Assembly (NCBI GenBank): GCA_002189035.1
Contig: NEEC01000009.1
Coordinates: forward strand, 2,666,001 to 2,730,000
Direction of reading: 5' to 3'
DNA length: 64,000 bases
From: Utricularia gibba
Taxonomy: Eukaryota; Streptophyta; Magnoliopsida; Lamiales; Lentibulariaceae
Shown: positions 1 through 64,000 of the stretch, in pieces
How positions within the stretch are numbered: the first letter of the stretch is position 1
How the letters are laid out: every line of letters starts with the position of its first letter
Translations under genes and position numbers: made by a program
The notes under the pieces: generated by a model
Seen by the model: the letters and a program-made list of their open reading frames with translations, nothing else
Told to the model about the DNA's origin: nothing
The model's database searches: none

Positions 1-3000
1 AAAGGCATGCTTTGTGACAAGATCACTGTCACAGTTCCCATTTTTTATTTTGTGATCGTGATGGACACCTCTGCCTGCTGATGGTACGGAATTATTATAT
101 GATGTCCCAGTATTGGATACCTTCGGTTTTAGTTTACCACGTTTCTTTGTCTTGCTGCTCCCCATAGCAACGCCATTTGTATGCCCATGAATTTTGTCCA
201 TCTTAAATGATTCCGTTTCTTCGACACCCTCAGCAAACGAAGCAAAATTATCATCTTCAGGCAACCAATATGGTGAGCCAAGCTCCTTAAGGTGGCCCAT
301 GGTCAATATGAACCTGTGGCCTTGAGGACACTCATGTTCAAATCCAACATATATGGAATCATGCTCCATTGAAATGTTCCTGGTCATTTTATCAACACCA
401 TTCATATTTGCAGGCGAAAATTTGTTGCTAATGCCGGTTTCTTGCCATGCTCTGTCAACCACAGTGGCCCTTTCGAATTTCCCAGAGCCTTGATTAGGAG
501 TGCTGCTGCTATGTTTCTCCATAACAAAAACTTGTGCACCCTGCAGCCCTACACCTTCTTTGCTGGCACCTACAGGAGACTTCCTATCCAAGAGTATACG
601 AAATGCTGAATTTGAAGCCGCAGGTCCAGCAACTACTTCAGCAAATGGTTTCCTCATTGTAAAGTTAGATACCGCCTTGGTGACAGAACCATCATTACTA
701 GTCTTTTGATTGATATCAGAGATCCTAAGCTTTCTTCCTAAGGCATCATCCACTGCACCAGCACCTACAGGAGCAGCATCAAATGAACGTGACCCCACAT
801 CATCAACAATTTCAACTTTGCTCATGGTGTCCCTTTCCATGCAGGGTTGCTGGGACGCAAATTTTGGTGAATGACTTGATTCATTAAGCTTCCCAAGATT
901 CAGAGTCCAACATTGAAGAAAATTCTGATTTTGACAAAAGCCGCTCTGCAGCAACCCCTTGGATGGTTTGTAGTACTTTGCACTACCAATACGAACTAAA
1001 CTCCATGGCAGTGGTTGTACATGCCCATCACATTTGGGCTCCGGCATTTGAATGGACGACAGAAATTGATCACATTCTGAAAATACACTGTATGTAACAT
1101 TTGCATTTTCGAAATCGAAGGGGTCAGGTCTCAGTTGTCTGGAACGACCACAAGCGCATGCATGGAGATACATGTATCCACTTGAATGAGGATTTCCTCC
1201 ATCATCAGGGGTATTATGCCTCTGATGGATGCAAGGTTTGTCAGTCAGACTGACTGCATCGCATAGCTGCCTTCCAGAAGTCCAAATAGAAGTACATTCA
1301 TCCTGCAATTTTGTAAGAAAAAGAGGCACAGATGGCCCCTTTACTATGGAGGAAAACGCATATAAGGCCCTCTTTAAATGCTCTTCATGTTGAGGACTAG
1401 GATAGAATGGGGAAGGTTATCCAAATAGACCTCCCTGGCAAGTGGATAAGACTTTTCACACCACCAAGTCGAAAATCTGGTGCTCAGCCCACTGCATTTC
1501 TTCATATGGGATATAGCCAATTCGTATGGTTCAGAAGATCCCAAACTTTCCCTTGATGCTAACACAAAACCTTCTTTCCCTGCCTTGCTAGATTCAACAG
1601 AACAAGATAAATCAGAATTGGATGACAATATTCTTTGCAAGATAACAAGAGAATAAGATGACCACGTATCAAAAGTGGGAAGGTCAGGATTAGTCACAAC
1701 GTTTCCAGATGAAGCTGGCATAGAAGGCACTGCAGAGGCTGAGGCAGCAGCGGCAGCAGCAGCAGCTACTATGCCACCACCCAGAGCAGAGGTTGTGCTG
1801 CTACTAGTAACCAAACCACCTTTGCCTCTCAAAAGACCAGACTGCCGTAAGATGAAATCCTTAATAGAGGCAACATCCTCTTTGTTAGTATTCTGTAGAT
1901 GGCTTCCAGTCAAAAGAGACTCCAGTGTTGTTTTTCCCTTCAATACTTCATCAACCAGGTGAACTGTAAAGTCAAGAGCTTCACCACTTTGAATTGAAAA
2001 AATATCTACAAGAGAAACGGCTCTTGATGCATCAAGAACAAACAAAGGGGCTGAAGAAGCAATAGCTCCACCCCTAACCCCAGGGTGACCACTTTCAAAA
2101 TTTGAAAGTGTTCGGCACTTCTTCATTGAAAATCGAATTTGTGCCTCGAGGGAAGATTGCAATTTCTTTTTAAAACCACCAACAGAATTCACAGCAGATT
2201 GTGATAGCATCATAGCTGGCTGAGGTCCCTTGGGAGTCGAGGATGGCCTAGTTGAAGTGCTCAAATTCGAATGTGCAGAGTTCCCTAATGTCTCTTCCAT
2301 ATTTCGACCATGCTGTGACTCATTGAAATCATCCAAAAAACAAAAAGCATAACCGGAGCATTTAGACTGGGTGAGGAAGCTGTCTGAGAACCTGACAGCA
2401 TAGTTAGGCCAGTTGAATCCTTTCTACTCAGTATCATTCGACCCCTAGACTGAGAAGGCTTGTCAGGCGATTCATTCAAAGCAAATGTTCTTGAATTAGC
2501 AGAAGAATGTGGGTGGGACACATTCTTTGGTCTTATAAATGGTGCAATTTTCAATTTAGCAGTTTGCAACACTCTAAACCTTTTCAACATTTGCATATCA
2601 AATCGAGATCCCTCTTGAATAAAAATCACTATGTGGCATACCTGCACAGACAAATAACACATTATTTCATAAACCATTCAAAAGGTCCCTATTGAACACA
2701 GAGTTCATTAATTAAGTTTATGCATACACTTGACGCATGGGAAAACACCTAAAACAAAAACTTGAGAGAAGAGAATGTGAATGAGTTGAGCTTACCAGGA
2801 ACATAAAAAGCAAGCCTTGAAGATCCGAAAATTCATGTTCATCCGTTAAGGGTTCAGACTCAAGACTGGTATCAAACAGTTCACCATCAGAAGAATACTG
2901 TAAATACACAAACCCCTGCTTGTCGTCATAATACCAACTCAAATTCCTGCCCTCAAGCCACTTCTTTACATCCTGATTAAATTTTTCTGGGTCAAATTGA

Positions 3001-4060
3001 AATGGAGTATCCAATCTCCCAGAGCCAAAGACATGACAATCAACTGTTTTGTTGATTAAGTGTGCAACATCATGGTGGTGTTTGCCAATGAATCCCACCA
3101 CTATAATACCGTTCTCAGAAGAACCCCCAGCTACGGCCTTGCCATTGAATCCTTCAGCTCCATGACTTGAGTTATCGTGCGAAGATTTTGTGGTGATGAA
3201 TGTGTTGTTAGCTATTACTACCTTGAACGGTTCCTGGAAGTTGTCACATGATTGTTTCACATAATAATGTACGACATTATCAAGTACTTCCAAGTGAAAA
3301 GCTTCAGACTTTGGATTTTGAAAAAAAAAAAAAAGCTTCAGACTTTGCTACAAAGTAATTTAAATTAAAACAATGCTCTGAAAAGTAGCATGTGAAACCA
3401 AGAAGAAACAATCTAATTCGAATGGGCAGTCAACCTATTGAAGATTACCTTTCCTTCTCCAATACCCGGGCAACTAGGCACACCTTCCATTGATACATCC
3501 ATGACATGAGAAGGAATCTGGGGTTTATAAATTTCACATTTACAAAATCACGGAATGCCAAATTAGAGCAAATGCAAAAAAAATGACAGAAGGCCAAAGA
3601 TAAAACAATGCAACTTAGGACTCCACCATGGTTCCAAAGCATACCCGAACATGAACTCCATATTGGTATTCCAAAATTTCTCACTTTAGAAGCAAGTTAT
3701 CATAAAAAAAAAACATAAACCCAGCTGCAATAGCAACACAGAACACACCAAACACTGGTCCAGTGTCATAAAAAAAACACCCCAACACCTCAAATGTACT
3801 CCGTGGCTAGCAACGATGGAATTCCGACTCCCACGCGGTGCTGAAACTGAAGTAGGTGAACATCAACTTACACAAGACTCCCACAGCATCACAAATGAAA
3901 ATCTTTTTGATGAAAATACTACATCAAAAATTAGGTTGAATTCCAAGTTCCGGACACAAATCAGCGATTTTACCTGCTCCCTCCCGACCACCTCTTCACA
4001 AGACGGCACAGGAATCACGAACCTCGGAGTTCCTGGTTCCCCATAATTCCTCGTACCCAA
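1..4060 (-). CDS. SMG8: SMG8-like nonsense-mediated mRNA decay factor (3' part outside window, two frameshifts)
   Basis: Plant member of the SMG8/SMG9 family, which in animals forms a complex regulating the SMG1 kinase in nonsense-mediated decay. Proposed exons: 3974-4060 (29 residues, ends at a GT donor), 2796-3308 and 2641 down to position 1, all joining in phase 0. Exon 2 carries the conserved GFIGK start of the domain and an NKTVDCHVFGSG stretch. Exon 3 has an alanine run near 1740-1770 and, close to the left edge, GFEHECPQGHRF, a hallmark of the family. The exon-3 frame changes twice, near 2335-2340 (six T on the coding strand) and near 1409-1412 (four C); each shift is mended by one extra base. 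From about 1404 to position 1 the frame stays open without a stop. The first exon and its join are inferred from phase only; the family assignment is strong. The product is either a recent pseudogene or, more likely, intact with sequence errors. Confidence 0.8.
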
Positions 4061-4584
4061 CTTCTGAGCAGAGGAGCCCGGAAAGAATTACGTTTCTTTT
4101 TTGCGTAAATTAGGTTAGGTTGGATTCCAAACAAATTTTTTATAAAAAAATGATTGAAAGAAAAATAAAGTATTTTTCAGAAAATTAAGGAGAACCAACT
4201 ATTCAAATATTTTTAGTTACCGAACCGCACAAAAACATTTTTTTATTTTTTATGATAAAAAAATTAAAATACTTAATTATGAAAACAGCATTTAAATAAT
4301 ATTTACTCATAGAGCTATATAAAAAACGAACAAATTTTATATTTACATCCATTTAAATTATTAAATATATTAATAGATTTCATTCGAAATTCTGGTTTTT
4401 CGATTAAGAGATAAGACAAGAGGGCCATTCCGTCTTTTTGATACATGACACCGGGCAACTGAAACGGGCAGTTGAACGGCGGCACTACACCACAGTGAGA
4501 AGTTCTACGGCGGCGGCAATTCAAGAAACCTATCGATCAAACCTATTCATCACTCAAAAACACAACAACACGTACCAAGTCCTA
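4061..4584. other. AT-rich spacer between SMG8 and FLK
   Basis: About 520 bases lie between the proposed SMG8 start and the stop of the FLK-like gene. They should hold the SMG8 promoter and leader and the FLK 3' untranslated region. The stretch 4080-4390 is strongly AT-rich with several A and T runs. I see no coding exon or repeat structure here. Confidence 0.5.
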
Positions 4585-7500
4585 CTAGTAGCCGTAGTTT
4601 GCACCGTAAAAATCACCCGTCGGAGCATACCCTTGCGTCGCAAGGTTGTTGGATGGTGCAGATGAAGAGGAATAAGGTGGACCATGAGACGAGTAGGGGT
4701 TGAGAACTTGGGTTGCGGCGGCGCCGCCGGGGATGTTCTGGGCATTGTTTACGGCATCAGCAATCGAGTTCTGTGCACCAAAATGAAGATCATCATTACG
4801 GTAGTGTGGGGTGCAGGATGAAGCAGCTGCCAGCAAGGGAGTACTTGGAAAAAAAAAAGAGATTGAAGGTGGATGGGAGTACTTGAATCAGTTGCTGAGC
4901 AGCTTGAACTTGTGAAGAAGAGCCATCAATTTCAACGGTCATCTCGCCAGGAACGCCTCTTGTTTCCTGAATCGCTATAGTGGCACCACTAGCACGCCGG
5001 ATGTAGCTGATGTTTGCACCATTCATGCCAATGATCACATCTGCATATAAAAGTGGAATTTGCATATTCTGGGTGACCTGCAGCGGAAGATTGATATGAA
5101 GGTCGTTAATGCACAGATAAGAAATGATTGATATGCACCCATGATTTTATCAGGGACAATCATATAGGCATTATGATGGAAAGATAGAAAAATATAGGCT
5201 CACCTTGGCAATCACGGCCTGTTGTGGCTGCATGCTAGGTGCGGTAATTCCAGAATCCCTCAGATAATTAGGTGGGACTCGAGACTGCATGCCTAAGGGA
5301 GAAATCTCAGAAGGGTAATTGTCAAACTGACGTGCAAGAGGATGGCCACCATGATTCAGAGGGAATGATGGGGAGGCGGACCCCAAGATTGAGACATCAG
5401 AGGTTCTCGAACACCAGGACGTTGCATCTACTCAAAAAATGTCAAACAGAGGTTCAATAAGTATGGGTAACAGATGTATCACTATGTGGATAATTCGTTA
5501 TCTGAAACTTGCCAGCATTTCAAACACTCCGATGATGCTTCGATCTACCAAGAATTTCCGAAGATGTGCGGCAATTAATTCAAGTGCTTTCTGCACACCA
5601 GCAGGTTCTCCGTGAATCTCTACGATGCTATCATCAGGCAGAGCGAACACAGGCAAGTTCTCTGCATAGAAGAGAGCTGAACAGAGTGAGATTGTTCTCA
5701 TTTATGTAACCAAGATTTATACAAACCACCTCATAGTTAATTACTTGAGTCGGAATTTGGTGAAATGCCTGCCTAATGCAGGTTAAATAGGCATAGCTGA
5801 ATTTTTAACTCATATAAAGAAATGATATTACACGTTGCCCTCATGCTTTTAGAATAGCAGAAATATGTAATGGTGTAAATCATCCACTGAATAAGTAAAA
5901 TGCAAAATGGGATCCAAATTTTAGGACGCATACGCAACAAAACACTGAAGGGTTAAAAAGGAGGCTTATGCAGATAAAAAAAAAAAAAAAAGAGAGAGAT
6001 GATAGATCAGCAATCAGTAAAATGCAAAATGAAATTCATCCCCCGTTCATTTGCAAAGAGAGAAAACATTTTTTGCACTCTCAAAAAAAAATTGGGTATT
6101 TGATAGCATGCTTACGTTCACCAAGAATTCTAATAGTACAGTGTGAATCATCCTGGATAGATTTTACTACGGCGCCCTGCTTCCCAATCAAGCTTCCCGC
6201 TTGAAGGCCTGCTACAAGGAGCCTTGTGCATATCTTTCCATTCCCAGCAATGGGTACATCTGTATCTGTTTCAATAATGTGTTTATGAATCTTTAGCAGA
6301 CCATCCACAGCAGGTGGATTAAGAAGATCCGGTTCCTCTTTTCCTGAAACAAGTACCTGAAAAGACACGAATCTGATAAGCCATGTGCAACCAGTAAGAT
6401 GCTTCTTCAACACAAACAAAAAGAACATTAAACAAACTTATATTTAATGACCAGGCACCAAATAACTTAATTTTTTTTAATCAACATTCCTTCATGGACT
6501 ACAAATGTTAGAATTGTGCTTGGAGCAGAATACCAACCAACACTTTCTTACAGAAAAGAAAAACCCGACCTCCATTATAGTATAGATGATAATAAAGATG
6601 GCAATGATAGCAATTTTACCAAAACCTAACTACAGGATTAAAAACTCACAAAATTATAAGCAGTCACCTAGCAAAAAATATCTATATTTTCATTGTTTTC
6701 AGTTCTTGTATCTAGTTATGAAATCATCCTGGTTTCGCAAATGTGTGGAGGAGGGGAGGGGCATTTTACCGGTTCTTATAATGATCAAATAAACTCTTCA
6801 CTGGTTTTAAATTGCAGAAAAACTTTAGTTCTTTCAGTTGGTAAAAGGTCCCGTTTGCCATTTTCAACCTCTAATGTACTTTCCACGGCAAATTTCAAAA
6901 ACTCGAGCAACACGCCAATGTACCAAGTTCTCAAGTTACAAGATATAGAGCAATGCCTCTTAGGTACAGATGTCTCTCAGTTTCCAATCTGAGGTGAAAT
7001 AATCAGATGACCAGTTCAGAAGGTGCAAAAGGTCAACATGGTATAGATTTCTCTTCATACACAATCTGAATAGGTAATCAGATGGCCACCAGAAAATGTA
7101 CTGTTTACCACTGAAAACGCTGCAGTCAGAAGCTTTACTCTTCAGGTTTGAAGCTACTTGAATGATTGAAATCTTGCTAAAACTTGCATATACCTGCATC
7201 CATTCATCTGATCACCATAATAAGAGATTTCTATCTTCAGAAACCTGATTGTCTTGATTTTAAGGGTGTGGGCAATTAACTACTATATTCTTTCCAGATA
7301 TATTAGCATTATCAAGGATAGGCTGTGGATACAACTATATTTGTTCGGAAAGATGTTCTTTCAATCTCCAAAGTCAAGAACGGTTGTGATATTCTCAAGT
7401 TTCGTTACTCCAGGGGTTATGTTTAAATAGAAATTTCCAACAATTTCATAATATATAAAATTTATTATTCCAGCAGAAATGGCAATCTATTCCACTATTA

Positions 7501-8102
7501 GAAAAATGCACAAGGTAACGATAGCACCTAAATCACCAAATACTGCAGCAGTTAACACACCTGAATCCAATCACCCACTATAAGAAGAAACGTAATGCAC
7601 CATGAAACAAATTAATTAAGAAGCACATGCAGAACCCTAAGAGCGTGATACCAGAAGGAAATCGATGATTTACTAGAAGCCCAAAGAGAGAATAAAAGGA
7701 GATTTTGATGCTCACTGTTCGTTCTGCAGAACCCGGTGGACCATCAAGAATTTTAATTCGAGCCTTCGTTTCCTCACAAATTTTCTTAATGTATTCTCCC
7801 TTACGGCCAATGATCCCACCAACCTTCTGCACAGGAACCACCAACCTAAACACATTCTCTCCAGGCCACCCAGGCCATCGTACTTTCTCAGCTGAAAAAT
7901 CATTTTTTTCACCGACTAATTCTTCATACGAATCAGTTTTTTCTGGAAAACTGTTATCCGGAGATGTACAGGTCTGGGGTATAAACTCTTCAGGTGGAGA
8001 ACTATCACGCTCGTTTTCTTCGGAAGGATGAAACTCCTCAGGAATGCTCTCTGTACCCGCAAAATCATTCAACTCTTGCACCTCAATATCTTCTTCGGCC
8101 AT
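4585..8102 (-). CDS. FLK: FLK/PEPPER-like triple KH-domain RNA-binding protein
   Basis: Three-KH protein of the Arabidopsis FLK/PEPPER group, nuclear RNA-binding regulators of flowering time (via FLC) and of floral organ identity. Exons: 7716-8102, 6116-6356, 5513-5661, 5204-5427, 4883-5077 and a last exon ending at 4585. An acidic N-terminus and the signature WPGWPGE precede KH1 (GXXG loop GRKG), KH2 (GKQG) and KH3 (GMNG). The C-terminus is rich in Ser, Tyr and Gly. Intron 3 has a GC donor (5512-5511) supported by the conserved FEM-MQ join. Exon 4 is 224 bases and needs one more base between its WGPP and NHGG segments; candidates are the four-base runs at 5370-5373 and 5381-5384. The join to the last exon is unresolved: the apparent gap is only about 40-56 bases and the phase does not close. 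An AG just before the ATG suggests a 5' untranslated intron. Confidence 0.85.
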
Positions 8103-8782
8103 ATTCTGAAAGGCCGCCGACCATAAGGCTCAGAATAGAAACCAAAATTAACTAAACTTACAAAAAGATAAACCGTGAAGCCAAGTCACGGTGTCCGAAT
8201 CTATCTGAAACAATGCCAAATTGAGAAAGCATCTAAAAATCGAACTTCCAAGAAAGAGACCCCAGAAAGTGGTGCACAAAATTCAAATTTTTTTGGTTCT
8301 ACAAAACACAGATAACAGTGCAATCAACCATACAATAAAAACCCATAAACAAACGCATTCTGAATCCGAAAGGACGCCTCCGCTGACACATGTTCGCACA
8401 AGATGACAAAAAGCGAAGAAAGAAACCCTAAAAACACGCGAAACTACAAGAAGCACTCTAAATTTATGATGCAGAAACATGAACACTTACACAATCCCCC
8501 GTTCGACGTCTGGGATCACCAATCAGCCGCTCGCTGGATTGGAACAGCACGGCACCAGAAGCGGCGAGATGAAGCGGCCTGCTTACCCTCCGCTTTTACT
8601 CTCCTCCCACTTACCTGCTCCCGTTTCGTACTCCTTTTCTTTTTATAGAAAAAACATTTTTTCTTTTTTTTTTACCATAAAAAACATAATTTATTATTTA
8701 ATCAAAATATTATATTATAACATAATTTATTAAAAATAAAAGGTTTTAATTTTCAATATCTTACACAAAAAAGGGCAGTCAT
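8103..8782. other. FLK 5' leader with probable intron, and AT-rich gap
   Basis: On the minus strand a CTTTCAG acceptor sits right next to the FLK start codon and a GTAAGTG donor lies near 8487, so a 5' untranslated intron of about 380 bases is likely, with transcription starting around 8600-8640. The block 8640-8770 is AT-rich and holds nothing coding; it separates FLK from the 3' end of the GT90 gene. Confidence 0.5.
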
Positions 8783-10701
8783 CTAACTTATATCTGGAAT
8801 GGCATTGGGAAGGGAGCAGGGCAAAGATGGAGATGGCGACGCAGTAGACTTCCTCAGCCATTCCCTCTGCCTCTCATTAGCAAAGCAAAGCACAGTCTCT
8901 TCACATACTTGAAAGGTGGATGACGGCCGAGCCGGCTTGAACGTCTGTAGCTTCGAGTACTCCGTTAGCAGATGATACATGTAATCGTAGACACGATCCA
9001 TGTTCAGGGTTGCCATGAATTCCTGCGCTGCTCTCCCTATGGCCTCGGCCTGAGGTTATGTATGCAACGAGAGGTAATGAGAGGGAGCAGATGATCCAAA
9101 CAGGAGGAGTTTTTGTGAGGGTTGTATACCTCGTAGGAGTGTGTGTTGCCCCAATCAACTGCTGTTTTGATTTCATGGCAGATGTCGTAGGATGGGATCG
9201 GCAAGTAGTTCTTCTCAGGGATGAGGCCTCGGCTTAGGAAGTCTTGGTACTCGGGTGATATTATCAGAGGACATGATCCACAGGCTAAGATGTACTTCAA
9301 GCTTACAGACCAGGCATACCCTTCTGCATAGATCTTGTATCTGATAAGAACCAGGGATAAATGTTACAGAACGGTGCCAAAAAGAGCAGGCAACATGGAG
9401 CTCTGGAAGTTGTGAAATTTACCTGTAATCACATTGGGTTGCTAGCTTCGAGTCCTTGAAGCCTTCTCTTATTGCTGCGTCCCAGTCCTGACGATTGAGC
9501 AATGCTCCATGAACTTTTCTAACTACTCAAGAAACTGAACTAAAAAGCATCGTCTCCAAAAACATTATCTTTTTTGAAGTGATTGAATGCTTAAAATACG
9601 TTGAGAAGACAATTTGGTGCAGGAAAGGAAGGCAACATCTCCACTGCCAACTTTTTCTCCCAGAATTCATTAAAAGGGTACCTGAATCATGATCTGAGCC
9701 CTCCAGTTTCTAGAATGGTTGCACTGAAGAAGTTCCAATCTAATAGGAGATACGACACCGGGGTTGCCTTTCCAGTAAGCCAAGGGCCATTTCCTTCCCC
9801 AGCTTCTTCTCTTAGATCCTTGCTTAATGCTCTGAAACTCCTCATCCCATGGCGCAATGTTGATTTCTGACCTGTCTTCAAGCAACACTCAAACTTCAAC
9901 TGATTACAAAAACCAAATATCAAAGGAAATGCAAGCAAAACGTGGATCTTTACCATCCCCAAAAGGACCAATCAGGGAAAGGAATGTCCAAGTGATCCGG
10001 TGAAGTACAGTACCGGAAAAGCGGCAGAAGCTTAGAAGTATCGTCGGTTCTATTAATTGTGGGCTTATCCATACAATCGAACATCAAATCGACGTCGGGA
10101 ATCATTCCCGGAAACCGCCGCAGGAGCTGGAGAAACCCCCAAACCGTAAACATCGCGCGGCTCTGTACGCAAGCGTAGTAGAATTCAACGTACAGTTTCC
10201 CACTAATTATCACCACCCGAAAAGCCGCCCATTGCTTTGCCGCCATTACGTGGTCAATCGAAATCTTGGAATCTGCCCACGGTTCCAAATCATGAAAAAT
10301 GCTCCCGAAGAAATCAGGACACTGCATCGCCGACTGATCGGGCTTAAAATCGACGGTTTCCGCAGTGCGATTGCAGGATAAATAGATGCATTTGAACATC
10401 GTGGAAGCGGTGGAGTATTTCGAAACGGGTTCACGTATTTCGGCGGGGAAAATGTGCCATGGAGTGGGCTCGAGGTTATGCCCAGCAATCGTCTTCGTTT
10501 GGGTGATGAAACTGAACACCTTCAATCGTCGAACGAGAATCAATCACATAAATGACGTTAATGCACGAAAAAAAAACATTGAAGTAAACTCACCTGGAAG
10601 AGCAGGAGCAACGGTAAGCCACAGAGAGCGATGAGAAGAAGGGGACGAGGGACGAAATCCAGGGCGCGGGCCTGGCCCCGGACTGTGGAGAAAAGCCGCA
10701 T
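8783..10701 (-). CDS. GT90 (CAP10/DUF821) protein O-glucosyltransferase, rumi homologue
   Basis: Glycosyltransferase family 90 protein of the plant group annotated as O-glucosyltransferase rumi homologues; animal Rumi adds glucose to EGF repeats in the ER, while the plant substrates are not settled. Exons: 10594-10701, 9954-10519, 9682-9871, 9423-9487, 9130-9340 and 8783-9049, together 1407 bases or 468 residues with every phase closing. I chose the ATG at 10701 because it gives a Leu-rich signal anchor (residues about 20-36) that splices in frame to the conserved NLEPTPWH block; a longer overlapping reading frame in this exon lacks such an anchor. Other family blocks are PDWSFWGW, KRRSWGR-LAYWKGNP, TQCDYRYKIYAEGYAWS, KYILACGS and VDWGNTH. 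A type II Golgi or ER membrane enzyme is expected. Confidence 0.9.
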
Positions 10702-11139
10702 CGGAGAAGGCTCGTCGGAGAGATTCTGCCTCCGATGAATCAGAAGAATACCGTTGGGTGGCCACGCCTGGCGAGTTCATAGGACATGGAAAACAAACTT
10801 GAAGGCGCAGCATAACAGAAAAAGGCCGTACTGCGGAATTATTTAATATTTACAAAAAACAAATTCCCCAAAAAATTATTAATAATATTCCAAATATTTC
10901 CAAATAAAAAGTCTAACTAAAAGATTATCTGACATGACATGCATTAAAAAAAAATACGATTTTGATTTTATAAATATAAAATAAAAAACTTAAAAACGAA
11001 AATAAAATAGCAGCCATTCAGACGTCATAAAGATGCAGGTGACGTCATGCTTCACGCAGAATAAAAATATAAAAGTCAACCACAGAAAGCTGAAATGGGA
11101 GGAGTGAGCTCCTAACGCCAAAGTTACAGCAAGAGAAAA
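10702..11139. promoter_or_regulatory. Divergent intergenic region between GT90 and bHLH genes
   Basis: About 440 bases serve as the upstream region of two genes transcribed away from each other. The part 10840-11010 is AT-rich. Two GACGTCA-type sequences occur, near 11021 and 11041, and could be bZIP sites for the bHLH gene; this is inference from the core sequence alone. Confidence 0.4.
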
Positions 11140-12235
11140 ATGAAGGAGGCTGCAGGTTTCGAGAACGGAACCACCGATGACGATCCTTTCTGGGACTTGG
11201 ACTTCACGCCGGAGGACAGCTTCGAGTGTGTCGACGACGTTTTGACGGCCGGAGATTGTTTTCTTTCCCCGGCGGCGTTGTCCGGGACCGGCTCCTCGCC
11301 GCAGGACGAAGGGGGAGCCATCGACGAATTGTTACCCACTCGAGCGTCGAAGACCACGAAGAAGAAGAAGAAGGTATGCGAGAGAACCCATCGATCGAGA
11401 AGTTCGGCGACGGAGTGCCGACGGAGGAGCAGAATGAGAGATGATCTCTATGTTCTGCGTTCCTTAGTGCCCAACATCACCAAGGTAATTCTCTGGTCAA
11501 ATTAACCAGGCATCTCCCTTCTTCCAAAACCCTGTGTTGCTCACTGCAGATGGACAAAGCTTCGATAGTCGGGGATGCAATACTGTACTTGCAAGAACTG
11601 CAGATGCAGGCAAATGACCTCAGGGTGGAGATCTCTACCCTTGAAGCATGTAATGTATTCCCACCATCACTCGGTCGCCTTGCCAAGAACTACTCACCAT
11701 CTCTACATCCCATTAACAGCAAAATCTACCAGGTAACATTCCAAGGTTTTTCCACACAGTAGATGAACGGCAATCATATCAGTTGAATTCGCAACGTGAA
11801 GAAACTTCAGTAGGTTTAGGATGGATGATGAAGTTATCTTCTTGTTGTTGATGGGTATTTTGTGGGGCTGCGGATTGCAGATTGATGTAGTTCCGATATC
11901 GAAAACCGAGTACTACGCGAGAATCCTGTCGAGCAGAGGAAAATGCGTAGCTGCATTTCTCCACAAGGCCCTCCATTCACTCACGAGTATAAGTATCCAG
12001 GCTTCTCAGCTGGCTGCCTCCCAAGACAAGTACTCCTTCACTCTCACCTTCACAGTAAGCGTTTTCATATCTCTCTCGCGCTCTGCCGGTTCAATTCTGC
12101 TCTCTATCTCTTTCTCTGTAGGTTATCGGTACAACTGTGCAGGTGAATGAAGGGGAAGTGGAAGGAGGGCCACGATACTTGAAGCTTTGGCTTGGAAGTG
12201 CCCTCGTGCTCGAGGGGTTCGAGGTTGAGTTGTAA
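11140..12235 (+). CDS. FIT/FER-like bHLH transcription factor
   Basis: Resembles the FER/FIT (bHLH29) group that controls iron-deficiency responses in roots. Exons: 11140-11484, 11550-11732, 11881-12054 and 12122-12235, all phase 0, giving 271 residues. An acidic N-terminus leads to a lysine run, then the basic region and helix-loop-helix, including LRSLVPNITKMDKASIVGDAI, which straddles the first intron as expected. The C-terminal ACT-like part ends in LKLWLGSALVLEGFE, matching the end of FER-type proteins. The basic region reads TECRRRSR where FIT-type proteins usually have SERRRRGR, so one DNA-contact arginine is replaced by cysteine while the glutamate that reads the E-box is kept. Orthology to FIT itself is likely but not certain. 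Confidence 0.85.
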
Positions 12236-12502
12236 GTTTGTTCAGTATATCATACAAATGAAAATAAAATATTTAAATTTATAAGAAATTATAAATCATT
12301 ATAATATATCGAATACTATATTTTATAATATGATACAGTTTATTTGAAATTAATGTATACTCGTTTCATATTATTAAATAGATCTCATATTTCATACCAC
12401 AACAAACCCATAATCTGGATACTTGGGGAATAAGACAGGAAGAACAGCAGAAACTAAAGCATCAAACTGCAACACACTGTAACAAATGACCAAACTCGGA
12501 AA

Positions 12503-13474
12503 TCAATCCTCAGAACTCGGGATGGGCTCATGGGAGTGGATGATGAAAAACACTTCATACACGATTCCCGCGAGCGCACCGCCGATCAGTGGCCCCGCCC
12601 AGTAAATCCAGTGGTTTGCCCACTTGGATGTCACGAGAGCCGGGCCAAACGCCAGCGCGGGGTTCAGGGCCGCGCCGGTGAAAGCTCCGCCTGCGAGGAC
12701 GCTTGCTCCGACGATCAGCCCGATTGCCAGGGGACCCAGGATTCCGATCTCGCCTTTCTTAGGGTCCACCGCGGTGGCGTAGACGGTGTACACGAGCGCG
12801 AATGTAAGAACAATCTCGAAGACGAAGGCGCTCCAAATCGACACGCCGGTGACTGCGAACGTGGGCACTTCCTGTGAAGTTGTAGTTCAATAAATACGTA
12901 TTATTAAAAAAAGTTAAATACGTAAAATACTCAATGCCTATTAATAAAAAAAGGCATTATTTTTCCAACAAAATGATATTTCAAGCTAAATATTAAATCA
13001 TTTTATTACAAAAAATATATATTTACTAATATCACAGATCAGATATTTGAATAATAATTAATTTTTGATAAGTTGACGAACCTGGCCACCAGTGGTAAAC
13101 ACGAGGAGGCCGGCGCCGGCGACGGATCCAAGAAGCTGAGCGATGATATACAAAATGCCGCGGAAGAAGGTGACGTTACCGCCTACGAAGAGGCCGAAGG
13201 TGACCGCAGGGTTGACGTGGCCACCGGAGACGTTAGCGCTGACGGCCACAGCAACGAAGTAGCTGAAGGCGTAACCGATGGCGGAGGAAACGAGGCCGCT
13301 TCCGGTGAGCTTGCTGTAAGCTATCCCGGAGCCGGAGGCAGCGAAGACGAATATGAGGGTGCTGATGAATTCGGCCACGGCCGCCTTCACGACTCCGGGC
13401 CGCCGGAACTCATCGCGGTTCCCGACCGCGATGCGGCGAAGCGGGACGTTGAAGTAGTCGTTGCCGCCGGGCAT
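12503..13474 (-). CDS. TIP1-type tonoplast aquaporin, copy A (altered selectivity filter)
   Basis: Six-helix major intrinsic protein of the tonoplast, moving water and small neutral solutes. Exons 13082-13474 and 12503-12871 give 253 residues, with the single intron after the TTGGQ stretch as in TIP1 genes. Both NPA boxes are present (Asn88 and Asn201). Two aromatic/arginine filter positions differ from the usual TIP1 set: helix-2 His is Tyr68, and the residue after the second NPA is Leu204 instead of Val. The paralogue next door keeps His and Val. The N-terminus carries about ten extra residues ([10 protein letters not shown]) that the neighbour shares. A TATA-like element lies about 70 bases upstream. 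The start is the ATG giving MPGG, equivalent to copy B. Confidence 0.92.
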
Positions 13475-13542
13475 TATGGAAATGGACAAGGATCGATCTG
13501 CGGTATGATATCGTGTGAGTGGAATGAAGCCATGAGTCTGCT

Positions 13543-13550
13543 CCTTATAA
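13543..13550 (-). promoter_or_regulatory. TATA box of TIP copy A
   Basis: On the minus strand the sequence reads TTATAAGG, about 70 bases before the start codon. The identical CTTATAAGGAGC context occurs at the same distance in front of TIP copy B, which supports a core promoter element kept since the duplication. Confidence 0.6.
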
Positions 13551-14534
13551 GCATGTGCACTACTCCCACTTTTATTAAAATATATTTTAAAAATATAAAT
13601 TATATCCAATAAAATAATACTGATAAAAAAATCTAATATGATAATGTGTTACTGAATTTGAATCCATTTAAATTATAAATGTATTAAAATTCATTATTAT
13701 TGATAAGAAATACGTAGCTGTACATTTTCATATAGTTCTTTTAAAATATCATTTTCATTATTCGTCCAATAAATTGTTTTAAATTTCGACGAAATTTTGT
13801 CAAAATCTCAACAAATTTTGGATTTCAGATTTATTCGGTATTACGGAGATTTGTTTATTTGTTCGTAATTTCATTTTTGGAATGAAGTTTGGAATTCGAA
13901 GATTAGATCCAAGTTTCTACTTTAGAACAAGCATTTTCGACCTAAGTAGAAATAATGTTACGGGGCGACAGGTACACTTGCTGCATTTGAACAAATGGGG
14001 CACATGGTATGTATGATTCGCCATGCTTAGCTGGGTGTTAGTACTTATCCATTACGCATGACGTGGCTGCACCATCCATTCCTGCTTAGCTGGATCACGA
14101 TATCTATCTCTTTCATGCTCTTAACCAATAAACACCTGCCACGTGTAAGTCTCGGATCAATTACCCAATCATTGGAGTTGTGCGGCCCGTATTGGCCCAT
14201 GGCTTTAATGGGCCGGGTCAGCCGTACAACCCAATCCAAGTTAAAATGTGTCCATAGCCCATAGGGCACGTGGCTAGGTCAGGCCTCCTCGTACCATTCT
14301 GACAGGCTCTGCCACTTACCAGTTCCCAGATAGCTCTCCATGACTCGTTTTTAAATAGAAAATACCCTAATTTATAATAAACTCAACTTATTAAATAATT
14401 AAATATTAATAAATATTACTATGACCAGTATATATACTTTAATATACTATATTTATTTTAATTACCCAGCAAAAATGCTGCTACACACAGGGGATGAAAA
14501 CACAAGAAAGGCGACGAAGGAATCAGCAGAAGGT
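13551..14534. promoter_or_regulatory. Spacer between TIP copies, with two G-boxes
   Basis: Upstream region of TIP copy A and 3' flank of copy B. Perfect CACGTG cores lie at 14140-14145 and 14267-14272, about 670-800 bases before copy A, and could respond to ABA or light through bZIP or bHLH factors. Between them an inverted pair of GGCCCAT/ATGGGCC motifs spans about 14193-14215. The part 13560-13760 is AT-rich. No coding exon was seen. Confidence 0.45.
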
Positions 14535-15521
14535 TTAAGAACGAGGGGGAGAAAGCAACGGGAAAGAAACAAACCGCAAGACGGCAAAAGAGTCGACACC
14601 AAACGAAACCTGGGGTTCTTCATCAGAACTCCGAGAGGGGCTCATGGAATGGCTGATGAAGAATGCTTCATACACGATGCCGGCGAGGGCGCCGCCGATC
14701 AGAGGTCCGGCCCAGTAGATCCAGTGGTTTGCCCATTTGAAAGTCACGAGAGCAGGACCAAAGGCTACAGCGGGGTTCAGGGCTGCCCCGGTGAAAGCGC
14801 CGCCGGCGAGGATGTTCGCTCCCACGATCAGACCTATTGCCAGGGGTGCCAGGATTCCTATTTCACCCTTCTTAGGGTCCACCGCGGTGGCGTAGACGGT
14901 GTACACCAGCCCGAATGTTAGAACGATCTCGAAGACGAAGGCGCTCCAAATCGAAACGCCGCTGACGGCGAATGTCGGAATTTCCTGCGACGGTTTTAGG
15001 GATGAAAATGAATGTAAACAATATATCATTTCCAACCGATTGCTTAGCTAACAGTAGATTCAGTATTAAAAAGAGCAGTGGAAAAAAGATGGTTCTATAA
15101 GTTTACTTACCTCACCGCCGGTGGTAAAGATGAGGAGGGCGGAGGCGGCGACGGATCCAAGAAGCTGAGCAATAATATAAAGAAGGCCACGGAAGAAGGT
15201 GACGTTACCGCCGACGAAGAGGCCAAAGGTTACGGCGGGATTCACGTGGCCCCCGGAGATGTTAGCTCCCACGGAGACGGCGACAAAGAGGCCGAAGGCA
15301 TGAGCGATGGCGGCGGCGACGAGGCCTGTAGGGGAGGCGGGGCCGTTTCCGGTGAGCTTATTGTATGCTACACCGGATCCGGACCCTGCGAAGACGAATA
15401 TGAGCGTGCTGATGAATTCAGCCACCGCCGCCTTCACAACTCCTGGCTGACGGAACTCCTCGCGACTCCCGACGGCGACGCGACGGAGGGGGACGTTGAA
15501 GTACTCGTTGCCGGAGGGCAT
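14535..15521 (-). CDS. TIP1-type tonoplast aquaporin, copy B
   Basis: Tandem paralogue of copy A, same strand. Exons are 15111-15521 and 14984 downward, with the same intron position. It keeps the standard TIP1 filter: His in AHAF of helix 2, Ala before and Val after the second NPA (TGAALNPAV). As read, the frame runs on to a stop at 14535 and gives an unusual tail after HSMSPSRSS. One extra base at the CC of 14646-14647 would instead yield the family-like ending HSHEPLSEF with a stop at 14623 and 257 residues; copy A has CCC at the equivalent place. The shorter ending is therefore the better model, and the read-through tail is probably an artefact of a missing base. Confidence 0.9.
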
Positions 15522-15580
15522 TTTCGGAAGGGCGTAGGGTTTGCTGAGTGGTGTGTGAGGGATGAGGCTACGTGCGCGCT

Positions 15581-15589
15581 CCTTATAAG
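15581..15589 (-). promoter_or_regulatory. TATA box of TIP copy B
   Basis: The minus strand reads CTTATAAGG about 65 bases before the start codon, matching the element in front of copy A in sequence and spacing. Confidence 0.6.
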
Positions 15590-16316
15590 CTTGCGTTCTG
15601 TTGCCTTGTGATGTTTCATTTAATTTTTAAAATAAAAAAAATTGTATTTTTTTTACATAATATCACACCAATTCATTTTAATGCGAAATAATAATTTTAT
15701 CTTATTATTATTCTTAATTATTGAGAAGATAAAATTGGTTGCGGATGAGCAACGTTACATATGCATCACGTGACAAAAAGAATCCCGAATCGAAATAATT
15801 CAACGAACAGAGTGGGGCCAGAAGCCGTGGCAAGGCAACATAGTACACTGTCCTGTTGTCGGGTTGGGTGGAGATGTCCAATCGCCACTCGAAACGTGGA
15901 CGCTCCAGATCATTTTTACTATTATTAAAGCTATTTAATCATTTTTTCGAATATACCGTTTGGGAATTTTTTTATTATTTTCAGAATTTTAATTAAATTT
16001 GACACACCTTCATGGTCTCTTGACTACTACCAGAACACAAGTGAAATAGAGCAAACATAAAAGCGTTTTAAAGGGCAACATGGAAGAGGATCCCTAGCTT
16101 GAGGGATTCATCCACCTGATAAGCAACAGCCCCACAAACTGTCAACAATATGGAAAGCTTCCTGCAAGACTGTGATCACATCTTTTCAATCATACAGCTT
16201 ATTCGCATTTGATCAGCAACTGCAAGTTGCTTCTGGTGAAACACAGGGGTTAACTGCAATTTGCCTAATCAAGGCATCCCAGCTTCATAGAAATGGGGCA
16301 AGAGTAACTAAGGAAG
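15590..16316. other. Spacer between TIP copy B and the small membrane protein gene
   Basis: AT-rich distal promoter of TIP copy B (15600-15720 and 15920-16000) and, nearer 16316, the 3' untranslated region of the next minus-strand gene. No exon or repeat recognised. Confidence 0.4.
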
Positions 16317-16606
16317 CTACTTTTTAGGATAAACCTGGCTGTCAGGGCCGATATCGCGGGAGCCAGTGTTGACGTACGGCCCTCGAAAAGTTGCTTGGGG
16401 AGGCAGTGGTTTTGATGAATCTATCACGGGGGATCCTGATGATCTAGACCTGAATTCAACAGCATAAACTCCCTTGTAAATAACAAAGCAGACGAAACTG
16501 GTTTGCTTCAAAAGTTCACCTACGCCATGTAAAATGGGAAGGCCAGCCCAGCTGATGCAAAAGCTACTAATCCAGCTGCCATGACAGCATTCCGACTTCG
16601 AGACAT
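16317..16606 (-). CDS. 71-residue conserved plant membrane protein
   Basis: A short two-exon gene: 16524-16606 and 16317-16449, joined in phase 2, 216 bases including the stop. The first exon begins MSRSRNAVMAAGLVAFASAG and encodes one hydrophobic helix; the second gives a soluble tail rich in Ser and Pro ending QVYPKK, with PLPPQATFRGPYVNTGSRD in the middle. I recall near-identical small proteins of unknown function across plants (helix, then a PPQATFRGPY motif), so this is a real conserved gene rather than noise. A 5' untranslated intron is likely: TTGCAG acceptor near 16650 and CAG|GTGAAT donor near 16984. Function unknown. Confidence 0.8.
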
Positions 16607-16721
16607 GGATGGATTTAAGGGGTATCGTGGATTCTCCGATCACCTGCAAGTAACAACCAGAGCGTTTACACAACAACATACAACAGATGCGAGGCTTTCA
16701 GGAATGACAAGCCACTTGAAA

Positions 16722-16760
16722 CTTGAGAATGAGTCCAACACACTTGGACTCATTCTCAAG
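16722..16760. repeat. Perfect 17-bp inverted repeat (hairpin) in an intron
   Basis: The arms 16722-16738 and 16744-16760 are exact reverse complements (CTTGAGAATGAGTCCAA and its complement) around a five-base loop CACAC. The hairpin lies within the predicted 5' untranslated intron of the small membrane protein gene. Confidence 0.85.
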
Positions 16761-17222
16761 CTAATGATGCGGTTGGATTAATTCCATTAAATCCCCTATT
16801 GAACCATCACAATCAAACATCCTCCATCTTCACATCAAACTACATGAACCCTAAAACCCAAGCGGCAGAAAAAAGAAAAAAAAATCAGCATTCAGATTGT
16901 ACTCCAACTTGGTGAAAAACTAACATATTAATTGCAAATTGCAGATTCATCACAATATCGATAAGAACAATTTCAACATTCACCTGAGAATGAGCGCAGA
17001 TTGCCTCCCCTGGCACGCGATTACCCCCAAATTGCAGGTTAGGGCGTCGAACTAGAAAAACAGAAAGGGGCAAGAATTGTGATTGGGCCAGATGTACTGT
17101 GTCCAGTCCAGGCCTAAAAATCTCGGTTCTGCTTCAAATTTGAAATATAAATATAATTTCCATAAAAACAATATTTTAAAATTAGAATAATGGATCTTAA
17201 AAAGGGGAGTTAGAAAAAAATG

Positions 17223-17250
17223 GGGCCCACAGGCTCACTCATGTGGGCCC
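17223..17250. promoter_or_regulatory. Palindromic TGGGCC-type elements in a divergent promoter
   Basis: GGGCCCACA (17223-17231) and TGTGGGCCC (17242-17250) form a 9-bp inverted repeat with a 10-base spacer. TGGGCC/GGGCCCA is the core of TCP-bound site II elements common in plant housekeeping promoters. The site lies between the minus-strand small membrane protein gene and the plus-strand carboxypeptidase gene, so it may serve both. Binding is inference. Confidence 0.45.
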
Positions 17251-17494
17251 AGAACATGGAATTCAGTTCTTTGTTTGTACAAACTGGTCCGCATTCATTG
17301 GTTAGTTGCAACCACGAAGGGAAAGGTCTTGGGAGGTCAAATCTTTATGGTCTGTAGCCCCAGTATTTTTTGGATACTGACGTTGGGAATCCCACTGAAC
17401 GGGGATACGCAATTCCAGGAATCAAGCCATAAAGCTTGTACTTTTTCAGCAAAAAACCATTTCCCCCCAACCCAGAGAGTGCGAGAAGTCAAAA

Positions 17495-20170
17495 ATGGAG
17501 AGACCCCGTGTTGTTGTTTATCTTCTTTTTTCGTTTCTGTGGGCGTCTGCGAGTGTTGAAGAAGGATTGACGGTGAAAGCTGCAGGGACTGCAGATGGGT
17601 CTGAGTTGTGGGGATATGTGGAAGTTCGGCCGAGTGAGTTTTTGGTTACGAATCTGCGCTTGTTTTTTCTTGCATTTAATGTGTCCCCCTTTTTTTTTCT
17701 TGTGATTTCTTCTGTATTATCACAGGAGCTCACATGTTTTGGTGGTATTACCGAAGCCCAAACAGAATTCCTGGTCTCGACAATCCATGGCCAATCATTC
17801 TTTGGCTCCAGGGTGGACCAGTGAGTACCCGGCTCAGTGATTATCGTTTGCGTGTCGTCTGTTTGTTTGCTTCTTATTGTATTTTGGCACTCTCTTATCT
17901 AAATTTTTGTGGGTAGTTACAATTCTTAATTAGTGTTGTTTTTTATTTTCAACATCCTTGAGGATTCATGACAATTGGATGTGTTTGCTCTAATACCCCT
18001 GATTCATGTAGGGTGGTTCTGGAGTTGGAATTGGAAATTTTGAAGAAGTAGGGCCTTTGGACGCATTCTTGAAGCCAAGAAACTCAACTTGGTTGACACA
18101 TGCTGATCTTCTCTTTGTGGTTGGAATGGAATTCACGGTTATGACATTGAAGGGGTGAATCCTAATGAACATAGCTCATTTTATTTTATTTTTTATTTTC
18201 TGTAGGATAATCCAGTTGGGACAGGATTCAGTTTTGTTGAGGATGAGCAGCTTCTCGTGAAAACCGATGAAGCTGCTGCAGCTGACTTAACTACACTTCT
18301 AATTGAAGTTTTCAACAGAAGACCGAGTTTCCAAACTAGCCCTCTTTACATTGTAGCTGAGTCTTATGGCGGAAAATATGCTGTCACTCTTGGATTATCA
18401 GTACTCAACGCTGTTGAGACTGGGAGACTTAAACTCAAGCTTGGAGGTAAACTAACGCTATTTGCTTCAAAATGCTGGTAATGGGATAACACATTAAAGG
18501 ATAGACTAATAGTAATGTGTTTCAAGGGGGCTATGTTTCATTCCAAACTCTTGTTTGTATGGTGAATGAGCATGCGTAGTAGAACTTATTCGATCAAGTT
18601 TGCTTCCGATGGTTCCTTAGAGCAATTTGTGTATTCTGTGATTAGTTATGTTGACACACAGTACACTAGCGGAGCTTTGGGATAAAGCTGATTATAGTGT
18701 CCATTTACAGGAATTGCCTTGGGTGACTCCTGGATTTCTCCTGAGGATTATGTGGTATGCTCTCTTTTTGGAAGTTCAAGAGTATTTTGAGTTGATTTTT
18801 CATTATCTGAGACTGTACACACCACACAGTTTTCTTGGGGTCCTCTGCTTAGAGATGTCTCAAGGCTGGACGAAAATGCACTTGCTAAATCAAACAGGTA
18901 TAATCTTATTATACTCCCCTGTGTTATCATCTTGCTTATGACCATTTCATTGTGTGGAAACAGTTTGGCTGAGAAAATACATCAGCAGATCACGTCCGGC
19001 ATGTTTACCCAAGCCACCGAATCTTGGATTGAACTTGAAGAATTTCTCACCGTCAGCAGTAATTCAGTGGTAAACTTTAACATAACCAGATTCATTTTGT
19101 TGTGTTCTGTTTTGGTCAACAATGGATTGCATCCTGAGCACTAAAATTCTTGCAGGATTTCTACAACTTCTTGTTGGATACAGGGATGGGCGCTATATCG
19201 ATCACAGATTCTGAACAGACCCAAAACATGGCAGTCACAAGATACAAAAGCTATCTGAACTCCTTGGGAACTACCAATGGTGGTAGTGGTGATCTTAGCA
19301 GCTTGATGAATGGTGAAATCAAAAGAAAACTCAAGATCATCCCCGAAAACGTCGAGTAAGTTGTATCCTTTTGGATGTCACTGTTTCTTCTGTCGTAATG
19401 TGAGCAACCTCCAGCCATGATCCACAGATGGGGAGGCCAGTCAGATAGAGTTTTTGCTTATCTGGAAGGGGATTTCATGAAGCCAAGAATCAAAGAAGTG
19501 AGAAACTGCACATTTTTCACATCACTACCACACAAGGATCAGCTCATGATGCGCCCTCTTCTCTGCTTCTACAGGTTGATCAGTTGCTGGCTAAAGGAGT
19601 CAATCTAACTATATATAGTGGCCAAGTAAGATCCATTGCCCCCCTCCTGGTACCTCCTTTCAGTGTGGTCTGAAGCTTTCTGCCATCTGCAGTTGGACGT
19701 CATCTGCTCCACCAAAGGAACCGAGTCATGGATCAAAAAGCTCCAGTGAGACAACTCCCATAACCTTTTTTCCCTTGAAGCTCCAACACCCTTCTTGTGT
19801 TCCAGCACGGGAACACACGAACATGAGATCTTGATTTTGCTTGATTCAACAGGTGGGCTGGTCTGAAAACATTCATGAGCATGGACAGAACGCCAATCTT
19901 CTGCGACGGGAAGCAAGGCACAAAAGGCTTCTTCAAGTCCTACAGAAACTTGCACTTCTACTGGGTTCTTGGAGCGGGTCACTTCGTGAGTTCCTGGTTC
20001 ATCATTTCCACTGAAACCCATGAGATTTTCAATCAAAACCTTCGTTCCCAGATCGAATGTATTCTGAAGCGCTGCTCTGATCTTCCTATTTTCAGGTCCC
20101 TGTGGATCAGCCATGCGTGGCACTCAGCATGATAAGCAATGTCACGCAGTCCCCTGTTGCTTCCAAATAG
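17495..20170 (+). CDS. SCPL51: Serine carboxypeptidase-like protein, SCPL51 type
   Basis: Secreted peptidase S10 family protein resembling Arabidopsis SCPL51. Thirteen exons: 17495-17633, 17726-17820, 18012-18119, 18206-18446, 18711-18754, 18830-18897, 18964-19069, 19156-19355, 19428-19497, 19575-19625, 19693-19745, 19853-19985 and 20096-20170; all phases close and give 460 residues. A signal peptide opens the protein. Then come WGYVEVRP, the oxyanion-hole GGPGGSG, the nucleophile serine in ESYGGK, the aspartate in SGQLDVIC and the histidine in GAGHFVP, so the catalytic triad is complete. Expected location is vacuole or apoplast; the substrate is unknown. The gene looks intact. Confidence 0.92.
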
Positions 20171-20472
20171 CTGTTAATGACCATTTAGGTCATATTTTTT
20201 TCCTAATTAAAGAGGAAAATAATAATATTTTAATCTATATCTGTTTATTTAATTATGAAAAAAACATTATATCTATTTATAATTAATTAGCAATTTTATT
20301 ATTTTAAAGCAATTATAGAATTATAATTATTACTTTATTACAATTACTTATTGAAATTGTTTTTTAATAAGTTGGGCAGAATTCATTTGTGAAATTTGAG
20401 GTTTCTCTTGATGAAATTTGCACATCCAGTCTGATTCTGATTGCGTGTGTCGAGGATTGATTGATTGGGGGG
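20171..20472. other. Short AT-rich spacer
   Basis: About 300 bases between the carboxypeptidase stop and the VAMP714 start. 20190-20360 is very AT-rich; the rest is the VAMP leader. Nothing else seen. Confidence 0.4.
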
Positions 20473-21654
20473 ATGGCGATTCTGTATGCTGTGGTGGCGC
20501 GTGGCACCACTGTGCTGGCGGAGTTCAGCGCCGTGACGGGGAACACGGGCGCGGTGGTACGGCGGATACTCGAGAAGCTCGCTGATACAGAGTCGCCGGA
20601 GGCGAGGTTATGCTTCTCGCAAGATCGATACATCTTTCATATCCTGCGATCGGATGCCCTCATCTTTCTCTGTATGGCTAATGACACTTTCGGAAGTAAG
20701 TTGATCCAGCTGAGATTTAGCTTGTGGAAAAGTCTGTGTTGATCGAGGGTTGAGTTGGTGTGGTGAATCTGAAATTAGGGTTTAATCTTGATTTGGGGTT
20801 TAAAGTCTTCATTTTTGGTGAACTCGCTTTGTGATAGTGCTATGAATAGCTACTTTATTTGCATCTTTTGAAAGTTGGTCTTCTTAGCATCCATATAGAA
20901 AGCAAGCATATACATTGTCTTTAGAACAGTCTGAAGGATTGTATCCTGTTCAGTTTTTCAGTTAACGGGATGAAGTGTTGCTTCATATATTTGCTGTTGC
21001 TTCTACCAACAACGTTTAGTGGATGGGGATTGAATTTTGTCTCTCAGGAAGAATCCCATTTGCATATTTGGAGGATGTTCAAATGAGATTCATGAAGACC
21101 TACGGAAGAGTATTTCTTTACGCCCCTGCTTATGCGATGAACGATGAATTCTCGAGAGTTCTCCACAAGCAAATGGAGTTCTTCTCCAGTAGCCCCAACG
21201 CAGATGCACTCAATCGTGTCAGGAGTGAAGTTAGCGAGGCATGTTGAACTTTTTTGGCTTTCTGGTTGGAACTAACTTAGCATTGTGGCGGACTTGGTTT
21301 TACCCATATGCCACGCAGGTTCGCACGATAATGGTGGATAACATAGACAAGATATTGGAGAGGGGTGACAAGATCGAGCTCCTTGTTGATAAAACAGCCA
21401 CAATGCAGGATAATGCATTCCACTTCAGAAAACAGTCCAAGCGACTCCGCAGAGCTCTGTGGATGAAAAATGCCAAGCTCCTGTAAGTACTTCAGCCCTT
21501 CAATTCTGCAGCAGACATTCTACATGAAGTCTGATCTCCTTCCCTGTTGATATATCTCAGGGCCATGTTGACATGCTTGATTCTACTACTCCTTTACATC
21601 ATTCTGGCCTCTGCTTGTGGAGGCATCACCTTGCCTTCCTGTAGATCGAAATGA
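20473..21654 (+). CDS. VAMP714: Vesicle-associated membrane protein 714 (longin R-SNARE)
   Basis: Longin-type R-SNARE of the VAMP71 family, acting in fusion at endosomes, Golgi or tonoplast. Exons: 20473-20695, 21048-21238, 21319-21482 and 21561-21654, giving 223 residues. The longin domain begins MAILYAVVARGT and contains SQDRYIFHILRSD; the SNARE motif holds ILERGDKIELLVDKTATMQD with the central arginine; the tail has RRALWMKNAKLL before a C-terminal membrane helix and GGITLPSC. These match VAMP714 more closely than VAMP711 or 713. Intron 2 begins GC (21239-21240) instead of GT. The start is the ATG at 20473, since upstream in-frame sequence has no other ATG. Confidence 0.93.
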
Positions 21655-22325
21655 AACCATCTACTTTACTTCGTTCCTGCAAATTACATCTGTAGTATGG
21701 ATTGCATTGATGTAACTATATTCCCATATTTGGATGTTGAAAGTGTGAATGAACTATTTTGTGCCAAGCCCCGGTTCATCTTCGCAAACCCAAACAGGAA
21801 ACCTACATGCGTGAAAATGTTGCAAATGTCATATTATACGTATTAATCTTATCATTGATTCGTGGTTTAAAATGATTTAATCGTGATTTTATCGAGTTTA
21901 ATCCAATGCCTAACATAGATAGGATCCAAAATGTTAAACTAGTATTCATTAAATTATTAAAATTAGAGCTACTTCTATCAATGGGATGTCTAATTAATTC
22001 TAAAATAAGATAATTGCAGAATAAAAATATTCTCCATCTAACTCCATAACTGGAAGTGGTGCCATCTTTGTGTTTGGAGTCGGTTGAGATACTCTTCTGC
22101 GGCTGTAAAAATCTGAAGCAGCACGTGCAAAGTTTGCATTTTGTAGACTACCCACATACTTTGATCTGTAGTTATGTACACGCAGCAGGCAAATATATGG
22201 TATCACATTCCATTGGCGGACGGATGGCCGGAGTAAAGTGTAGTTGGAAGTGGGTATCTTGATTTTTAATGCTTCTGGGATAAGCAAAGAGGCGAGAAAA
22301 AGAGGAAAAGAAAAGTATCCGGGGG
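21655..22325. other. Spacer between VAMP714 and the aspartic protease gene
   Basis: The first 120 bases are the VAMP714 3' untranslated region. The stretch 21830-22020 is AT-rich, and 22200-22325 is the leader of the protease gene. Small reading frames here have no family features. Confidence 0.4.
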
Positions 22326-25300
22326 ATGCTTCCGGCGAGGTTTGTGGCGGCGTTGTTGCTGCCGGTTTTGGTTGCAGGGGTTTTTGTGGATGGTGGAGAA
22401 GAGAAGCGGGTGGTTCTTAATTTAGAGAGGGCTAATCATTCGAGATTGGCGATGGGTCATCTCATGAAACGTGATTTGATTAGACACAAGAGATTGTCAC
22501 AGCAGCGGCTTACTGGGGTGGTTGATTTTCCTGTTGAAGGCACTTATGATCCTTTTCTTGTTGGGTATGGATTTTTTTTCTTCTTGATCATTTCATGTTT
22601 TTGCCTGATTTTTTGGGAGAACTTGGGCGTTCCCAAGATCCTCGCGGTTGGAAATATATACCTTTGGGTTCACTCATTTCTGCCATCTAAGGTTGATAGT
22701 CCGTGGATTCAAATCTTGACGTTTCTTTCTATTTTTGGCGGATTTGTTGCAATCAATCACATTTTTTAACATGTGATGGTGCATTTTCTTGTTGAAGGCG
22801 CTTATGATCCTTTTATTGTTTGATTTATTGTCTTGTAGAATGTTTGTTTCTTTTGATCACGTATGTCTAATTTTTCTGGGAGAAACTGGCTGTTAGGTGG
22901 TGAGTTAGATAGTCCCTAGATCCAAATCGTGACATTTCTTTATTTTCCTTCTTGTTTTTTGTGGTCAAATCTGCTGTCATCACCTTTTTAACTTGCGATG
23001 GCTGATCATGTTTTATAGGCTTTATTTTACGAGAGTTAAATTGGGGACTCCTGCAAAAGAATTTTTTGTGCAGATAGATACTGGAAGTGATGTGCTTTGG
23101 GTTAGTTGCGCCTCTTGTGAAGGTTGCCCCACATCAAGTGGACTCCAAGTACATATACTCTTCTTTCTCGCAAATCCTCACCATACTTGTTTGTTTCTTT
23201 TCTTTTGAAGTTTTTTTTTTTCTTATTAGTTGTAATAAGTATGTTGCTTATTGTAGATCAAGCTTGAGTTTTTTGATCCGGCCACCTCATCTACAGCCTC
23301 TCTTTTGTCATGCTCGGACCAAAAGTGTGGTGTGGGAACATTATCATCTGATTATTCGTGTTCGGATCGCAATCAATGTGTCTACACATTCCAGTATGGT
23401 GATGGAAGTGGAACATCAGGATATTACGTACATGACAAAATACATTTGGACACAGTTCTGGGAAGTTCAGTAACTTCTAACTCCTCAGCAAGTATTGTAT
23501 TTGGGTGAGTTCTCATCTCCCAATTTCTTCAGAAACATGTTCTTGATGGATCAGCTCTTGGATATCCATATCATTTGGTGCATTACCTTCTCTATTGAGG
23601 CGTCCGTAATAATGTAGATTTTATTTAAAATTTTGACTCCTCCAGTTGTAGCTCATCACAATCTGGAGATTTAACAAAGACGGACAGGGCAACAGATGGC
23701 ATTTTCGGTCTTGGACAACAGGGATTGTCTGTGATATCACAACTTTCTACTCAGGGTGTCACTCCTCGTGCATTCTCTCATTGTTTGAAGGGAGATGGTG
23801 GTGGAGGTGGTGTATTGGTGCTGGGTGAGATCGTTGAGCCAGATATAGTTTACACACCACTAGTGCAATCCCAGTATGTGTTTTCCTCAACCAGAACGCT
23901 GACAAATGCTGATTCTTTTTTTTTTTTCGGAGGGCGGTAGGATGGGATGATGCAGTCAGTCAAAGGATCACAAAATATTGGCGGAACTTAGTTTATGTAA
24001 TTTCTATGTAATGCCATATGCAGCTTCCGTGCTTGTAAAAGATTAGGGTTGATTGGTAACCAGTGTCGACATTTTTTTTCCACCTATGTGTCAGATTATC
24101 TCTGTAGTTGATCCCTTGTTGCCATCTTTGGGTGATTCTTTGTTTTGAGAATTTTTGTATTAGTGAGTGCATATCATCTCCCCCTTTCTGTCTGTTTTGC
24201 AGTTAACGTCTCATTGATGTGTTCTCCATCTTCGAATTCTCAGGCCCCATTACAATGTTAATCTGCAGAGTATTTCTGTTGGTGGTCGGACATTGAAACT
24301 TAACTCCTCTATATTTGAAACTTCTGAGAGCACTGGAACAATTATCGACTCAGGAACTACACTCACATACCTTACTGAAGAGGCATATGAACCTTTTGTT
24401 TCTGCGGTAAGTTTTTTCCAGTTGGATTTTTTGTGTTCGGTTGGAATTCGTCGCTCTTTGAAACAGTTAACACTGTATGATCTATAATTTGGACTATTTT
24501 CTTCGCATCACCAGGTCACTGAAGCCATGTCACACTCTGTACGACCTCTTCTGAATGGAAAAGATTGCTATCTTACAACTTCCAGGTTTTTGTGACACAT
24601 TTTGCCTGATCTTCTGAAAAAGATTGCCTCTTTTCTTATTGTATCTCTTTGTTCTGTTATTCCTGCAGTGTCTCGAGAAGCTTTCCTGCTGTTAGCTTAC
24701 ATTTTTCTGGGGCGCATCGTTAAAACTGAGACCCCAAGATTATCTTCTACAGCAGAATTCTCTAGTGAGTCATGTTTTTTATATCTGCCCCCACGTATCT
24801 CTTCTTTATTTTCTCTTTTCTGGTGTAAAAGTCTTCTCCTCCTCCCTATTTTCAACTCTATATGCATAGGATTTGAAAATTCTAGCTGCGAAATAATCAT
24901 TCATCTTCCACATCTTTAGGGTCCGGCCACAGTATGGTGCATAGGTATTCAAAAAACAAAGGGTCAAGGCATTTCAATTCTAGGAGGTAACAGACCAGGC
25001 CAATGATCCTCATTGACTTACCACATATTCACCTTATCATCTTCTTTTTTAATAAACAGACACCTCATCTTAAAGAAGTCTAAATCTTTGTTGTTTGACT
25101 TGGTATATCAGAAAAAAAATACTCTTTGGTATACTTTTTTTTGGGTCTAACTCTTTGTAAACCATTCCATTTGACTTGGTATAAAGATTTCATGATGCCT
25201 TCTCCCTGCAGACCTTGTTCTGAAAGATAAGATCGTTGTCTATGATTTGGCAAATCAGCGGATTGGATGGAAGGATTATGACTGTAAGTTTCTCTTGATT

Positions 25301-25583
25301 CTCTTCTTTCTCATGTTTACGAAACTCATGTCTCACATACACAATGGTTATAACACATTGAATCTTAATGCTGCTATTTGCCCCTCCATGGAATTGGAAT
25401 ATCACAGGTTCGTCGTCGATGAATGTCTCCACAGCTATCAACAACACAGGTAACACCGGATTCTTAAACACAGGACAAATTAAGAAAAGTTCAGCGGATC
25501 ACAAGCTTTACTGTATAGCATGGAGCTCCATTTTGACAACTTTACTCTGGACAACCTTATCTGTCATCCCCTCATTTCTGTGA
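22326..25583 (+). CDS. GPI-type pepsin-like aspartic protease (A36/A39-like)
   Basis: Family A1 aspartic protease like Arabidopsis A36/A39, membrane-anchored enzymes studied in pollen and ovules. Ten exons: 22326-22564, 23019-23148, 23257-23504, 23646-23873, 24244-24406, 24515-24585, 24669-24764, 24920-24986, 25212-25283 and 25408-25583. A signal peptide is followed by the first catalytic motif DTGSD, a Cys-rich insert, the flap [11 protein letters not shown], and the second motif DSGTT. The C-terminal hydrophobic stretch after KSSADHK suggests GPI attachment. Exon 7 breaks frame between SGAHR and [12 protein letters not shown], near 24715-24724; one added base restores it and the total becomes 496 residues. 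As read, the product would stop at the TAA there and lose the last fifth. Either a sequence error or a mutation. Confidence 0.88.
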
Positions 25584-26027
25584 AAGAGCCTGGCTTGTTT
25601 CCCTCTTGGTATGGTTGTTGTCATCACCATTCTTGGGCCTCTATAGAAATCTTTTAGCATCATGTATACAAGATCTTAGTTGAGAAATAGTGAGTGGAAT
25701 ATGTATCGAAGAACTGCAGGCTTTTTGTGTGTATAGTTGTGATGAGTGGAAAGTGCAGTAGGTCGAACTTCGCACAGTTTTACAAAGAACTACATGGATT
25801 CTTCAACTGGTTGATATGCAATTGCAGAAGTGCAACAGATTGAACTTCTCACTGTTTTACAAAGAAATACATTTGATTCAACTGGTTAATATGGGAATGG
25901 AGCAGCAGCACCCCTTTATTTTGTTTAGAATCTAAGAAGGGTAAATGCCTGATGACTGTTAACGGTGTTGCTTCTTCGTTGCTCAGCCTCTCCCACGTCT
26001 CTTCAGGTACAATAAGCCTGTTCTTTT
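25584..26027. other. 3' flanks of convergent genes
   Basis: About 440 bases between the stops of the aspartic protease (+) and PDAT (-) genes. Two partly similar stretches near 25745-25812 and 25823-25890 share CTTC.CACAGTTTTACAAAGAA and TTCAACTGGTT.ATATG.G, an old direct duplication of about 70 bases. No exon. Confidence 0.45.
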
Positions 26028-28653
26028 TTACACTTGAACCTTAACCTTATCTGACATTCTCATGATATCAGAGTAGATTCTATCGCCCCCCATCTCCGTC
26101 CCTGATAATCCGGCCGCCACGCGCAGAATGTCCTCGATCAATGCAACATTACCCATAATGTCAACATGAGCACCACTTTCCGATCCTCGACCCTCCAGTA
26201 GATTTGCTGGTGCTTTATGCTTGTACTCCCTTATGTATGTGGCCATTCCAGAAGGATTGAAGCGTGTTCTCCCTCGCCACCCCTTGGCACACATGAAGCC
26301 AGCGCTTAGAACATTCACTGTCTCATCTCCATCGGAGAAGTATACACCGCCTTTCAAGCAGCCATTTGGGCTGCCATCAACAGAGCTGTCGATTTGCAGA
26401 GGTATGCCACGGCACCGGTTCGTTTGTGATAGCTTGTAGACATAGGCTCTCTCTGTTGGAATCCCAACTCCATATAAACAGTAGATTTCCATGTCGGGTG
26501 CATCAGGTAACCTATCAAGATATACATGTTGTCAACAACAATGATAGTGTGATCAAAAGAAACATGAATACTACTTACTTTGTCTCCAGTGGATTAGACC
26601 AGTATTTGTAGTGATCATATTTGGGATCATTCAGGTCATCAGCTAAACCGTGAGAGAAATGAGCCTCTGCCCTTTTCATCATCTTTGGAGCTACAGACCG
26701 GAGAAGATCAAACAATGATTCCACTGTGTAGGTTTTGTTTTCCAAAATTTTGAGGGGCGTCTCATGGCTCATCTCATCGTACTCAGTCCAAGTGTTTCCA
26801 CAGAATGATGATCCATTGCTTTTTAGAGAAGAAGCACGTTGCAGTAATGCCTCTTCCTGGATAGCAAGAGATCATCAAAATCTGTACATTTCTTAGGAAG
26901 AATCACGTCTCATTTACATGCATGTACCTTGAAACGCAAACTGGGGAGGTCCGAAGAATGCAGCTCTGATGCTAGTTTCCCAAAAGAGACTACTCTTCCG
27001 TACTTTGTAGCCTCTGGCATTTGAAAACTTTTCAAGCTGTCTGTTTTATTGGCCATTTTCGATGAATTGCAAACATGATACTCTTCTGGAGACGAATCCA
27101 TGTCACCCCAAATGGCCTCTCCACCTCTTGGCAAGAGGGAAACCACCGAGTCCCATGTTCTTATTACTCTCATTATGTGCTCCAACGTCTGAATGCCCAG
27201 CATTTCTGATCCTAATAGTCCAGGGGCCACTGATCTGCAAAAAGAAACCATTACAGAATCAAGAACACATCTACAACGCACAGTAGGAAGTCTCAGTGTG
27301 TGTCACTGGCTCATCTAAATAATGGAATCTACCACGAGTTAAAAGATTTTACCTTATGAAAGCAACATCTTTACTCTCAGCAGACAATATACTAGCCATA
27401 GCTTTGGGAACTCCAAGGAAGGCTGGTGCGATATTCACTACAGATTTGATGTACTTGGCACACCAGCCGGGGCCGCCGCCACCGCCCATTGGCGGTGGTG
27501 ACTCCACCCATTTCATGAAATGCAGAAAATAGTTAACCCCCATGGAATGTGGCACCACCACCACTTTCTTTTTGCCATTAGTGACATACATCAACTCGAT
27601 TCTGCTCTTCAATCTACTCAGGGTCTGATCTCTTATCTAGTCAGAGAATTGTGTAGATCACAGCAAGATCAATATCATATGATAAACACAGAGAATAGTC
27701 TGAAAATGACACAAGGGAAACACAATCTCCAATGTTTACTTTGATTCATCTATGCTGAGCAATGAGGATTCAAGTCAATATCCCACAACTGGCTTCTATA
27801 TTGAATACAGAATGCAAAGAAAAGTATGTGGATAGAACCTCTGTATTTTGAAAGGACAATCTCCAGTCATATGCAGCCATGTACATGTTCTTCCCTTCGT
27901 ACCCAATTCTAGCCAAATTCTCAATCAGAATTGCCCAAACGAAGTATCCCGGAGAGAAATAATCGGCTGCGACTAGCCCCGGAACAGCACGAACACGGAT
28001 TCCCGGTGGATCAAGCCCGGTTTCATTGTCCAGAGAGAGGTGCTCCAACCAGCACATTGGCCTAAAAAGGCAGAAAATTGAAGGAAGACCGAAGGGAAAA
28101 AAACAAAACAAAGAGGATGCACTGCTGAACAGAGAAAAGCTTTTGCTCTCACTACGTGAATGAAACAGTTGAACTGATGAAAATGTCAAGATGGTCTTGC
28201 AGTTTACCTTTTGAATATTTCAGTAAAACTACCACCCCAGAGGCGTTGGCGGAAGAGCCCATCGGCGCATTCACGGCCCTCCCAAAGCTCAAGCCCGCCG
28301 GTGACGGTGCCGGGGACTAATACCACGGGATGAAGCGCGGTGACACCCTGACGCCGCAGCCTTGACCCTGGAGTCTCCGGCGACTGTAACCCGGGCAAAT
28401 TTGGCGGCAGGCAGTGATATAGAATCAGAAGTAACCACCAAGTCGTGCATAAGAAACCGATCAGCCAGCAACAAGAATCTATGCATCTAAGGATTCGTTT
28501 CTGCGGTTTTCTTTTAGGCTTTTCCTCGAACACGTAATCTTCGTCACTTACATGACTTTTCCGGTCATTTCTCTTGTACTTTTCGGTCCTCTGCTCACCC
28601 TTGGCGGGCTGAAGGAAGTTGTGCTTTCTGAGGCGGGGAACCCATGAAACCAT
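26028..28653 (-). CDS. PDAT2: Phospholipid:diacylglycerol acyltransferase, PDAT2-like
   Basis: ER-membrane acyltransferase of the LCAT fold that moves a fatty acyl group from a phospholipid onto diacylglycerol to make triacylglycerol. Six exons: 28208-28653, 27839-28061, 27353-27636, 26928-27234, 26579-26856 and 26028-26511; 673 residues, all phases closing. A basic N-terminus leads to one membrane helix (SCCWLIGFLC...LLILYH). Lipase-like features are HPVVLVPG, the nucleophile serine in PHSMGV, and the late Asp and His in SDGDETVNVLS and ESGAHVDIMGN. YCLYGVGIPTER, LLPRGGEAIWGD and SDIMRMS favour PDAT2 over PDAT1. No break seen. Confidence 0.92.
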
Positions 28654-29508
28654 TACAAGAAACGAAAAGGGAAGAACAAAATCACGCCCTCCGTTCTTGC
28701 TATGAAATCATTCAAGATTGGAAAGCAAAATGACACCCACAAGGGGGAAATATAGCCGTGAAGACAACAAACACTCAAACCCAATTTCAAGGATCAATGG
28801 GAATACTTTATAGGGAAGTGGCAGATGTTAACGACGCCAGAGAACCTCAATACCACGTGGTGAAGGTGCGTGCAAACTAAGGTGACAATAAAAAGATCAG
28901 ATTTTTCTCTTACAGAGATTCTGGGTATAGCCTCCATTGTCGTTAACTTCGACGCATGCAACTAAATAGAGAGATCTCACATACCACATCTGACGCAGAA
29001 GATCAAGATGAGGTATTCTTGCTAGTTAATTACGACGTTGATAGGAAGGAAACGAAAACAAAGTTAAATATTCCTCTACGCAAAACTCCAAATTTTGAGA
29101 GCTTCGAGGCTTACTATTTGCGGCAAACACGTGTCGGAGGCGAAATGCCGGCGCGGCGCCCTCCTTCGCCGTAAGCTTGAATTTCTGTTAGCTTCGTGTG
29201 GATTACCATCGCAGCGTTTTGCTTCTCTAGAAACTCTACATCACTGAGCGATGTAGGCTTTATCTACACGAGGAGAAAGAAAATGGCGAAGTCGCTATTA
29301 TAGAAGACTCATGGCAGAAAACTCAAGAAAGGAAAGATCGCCGGTGAGTTCACGGCGGCGGATGGTAGGCCAAGCCAATATGGGCCCTCCTAGCAGGCTG
29401 TCTTTGATGAGCTGGTGGACATAATGGTTGTTGTAAGCTTGGCCCAATCCAATTGTTGTTAATTAAAAAGTAAAAAAATTAAACGAAAGAAATCATCAGG
29501 ACGGGGAC
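28654..29508. promoter_or_regulatory. Shared upstream region of PDAT and DUF3128 genes
   Basis: About 855 bases between two divergent start codons. A CACGTG core lies near 28853 and another ACACGTG near 29128. Around 29141-29171 a GC-rich patch has a short reading frame; I do not support a gene there. Confidence 0.4.
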
Positions 29509-30671
29509 ATGTCGGAGGAGGAATCCGACGTCCCGCGGCGGAGACTCTCGTGCCACAAGTACTTTGATGCTCTATGGTTTTGCTACTGTAAGCCTCTAAT
29601 TCTTCCTGCGCTTCTGTTTCGTAAATCATTCTGCCACTGATACAGTTAGGGGCTCCTCTGGTTCTTGTTGTTGAAGCTTTCTTTTTTATTTCTCGATCTC
29701 GGGTTTGTGTGAACTGATAATCGTTTTGGAATCGTGAATGGTGAGGAGGAATAATCAGCATGTCACTATACGTTTCCTCACTGGCTTTTGGTAAACAAGA
29801 GATCTGTTACGGACGTGCACCCCAAGTGTTTGATAATATGCCAAATGAAATATTTTGCAAGCTAGAAGGTAATATGAATGCGCGTTTATTTTTTTTGGGT
29901 TTCAGCTCCTGTACACCAGATGCAGCAATACTATCGGGTTGGCGTCTTTGACACTTGTGGGGGGAAATGGAGTGATCTTATGGATTGTTTAACTCTTAAA
30001 ACCAAGAGAATTTCTGAAGTTGAGGTAGCCTCTGGGCCTTATGTTGTCGTCTATTTACATTCTCATCTGCTTCTGCTTGCATGTTGACCTTGGCGATGGT
30101 CATTACCATCTAGTATGTTAGATTAGTTGCCTTTTTTTCTGCACAGCTTAAAGGGCATAGTGTAACTGTGCTTAACATGCTGGTTATCTTTTGTAAATCT
30201 TGTGTTGGGTTGCAACTTGAGATATAATGAACTCAATGCAATTGTGAGATTGATATCTGTGAATCTTTCCTTTTCCTGATGGTTCAAACTTCTCTGGAAG
30301 TAAGAAAGAATGAAGCACACAACCCATCACTATGGGTGTATCATGTGTCAGAAATGCTTATGTCAAGTTTGCCTTTCTCTGGTTGGTCAACTGCTACCTT
30401 TTCTGTGATGTATCAGTTCTACGTCTGTGAGCACAAAACTCCACATTCTCCCTATTACTGTATAAGCTAGGACACCATACTCGGTTTCATGTTGCTGATC
30501 AACAGCTCTCACATATGAATTTCCTGGTGATGTAATGGAAAAAGTTACTGGTTTCAGGAAATTCTTGATGCCCGCGAGAAGTCTCAGCAGCACATATGGT
30601 CCTTTCGGAGCCCAAGAGAGTCAAAATCCCATTGGAATAGGCTCTTTGGACATCTTGATGAACAAGATTGA
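29509..30671 (+). CDS. Small DUF3128 (EMI1-like) protein, 103 residues
   Basis: A three-exon gene too fragmented to appear as a long frame: 29509-29587, 29906-30024 and 30558-30671, joined in phases 1 and 0, 312 bases with the stop. The protein starts MSEEESDVPRRRLSCHKYFD, then CYSPVHQMQQYYRVG, a Cys-containing SDLMDCLTLKTK and a charged tail ending FGHLDEQD. It fits the DUF3128 family (yeast Emi1 relatives), whose cysteines resemble twin-CX9C intermembrane-space proteins; here they sit in CHKYFDALWFC and C-(n)-C around GGKWSDLMDC. A mitochondrial role is inference. Promoter shared with PDAT. Confidence 0.82.
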
Positions 30672-31093
30672 GATCATGCATTTAAAGGCACTGGTTTGAG
30701 CAGGAAGCAGCTGCCTGGAGATTCTTGAGCGAGCAAGACATTTTTCAGTAGATTCATATGGTAATTCACCAAGATTTGTTTTTTTGGGCAAATTCATTTC
30801 CCATCTATGTGCCCATGGCCTTCTTTAGAGATGCAACGATGCAAAATAATTTATCCTGGTGGGATTTTTTCAAGCAATTTGTTTTGATTCTAAGCCATTT
30901 TCATGGTTTCATTCGATGGAATCCGCGATTGTTGAGAATTAAAACACACGTGGGAATAACTGAACATGAAGTGAAAAGAATCCCTTGAAATCAAAAACTC
31001 TTGAAACCACAAGAATTGCAAATCCGCTAAGCTTAACTGGAATAGACAGGGATAAAGGAGTGATCTTTAACTGCAGTAAGGCTACTGTCCTGC
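30672..31093. other. 3' flanks of convergent DUF3128 and P2 genes
   Basis: About 420 bases holding the two 3' untranslated regions. No further exon or repeat recognised. Confidence 0.4.
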
Positions 31094-31952
31094 TTAATCA
31101 AAGAGACTGAATCCCATGTCCTGCAACGACCACAAAACAGCAACAGGCGAAGATCAGCATGCATTACTCAGATTATAATCAAACAACGTGAAAAATAAGT
31201 TGCTAAATGGTTCCAGGAACTCACATCATCGGATTCTTCCTTTTCTTCGACCTTCTCTTCTTTCTTCGTCTCAGCAGCAGCCGGAGCAGCAGCCCCACTA
31301 CCAGCACCAACAGGCGCAGCCACGGCAACTGCACCACCACCTCCACCAGCAGGGACAGAAGCCAACTTTTCTCGGCCAGCGGCAATCAGTTCAGTTATAT
31401 CCTTTCCCTCAACTTGGGACAACAATAACTCAATTTTATCATCATCAGCTTCAGCGCCAACTGCATGAACAGAAAATGATGAATCCAATAATTACTTGAG
31501 TTGAGCAGGAGCAACTGCGCCATGCGAATTAGGTGAAATACACAACAATCTAGCCATCAAGACAAATCAATGAGAGGATAAAAACAAGAAGCACATCATG
31601 ATTCTCATTGAAGGATTGACACAAGCTGCACACAAGGAAGCATAAAGCGGCACACTTTCGAACATTTTGCTTGTAGACCCAAGAAACTGATTCAAACAGC
31701 GTACGTAACAAGAAATCCGCAAAGGAAAGCATGATTCCAGCAGTACAACTACAAATTCCGAAATAAAAAAAAAAAAAGGAAACGCTCTACCACAGCGAAT
31801 AGATTCACCAGCAGCACCCACAATCATCCATTTCCCAAAACGAACACAGAAACGTATCACAAACCTGACGCCAATATATCCCTCACGTTCTCAGCAGACG
31901 GAGAGGTGTTGCCACCCAGAACCGCCAACAAATACGCCGCAACAACCTTCAT
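31094..31952 (-). CDS. RPP2: 60S acidic ribosomal protein P2
   Basis: Stalk protein of the large ribosomal subunit that helps recruit elongation factors. Exons: 31865-31952, 31225-31460 and 31094-31120, together 351 bases or 116 residues. It starts [15 protein letters not shown], continues with the dimerisation part ([20 protein letters not shown]), then the Ala/Gly hinge and an acidic tail ending DDMGFSLFD, the signature that binds GTPase factors. The last coding exon is only 27 bases, encoding just that tail; the split at this place is common for plant P2 genes. Intact. Confidence 0.95.
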
Positions 31953-32576
31953 TCTAAACAAAATAACCAAAACTCAACGAACATTGAACCGGAACACTAC
32001 AATCAATGATCGCAAAAAAAAAACCTCAAAATCAAGAACCTGAACTGCGTACGAGAACAATAGATTACTCGAGAATTCTCAAGGAAACCGTGAACAGCAA
32101 GCAGCGGCCGGCGGAGGTCGCGATCGGAGTTAAAATTTCAGGCTTTATAGTTAGGGTTTGAAGCCGCTCTCGTTATTTGGGCCGACGCTGGGCATTCTCA
32201 TCGAGTTTTATTTCGGATTCCAACCCCCGAGGCCCAATTTCTTACCCGAACCGTGAAATACTAAATAAATAATAAATAAATAAAATATGTTTATTCCCTA
32301 AACATTACGTTAAATATTTTAAATTTAATAAATGAGAATAATCCAAAATACAAGTAATTTTTGTTTCAAAAGAATTAAAAAATCCAAAAACGATTGTTAT
32401 TTTTAATACCCATCATAAAAAAAAACATTTTTTGAAAAATTATATCAAACAAATGGAATGAAAGTAGTACTATCCAAAAGGGCATAAATGCCATTTCACA
32501 TTCCCAAGGGAGAGTCAACTGCCCAACGGAATAAGATCGGCGAGGTGCATGAATGCATTCACAGCCTATTGGAAAG
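31953..32576. other. P2 upstream region and AT-rich spacer
   Basis: Leader and promoter of the P2 gene up to roughly 32200, then an AT-rich stretch (32260-32470) with no coding signal, ending at the left breakpoint of the tandem duplication. Confidence 0.4.
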
Positions 32577-35513
32577 AGTAAATTTAGGGTTAGTGGCCTA
32601 CTGGCCTAGGAGAAAGTGTGCGGTCGTGGCATGGCATCAATCACAATGTTCGCTACGCTACAACGCTTTTGTACACCATAGCCCTGTTACTTAATTGCGT
32701 TTTCCTAATTAATTTATCCAAATCGTAACACTACTAACCACAATCCTATAAAATATAATTGATTACATGGAATCATCCCCATCTTATGCAGCACCGTACT
32801 GTAACATTTTTGAAACGGAAAAAATTGCACGAATAGTTTTTATTATTTATCTAAGTGATATAATTGATTTAGAAATAGTATTTTAAATCATATTATTTTA
32901 AAACCGTTTATAATTGATCCCGATTGGTTGAAAATCGGGTAAAAATGAAAACAATTGGAAACAATTATTAGAGATATAATTAATAATGTAGAAATAGTTT
33001 TGCACAACGCCCATGAGGCTAGTAAAATTATATAAAAAAATAGTTTCAATATTTTTTGGGAACACTCTAGTTCTCAAATGTAAAAATATATTACATTTCT
33101 TATATAAATTATTTAATTGCATTATGTGTGTTGACTATAGTAAGTTTTTTAAATATTTAATTATATATTTATTTTTATGTTTTAATTGGGTTCAATAATT
33201 TTAATCTTGGTACTCTACTACTTAAATATTGGACCAAAACCCAACCACATAATTCCTTGGGGTTTTTGTGCCCACTCCTACTTGCCCTATGAATAGCGCC
33301 AGAAGCACACATTCCCTCTTCCTTCGTTCTTGTCCTTTCATGTTTTTTTTTTTTTTTTTTTTTTTTTTGCCGTAAATCTCTCTCCATGGAGCTCAGACAG
33401 GCGGCAGCTGCGAAGGTGGGTGTCTGCACCCGTGTCCGATACTTGATGCTGCTTCTTGTAGTCGCAGCCATCACCGTCTTCCAGTTGGATCTCCTTCGTG
33501 ATTATCCAGAGCGCACCCTTTTCGATTACGCGGCTGTGGACGTCGACGAGCCGAGGTTGAGGATGGAAATCATCGAGTTGATCGGAAGGAAGGCGTTTGG
33601 AAGGGAGTTGGGCGGCAAGTGGCGGCCCTCTGAGGATTCCATTGTGAGCTTCCGGAGTTATCTGACTGACTGGGCGGAAAGGAAGAGGTTCGAACCAGGC
33701 GTTATGATGGAGGAGACGGCGGCTCTGTTCTTCCACGGAAGGCATTCCACTGTGCTGACGAATCGCACGGCCAGGTTCCGAAGCTGCGCCGTCGTGGGAA
33801 ACAGTGGAATCCTCTTAAAGCATTATCACGGCAGCTTCATCGACGCCCACGAAATCGTGATACGCCTGAATTACGCCCCGACCCGGCGGTTCGAACGCCA
33901 CGTCGGATCGAAGACGAGCGTCTCCTTCATCAACAGCAACGTCCACCACTACTGCTGTGCCTTCCGATCCATTCCTTACTGCAAGCGAAACTTCCAGGAC
34001 GCCGCCACCGTCATGTACATGTGCCAGCCGATCCATTTCTTCGACTACCTCCGCTGCAATTCCACAGAGCACCCGCTTCTCATCACGGACCCAAGATTCG
34101 ACACGCTCTGCGCCCGCATCGCCAAGTACTATTCCCTGAAGCGGTTCGCGGCTGAGATGGGAGGGGATCTGGCGGAATGGGAGGAGACCCATGGCGGCGC
34201 CGAGTTCCATTACTCGTCGGGGATGCAGGCGGTGATGCTGGCAGTCGCGATCTGCGAGAAGGTGAGTGTGTTTGGGTTCGGGAAGGCCACGAACGCGCCG
34301 CACCATTACCATGATCGGCAGAAATCGGAGCTCGCCCTTCATGACTTCCGGGCTGAGCATGATCTGTACGAAGATTTGAAGGAGAGGCCATGGAAGGTAC
34401 CCTTCATTTCTCCCGACTTCCAATTTCCTTTATTTGAAATTTATTAGTTTTTTCAAAATCAATTTTAATTCGGGAATTATTGTAAATAAAAAAAATATAA
34501 AAAATGTCTTGATTATTTTTTTCCAATTCAAAATGTGATTTTCTTAATATTATAATCAATTAAAATACAAACGCCACCAAAACATAACATTCGAAAAAGC
34601 GTGGACGCGGACACGGACACGGACTCGAGCTCGGGCACTTGGTTTCGTAGTTTCCGAAAGCGTTTAATCCTCATTAAAAAAAGGTAATTCCCGTCAAATC
34701 ACATTGATTAGCACAAAAGACGCGTTAATCCTGGCTAATTTTTTATTCGCCAATATTCAATTTTATGATATTAAAAAAAAGAAACCCAATTTTCCAGGCC
34801 CAATTATGAGCGGCGAAGACTTTCTATTTTTTAATTAATTATTATTTCAGTCTATGGCAATTTAGTATCTGAGCCTGTAACTTGCGCTATTTTGACTTGA
34901 AATTTTAGTTCACGTTTTCTATTTATTATAACCATTCTTTTTATATGCTTATGAACACAACTTTATGGTTTTATGTTATCCTTTTTTTGGGAAAAATTAT
35001 CATACAAGATTAAGAGTGTATTGTTATTTAATCACATCTTATTCCCCATCCATAATCAATGTGATATATTTAGGATATATCTTAACAAGTTGATGTTCTT
35101 AAACTTCCCCCCCCCCCCTTAATTTGTTAGTAATTATAAATAAAATGTTATACTCTTAAAATGAGAATTTCTGATCCCGCTATTTCTATTTTTCTAAAAA
35201 GTCTATTAGAATTGAATGATTCAACGTGATTCATTCATAACGACCTTCGAAACATTATACCGTATGAAACATGAATCATTATAATTTGAAAAATATCATG
35301 TTAGAAACCAATTGTATCAACGTGATGAATGAACTTCAAAACAGTATAAGGTGGTCAGCGTGAATCTTCGCATCCATCGTGGTAGACGACATTTATATTA
35401 CATATTTTTAGTAAAATATTCAAATTTTATTTTATTTAAATAATTTAATTTTGAATTTCGACGGTATGAATCATAGACCTGAGAGGGGCTGAGAGTTCCG
35501 AAGGAAAGATGTA
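32577..35513. repeat. Tandem segmental duplication, unit 1
   Basis: About 2.9 kb that is repeated directly downstream. Matching landmarks (unit 1 / unit 2): AAATTTAGGGTTAGTGG at 32582 / 35513; AACGCTTTTGTACACCATAG at 32661 / 35588; the GT29 coding region 33386-34447 / 36301-37361; GTATCTGA-CCTGTAAC at 34867 / 37907; and TGAATCATAGACCTGAGAGG at 35467 / 38205. Non-coding parts differ by many substitutions and small indels, so the event is not recent. Unit 1 carries an intact gene copy. Confidence 0.85.
33386..34447 (+). CDS. GT29 sialyltransferase-like protein, copy 1 (intact)
   Basis: Single-exon, 353-residue type II Golgi protein of CAZy family GT29. Plants lack sialic acid in quantity; characterised plant members include GALT29A, a galactosyltransferase of arabinogalactan, and pollen-tube proteins such as MGP2/SIA1, so sugar transfer onto cell-wall glycans is the likely role. 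A signal anchor (YLMLLLVVAAITVFQ, about residues 20-34) is followed by a stem, sialyl motif L (CAVVGNSGILLK...EIVIRLNYAP...VGSKTS), motif S (FHYSSGMQAVMLAVAICEKVSVFGFG) and the motif VS-like HHYH. The ATG follows a run of about 25 T at 33344-33368. The coding sequence is much more GC-rich than its flanks. Equivalent to the broken copy 2. Confidence 0.9.
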   Translation: MELRQAAAAKVGVCTRVRYLMLLLVVAAITVFQLDLLRDYPERTLFDYAAVDVDEPRLRMEIIELIGRKAFGRELGGKWRPSEDSIVSFRSYLTDWAERKRFEPGVMMEETAALFFHGRHSTVLTNRTARFRSCAVVGNSGILLKHYHGSFIDAHEIVIRLNYAPTRRFERHVGSKTSVSFINSNVHHYCCAFRSIPYCKRNFQDAATVMYMCQPIHFFDYLRCNSTEHPLLITDPRFDTLCARIAKYYSLKRFAAEMGGDLAEWEETHGGAEFHYSSGMQAVMLAVAICEKVSVFGFGKATNAPHHYHDRQKSELALHDFRAEHDLYEDLKERPWKVPFISPDFQFPLFEIY

Positions 35514-38252
35514 AATTTAGGGTTAGTGGCGTAGCCGAGAGGGTACGGTCGTGGCATGGCATCAATCACAATGTTCGCTAGGCTACAACGCTTTTGTACA
35601 CCATAGCCCTGTTACTTAATTGCTTTTTCCCAATTAATTTATCCAAATCGGGACACTACTAACCACAATCCTATAAGAAAAAAATAAAATAAAACACTGG
35701 GTACATCGATTACATGGAATCATCCCCATCTTATGCAGGAGCATACTGTAACATTTTTGAAACGGAAAAATTTCTATTATTTGTATAAATAGTATAATTG
35801 ATCTAGAAATAGTATTTTAAATCATATTATTTAATAACCATTTATAATTGATCAAAAAATTGTTTGAAAATCGGGTAAAAATGAAAAAATTGGGACCAAT
35901 TATTAGAGATATACTTAACAATGTAGAAATAGTTTTGCAAAACGCCCATGATTATAATTTAAATTCAACATTTTTTACAACACTCGTCTAGTTCTCAATT
36001 GTGAAATATTGTGAAAATGTATTGTATTTGTTTTATAAATTATTAAATTGCATAATATGAGTTGACTATAGTATGTTTTTTGAATGTTTAACTATATTTT
36101 TTAATTTTAATTTTTAATTGGATTCAATAATATTAATCTTGGTACTCTACTAGAGCAAAACCCAACCACATAATTCCTTGGGGTTTTTTTGCCCTCTCCT
36201 ACTCGCCCTATGAATAGCGCCCCAGAAGCACACATTCCCTCTTCCTCCATTCTTGTCCTTTCATGTTTTTTTTTTTCTTTTTTGCCGGAAATCTCTTTCC
36301 ATGGAGCTCAGACAGGCGGCAGCTGCGAAGGCGGGTGTCTGCACCCGTGTCCGATACTTGATTCTGCTTCTTGTGGTCGCAGCCATCACCGTCTTCCAGT
36401 TGGATCTCCTTCGTGATTATTCAGAGCGCACCCTTCTCGATAACGCGGCTGTGGACATCGACGAGGCGAGGTTGAGGATGGAAGTCATTGAATTGATCGG
36501 AAGGAAGGAGTTTGGAGGGGAGTTGGGCGGCAAGTGGAGGCCCTCTGAGGATTCCATTGTGAGCTTCCGGAGTTATCTGACCGACTGGGCCGAAAGGAAG
36601 AGGTTCGAACCAGGCGTTATGAAGGAGGAGACGGCGGCTCTGTTCTTCCACGGAAGGCATTCCACTGTGCTGACGAATCGCACGGCCAGGTTCCGAAGCT
36701 GCGCCGTCGTGGGGAACAGTGGAATCCTCTTAAAGCATTATCACGGCAGCTTCATCGACGCCCACGAAATCGTGATACGCCTGAATTACGCCCCGACCCG
36801 GCGGTTCGAACGCCACGTCGGATCGAAGACGAGCATCTCCTTCATCAACAGCCACCACCACCACTACTGCTGCGCCTTCCGATCCATTCCTTACTGCAAG
36901 CGAAACTTCCAGGACGCCGCCACCGTCATGTACATGTGCCAGCCGATCCATTTCTTCGACTACCTCCGCTGCAATTCCACAGAGCACCCGCTTCTCATCA
37001 CGGACCCGAGATTCGACACGCTCTGCGCCCGCATCGCCAAGTACTATTCCCTGAAGCGGTTCGCGGCTGAGATGGGAGGGGATCTGGCGGAATGGGAGGA
37101 GACCCATGGCGGCGCCGAGTTCCATTACTCGTCGGGATGCAGGCGGTGATGCTGGCAGTCGCGATCTGCGAGAAGGTGAGTGTGTTTGGGTTCGGGAAGG
37201 CCACGAACGCGCCGCACCATTACCATGATCGGCAGAAATCGGAGCTCGCCCTTCATGACTTCCGGGCTGAGTATGATCTGTACGAAGATTTGAAGGAGAG
37301 GCCATGGAAGGTACCCTTCATTTCTCCCGACTTCCAATTTCCTTTATTTGAGATTTATTAGGGTGTGGTAACTGTGATTTAGTTTGACTTAAATTAAAAG
37401 TAAAAATAAGTATTTTATATAATAAATCTATTTGTTCTAAAACTTAATTTCTAATTCTACAATAAATTCTACTTATCAAGTTGTTGATTAAATCACATAG
37501 ATTACACTTTTAGTTTTTTCAAAATTAATTTTAATTCGGAGATTATTGTAAATATAAAAAATGTCTTAAATATTTATTTTCCAAAAACCCTTCAAAATGT
37601 GATTTTCTTAATATTATAATCAATTAAAATACAATAACCACCAAAACATAACATTCAAAAAAGCGTGGACACGGACTTGGGCGCTTGGTTTCATAGTTTC
37701 CGAAAGCGTTTAATCCTCATTAAAAAAGCTAATTCCCGTCGAATCGCAATTATTAGCACAAAAGATGCATTAATCCATGACTAATTTTTTAATAATCAAT
37801 ATTCAATTTTTTAACATTAAAAAAGCAACTCAATTTTCCAGTCACGATTATGAGCGGCGAAGACTTTGTATTTTTTAATTAATTATTAAACCACTCTATG
37901 GCAATTTAGTATCTGAACCTGTAACATGCGCTATTTTGACTTGAAATTTTAGTCCACATTTTCTATTCATTATTTCTTATTAATTTATATATTTTATACT
38001 AATTTGATTTTTTAAGAAATAAATTGTATTTTATAGAGTTTTAGAACATTTTTCCATCAATTTAATGAAAAATCAAAACTCCAAAATTTATGAGTTTACT
38101 AGTACACTAATCTGAGACCGAGTGCCCAAATAATTTATATTCTATATTTTTAGTAAAATACTCATATTTCATTTTGTTTAATTTAATTTTGAATTTCCAC
38201 GGTGTGAATCATAGACCTGAGAGGGAGGTGAGATGTCGGAAGGAAAGATGTA
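35514..38252. repeat. Tandem segmental duplication, unit 2
   Basis: Second copy of the 2.9-kb segment, head to tail with unit 1. Relative to unit 1 it has about 145 extra bases just after the gene (37363-37508) and a contracted GACACG minisatellite (compare 34602-34630 with 37660-37680). The unit 1/unit 2 junction reads GGAAAGATGTAAATTTAGGG, while the outer borders read GGAAAGAGTAAATTTAGGG (left) and GGAAAGATGTAAGAAGGG (right), so the breakpoints share a short GTAA-type homology. Confidence 0.85.
36301..37361 (+). pseudogene. GT29 sialyltransferase-like protein, copy 2 (one-base frameshift)
   Basis: Near-identical to copy 1 through most of its length; the start is placed at 36301 to match copy 1, although an in-frame ATG also exists at 36253. 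At 37134-37136 it has GGG where copy 1 has GGGG, inside motif S (HYSSG). This shifts the frame and stops translation at 37149 after about 282 residues, removing motif S and the HHYH motif, so the product as read should be inactive. Everything after the shift is still open in the original frame to 37361 and nearly identical to copy 1, which argues that the break is very young or a sequencing error. If one G is restored the copy would be full length. Confidence 0.8.
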
Positions 38253-38764
38253 AGAAGGGAAGCAGCACGCTTGGTTCTGTGTAATAACCGGCGGTTAAAT
38301 TTCGAATGTCCGCCAGGTAAATCCAAAGATTCTTCTTTAATCAGAACGGTAAAGGTGCGACGACGGTGAAGTGACTGTAAATCGGTAAAATTTAACACAC
38401 ACGAAGCTTTTTCTGAGTTAGTACTCGGAGATGGAACAAAAGACTGCCGGCACTTTCCGTCCGTCGTCTCCTTTAACCTGGGCATCTCTGGGTTTTCTAT
38501 TCCGAGGTAGACACGCACCCAACACATTTTTCAACATCAGACTGCCTCTTTTTTGGTTCCCCCACAAAAAAGATTCGATTTTTTTGAGTCGTGAGACCAT
38601 AGGAGTAGTGTAAGTCTTGTTAGGCCAGGATGTTATCACTAATTCTGCTGATTTCATGTGTGTTTTTTGGATGTTCAATGAAACTAGAAAAAACGTTTGA
38701 TAAAGATGAAGACTACTCCCAAGCAAGGAAAGTGGAATGATCATTTTGATGCGGATTACAGGGT
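38253..38764. other. 3' flank of the PEBP gene
   Basis: Unique sequence after the duplication. A 114-residue minus-strand frame (38183-38527) overlaps the duplication edge but shows no family feature and is probably chance. Part should be the PEBP 3' untranslated region. Confidence 0.35.
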
Positions 38765-39529
38765 TCATGCACGACCGGGGTTCGCAATCGATCGTCGGGC
38801 TTTGGCAGCGGTTTCGCGCTTGCAGTTGAAGTAGAGGGCGGCGACAGGGAACCCCAGGTCGTTTTCTCTAGCGAAATCCCTCGTGTTGAAGCCATCCCGA
38901 CAGGCGGGAACTTTTCCGGCGAGCCCTCTCTTCTTCTGCTCGAACAGCAGGAACGCGTAGCGGTGGATCCCGATGCACGGCCTCGGCATTTCGTAGCTCA
39001 GCAGTTCCTTCCCTGGGAGGGGGCCAGGGTTACCGCACAGCCCAGCTCAAGCTAAAATATAAGGTTTAGGCGTACCGAAGGAGGAGTCCGTGGAGCCAGG
39101 GATGTCGGTGACCAGCCTGAAGAGTCGAGTTTCAGAAGAATCTTGAAGGTTCTAAGCGTTCCAAACAAATCAAAATAGCTTACCAATGCAGGTGCTCCTT
39201 TAGATAGGGATCACTAGGGTTAGGAAAATCAGGATCTGTCATGATCTGATCCAAAAAAATAAATACAAATAGACAAAAAAAAAGCCTCATATTATCAAAA
39301 AATGCAGAAACCCATGATATTATACCAAGGTGAAGGATGATCTCATGTCAGCACCATGAATCTGGACCCTTGGTTTAGATTTCACGGTGGATGGGACGAT
39401 CTCATGCCCATTCCGAACCATCCGGTCGGCGGCGTAGCTCACGGACAGTTTCACAGAAGGTATGAAGTCATCGACAATGTCTCCGATCACATGTCCGATC
39501 ACGAGGGAGTCGGAGCGCAGGTGAGCCAT
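38765..39529 (-). CDS. TFL1/CEN-like phosphatidylethanolamine-binding protein
   Basis: Plant PEBP of the FT/TFL1 family, mobile regulators that act with FD-type bZIPs to control flowering and meristem fate. The four exons have the classic sizes: 39326-39529 (204), 39184-39245 (62), 39076-39116 (41) and 38765-39012 (248); 184 residues. The key residues are of the repressor (TFL1) type: His in KEHLHW where FT has Tyr, and Asp in CRDGFNTR where FT has Gln. GIHRY and [10 protein letters not shown] are family motifs. Departures from consensus are [10 protein letters not shown] (Phe where Val or Ala is usual) and [11 protein letters not shown] (usually EIHGGDLRSFF). Intron 3 is only 63 bases. I cannot tell TFL1, CEN and BFT apart with certainty. 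Confidence 0.88.
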
Positions 39530-40163
39530 GGAGACACTTAATAGGAGGAAGGCGCTGAACAAGCTCTGGTTGAGGTACTCAATGCATGCAAGCAAGCGAC
39601 TTTATAGGAGGAGCTTGGAGAAGTATGATTTGACATTTTCTCTGAAGCATATTTGTTTTAAAAGGTGCTGCGAAATGCTTGAGAACTGTCATAGTTATAC
39701 TGGATTACGAGTCTTTGGGAAGATGCTCCTGGTGTGGTTTCAGCTCTTAGGATGATCCTTTGAGTGAGTTAAAGACACAGCAGCACCTTCTGCTGTCTGA
39801 TCTAACTACGAAGCGTGAGGCGCCTGAAATTCAAGAGCTGGCTGACAATCTGCAAATGGGATCTAAATTTTAGGTTCTTGGAGTTTCAGTCAAACAATTT
39901 GGACTAGAACACAAGTGAGCCACACATTTTGATGTCCAAGTAGTTCCCTAACGGGCCCTTCACTTACCCACATGTTTTGATGTCCAAGAGGTTCCCTAAT
40001 ATGCAAATAGTAAACCCATCTGAGCCCTCAAGTTTTGATGTAATCAAATGTTTTGATATCATGTTGAAATTAAAAATTTAAAAAATTAAACGATCATATG
40101 TAAAATTAAAATACATAAAAAATATATATCATATTAAAAAAAATTATATACGATAAATTAATA

Positions 40164-40166
<3 letters not shown>
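39530..40166. promoter_or_regulatory. PEBP upstream region with short tandem repeat
   Basis: Upstream of the PEBP gene. Near 39931-39958 and 39973-40000 the motif TTTTGATGTCCAAG.(A/T)GTTCCCTAA is repeated at a spacing of about 41 bases, with weaker relatives (TTTTGAT) to 40060. No coding exon recognised. Confidence 0.5.

Positions 40167-40240
<74 letters not shown>
40167..40240. repeat. (AT)n microsatellite
   Basis: About 37 uninterrupted AT dinucleotides. Likely to be length-variable and a weak point in assembly. Confidence 0.95.
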
Positions 40241-40242
<2 letters not shown>

Positions 40243-40314
40243 CAATTTTATTTGTGTATGTATGATTATTTGCTCTAATACATTCGACTGGCCTCGTCAT
40301 GGTGGCTGCCGGAA

Positions 40315-40538
40315 TCAGCATCCCGAAACGGCGCCGTAGAGCGCCATGGATCGGCCCCGACGCCCGATCTCTCCGTTGTCTGCGATGGCGCCGTACGTGA
40401 GGCGATCGGAAGCCCCTGGTGCTAGGACAGGATCAACCACTCTACCGACAGGACTCAGAGTAGCTGGCGGTATGGCTGCATCTCCCTCTGTGGGCTTCTT
40501 TCTGAGCAAACCCTCTGCAACTGCGATTGGGATTGCTC
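40315..40538 (-). other. Unrecognised GC-rich open segment with a splice acceptor
   Basis: On the minus strand a TATATTCAG acceptor is followed by about 74 open codons ending in TGA at 40315. The segment contains GLLRKKPTEGDAAIPPA, then a Pro/Val-rich piece and GAIADNGEIGRRGRS. It is clearly more GC-rich than the sequence on both sides, as real exons in this window are. I do not recognise the family and see no upstream exon. It may be the last exon of an unseen gene, or a captured gene fragment. Confidence 0.35.
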
Positions 40539-40546
40539 CTGAATAT

Positions 40547-42485
40547 ATAATCTTAAAATAATTGAGTTAATAAATAATTTTATAATTTTTTATTCTACCC
40601 GAAATTGCGATAAAGAACACACGTCTAAATAAAACTTTTTTAAAAAAACACATTATTGAAAATATTGATGTGTAGTATGTTATTGGTATTTTTAATGTGA
40701 AATTACCAAATTACACATATCCCAAGTCAACTAGTGGTAGCCAATGTTGAAAAGAACTTGTTTAAGCATTATAATTCCCTATTCATCAAGCAACCACACG
40801 AAGTTTGACTCACCACAGTCAACTACACCAGTCATGACATAATCGACATTTTCGAGTAATATTTTAAATTTCGATGAAATTTTTCGAAATAAAATATTTT
40901 AAAATTTACTTAAATTTTATTTTTTTTAGATTCAACAGTTGAATTTCCGAAATCTGAAATCACAAAATCTATTCATGCAGATACCTATTACATCATTTTC
41001 TGAATTGGTTTTCTTTGATTTTTGAAAATTTTAATTTACTTCATAAATTATTTAATTTCTCATATCTCTATTTTAGCGTTTAGATAAGAGATTAATTAGA
41101 ATAATTATATTATTTACTTTTTATTTATTCTAAAAATATATTTATATCATAATATTAAATTTTACAATAATTTGATATATTAAACTTTATAATAATCCTA
41201 CAAAACAGTTTTGTAATCTCAGAATTGATCTATTATAAATCACATAACATAACACGTACGTATGGTGCAGAAAAGTCAGCTTCGAAAAAAGTCAACGCGG
41301 TGCATAATAAAACAATATATTATTAAACTAGGAAAGCGGAGGAGGGGCTACCGTCCGGTCCGGTAAACCAATGAGCGTTGACTAACTAAACAATAATTAA
41401 ATTTAATTAATTACAGTTTTGGGTTGGTTCAGATGTCGCGATTGCGCGTTTCCGGAAATAGATAATATTGATAGGATGACAGGGAGCCTAACCCGACACA
41501 CACTCTGCCGATCACAAAAAAACAAACCCGAATTATTCCAAACAGTGACCGATAAATATAGAAATTCATGTGGATATGCATGGAAAGTCATATAGTACTT
41601 CATGTTGAGTGCAATTATGAATATTCTATTCAGAAAAGGGCGTTTTGGTCATTTCACCTGACCGAAACCGCTCATTGTTTTCTACATGCTATGGGATTGG
41701 ATTGGATTAATGGTTTTATTTTGATCCATTTGATTCTTAATTTTGATGATCGTATCGGATAATTAGATTATTTTTTTCGATTTTATATAATGTTACCACA
41801 TTGTAATGGAGATTATCTCTTGCAGATAAAATAGTTTTATTATAATATTCGTTGATAATAAATATATGATGATATTATGTTTGATCGATCATGACGCAAT
41901 CATGAAAGTGTGTATGCATCTCCAAATTTGTGGTGTGGTAAAAATTATGATTTGATGATGAAAATCAATCTTATCATTTTGATATCAATGTAACTTGGGA
42001 ACTCATTTTATTATATGGTAAAATAAGGAAAATTAATATATATTCGATTTTCAATAACTAAAATAATTATAGTGGAATTCGAAAATATTGGAAATAAAAT
42101 ATAAGTAGTATGTCAAGATTCGATTATAGTAATGAAGGCTAAACATGTCATTTTAGTAAAGGATAGAGACTTTTGGTTGACTTCCGTTTTTGCAAAAACT
42201 GAATTTGGATCTCCTTTTTATTGCGTTTTTATTGGAGTAAAATTCAAAGATATTTCAATATTGGAATTTTTTATTTTTATTTTTGGATTTTGAATAATGT
42301 GATGTTGTGCGTATTTACAAAAATGTCACCCATCGGGTTCTATTAATTTGAAATTGAGCGTTTAGCGACTTGAAGAAAATTAATAATTGAAGCCTATAAG
42401 GTGAAGGCCCAATTTGCCGACTGGGGGAGCTCCGGAATTGACCGGCGACCAGACAGCGTGTGCGACGTGTGAACGGGGGGATGGG
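40547..42485. other. AT-rich spacer without recognised genes
   Basis: Nearly 2 kb, mostly AT-rich, with no ORF showing family features. A compact TGACTCACCACAGTCAACTAC stretch near 40807 and other TTGAC/GTCAA sequences could be W-box-like sites. The last 120 bases are the leader of the F-box gene. Confidence 0.4.
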
Positions 42486-43723
42486 ATGGACTCCGCCCCT
42501 ATTTCTTCAACTTTTCAGGGATCGGGATTAATGGCAAATTCAATTCAAACCCAAGAGGCGTCATCGTCGTCGTCGTCGTCGTCGTTCATGTGTTCTTTCA
42601 GGGGGAATACCGCCGGCGAGGATCAGCACCGGCGCGGAGGTGCGATTCTCGGTGCCGTGCCGCAGGATATAATCCGGATGCAGATTCTGGATAGAGTAGA
42701 CGGGTCTAGTCTGGCGGCCGCCGCCTGCGTCTCCAGGGAGCTGCGGTCGCTCTGCGGGGAGGAAGTGCTCTGGCGCCGGCTTTGTAATTCAACGTGGCCG
42801 TCCACCGCGGACGCCCGCGTGGCAGAGGTAATCGCCGCCTTCCCGTCCGGATACCGATCCTTCTACTCCGATGCTTATCCGGAGGCTGGATGCCGGAGGC
42901 CGGGGGCGGTTTCGGCGGCCCGTGGATTGATCTCCGCGGTGGATATTTATGTCGACGGGAGATGGGTTTATTCGAAGGTTCTTGAAACGGAAACGGTTTC
43001 TTCCTGGTTCCGAAACTCTCCGCTTATCGTAGACCTCTTCGATCAGAAGGAGGCTCCGGCGAGTCTGGTCCTTCCTACGGAGCTTCTATCGGGGGCAGAG
43101 GGTCGCCTGAGTTTGAGCTGGATTCTGATTGACCCATCAACAAAACGGGCGATCAACGTGGCTAATCACAAGGCGGTGGAGGTAAGACGGAGCTTGTTGG
43201 ACACGGATACCTACGCCGACACTCAGTTCCGTTACTCAAACGTCATCGAAAGCGGCGGAGATGAGATGGTGGAGTGCGCCGTGACGATCACGTGCCGCGG
43301 CGACGGCTCCCAGAAAGAGCGACTCCGACAGGTAAACTTCTCTAATAATCAAGAGTTCTGGGGTCCAAACACGAACACAATAAATAAATGGGTGGAAAAT
43401 CGAATTATGTGAATTCATTCACCATACTAAAGTTAAACCCGCCCTTCCATTGTAATATGCAGGTGAGCTTACAATTTCAAGACATGGAGGGTAAAATCCT
43501 GGCCGGAAAGGAGTGTCTGAGGATCGTGAGGGAGGCGATGGGCGGCGGGCGGAGGAAGAGGCGGTGCGGCGGCGAGGAGTACGAGACATTTGTGAGGAGG
43601 AAGGAGAGGAAACGAGAGAAGAAGATGGAGGCGGAGAAGAGACTGGAGATGGTGATCATCGTGGCCGTAGAAATCGCGGTGTTCGTCGCCGTCTGGAGGC
43701 ATGTTCTCTGGTGGTGGTGGTGA
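42486..43723 (+). CDS. F-box protein with C-terminal membrane helix (At2g27310-like)
   Basis: Probable SCF ubiquitin-ligase adaptor. Exons 42486-43331 and 43463-43723 give 368 residues. A serine run (TCG repeats near 42560-42582) precedes the F-box (VPQDIIRMQILDRVDGSSLAAAACVSRELRSL...LWRRLC), followed by NSTWPS and a long C-terminal domain with SKVLETETVSSWF and LSLSWILID, as in the At2g27310/At2g36090 group. A basic Arg/Lys region and one hydrophobic helix (VIIVAVEIAVFVAVW) close the protein, so it should be tail-anchored. I start at the ATG at 42486; upstream in-frame codons have no ATG. A downstream ATG at 42531 is also possible. Confidence 0.85.
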
Positions 43724-44561
43724 GGTGATCCAGAGAGACACACACACATACACCCACTTGTAAGTGTTGATTAAAAAAATGAGACACCAATTTATTTCTT
43801 AAAATGACGTTAGAAAAGAAAGCAGACGCCCCTTTTTCATCATATTTTAAATAATATCAAATCATCGTGAGTATAATAATAATAATACCTTTTAACTTGG
43901 GCTGCACGCCAGATCAGCATATCTGCGTCCCCTCTAAATTTCGATCGCGACATCCTTCTACCGGAAGAGAGGATGAGGGTGATACTGGAGAGATGCTCAA
44001 TGCGGAAGAATGAAGCAAGGGTTTTCGATGGATCCACAGATAAGAAAGGGCTCAACAGGGGAGGGAAGAGGGATATATGAAAAAGCTGAAGCTTCTTTCT
44101 GTTGGCAGGAAATTAGGATGGGGAAAGACAAGAAAGAGGATTCATGATTCGATGGTAAATGGCAGATCAAGATGCTTTCGCGAGGCTGGAGTGGAAGTAT
44201 GATACCAAAACAGAGATGAGGGTTTACCCTTGTGATGGACTGAGTGAATGAGGAAAGTGATTTGGTGGAAGCTGGAACCAGAGAGTGAAGATGATGACCA
44301 AAGATCTTGAAACACATTCTTGCATCAAGATCATCTGAAGAATAGTTAGATAGCCTGAGCAACATATGGCTTTTATTATCCAAGGACAATAACTACAAAG
44401 TCTTTGCATATCCTTATTCCTGGGAATCTGCATAGTTATCTATACCAGTTTAGTTTCAGCAACAATTCGACTGACGAACCGAGAAACAGGGGCTCGAAAC
44501 CTTACCGAAATCAGAAGTGCTTCGTTTCCATTTGGGGAAAAGGTACTGGACATTTCATATT
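43724..44561. other. 3' flanks of F-box and V-ATPase E genes
   Basis: Convergent 3' ends. Minus-strand frames here (for example 43997-44389) lack domain features and probably lie in the 3' untranslated region or beyond. No gene supported. Confidence 0.35.
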
Positions 44562-45760
44562 TCAGGCGATGCTCTTCCCAAACAGGCTCTTGCGTATCTG
44601 AAGCATAACAAGAAGAACGTTAGGTTTTACTATGCCAACAGTTACTTAACTGAAAAAGGTGCTACTTTGGGACTAAACATCATACAAGTTGTTTGTGACG
44701 CATACCTCAGGCAGCTTTTTACGGAACACGACTTCCAATCTGGCATCAAGACTGTTCTCGTACACGATTTTCCCATCCCTAGATGCCAAAACCACGCCTC
44801 CAGAACTACAGGGTAAAGAAACAAGAATCAACTTTTAACTCATATGGCTCTCTCCCTGCCGAACTACCTTCAATGAGCAATTACAATTCTTTCTGAAAAC
44901 TAGTAAGTTCAGGCGTTCACAGGATTCTTCTTACCAGGAAGGGCCATGATCGTTGTCTGACGAAGGGGCTGGTGGAAGGTTCACTCCATCGACTATGATT
45001 TCAGGGGTATGGACATTTGCCTTCCCAGCATACTCATCTTTGGCTCGCTGCAGGATTGACTCTACCAATGATATATCCTCTTTACGACACCGCAGCAATA
45101 CAGAGGGCTCTCTGAGCCTCAGCAGACCCTGAGACGCACAGATGCATGTTTATTTCTAATCGAACCAAAGCACTTATGCTTGAAGAATCCACAATTTACA
45201 CCGATGTCGAGCACCCTAAAAAGTAGCAACCTGAACAACAAGATCCTTGAGAAGATGCCGGTAGCTGTCTTGGTCGCCACTAACCTTCAGCAGCTCATTA
45301 GATGCAGCATCCTTCATTTCGTTGACTAAATCATCCTGTGCTTGAAGAACTCTTAGTCGAGAGGCATTCAATTGCATTGAGTAGTCACTGTGGACAGCAC
45401 GCAAATCGATACATTCAGAAATCAGCGATCATGAGAAATGCACAGATCAACATAATCGGAAAACAGCGTTCAATTGAAAACCTTACATTTTCTTCCGCAC
45501 TTCGACTTGCTTATCTTTCCGCTCGTACTCTTGCTTGATCTTCTTCTTCTCAGCTTCCACTAGCTGCAGCTTCTCGATATTGAATTCCTACAACGAAACG
45601 AAGAGAATCCGTTCAGATCCTTAAACAAACCCCGATTCTGATGGCGGCAGATTCTGACTTCTTCAGCGGAGACGGAAATCTCGTTGGCTTTCTCCTCCGC
45701 CTCCTGGCGGATGAAGCGGACCATCTGGTGGATCTGCTTGGAGACATCGACGTCGTTCAT
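44562..45760 (-). CDS. VHA-E: V-type H+-ATPase subunit E
   Basis: Peripheral stalk subunit of the vacuolar proton pump. Six exons: 45659-45760, 45487-45587, 45231-45387, 44935-45128, 44706-44805 and 44562-44597, adding up to 690 bases or 229 residues, the usual family length. It starts MNDVDVSKQIHQMVRFIRQE, continues with EFNIEKLQLVEAEKKKI and DYSMQLNASRL (the long stalk helix), then LLRLREPSVLLRC, CSGGVVLASRDGKIVYENSLD and the ending IRKSLFG. The last two exons are short; without them the protein would appear to end early at HGPSW. The final residues after IRKSLFG (KSIA) differ from the common ending. Intact. Confidence 0.94.
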
Positions 45761-46346
45761 CTTCGGATCGGAATCAAGTCCCCTTGGAATCGCAAATTCT
45801 CCCCACGACGGCAAGAAAGGGGAAGGTAAAGGTAGTCGATCACTCGGAGTCGCTAGCACGTTCTAAATATATACAAATGCCCCTTTTTGGGCGGAGAATA
45901 CGTGTCCGTTTTAATCCGAAATGGGCCCTTTTTCCTTTTATTAAATCCAATATATTCCGCATATTTTTCATAAAATCCTGGTCTGACTTGATCATTTTTT
46001 AGGATATTATTTTTTTATTTAAATATGTTCATATCTCCATGTATAACTAATGTGAAATATTATCTAAATATATTATCATTAAATAATAAATAATAAATAT
46101 ATATATTATTGTTTATAAGTGAAGTTATTTGTTTCAATGTACATATTTATAAAATGAAATTTATTTTATTTAATTATCGTATATATTATTTTTATATTGA
46201 AAAAATGATTTCATTTTATATCACGTAAAATACATTCCAAAATCCAAAACACCGCTTCCTCGTAAGGTGTTATTATTCATAGAAGTCGAAGGTGTCATTT
46301 TTTATTCCCGTGATAAATAAACGTAGTGCACAACGTGCTGCGCGCT
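45761..46346. other. VHA-E promoter and CLE 3' flank
   Basis: The first 130 bases are the VHA-E leader. The stretch 45990-46230 is extremely AT-rich. A CACGTGC-like AACGTGCTG occurs near 46332. No exon. Confidence 0.4.
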
Positions 46347-46817
46347 TCATGGGCACGAGGAGTTCGGGTATTGACAATTATGCAGAGGGTTGGGCCCTCC
46401 CGGAACCTCCCTAAGCTCCCGCATCGCCCTCAAAATCTCTTCATCGTAACTCGGAACCTCCTTCGCCTCCTCCAACAACTGTTCGCTCCATTTACGAGGA
46501 TATGAAAAATAAGCTCGAGGTTCTCAGGAATTTTCGCTATCAAATACAGGCGAAGATCATGTAAATTGTTTGCATATTACCTGGGAATGAAGAAGCTGCA
46601 CCTTGTGTACGTCTCTGGTGCAGTCTGCAAGTAACATTCGAAATTAGCGAAAGTGCGGGAATCAAATCGGAAAAAAAAATGATGATCGATCGGAACGGGC
46701 GGTTTCCGTTCAGGTGGTGATTCGATTCCACTGACCGGCGACGTTGGTGAAGACGAGGCTGATTAGAACGAGGAGGCAGACAGCGGCGGCGGCCTTGGAA
46801 ATCATATTAACCGCCAT
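46347..46817 (-). CDS. CLE signalling peptide precursor (CLV3/CLE40 gene structure)
   Basis: Small secreted peptide hormone gene hidden by two introns. Exons: 46736-46817, 46581-46624 and 46347-46478, joined in phases 1 and 0, 258 bases or 85 residues. A signal peptide (MAVNMISKAAAAVCLLVLIS) is followed by a variable region and, near the C-terminus, the CLE dodecapeptide REVPGGPNPLHN, fitting the family pattern R-x-V-P-x-G-P-x-P-L-H-N. Eight residues follow it. Most CLE genes have no intron; the three-exon form with a tiny middle exon is that of CLV3-type genes. Such peptides act through CLV1/BAM-type receptor kinases in meristem or vascular control. A second gene of the same build lies 1.2 kb upstream at 48026-48482. 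Confidence 0.82.
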
Positions 46818-47450
46818 TTTAATCCAAATCGGTGCTTTCAGATGAACTGCGCGTCGGGATATTTATAGACTGAAAAATATCCCGAATAACGGTAAATTGA
46901 ATGCGCTGTAATGTTTTCTTATTTTCAAAATATTTTCAACGTTGATGGCGAATCTGGGAAACGGATGGTAAATTCAAAAAAAAAGATATTTTTAATAAAT
47001 ACGAAAATTGCCGCATTCGTATTCGCAAAATTAGTAATTCAACATTTTTTTAAATAAATTAACACGAATATCCAATGAAATAAATACATGACAAATTACT
47101 ATATTGACCAAAAAATAAATATGGCAATTTTTAAGTAGTAGGGTGTGAGGTTTTGGTAAGGAGAAATAACTCCGTAAGATTCACCTTTTTTGGTCGATCA
47201 TTTACAAAAGCGGTTATAGATTATATATTTTAAAATAAATAATAAAATTAATTAAAATTAATATTAAAATTCACCTGTTGAGTGGGACCCATGAAATTTG
47301 TATGACAGTTGTGTTTGTGGGAGGGTGGTTGATTAGGTCTTAATCGGCGCTATGGTTGGGGAGCTTGGGCAACAAGGGCTGATCATGGTGGTGCCGTAGG
47401 CAGCGGCGATGGCGTTTTCTTCTTGCGGGAGAAGGCCGTGGGTCGAATCG

Positions 47451-47960
47451 AGCTTGGGCCGCCTTTCTAGTGGCAAGGTGTTTGAACGCATTGAATCGGA
47501 TTCGGAATTAAGCGTGGGTTCCCTTTGATGTCGCCATCCTTGAGGCATCACCGTGCGACCTTCTTCTCATGTGATGGTGGGGACGGCGGTTGCTGACATG
47601 TATTCGGAATGGGGTGCCTTTGATTTGGGTAAGATTATTATTTGATCACATGCGTTTGGCAGCAGTGGTTTCATGGAATGCGGTGGGGTGAGTTTGAAGA
47701 AGCAGTTAACATGTTCGATGAAATGCCCGACAAGCAATTTCAACATGCTGCTATCGAATATTTTATGAAGCCATTGGAGGTTTGGTTGGTGCGGGAGATA
47801 TGAGGATGAAGATGAAGGCTCATGAGGTGCAAAAGAAACCAGGAGTGGCGTCATTTAGCAGGGGATAAATATCATCCTGACACCGTTTGCGTTCACTTTG
47901 TTCTGAATCACCTGTTGGGTGAACTTAGACAACTTGCCTTCCTGCATGGCACTACTACTG
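47451..47960 (+). pseudogene. Decayed PPR protein gene fragment (E-motif end)
   Basis: Pieces of a PLS-class pentatricopeptide repeat protein appear in order but in different frames: SLGRLSSGKVF (47451), VMVGTAVADMYSEWGAFDL (47571), FDHMRLAAVVSWNAV, EEAVNMFDEMPDK (near 47693), MKMKAHEVQKKPGV (near 47805) and AGDKYHPDT...LNHLLGELRQ (to about 47940), which is the E motif. Stops and shifts separate them and several repeats are missing, so no product is possible. These proteins normally edit or process organelle RNA. The fragment lies between the two CLE genes, on the opposite strand. Confidence 0.65.
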
Positions 47961-48025
47961 TCAAAACAAATCCTAATCCTAGAAAGTTTTCTGCTGCGGG
48001 TGCCAGATGCAGAACAGTTAGTCCC

Positions 48026-48482
48026 TCATGGAACTCCTGGCTTCTGAGGATCCTGTCCAGCATGGTGCAACGGGTCAGGCCCTGCCGGAACTGTCCTCAG
48101 CTTTGAGCCCTCTGCAATCTCCTTGTTCAAACCTCCACCATAACGGCTCTTCAAAGCCATCTTCCTCACTTCCAAGAGCAACTGAAAGGTGTACGCACCA
48201 TTAGGTCCCATATGCGCGTACAAAGAGTAAGTAACATTTTTTTTTTTTTTGTCTAATGCACGTCCTCCATTATTACCTCCCACGCAGAGCTTGCAGCTTG
48301 TCCACACTCCTGCTGCACTCTGTGATAACAACATCATTACATCTTGTATAAAATAAGAAATGCTCTCATGTTTTTAACACAGATAGCTAACCAGCAGCCT
48401 CACTGAGGAAGAAGAAGCAGACCAGCACCATCAACAAACAAGGAGCAGCAACCACAAAACCAGAACCCCCGTTTCTCGCCAT
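48026..48482 (-). CDS. CLV3: CLV3-like CLE peptide precursor
   Basis: Candidate orthologue of CLAVATA3, the stem-cell-restricting peptide of the shoot meristem. Exons: 48392-48482, 48277-48317 and 48026-48181, phases 1 and 0, 288 bases or 95 residues (Arabidopsis CLV3 has 96). Signal peptide with the core PCLLMVLVCFFFLSEAAG; CLE dodecapeptide RTVPAGPDPLHH, one residue from the RTVPSGPDPLHH of CLV3; and a Pro/Gln tail of 12 residues, as in CLV3. The acceptor of exon 2 is ambiguous (two AGs two bases apart); only the second closes the phase to exon 3. The exon pattern matches the CLE gene at 46347-46817. Predicted to be perceived by CLV1/CLV2-type receptors and to repress WUS. Confidence 0.83.
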
Positions 48483-49397
48483 TGGAACAACCTGAGACAC
48501 TGCGTAGAGGCCAAGCCACGAGGGAGGACGCATTTATAATGGGAGGAGGAAGCAACAAAAGAAGTTGGGGAGAAGGAATGATTGCATGAAGCAGCCATTT
48601 CCAAGTGAGTTCAGGGGCTATGAAATGACACAGAGGGTTTTTTTAGCACAAAAGAAGGGGGACTGAGGAAACGTTAATGATCATCCACTATTGGGCGTGG
48701 ATTGCTTTCTGGTCGGCGCCGTTCAGGAATGGATGGGCCGGGGGACTGTCACATGACATGGATGACGTCGTTGCTATGAGTTCTGAGGCATATGCACATT
48801 GCCACTGCAGTTGCTTCCTGCCTAACGGTCATGTCATAGGGATCTCCTTTCGCCCCGAAAAGGAGTTGCGTACTTTTATACAAATATATTAGATATTTTT
48901 AATACTTTTTTTAAAAAAATATTTATTTTTTATTTTTAAAATTTTTTCTGAAACGACATCACCTATAGTCGTCCACCGTGCCGTACATCAAGCGCCAGTG
49001 GGACAAAAGGTATGATGGAGACTGGTGAATAACAAAAACTTTCTCATACCTTGTAAATGTATAAGAAAATGATATATCTAGGAGGGCATTGTAACATATA
49101 ATTAATGATTTTGAATTATTTGTATTTAATAAATATATATTTAAAATTATATTTTATTTAGAATATATGTATAAATTAATAGCTTTTAAAAATATTTTTA
49201 AAGAATTTATGTGAATATTTTATAAAATAACACGTGAATTAGAAGATCTCTGCGTCTGCGCCGCCTTGCTGTTCTTGTGCTTGAAAATTTGTGCGTCGGG
49301 AGAAAAAATCCAAGAAATCGTTGATTCTTTGGGAAGCGTGCAGATTTGGATTCGGTTGGGGTTGGGGTCGATCGTCAGAGCTTCTGTTGCTGGTAGT
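48483..49397. promoter_or_regulatory. Divergent region between CLV3-like and NHL genes
   Basis: About 900 bases upstream of both genes. The first 200 bases are the CLV3-like leader and core promoter. The region 48890-48950 and 49080-49215 is AT-rich. TGACATGACATGG and GATGACGTCG occur near 48750. No coding exon seen. Confidence 0.4.
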
Positions 49398-50150
49398 ATG
49401 GCGGAGCGTGATGGACCCGTAACTGGGTATCCGGTCCCTAATCCCAACGGTTATGCCCCGAATCCGCCGCCGCCCGCCGCTTACCCCTATGCGGCTCCTC
49501 CTAACAACGCTTACTACAACCACCAAAGCAACAATCCTTACTACCTTTCGGAGCCGTATAATGTCCGCCGCACCGTCTGGCTGCGCCGTGTACTGGCTTT
49601 TTTCATCGCCGTAGTTGTGGTTTTCGCGGCTATTTTGTTCATTGTGTGGTTGGTCCTCCGGCCTTCCGTGCCGCAGTTCCGGGTAAACTCATTATCGATT
49701 TCGAATTTCACTTTGAGTAATGACTCCTTGGTATCCCTCTCCTCGGATGTCAATCTCACAGCCCGAAACCCTAGCAAGAGGATGTCTCTGTATTATGATC
49801 AGTTGGAAGCAAACCTTATTTACGAAGCATGGTCACTTTCAGAAACAATGGTATCCCCATTCTCGCAGGGTACTAGAAATGTGACTTCTTTTTCAGTAAG
49901 CTTCGCGGCGGCGGGCAGTTTTCTTGATGTGTCTGCGGCGCAGAGGGTAAACAGTGATTTGAGAAGCAATCAACATGTTCGGCTTGATTTGAGGATTTTA
50001 TCTAGAGTTCAATTTCAAGCTAAGGCTTTTAGAACTAGATGGAGGTTATTGAGGGTGTTTTGTGGGGATTTGACAATACAATTTACACGCACTAACAGTA
50101 GCTACTCCGGCTTCTTGGTTAGCCCAATGCAATGTCGTGTGGAGATTTGA
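49398..50150 (+). CDS. NDR1/HIN1-like (NHL, LEA_2) membrane protein
   Basis: Intronless, 250 residues. A Pro/Tyr/Asn-rich cytoplasmic N-terminus (NGYAPNPPPPAAYPYA) is followed by RRVLAFFIAVVVVFAAILFIVWLVL, a membrane helix, and a LEA_2-type extracellular domain with the usual RPxxPQFRV and ARNPSKRMSLYYD motifs and several N-glycosylation sites. NHL proteins act at the plasma membrane in defence and plasmodesmal functions. I start at MAERDGP (49398); an in-frame ATG at 49266 would add 44 residues with no family match. Resembles the NHL10/NHL3 type; subgroup not settled. Confidence 0.88.
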   Translation: MAERDGPVTGYPVPNPNGYAPNPPPPAAYPYAAPPNNAYYNHQSNNPYYLSEPYNVRRTVWLRRVLAFFIAVVVVFAAILFIVWLVLRPSVPQFRVNSLSISNFTLSNDSLVSLSSDVNLTARNPSKRMSLYYDQLEANLIYEAWSLSETMVSPFSQGTRNVTSFSVSFAAAGSFLDVSAAQRVNSDLRSNQHVRLDLRILSRVQFQAKAFRTRWRLLRVFCGDLTIQFTRTNSSYSGFLVSPMQCRVEI

Positions 50151-50649
50151 GGTTTAAATAAAAGGAAACCTTAGTTTTGTATCATTTTATTACTGCTTTT
50201 TGGTGATGTATTCAGGATGGGAGTTGCATAGCATGCAACTTCTTTGTAAATTATGTTATATCGAACCGAGATGAGCTGTCTATGCTGCAGTTCATATACA
50301 TCATTTTCGTGTGGAGTATTGACTTAAGAAAAAAAAATACTTTCAGCTGAGTTTTGTATCATTTGTTATTGCTTTTTGATGATGAATCCTGGTTAGAAGT
50401 TGCATATTATGCTTCGTCTCTGTAAATTGTGAGTATTGTTACCGGGAACCAAGACGAGCTTTTTGTGCTGCACTTCATGTACATCCAAGATCCTGCTTCT
50501 ATTTGTGAACTGTCGTTTTGTCTTCACTCACCATTTCATGGCTTCTTCCGGGCGAAGAGTAAACACCATTTTCAAACTACGGAACTTGTGAGGTTTTGGT
50601 TAAGGTGAGTAATGAGTCTCAAGTTTGCATTTTTACGAAGAAAGAGGTA
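50151..50649. other. 3' flanks of convergent NHL and ALMT genes
   Basis: Holds an imperfect direct duplication: near 50172-50260 and 50347-50440 both contain TTTTGTATCATTT.TTA.TGCTTTTTG.TGATG and a following GAAGTTGCAT/TCTGTAAATT block. It lies in the NHL 3' untranslated region. No exon. Confidence 0.5.
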
Positions 50650-52297
50650 TTACATTTTCATGCATACAATTGGAACATTGATCACAACATTCTTGATGCT
50701 GCCATTTTTGTCATCTTCTTGTCTACTTTTTTCTCTGAAGTTCGCGAGTTCGCTGAGCTCCTTCACCGCTTCGCCAATGCTCTCCACGCTGCTAACTGTA
50801 TCGATCAGCATCGAAGCAACTCCGGCTAAGGGCGCAAATTGGAGCAGGTTGTTGTGACGATTCTCCGAAATCAAGAGGGTTCCTATGTTTTTGGCTGCTG
50901 TCTCCATACTACCTGTTTGGAGACTCGGCCGAGTCATCGTCTTCAGTGCCCGGGCAGCTTCTCTCAGCGCTTTCGCTGCCTCGTTGCTCACGCTTGTAAA
51001 CGCGTCTTGGAACGGATCTTGTATTTTTATTTCCTGCTGTCCGCGAGAGTGTTAGTGCTTTGTAGTGGTCAAAGGTGGATTTTTTAGGGTAATTGTCGAA
51101 GAAGGGGGTTTCTGGGATTCCATACATGAGTTTTCGAGTTGAGGAAGATGGTTAGAGCGTCGACTTTGCGGCCGCATTCCCTTGTAAGATTTCCAATTTT
51201 GAGGTACTGCTGCCATGGATGACAGTACTTAAAGCGTCCATGACCCGGTTCCCATCTTGCGAAGTTCGCCTGAAATTTACAGGTCACAGTCATGTTTCTC
51301 CATGGAATTGTAACTCAATAATTTTCATTTTTTCACACACCAAGATTTCTTCTTTGTTTTTGGAATCTGCTAGAATGCTGGTTATGGTGCTAACTGACTG
51401 TTTGCTCTTCTCTGTTTGTCCTCCTGCTTCTGTTGTTGTGAGGCAATCTGAAAAAGGAGGTTAGAAGAAGTTTTTAAGAGCATGCCATTATGTTTTAGAA
51501 TAGTTGTGCTTTTATTGTAGGCTTTGGAGTGAACCTTCCAGGGAATTCGCAATTTTGTCGATGTTTTTAGCAATGAGATTCTGAAGATCTTCTCCAGCCC
51601 AAACGGGACTAACAAAGATGGCCACCATCAGGCAAGTTGATGCACCAACTAGTATTGTGCATAGCCTTTTCTGAGCCAACATAAGTACATCATCTGTTCT
51701 GTAGCCTGATATGGAAATGAGGCAGAATGTTAAGATGAACATCAGCATTCCATAGTCGTATCTGGCTTTCACTTGGGGAAGGAATCGCAGGAATGTCGAA
51801 GTTACAGCTGCAGGAGTGAGGGAATCATATCTGAGCTTCCGATAGGTTCTAAAGTAACTTTCTTGCCTGTGTTACTTTACCATGTATGAAGACGAATAGT
51901 GCACTCAGTAAAGGTTCACCAGTCTTCCCTGAAAGAGTGGCCAAGTGATGAGCTCCGATGCCTAAGCCTCCGGCTACTAATGTTGCAAGTCCCTTATTTA
52001 CTCCTTTTCCCAGTGTTGCTCCTGGAAGATAACAAATGAGGAACTGTGTTTGTTCTTTAGGATTATTGATGCAGAATGTGATAGTATCATACCGACGGAG
52101 TACTCAAAGATGACCACAACTGTGATTACAGCCCATATTGAAGAGTCTCCAAAGTTGTTGTAGAATGGCTGAAGGTAATAGAACAGAGAAACAATTGTGA
52201 GCGCTAGGCCAACTTTAAATGAATGGATCAATCTCCTTGGATCCTCCTTTGCTATCTTGACCATTTGATGCACTGATTCATTCATTTTAGTCTCCAT
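50650..52297 (-). CDS. Aluminium-activated malate transporter (ALMT) family channel
   Basis: Anion channel of the ALMT family, conducting malate or other anions across the plasma membrane or tonoplast. Six exons: 52093-52297, 51881-52021, 51535-51807, 51341-51447, 51126-51269 and 50650-51033; 1254 bases or 417 residues, all phases closing. The N-terminal half has six membrane helices with SFKVGLALTIVSLFYYLQP, IWAVITVVVIFEYSVG-ATLGKG and LMFILTFCLISISGYR; the C-terminal half contains the family block FARWEPGHGRFKYCHPWQQYLKIG. It is most like the ALMT8/10 type by recollection. The C-terminal tail is short. No break. Confidence 0.92.
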
Positions 52298-54276
52298 GCT
52301 TGCGTAGATTCTTGCTTTTCTACTCCCTGAATGTCCATCTCAACAACTCAGTCTTCAACTCTACAACAAATTGAGTATCTGGCTTTGCTATGGGATTCTA
52401 CAAGCAGGCAACTTATATATATGAGTGGAGTCACTCCAGCATATGGCCCAAAGAATAGATCCTCTACGTATTGCCAGTTCCATACGAAATTTGCTGAAGA
52501 TGTGGTAGGAATGGCACATTCTCCCCACAAATGCATGGTAAAGGTAAAGATAGGTTAGTACCACTTGGTGATTACATTCGCCTAATGGAGGACAGTTTCA
52601 CTCAAAACTCAGTGATTTGGTCACTTTTTCTCTAGCTTGCCTTTGTATTTCCACCCTGTGTTGAAACGCTCATACCAACTATTGCGCATTGATGTTTAGT
52701 CAGAAACAAGTACAAGAGTGCTGACTGACATCAGATGAGATTTCTTAAACTGGGAGTTACTTTCATCCCTTTTTTACTCCCACTTTGTGTGGCCTTCATT
52801 TGCTAATTGCTTCCAGGTAGGCAGCTTTAGGTATGGAAGATCTTACACATATGGAACTAACTCCATTTGTCTGGGAACGAGACATTCCATGTCATGATGA
52901 GCTTTCAGTAGCTTTTTTCTTGTTGTGACTTTTCATTTGAGCCCTTGGTTTGGAATACCTCCAGCTACAGCAGCATATATGGATTTGATTTGATTCTCAT
53001 TACACCATTATCTCCTGTCCCAGCCATGCATATCACCCTTTTCTCTTTCTTGTCCAGCATTGAGGTTTTTAGACAAGTGATGTTACACCCAACAAACACA
53101 TCACCATTGCAGTTTTAAGTAGAATGAATGAAGGATTCTGGCATTATCTTCAACACATATATTCTATTGCTGTATTATTTCCCAGGACATGTACCTCATG
53201 GATGGATTCTCCAGACAGGGGTGGAGGCAGGGATGGAACATCATGAACCTGATCCTCCTGCTCAGTTCGTGGAACACATGAATCCACGGATGCCCCCCCC
53301 TGCGGTTCGTGCATCTACCGTTGCTTTTTCTTGTGTGTGTAATCTGCAGATGCCCGGCCTGGTTCCAATGGTAATGCCGTAGAAGGATCTAGACATCTAG
53401 TCCTAAGCATTCAGTTCCTGTGGATGGGATCCATCAAGGTAAACGCACTAGTAGCTCCTTCCTTTCCATGGCATGCTGATATTCTTCTTACCAGCAATAC
53501 CAGTTTATGTTAGCAACAGATGCTTTGGCTGTCGGAGTATCGGGTCTGATCGGTACTAGGTTTCATCGGTTCCGGAACCGTCGGTTTCGATTATTATGAT
53601 TCATTAGTTAATCAACTCTTTATATAATTTGAGTAAATTACTGATTTGAAATTATGTTTAATTTTATATTTAATTAGATTCAAATATACTATTTTAATTC
53701 TAGATAATTATTTTTTATATAATATTTTATAATATATTAAATTGTAAAAAAAGTGTAATTTAAAATTATGAATATTTTTAAAATGGATTATTTAATCAGT
53801 TTGGATTTTATTTTTTAAATATTTTTCGTAAACAAAATAAATTAATAATTAAAGAGAAGAAATTGCAGCATAGTAAATATTTTCGAGTAAAGAAATGTGC
53901 TTTAATCCTAATAATTGAGATGCAGGCGTGGACTCCTTTCATTGGTAGAGGCCAGGGTGGCAGTAGGGAGTGTCGTTTTTATTTATTTATTTAATTGGTT
54001 TTGGTGTATTAGACAATTACCGCGGAGCCCCTGTGGGTCCCGTGACTGTAGCCGTTTTAACTGAAGAAACGGAAAAAGTGAAATTACCCCTCGCGACAAA
54101 GTTGAAAGTCGGCACTCTGTAATTTCTTCTTCTTTTTGTTGTTGTTTTTGCGGATTCTTCTTTTTCCATATCGGTTTTTCGAAGATCCGCTCTTCTTCCT
54201 CCTTTTTTCTCCAAGGGATTTCACCAGTTTGGCTGATTGGATCCGAATTCACATACCGGTAAAAAAAAGATCGGAA
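52298..54276. promoter_or_regulatory. Long divergent region between ALMT and receptor-like kinase genes
   Basis: About 2 kb. Most shows no coding signal; 53620-53900 is AT-rich. A GC-richer island at 53190-53400 is listed separately. The last 200 bases are the leader of the kinase gene. Confidence 0.4.
53195..53392 (+). other. Unrecognised exon-like island
   Basis: After a TTTCCCAG acceptor-like site, an open frame runs through MEHHEPDPPAQFVEHMN, past an eight-C run (53292-53299), to a second AATCTGCAG and the ending MPGLVPMVMP with a stop at about 53382. The Pro/Met/His-rich composition and splice-like borders look like the end of a gene, but no upstream exon was found and I do not recognise it. 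It may be a gene remnant. Confidence 0.3.
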
Positions 54277-55880
54277 ATGGCGACCGGGAAAATGGTTCTC
54301 AGAATCAAGCTTCTTTTGCTTTCTTTGTTCCGGTTGAAATCCGTCTGTGGTGAGTGATTTTTTAGCATTTTCTTCTTGTTTCGATTTCTTGGAAGTTAAT
54401 TTTTAACTTGTTCATTGGGGATTTAATTACGGGACCATAAAAATTCTCAGGTGTTTTTTAGCTATTGAATGAAGGATTGCTTCTGGATCGTTCTCAAGTT
54501 TCTGGGTTTTTTTCTGGGTTCCTTTATCCGATGGGATTTCAATTTCGGATACCCTTTTTTATTCTTCTGCTTGTTTTGAGGCGTACAAGGTTTTCCTCTG
54601 TGTACAATGGATAATAGCCATGGCTAATTTGGCTTGATTGTCATGTTTTAAGGTTATCCTTCCCTCGTTAGACGCTTTTCCTATAAGGATATAAAGAAGG
54701 CAACTGATGGGTTTCTTCGAGTTACTGATGACTCGGGGTATCGAGGGGTTCGTATAAGGCCATTTTTCAGGACGGTTCTGTTGCTATGGTGAAGGAACAT
54801 CCTCTTTCAGATGTAGATGATGAGTCTTTCTATAAGGAAGTTCAGGTTTTGGCATGTTTGCATCATCGCCATGTTGTTACACTTTCTGGATTCTCAATGG
54901 GCGCTAGAAGGTGTCAGTTTGAATTTCAGCATTCATCATTCATCATATATTGGTGCCTGAAAATCCGCTGACTCTTCAGGTTTCTAGTGTTCGAAAACAT
55001 GGAAAGGGGAAGCTTGAAGGAGCACCTATCTGGTACTTAGTTCATCATTTCTCACATTATGTGTTCCCATCCTTCATTTCAATAGCCAACTTTCTGAATT
55101 TTCAGATCCTCTTAGAACTCCTCTGAACTGGAGAACAAGACTGCAAATAGCCTCTGGCATTGCTGCTGCCGTTGTTAGTTTCACAAATCCTGACCCTTGT
55201 TGATTGAAATGACTCACACCAAGTGATGAATTTCCCCTATGCCATGATGCAGGAATACTTGCATTTCTTCTGCGATCCTCCGATTTATCGAGTGAGGATA
55301 AGCTCCAGCACAATAATGCTGGATGAAGAAATGATCCCAAAGGTAGCTACTGAAACCAACTCAACCCATTCTGTGCTTGCTTTCTTTAGCCCCGGAACCG
55401 ACAACTTACATCATTCTGCTTCCCCTTCTGCCAACATCACAGTTTTCAGATGTCACCCTCTCGAATGGATACCACAGCAACGAAGCAACACCCTCATGCT
55501 CCTGCTCTAGAGGTGTGCAGCAGCCTTCCCAACTTCCCCTGTTCCACATCTCCGTGTTTCCACTCAACTTCCACTTCCTTGCAGAGTGCAAAGGTCAAGA
55601 CTGCAAGGACATGGTGTTTCGACTGGGGCTGGTGATACTGGAGCTGCTCACGGGACAGTCTTCGGACAAGGGAGGTGTGGATCTGGTGCAATGGATCCAA
55701 GATGAGAACTCGCCCCAGTCGGTGCACAAGATGATAGATCCCGATCTGGGCAACAACTACGAACCCAGGGAACTCAGGAGCCTCCTCAACGTTGCCAGAT
55801 TATGCATCAGGTCCCTCAACATGCGAACCGTATCCACTTCACGAATTCTCTGGTTTCTGCAGAAGAAGATCAGCGTTTAA
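54277..55880 (+). CDS. Receptor-like protein kinase-family pseudokinase (one-base frameshift)
   Basis: Seven exons: 54277-54349, 54653-54910, 54980-55032, 55106-55173, 55253-55342, 55443-55512 and 55585-55880. A signal peptide (LLLLSLFRLKSVCG) leads straight to a kinase-like domain: RRFSYKDIKKATDGF, IFQDGSVAMVKE, LHHRHVVTLSGF, LVFENMERGSLKEHL, WRTRLQIASGIAA, and C-terminally LELLTGQ and DLVQWIQ. The catalytic loop HRDxKxxN is replaced by YRVRISSST and the DFG motif by SDV, so phosphotransfer is not expected and a scaffold or receptor-partner role is more likely. In exon 2 the frame changes between DDSGYRGV and YKAIFQDG (54735-54750, two GGGG runs); one added base makes all phases close and gives 302 residues. 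As read it ends soon after the shift. Confidence 0.82.
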
Positions 55881-57490
55881 CCCCGTAGTAGTACTGTGAA
55901 TAATTACCCCAGTTGTATTCTTCATTTTTTTATTAATATTATTTTAAAACGGATTTAATAATTTATAAATATATTTTTTAAAAAATAAATATTATTATTT
56001 AAAAAGCGGAATTAATTTTATCATTGATTTTGAATAAGTAAAAGTACATATATTTTTACTAAGAAGAGAAAGCAGTTGTTGGGTCCATGTTTTGAGGGTG
56101 TCGGAGTCGGTGTCCGTGTCCGTGTCCGTGTCCGATCCGCTAGGATAAGAGCAAGTGGCACTCCCAAAATCTCCACCTGTACCACCAAGCATGGAAACCC
56201 AAGGCTTTATGGAGGGGGGACCACCGACAGTATCATGCTGGGCTGGGCTGGGCTGGGCAGGGCAACCCACCCAATCAAATTATTTCATTTTTAACGCTCC
56301 CAATTTTTATAAACTATAATATTTATTTCTTAATTTTTTTACTTTAGAAAGGAAACGGTGACGTTTCAGTTACGGTTTAAAAATAATTTAGGATAAATAT
56401 TTATCATAAAATAGAAGCTAAGTTTTTTGACACTTTTTAAAGTAATAATCAATTTTAAATTTCTATTTTTTTATCGATTCAAAGTTTTTCGTTTTTTTTT
56501 TGACAAAATTGTTTTTGAATCAATTTTTTACAAGGATAAATTATTTCAATCCGAGTCTTTGTTTAGCTTTTTTGCATTTAAGAGCAGAGGCATTGGAGGG
56601 CATTCGTTACGTGTTGAACTACGTGGACACAGAAAGAAACATTTAAGCATACCCCTCGTTTTTGTTTAGTCATTTTAAGGTTTACATGAGATATCCGACG
56701 AGCTTTTTTATGATTGGGGACAATTAGGTGAAGGTATTATAACAAATAATTTCATATGATACGATCAAATATATAATATTTTAGATCAATATTAATCTGT
56801 TATACCTAATTTTTAATTTAGTTCTTCCAAAATGATGGTATACGTACGAATACCAAATCCAGGGCTCCCATTTGTTGTGGGCCGCCGGAGCCGGAGAACC
56901 GCCTCCTGTGGCAGACTCAAAAGTTGGAATAGAAGGAAGACCAGAAGGAGAGCCTAAAGTACAAGTAGCATTTGATTCTATTTATTTGAATTTATATTTT
57001 TTTTTAAAATAAACATCATTCATATTTTATAAAAAAATATTTATAAATATTTTTTAAAAAGAAAAAATGTTCAACATCATGGTTTCAAAAATATTGAATT
57101 GAATTGGAAGCAATAGTCCCCATTCTTATTTGAGTTTTAGTTATTTTTTTGAATTTTAAAACTTGTTTGAGGTTCTAAAATTGATTGATTTAAAAAATAT
57201 TTAAATATAATTAATGTATTATACGTGATTATTAAAATGATATATTTATTAATCTATTAGTTGTGAAAATATAGGAAATATGAGGCGTTTAACTAGATTA
57301 TGAATTAGGGTTAATCAAATGAATAATCATGTTTTAGGTTTTTTAGGCATAATTTAATTTCATTATCCATATTGGAATTGGGGGAAAATGTAATATTGGA
57401 AAAATGTAACAATAATGCAAATGGGGGGTAGTGCAGAATAAAGAAGATTTCACTGTGTTGAAATCGATTCCAATGTTTGTTGATTGAAGG
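55881..57490. other. AT-rich spacer with small satellite repeats
   Basis: About 1.6 kb. Contains four GTGTCC hexamers in tandem (56110-56133) and a TGGGC pentamer array (56238-56262). 56930-57060 and 57120-57290 are AT-rich. The end is the leader of the next gene. No exon recognised. Confidence 0.5.
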
Positions 57491-59254
57491 ATGAGGAGGC
57501 ACGGCGGGTACTACGGCAGCGACGCCGGCGGGTATGCCAACCCTGCACCCCCAATGCAGCAGAGCGGCAAGTCTGGCTATTATCAGGGGCGCCACCATGA
57601 GCAGCAGCAGCAGCAGGACGGAGGTAAGCCGAATAATCAGTTTCGGTGGGAATCGGACGCCCTGCAGCCCAAATTACCTCAAACTGCTATGTCGCCTACC
57701 GCGCCTTCTTCCTACTCAGAAGGCAAATTTCAACTTTTTTTTTGTTCAGTTGTTTTTTCATGCTTGTGGCGGACGCTGCTGAGTGTGGCTGTCGTTTTTT
57801 TTTTTTTTTTTTTCTCTAATTTAGGGTTTTTAACTGGCAATATGATTACCTGTGTTTTGATGTTTGGTTGATTTACTCTTTGTTACTCATCCCACCCCCG
57901 GGGTTTTGTAAATGCAACTTACCTTTGTGAAGGATAACTGGGGGATAGGATCCGGATTCTGTGATATAGAAGATATTGGTCAACGGAAAAAAGATTGAGA
58001 ATTTAAATGGGGTATGTTTAGAATGGACTGGTGAGAAACTCTAGGTATAGGTCGATTTTGGATGCCGTGTGGATATCTATGGAAAAGACACTTGGAATTG
58101 AATCACTCAAGGAACTGATGAGTGGTGTGTGTTTGCTGATGATCAGTTTCTGATTCTAAGGTTGTTTTCCTTGTCGGGATTATGATATGTTGGATTGAGC
58201 TTCATGGTTGGCGTACTGTTTATTGTTTGAAGAAGAAGATTAGAGTAAAATAAGCTGTCAAAGAACAACAAATCAGATTGCTTCATGATTTTTCAGATCG
58301 TTTGCTCATGTGTAATTTGATGTCCTTGAACATCATTGCTCAGGCATTTGCTGCCATTTTGGTATCAACAAGGGAATCCTTTCTCTACTCTTCAAAGAAC
58401 TTTTTATGCCTTCTTGGTTGAGTACAGGCTCCTGACTTGATGAATTATTGGTATCATCAGCTACTGGTCACATTTTCCTGAGTTTGATATTTTTCTTATA
58501 GGCCAAGGACTTGAGGCGCCTAGATCATATTACCTAGACCAGAGGCTGGAGTCTCGGATTTCATCCGAGGGACAAGGTGGTGGAGATCCCAGATCACGAA
58601 CCCATGAGCAGGATATGGATATCGGCTATGAAGATAATCGATCATCCCAGACTTTAGAAGGTCTTGAGAAGAGAATGTTTGATGATTTCATGCATTTGTG
58701 GGAAGAAAAGACCACTGCAGAAGATGCTGAGAACTCCAGGCACCGAGAGGTACGTTTGTATTCTTATACTGTTTCACCAGCCACTCTATATTTGCTCTAT
58801 TTGCTGTACTTTAAGCCTGGAAGTACTTTTTCCTCCAATTTCCAGTTATTTCCCAGGAACCTGTCATTCATGTTTGACGGGTGTGTTGTTTCAGCGAATA
58901 AATACCATCAACCTGCAATACGAAGAGCAGTTAGCAGCACTCCGAGCTCGGCATGCAAGCCAGAGGGAAGAGTTTCTGCATCGAGAATCTCAGGCAAGGA
59001 AAGAGCAGTACCAGAAGGCTATGATGGAACAATACCCCCCAAACAGTGGTGGCGGTGGCAGCATTGCCACAGGCAACCATGACTTCAATGCACCTCCACC
59101 CGGAGAACTGAACCGAGCTTACAACTCCGAGTCCTATGACTCGTTCAGGGAGCGAGGCCGGTTTCCTGGAAGCAACAGAGACCATGGATATGATTCCAAA
59201 GCTTCATACCCAAGAGGGCGTGCTTACAATACCGGCTCACGCTATTACAATTAG
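57491..59254 (+). CDS. Gly/Gln-rich coiled-coil protein of unknown function
   Basis: Three exons, 57491-57722, 58502-58749 and 58895-59254, giving 279 residues. The N-terminus is low-complexity (Gly, Tyr, Gln; a CAG run near 57603). The middle, FDDFMHLWEEKTTAEDAEN, and the start of exon 3, NLQYEEQLAALRARHASQRE, form a charged coiled coil that I recall from conserved plant proteins of undefined role. The C-terminus is rich in Ser, Arg, Gly and Tyr, as in RNA-associated proteins. Intron 1 appears to start with GC (57723-57724) in AG|GCAAAT; the phases close only with this donor. Function not assigned. Confidence 0.75.
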
Positions 59255-59889
59255 GCTAACCATCATCCTCAGCAACAGCACAAGCACAAGCAGCTCCTCT
59301 GTTGGTATTTTCTTCTGCAAGAAAAATCTCATCTTTTTTCTTGGCTTTAGATTTGTCATAAGACTGGAAGCCGTATTGGGTAGATGAGCTCGACACTGGC
59401 AAGGAAGGGCGGTTACTGAGTCTGCTGCCATTTTGTAGTTAGTTAGGGTTTTTTTCTTCCTGTCTCAGATCAAACTGATACTGCCTTAAGATTTTAATTC
59501 AGTCCTTTTTTAAAAAAAATTAAATAGTCTTTTTTTTTTCCAAAAAAGGTGTTTTTTGTATGTGATTTTTTATTAAGGAAAACAATATACTTTTTTACTA
59601 GTTGCAGTAAAAAAGATGGTGGAAATGTTTTTGAGATCTGATCCGACGGTTAAAATTGATGCACTGAGAGACGTCACTTCCACGGAGAACCTTTGCGGGA
59701 ATATCCCCCAATTTGCTTTTTTGTTGAAGCGCGACACCATTTTCGTCGCCCCGGAACTCGAAGAGTTTCATCTCTGCGGTGAACTTCAACCACGTTCGTG
59801 AAGCTAATGTGCGCCTCTGCGATTGTGTACTTCCATCGTTGAGCTCGTGTTTGTTCGCGATTACGCACATAAGCGTATGCGTAATATAT
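59255..59889. other. Spacer before the UBP8-like gene
   Basis: The first 250 bases are the 3' untranslated region of the coiled-coil gene. The rest is leader and promoter of the deubiquitinase gene. A 61-codon frame at 59616-59801 and other short ATG frames just upstream could act as upstream ORFs if transcribed; this is inference. Confidence 0.4.

Positions 59890-64000
<4,111 letters not shown>

Follow-up and report, generated by a model that had tools for sequence, protein, structure and literature searches.

The CLV3 locus of Utricularia gibba probably consists of an old tandem pair of three-exon CLE genes, a CLV3-class gene (gene A) and a class-switched partner (gene B), that was later copied together with its chromosome segment. 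The pair was studied in a window of 64,000 nucleotides (contig NEEC01000009.1, positions 2,666,001 to 2,730,000 of the forward strand), in which an earlier sequence-only reading had placed two intron-containing CLE genes on the minus strand, 1.2 kb apart. The coordinates, the strand and this spacing (A ends at 48026 and B starts at 46817) were re-derived, and the two CLE motifs and the phase 1 ends of both first exons are present. The features of the pair, in window positions, are as follows.

48482-48026, minus strand: gene A, CLV3-type, motif RTVPAGPDPLHH
48392-48482, minus strand: gene A exon 1, signal-peptide-like, ends in phase 1
48277-48319, minus strand: gene A exon 2 as bounded by the strong splice sites, 43 nt in the assembly
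48026-48181, minus strand: gene A exon 3, with motif RTVPAGPDPLHH at 48062-48097; not in frame with exon 2 in the assembly
48483-48793, minus strand: gene A promoter region, of which about 250-280 bp are conserved with the homeolog A' and not found upstream of gene B
46817-46347, minus strand: gene B, three exons by splice-site scan, CLE motif REVPGGPNPLHN
46736-46817, minus strand: gene B exon 1, signal-peptide-like, ends in phase 1
46581-46624, minus strand: gene B exon 2, 44 nt
46347-46478, minus strand: gene B exon 3, CLE motif REVPGGPNPLHN at 46377-46412

The splice-site scan bore out the three-exon plan that had been proposed for gene B, including its 44-nt second exon. Read exon by exon, the predicted product is MAVNMISKAAAAVCLLVLISLVFTNVA-DCTRDVHKVQLLHSQ-LLEEAKEVPSYDEEILRAMRELREVPGGPNPLHNCQYPNSSCP, which has the hydrophobic N-terminus and the motif near the C-terminus (REVPGGPNPLHN) that characterize the CLE family. 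The acceptor of exon 3 was picked via homology with the homeolog B', and AGs located 9 and 12 bases downstream of it keep the frame and score slightly higher. The motif of gene B contains Asn at positions 8 and 12, as in CLEs of the GPNPLHN type, whereas CLV3 has Asp and His at these positions. Judged by its predicted sequence, gene B is a paralogue of CLV3, and its peptide, lacking Asp8 and His12, is not a CLV3; the earlier description of B as changed at positions 2, 5, 8 and 12 relative to CLV3 was correct. The motifs of gene A (RTVPAGPDPLHH) and A' (RKVPAGPDPLHH) fit the CLV3 class R-x-VPxGPDPLHH, and the hydrophobic core encoded by exon 1 of gene A has a mean Kyte-Doolittle value of 3.24.

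The CLE-motif pattern was searched across all 516 contigs of the genome (100.09 Mb), giving 11 exact matches versus 0 for a reversed control. One of the matches, on contig C411, lies in A', an intact three-exon CLV3-type gene with the motif RKVPAGPDPLHH and a 44-nt exon 2 (GCSRSLDRLQFLRGE). A' is followed within 1 kb, on its downstream side, by another CLE gene with three exons, B' (...ECSRNVEELGVLRSQ-ILLEAKRIAAEGGYRAEKGRDWSSELRLVPGGPNPDHN; CLE motif RLVPGGPNPDHN). The B' protein ends at its CLE motif and has an Asp at motif position 10, which is unusual among CLE peptides, and the activity of this peptide is uncertain. The window and the C411 region are collinear, the gene for V-ATPase subunit E included. 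A dispersed third three-exon CLV3-like gene, gene C (C1:3862829; RRIPGGPDPLHH), is intact as assembled, and its 20-kb surroundings have no gene-level similarity to the window except CLV3 itself. The splice-site scan shows that two introns upstream of the CLE domain are conserved in A, A', B, B' and C, and that exon 2 is 44 nt long in A', B, B' and C. Pfam searches with A', B and C returned nothing useful, and a scan of viral contigs was negative for relatives, in keeping with a plant gene.

The sequence-only reading had proposed that a CLV3-type gene with introns was duplicated in tandem and that the peptide then diverged, a proposal upheld by the shared intron positions and phases, the propeptide homology and the homeologous pair on C411. 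From signal peptide to motif, the A-B alignment scores better than all of 2000 shuffles, and each alignment among the propeptides of A, A', C, B and B' is better than at least 1997 of 2000; none of these five could be convincingly aligned to six intronless CLEs of the genome. The peptide of gene B is similar to peptides of intronless CLEs in this genome, RLVPGGPNPLHN (L006, L009) for example, as would be expected if B were an unrelated CLE gene that came to lie beside CLV3 by chance. However, gene B shares intron positions, phases and exon 2 length with A, A' and C, and has significant propeptide homology to these genes and not to the intronless CLEs. The propeptide shuffle test largely refutes chance co-location, and the idea of an unrelated gene is considered extremely improbable. 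Because the A/B arrangement recurs on C411 and the A-B propeptide homology is absent from the intronless CLEs, this arrangement is not due to chance.

In a protein tree, B and B' group together with 97% bootstrap support, and A and A' group weakly (58%). This pairing, combined with the collinear arrangement of the two segments, indicates that the tandem duplication is real and, as read from these sequences, older than the segment duplication. The A and B partners share 35-40% identity, and B and B' share 47%. The NG86 Ks is approximately 1.3 for B-B' and 0.35-0.48 for A-A', estimates that rest on 74-94 codons and show little beyond faster change in B. The divergence between B and B' is high, and the probable common origin of the two copies rests on synteny, on the intron plan and on homology over a short stretch.

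The model of gene A requires revision at exon 2, for which the sequence-only reading had given a length of 41 bases (48277-48317). The acceptor of that exon (ATCACAGAG followed by TGCAG; exon start 48317) scores 0.6 bits and the acceptor two bases upstream (TTATCACAG followed by AGTGC; exon start 48319) scores 7.7 bits, both on a rough hand-set plant matrix. The resulting 43-nt exon reads ECSRSVDKLQALRG and is clearly homologous to exon 2 of gene B (DCTRDVHKVQLLHSQ), and the frame of the 41-base exon is conserved in none of the relatives. The 41-nt exon is an artefact of holding the frame open and hides an apparent 1-nt deletion. Exon 2 ends with GGGGAG in the 44-nt exon of A' and with GGGAG in A, from which it follows that the assembled gene A lacks one base; a single G, from a G4 run, separates it from the 44 nt found in A', B, B' and C. 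In the assembled sequence, the canonical splice product of gene A shifts frame and terminates with ...LRGSCSWK at a stop in exon 3 ahead of the CLE motif. Consequently, secretion signal and motif, the combination that defines the CLE family, share one open reading frame in A' and do not in gene A as assembled. More generally, frame-forced exon models may conceal frameshifts in long-read-only assemblies.

The frameshift may be a long-read-only assembly error at a G homopolymer, with gene A in truth intact, to which we assign a probability just short of even. The change is of one base within a G run, and the same G4-to-G3 difference breaks one member of a second gene pair in the window.

33293-34444, plus strand: first of two tandem GT29 genes (sialyltransferase-like, PF00777) of very high identity
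36214-37400, plus strand: second tandem GT29 gene, frameshifted

The frame of the second gene is broken by one G4-to-G3 difference (run at 34219 versus 37134). In addition, several GRAS genes of the assembly occur in abutting out-of-frame pieces, with split domains at, for example, C375:2186284-2187382, C213:2030372-2031486 and C255:3202628-3203745. The source assembly was likely generated with PacBio HGAP and Quiver, a method we infer (PMC5793159), and there is precedent in tomato, where a 1-nt frameshift in SlCLE31 was identified as an assembly error by Sanger sequencing (PMC9670457). Also consistent with an error is the observation that the rate of evolution is no higher in A than in A'. 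The breaks in the GRAS and GT29 genes could, however, also be real. The GRAS break falls at a common profile position (approximately 136-140) in five or six paralogues, and pattern searches for a G4 error in the GRAS genes matched nothing; these searches do not support a G4-to-G3 error like that of gene A as the source of the break.

Alternatively, gene A may be a recent pseudogene with a true 1-nt deletion, CLV3 function being supplied by A' (with C) and gene B being kept; this is a serious possibility, if a somewhat lesser one. The assembled frameshift strips the CLE motif from the canonical product, A' is intact, the intronless histone genes of the assembly look intact, and it is common for one homeolog of a pair to be lost; pseudogenised tandem CLV3 copies have been described in Solanum (PMC11964936). 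Against a pseudogene, there is no excess of protein change in A (synonymous to nonsynonymous changes of 4:7 on the A branch versus 5:9 on the A' branch), the tree branch of A is shorter than that of A', and there is no other lesion in A. With no excess protein change and no second lesion, any loss of gene A would be very recent. Rescue of the frame through the weak acceptor is the unlikely member of the three explanations.

It was also suggested that the two genes could form a dosage or compensation module, a suggestion that found no support here, as the promoters of A and B are unrelated, their peptide classes differ and A is possibly non-functional as assembled. A blastn match at 48385-48771 overlaps the promoter region of gene A, and a short core of the A/A' promoter also occurs upstream of gene C. 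When 600 bp upstream of the genes were compared, A and B had no similarity above the shuffled background, while A and A' did exceed it; the upstream similarity between B and B' was not significant. Since the promoters of A and B are without shared sequence, A and B may well be expressed differently. A module of two intact genes, with A using the 41-nt exon 2, would agree with the intact state of both motifs and with an open frame under the 41-nt choice, and tandem CLV3 copies gave back partial compensation in Solanum (PMC11964936). Such a module would nevertheless need the weak acceptor (0.6 versus 7.7 bits) and a 41-nt exon 2 frame conserved in no relative, and its two peptides would differ at positions 2, 5, 8 and 12 under unrelated promoters, and it is regarded as very unlikely. 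The different peptide classes, together with the absence of a detectable common promoter, favour divergence of A and B over dosage or compensation.

The genes that flank the pair bear on the identity of the locus.

49398-50147, plus strand: LEA_2 family gene (PF03168), head-to-head with gene A
50653-52300, minus strand: ALMT (aluminium-activated malate transporter) gene, PF11744 on three ORFs, exons within this span
44700-45761 (approximate), minus strand: V-ATPase subunit E gene, PF01991 on joined exons, downstream of gene B

Arabidopsis CLV3 (At2g27250) has an ALMT and a LEA-type gene on its two sides, and the ALMT and LEA-type neighbours of gene A may be a further likeness to CLV3. A literature search on the Arabidopsis locus numbers found nothing confirming this neighbourhood. 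Based on its peptide, intron plan and neighbours, gene A looks like the CLV3 orthologue. Other observations were made along these segments. The V-ATPase subunit E homeolog on C411 looks degenerate (approximately 7700-8450 of C411:208001-218000), and the window copy is intact. Between A and B, at approximately 47300-47900 on the plus strand, a stretch resembling a decayed PPR gene fragment was seen by eye (EEAVNMFDEMPDKQ and VADMYSEWGAFDLGK, in two frames); Pfam on a short piece of it did not confirm the assignment. Two adjacent tandem aquaporin-like (TIP-type) genes were likewise recognized by eye, from ORF translations, at 12506-13648 and 14538-15626 on the minus strand.

The history favoured here for the locus would begin with an ancestral three-exon CLV3 gene that was duplicated in tandem. 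Copy A would have retained the CLV3 peptide class along with its promoter, while copy B would have retained the intron plan and the secretion signal with a GPNPLHN-class peptide and an unrelated promoter. The pair would then have been duplicated with its chromosome segment, leaving both partners recognisable on both segments. By analogy with the family, the precursor would be secreted and cut down to 12-13 residues; the peptide would carry modified proline and bind to a CLV1/BAM-type receptor. The most likely product of gene B is a secreted CLE peptide, which would act in another place or with another CLV1/BAM-type receptor preference than CLV3; the Asn8 and Asn12 of B versus the Asp8 and His12 of CLV3 lead us to expect such a difference in place of action or receptor preference and not a dosage back-up. 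If expressed, the pair would illustrate how a stem-cell peptide gene can yield another signal at its own locus, in a plant with an atypical root, stem and leaf plan. A more far-reaching proposal, which we regard as speculative and rather doubtful, is that the locus has long been a two-peptide locus, in which a CLV3-class gene and a class-switched CLE gene, each with its own promoter, were both kept through genome duplication, and that one segment has recently lost its canonical gene and retained the divergent partner. Such a history, if real, would mean that stem-cell signalling has been rewired in a plant whose body plan is reduced and rootless.

Gene A is similar to CLV3 of Arabidopsis and tomato in that it has the same peptide class, with a PAGPDPLHH core in common with tomato. 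Its introns precede the CLE domain, as has been reported for CLV3, and CLE40 also contains introns (PMC4195864). Tomato CLV3 is Solyc11g071380, listed as SlCLE15 (RGVPAGPDPLHH; chromosome 11, 52.9 Mb), and no other tomato CLE is listed within 3 Mb of it (PMC9670457); the partner gene therefore either postdates the divergence from tomato or has disappeared in tomato. In contrast to tomato CLV3, that of U. gibba has a diverged tandem partner, and gene A is frameshifted as assembled. Arabidopsis CLE40, which opposes CLV3 and acts via BAM1 (PMC8594942), and tomato CLE9 are diverged CLV3 paralogues like gene B, but neither is in tandem with CLV3, and gene B differs from both in its GPNPLHN core. 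As a positional analogue of tomato CLE9, the dispersed gene C (RRIPGGPDPLHH) is better suited than gene B. Literature searches on the exact peptides, and on tandem CLV3 genes in Utricularia, gave no relevant result. In spiny Solanum, as here, there was local duplication at the CLV3 locus, and one copy was pseudogenised in some lineages; those tandem copies are recent, with identical coding sequences in S. prinophyllum (PMC11964936). The U. gibba partners, unlike those of Solanum, have different peptide classes and promoters and are older than the segment duplication. Tandem CLV3 copies are thus already known from Solanum, and an old, class-switched partner is new: earlier tandem CLV3 duplicates were studied as recent compensation events, and here an old pair has outlasted the duplication of its segment.
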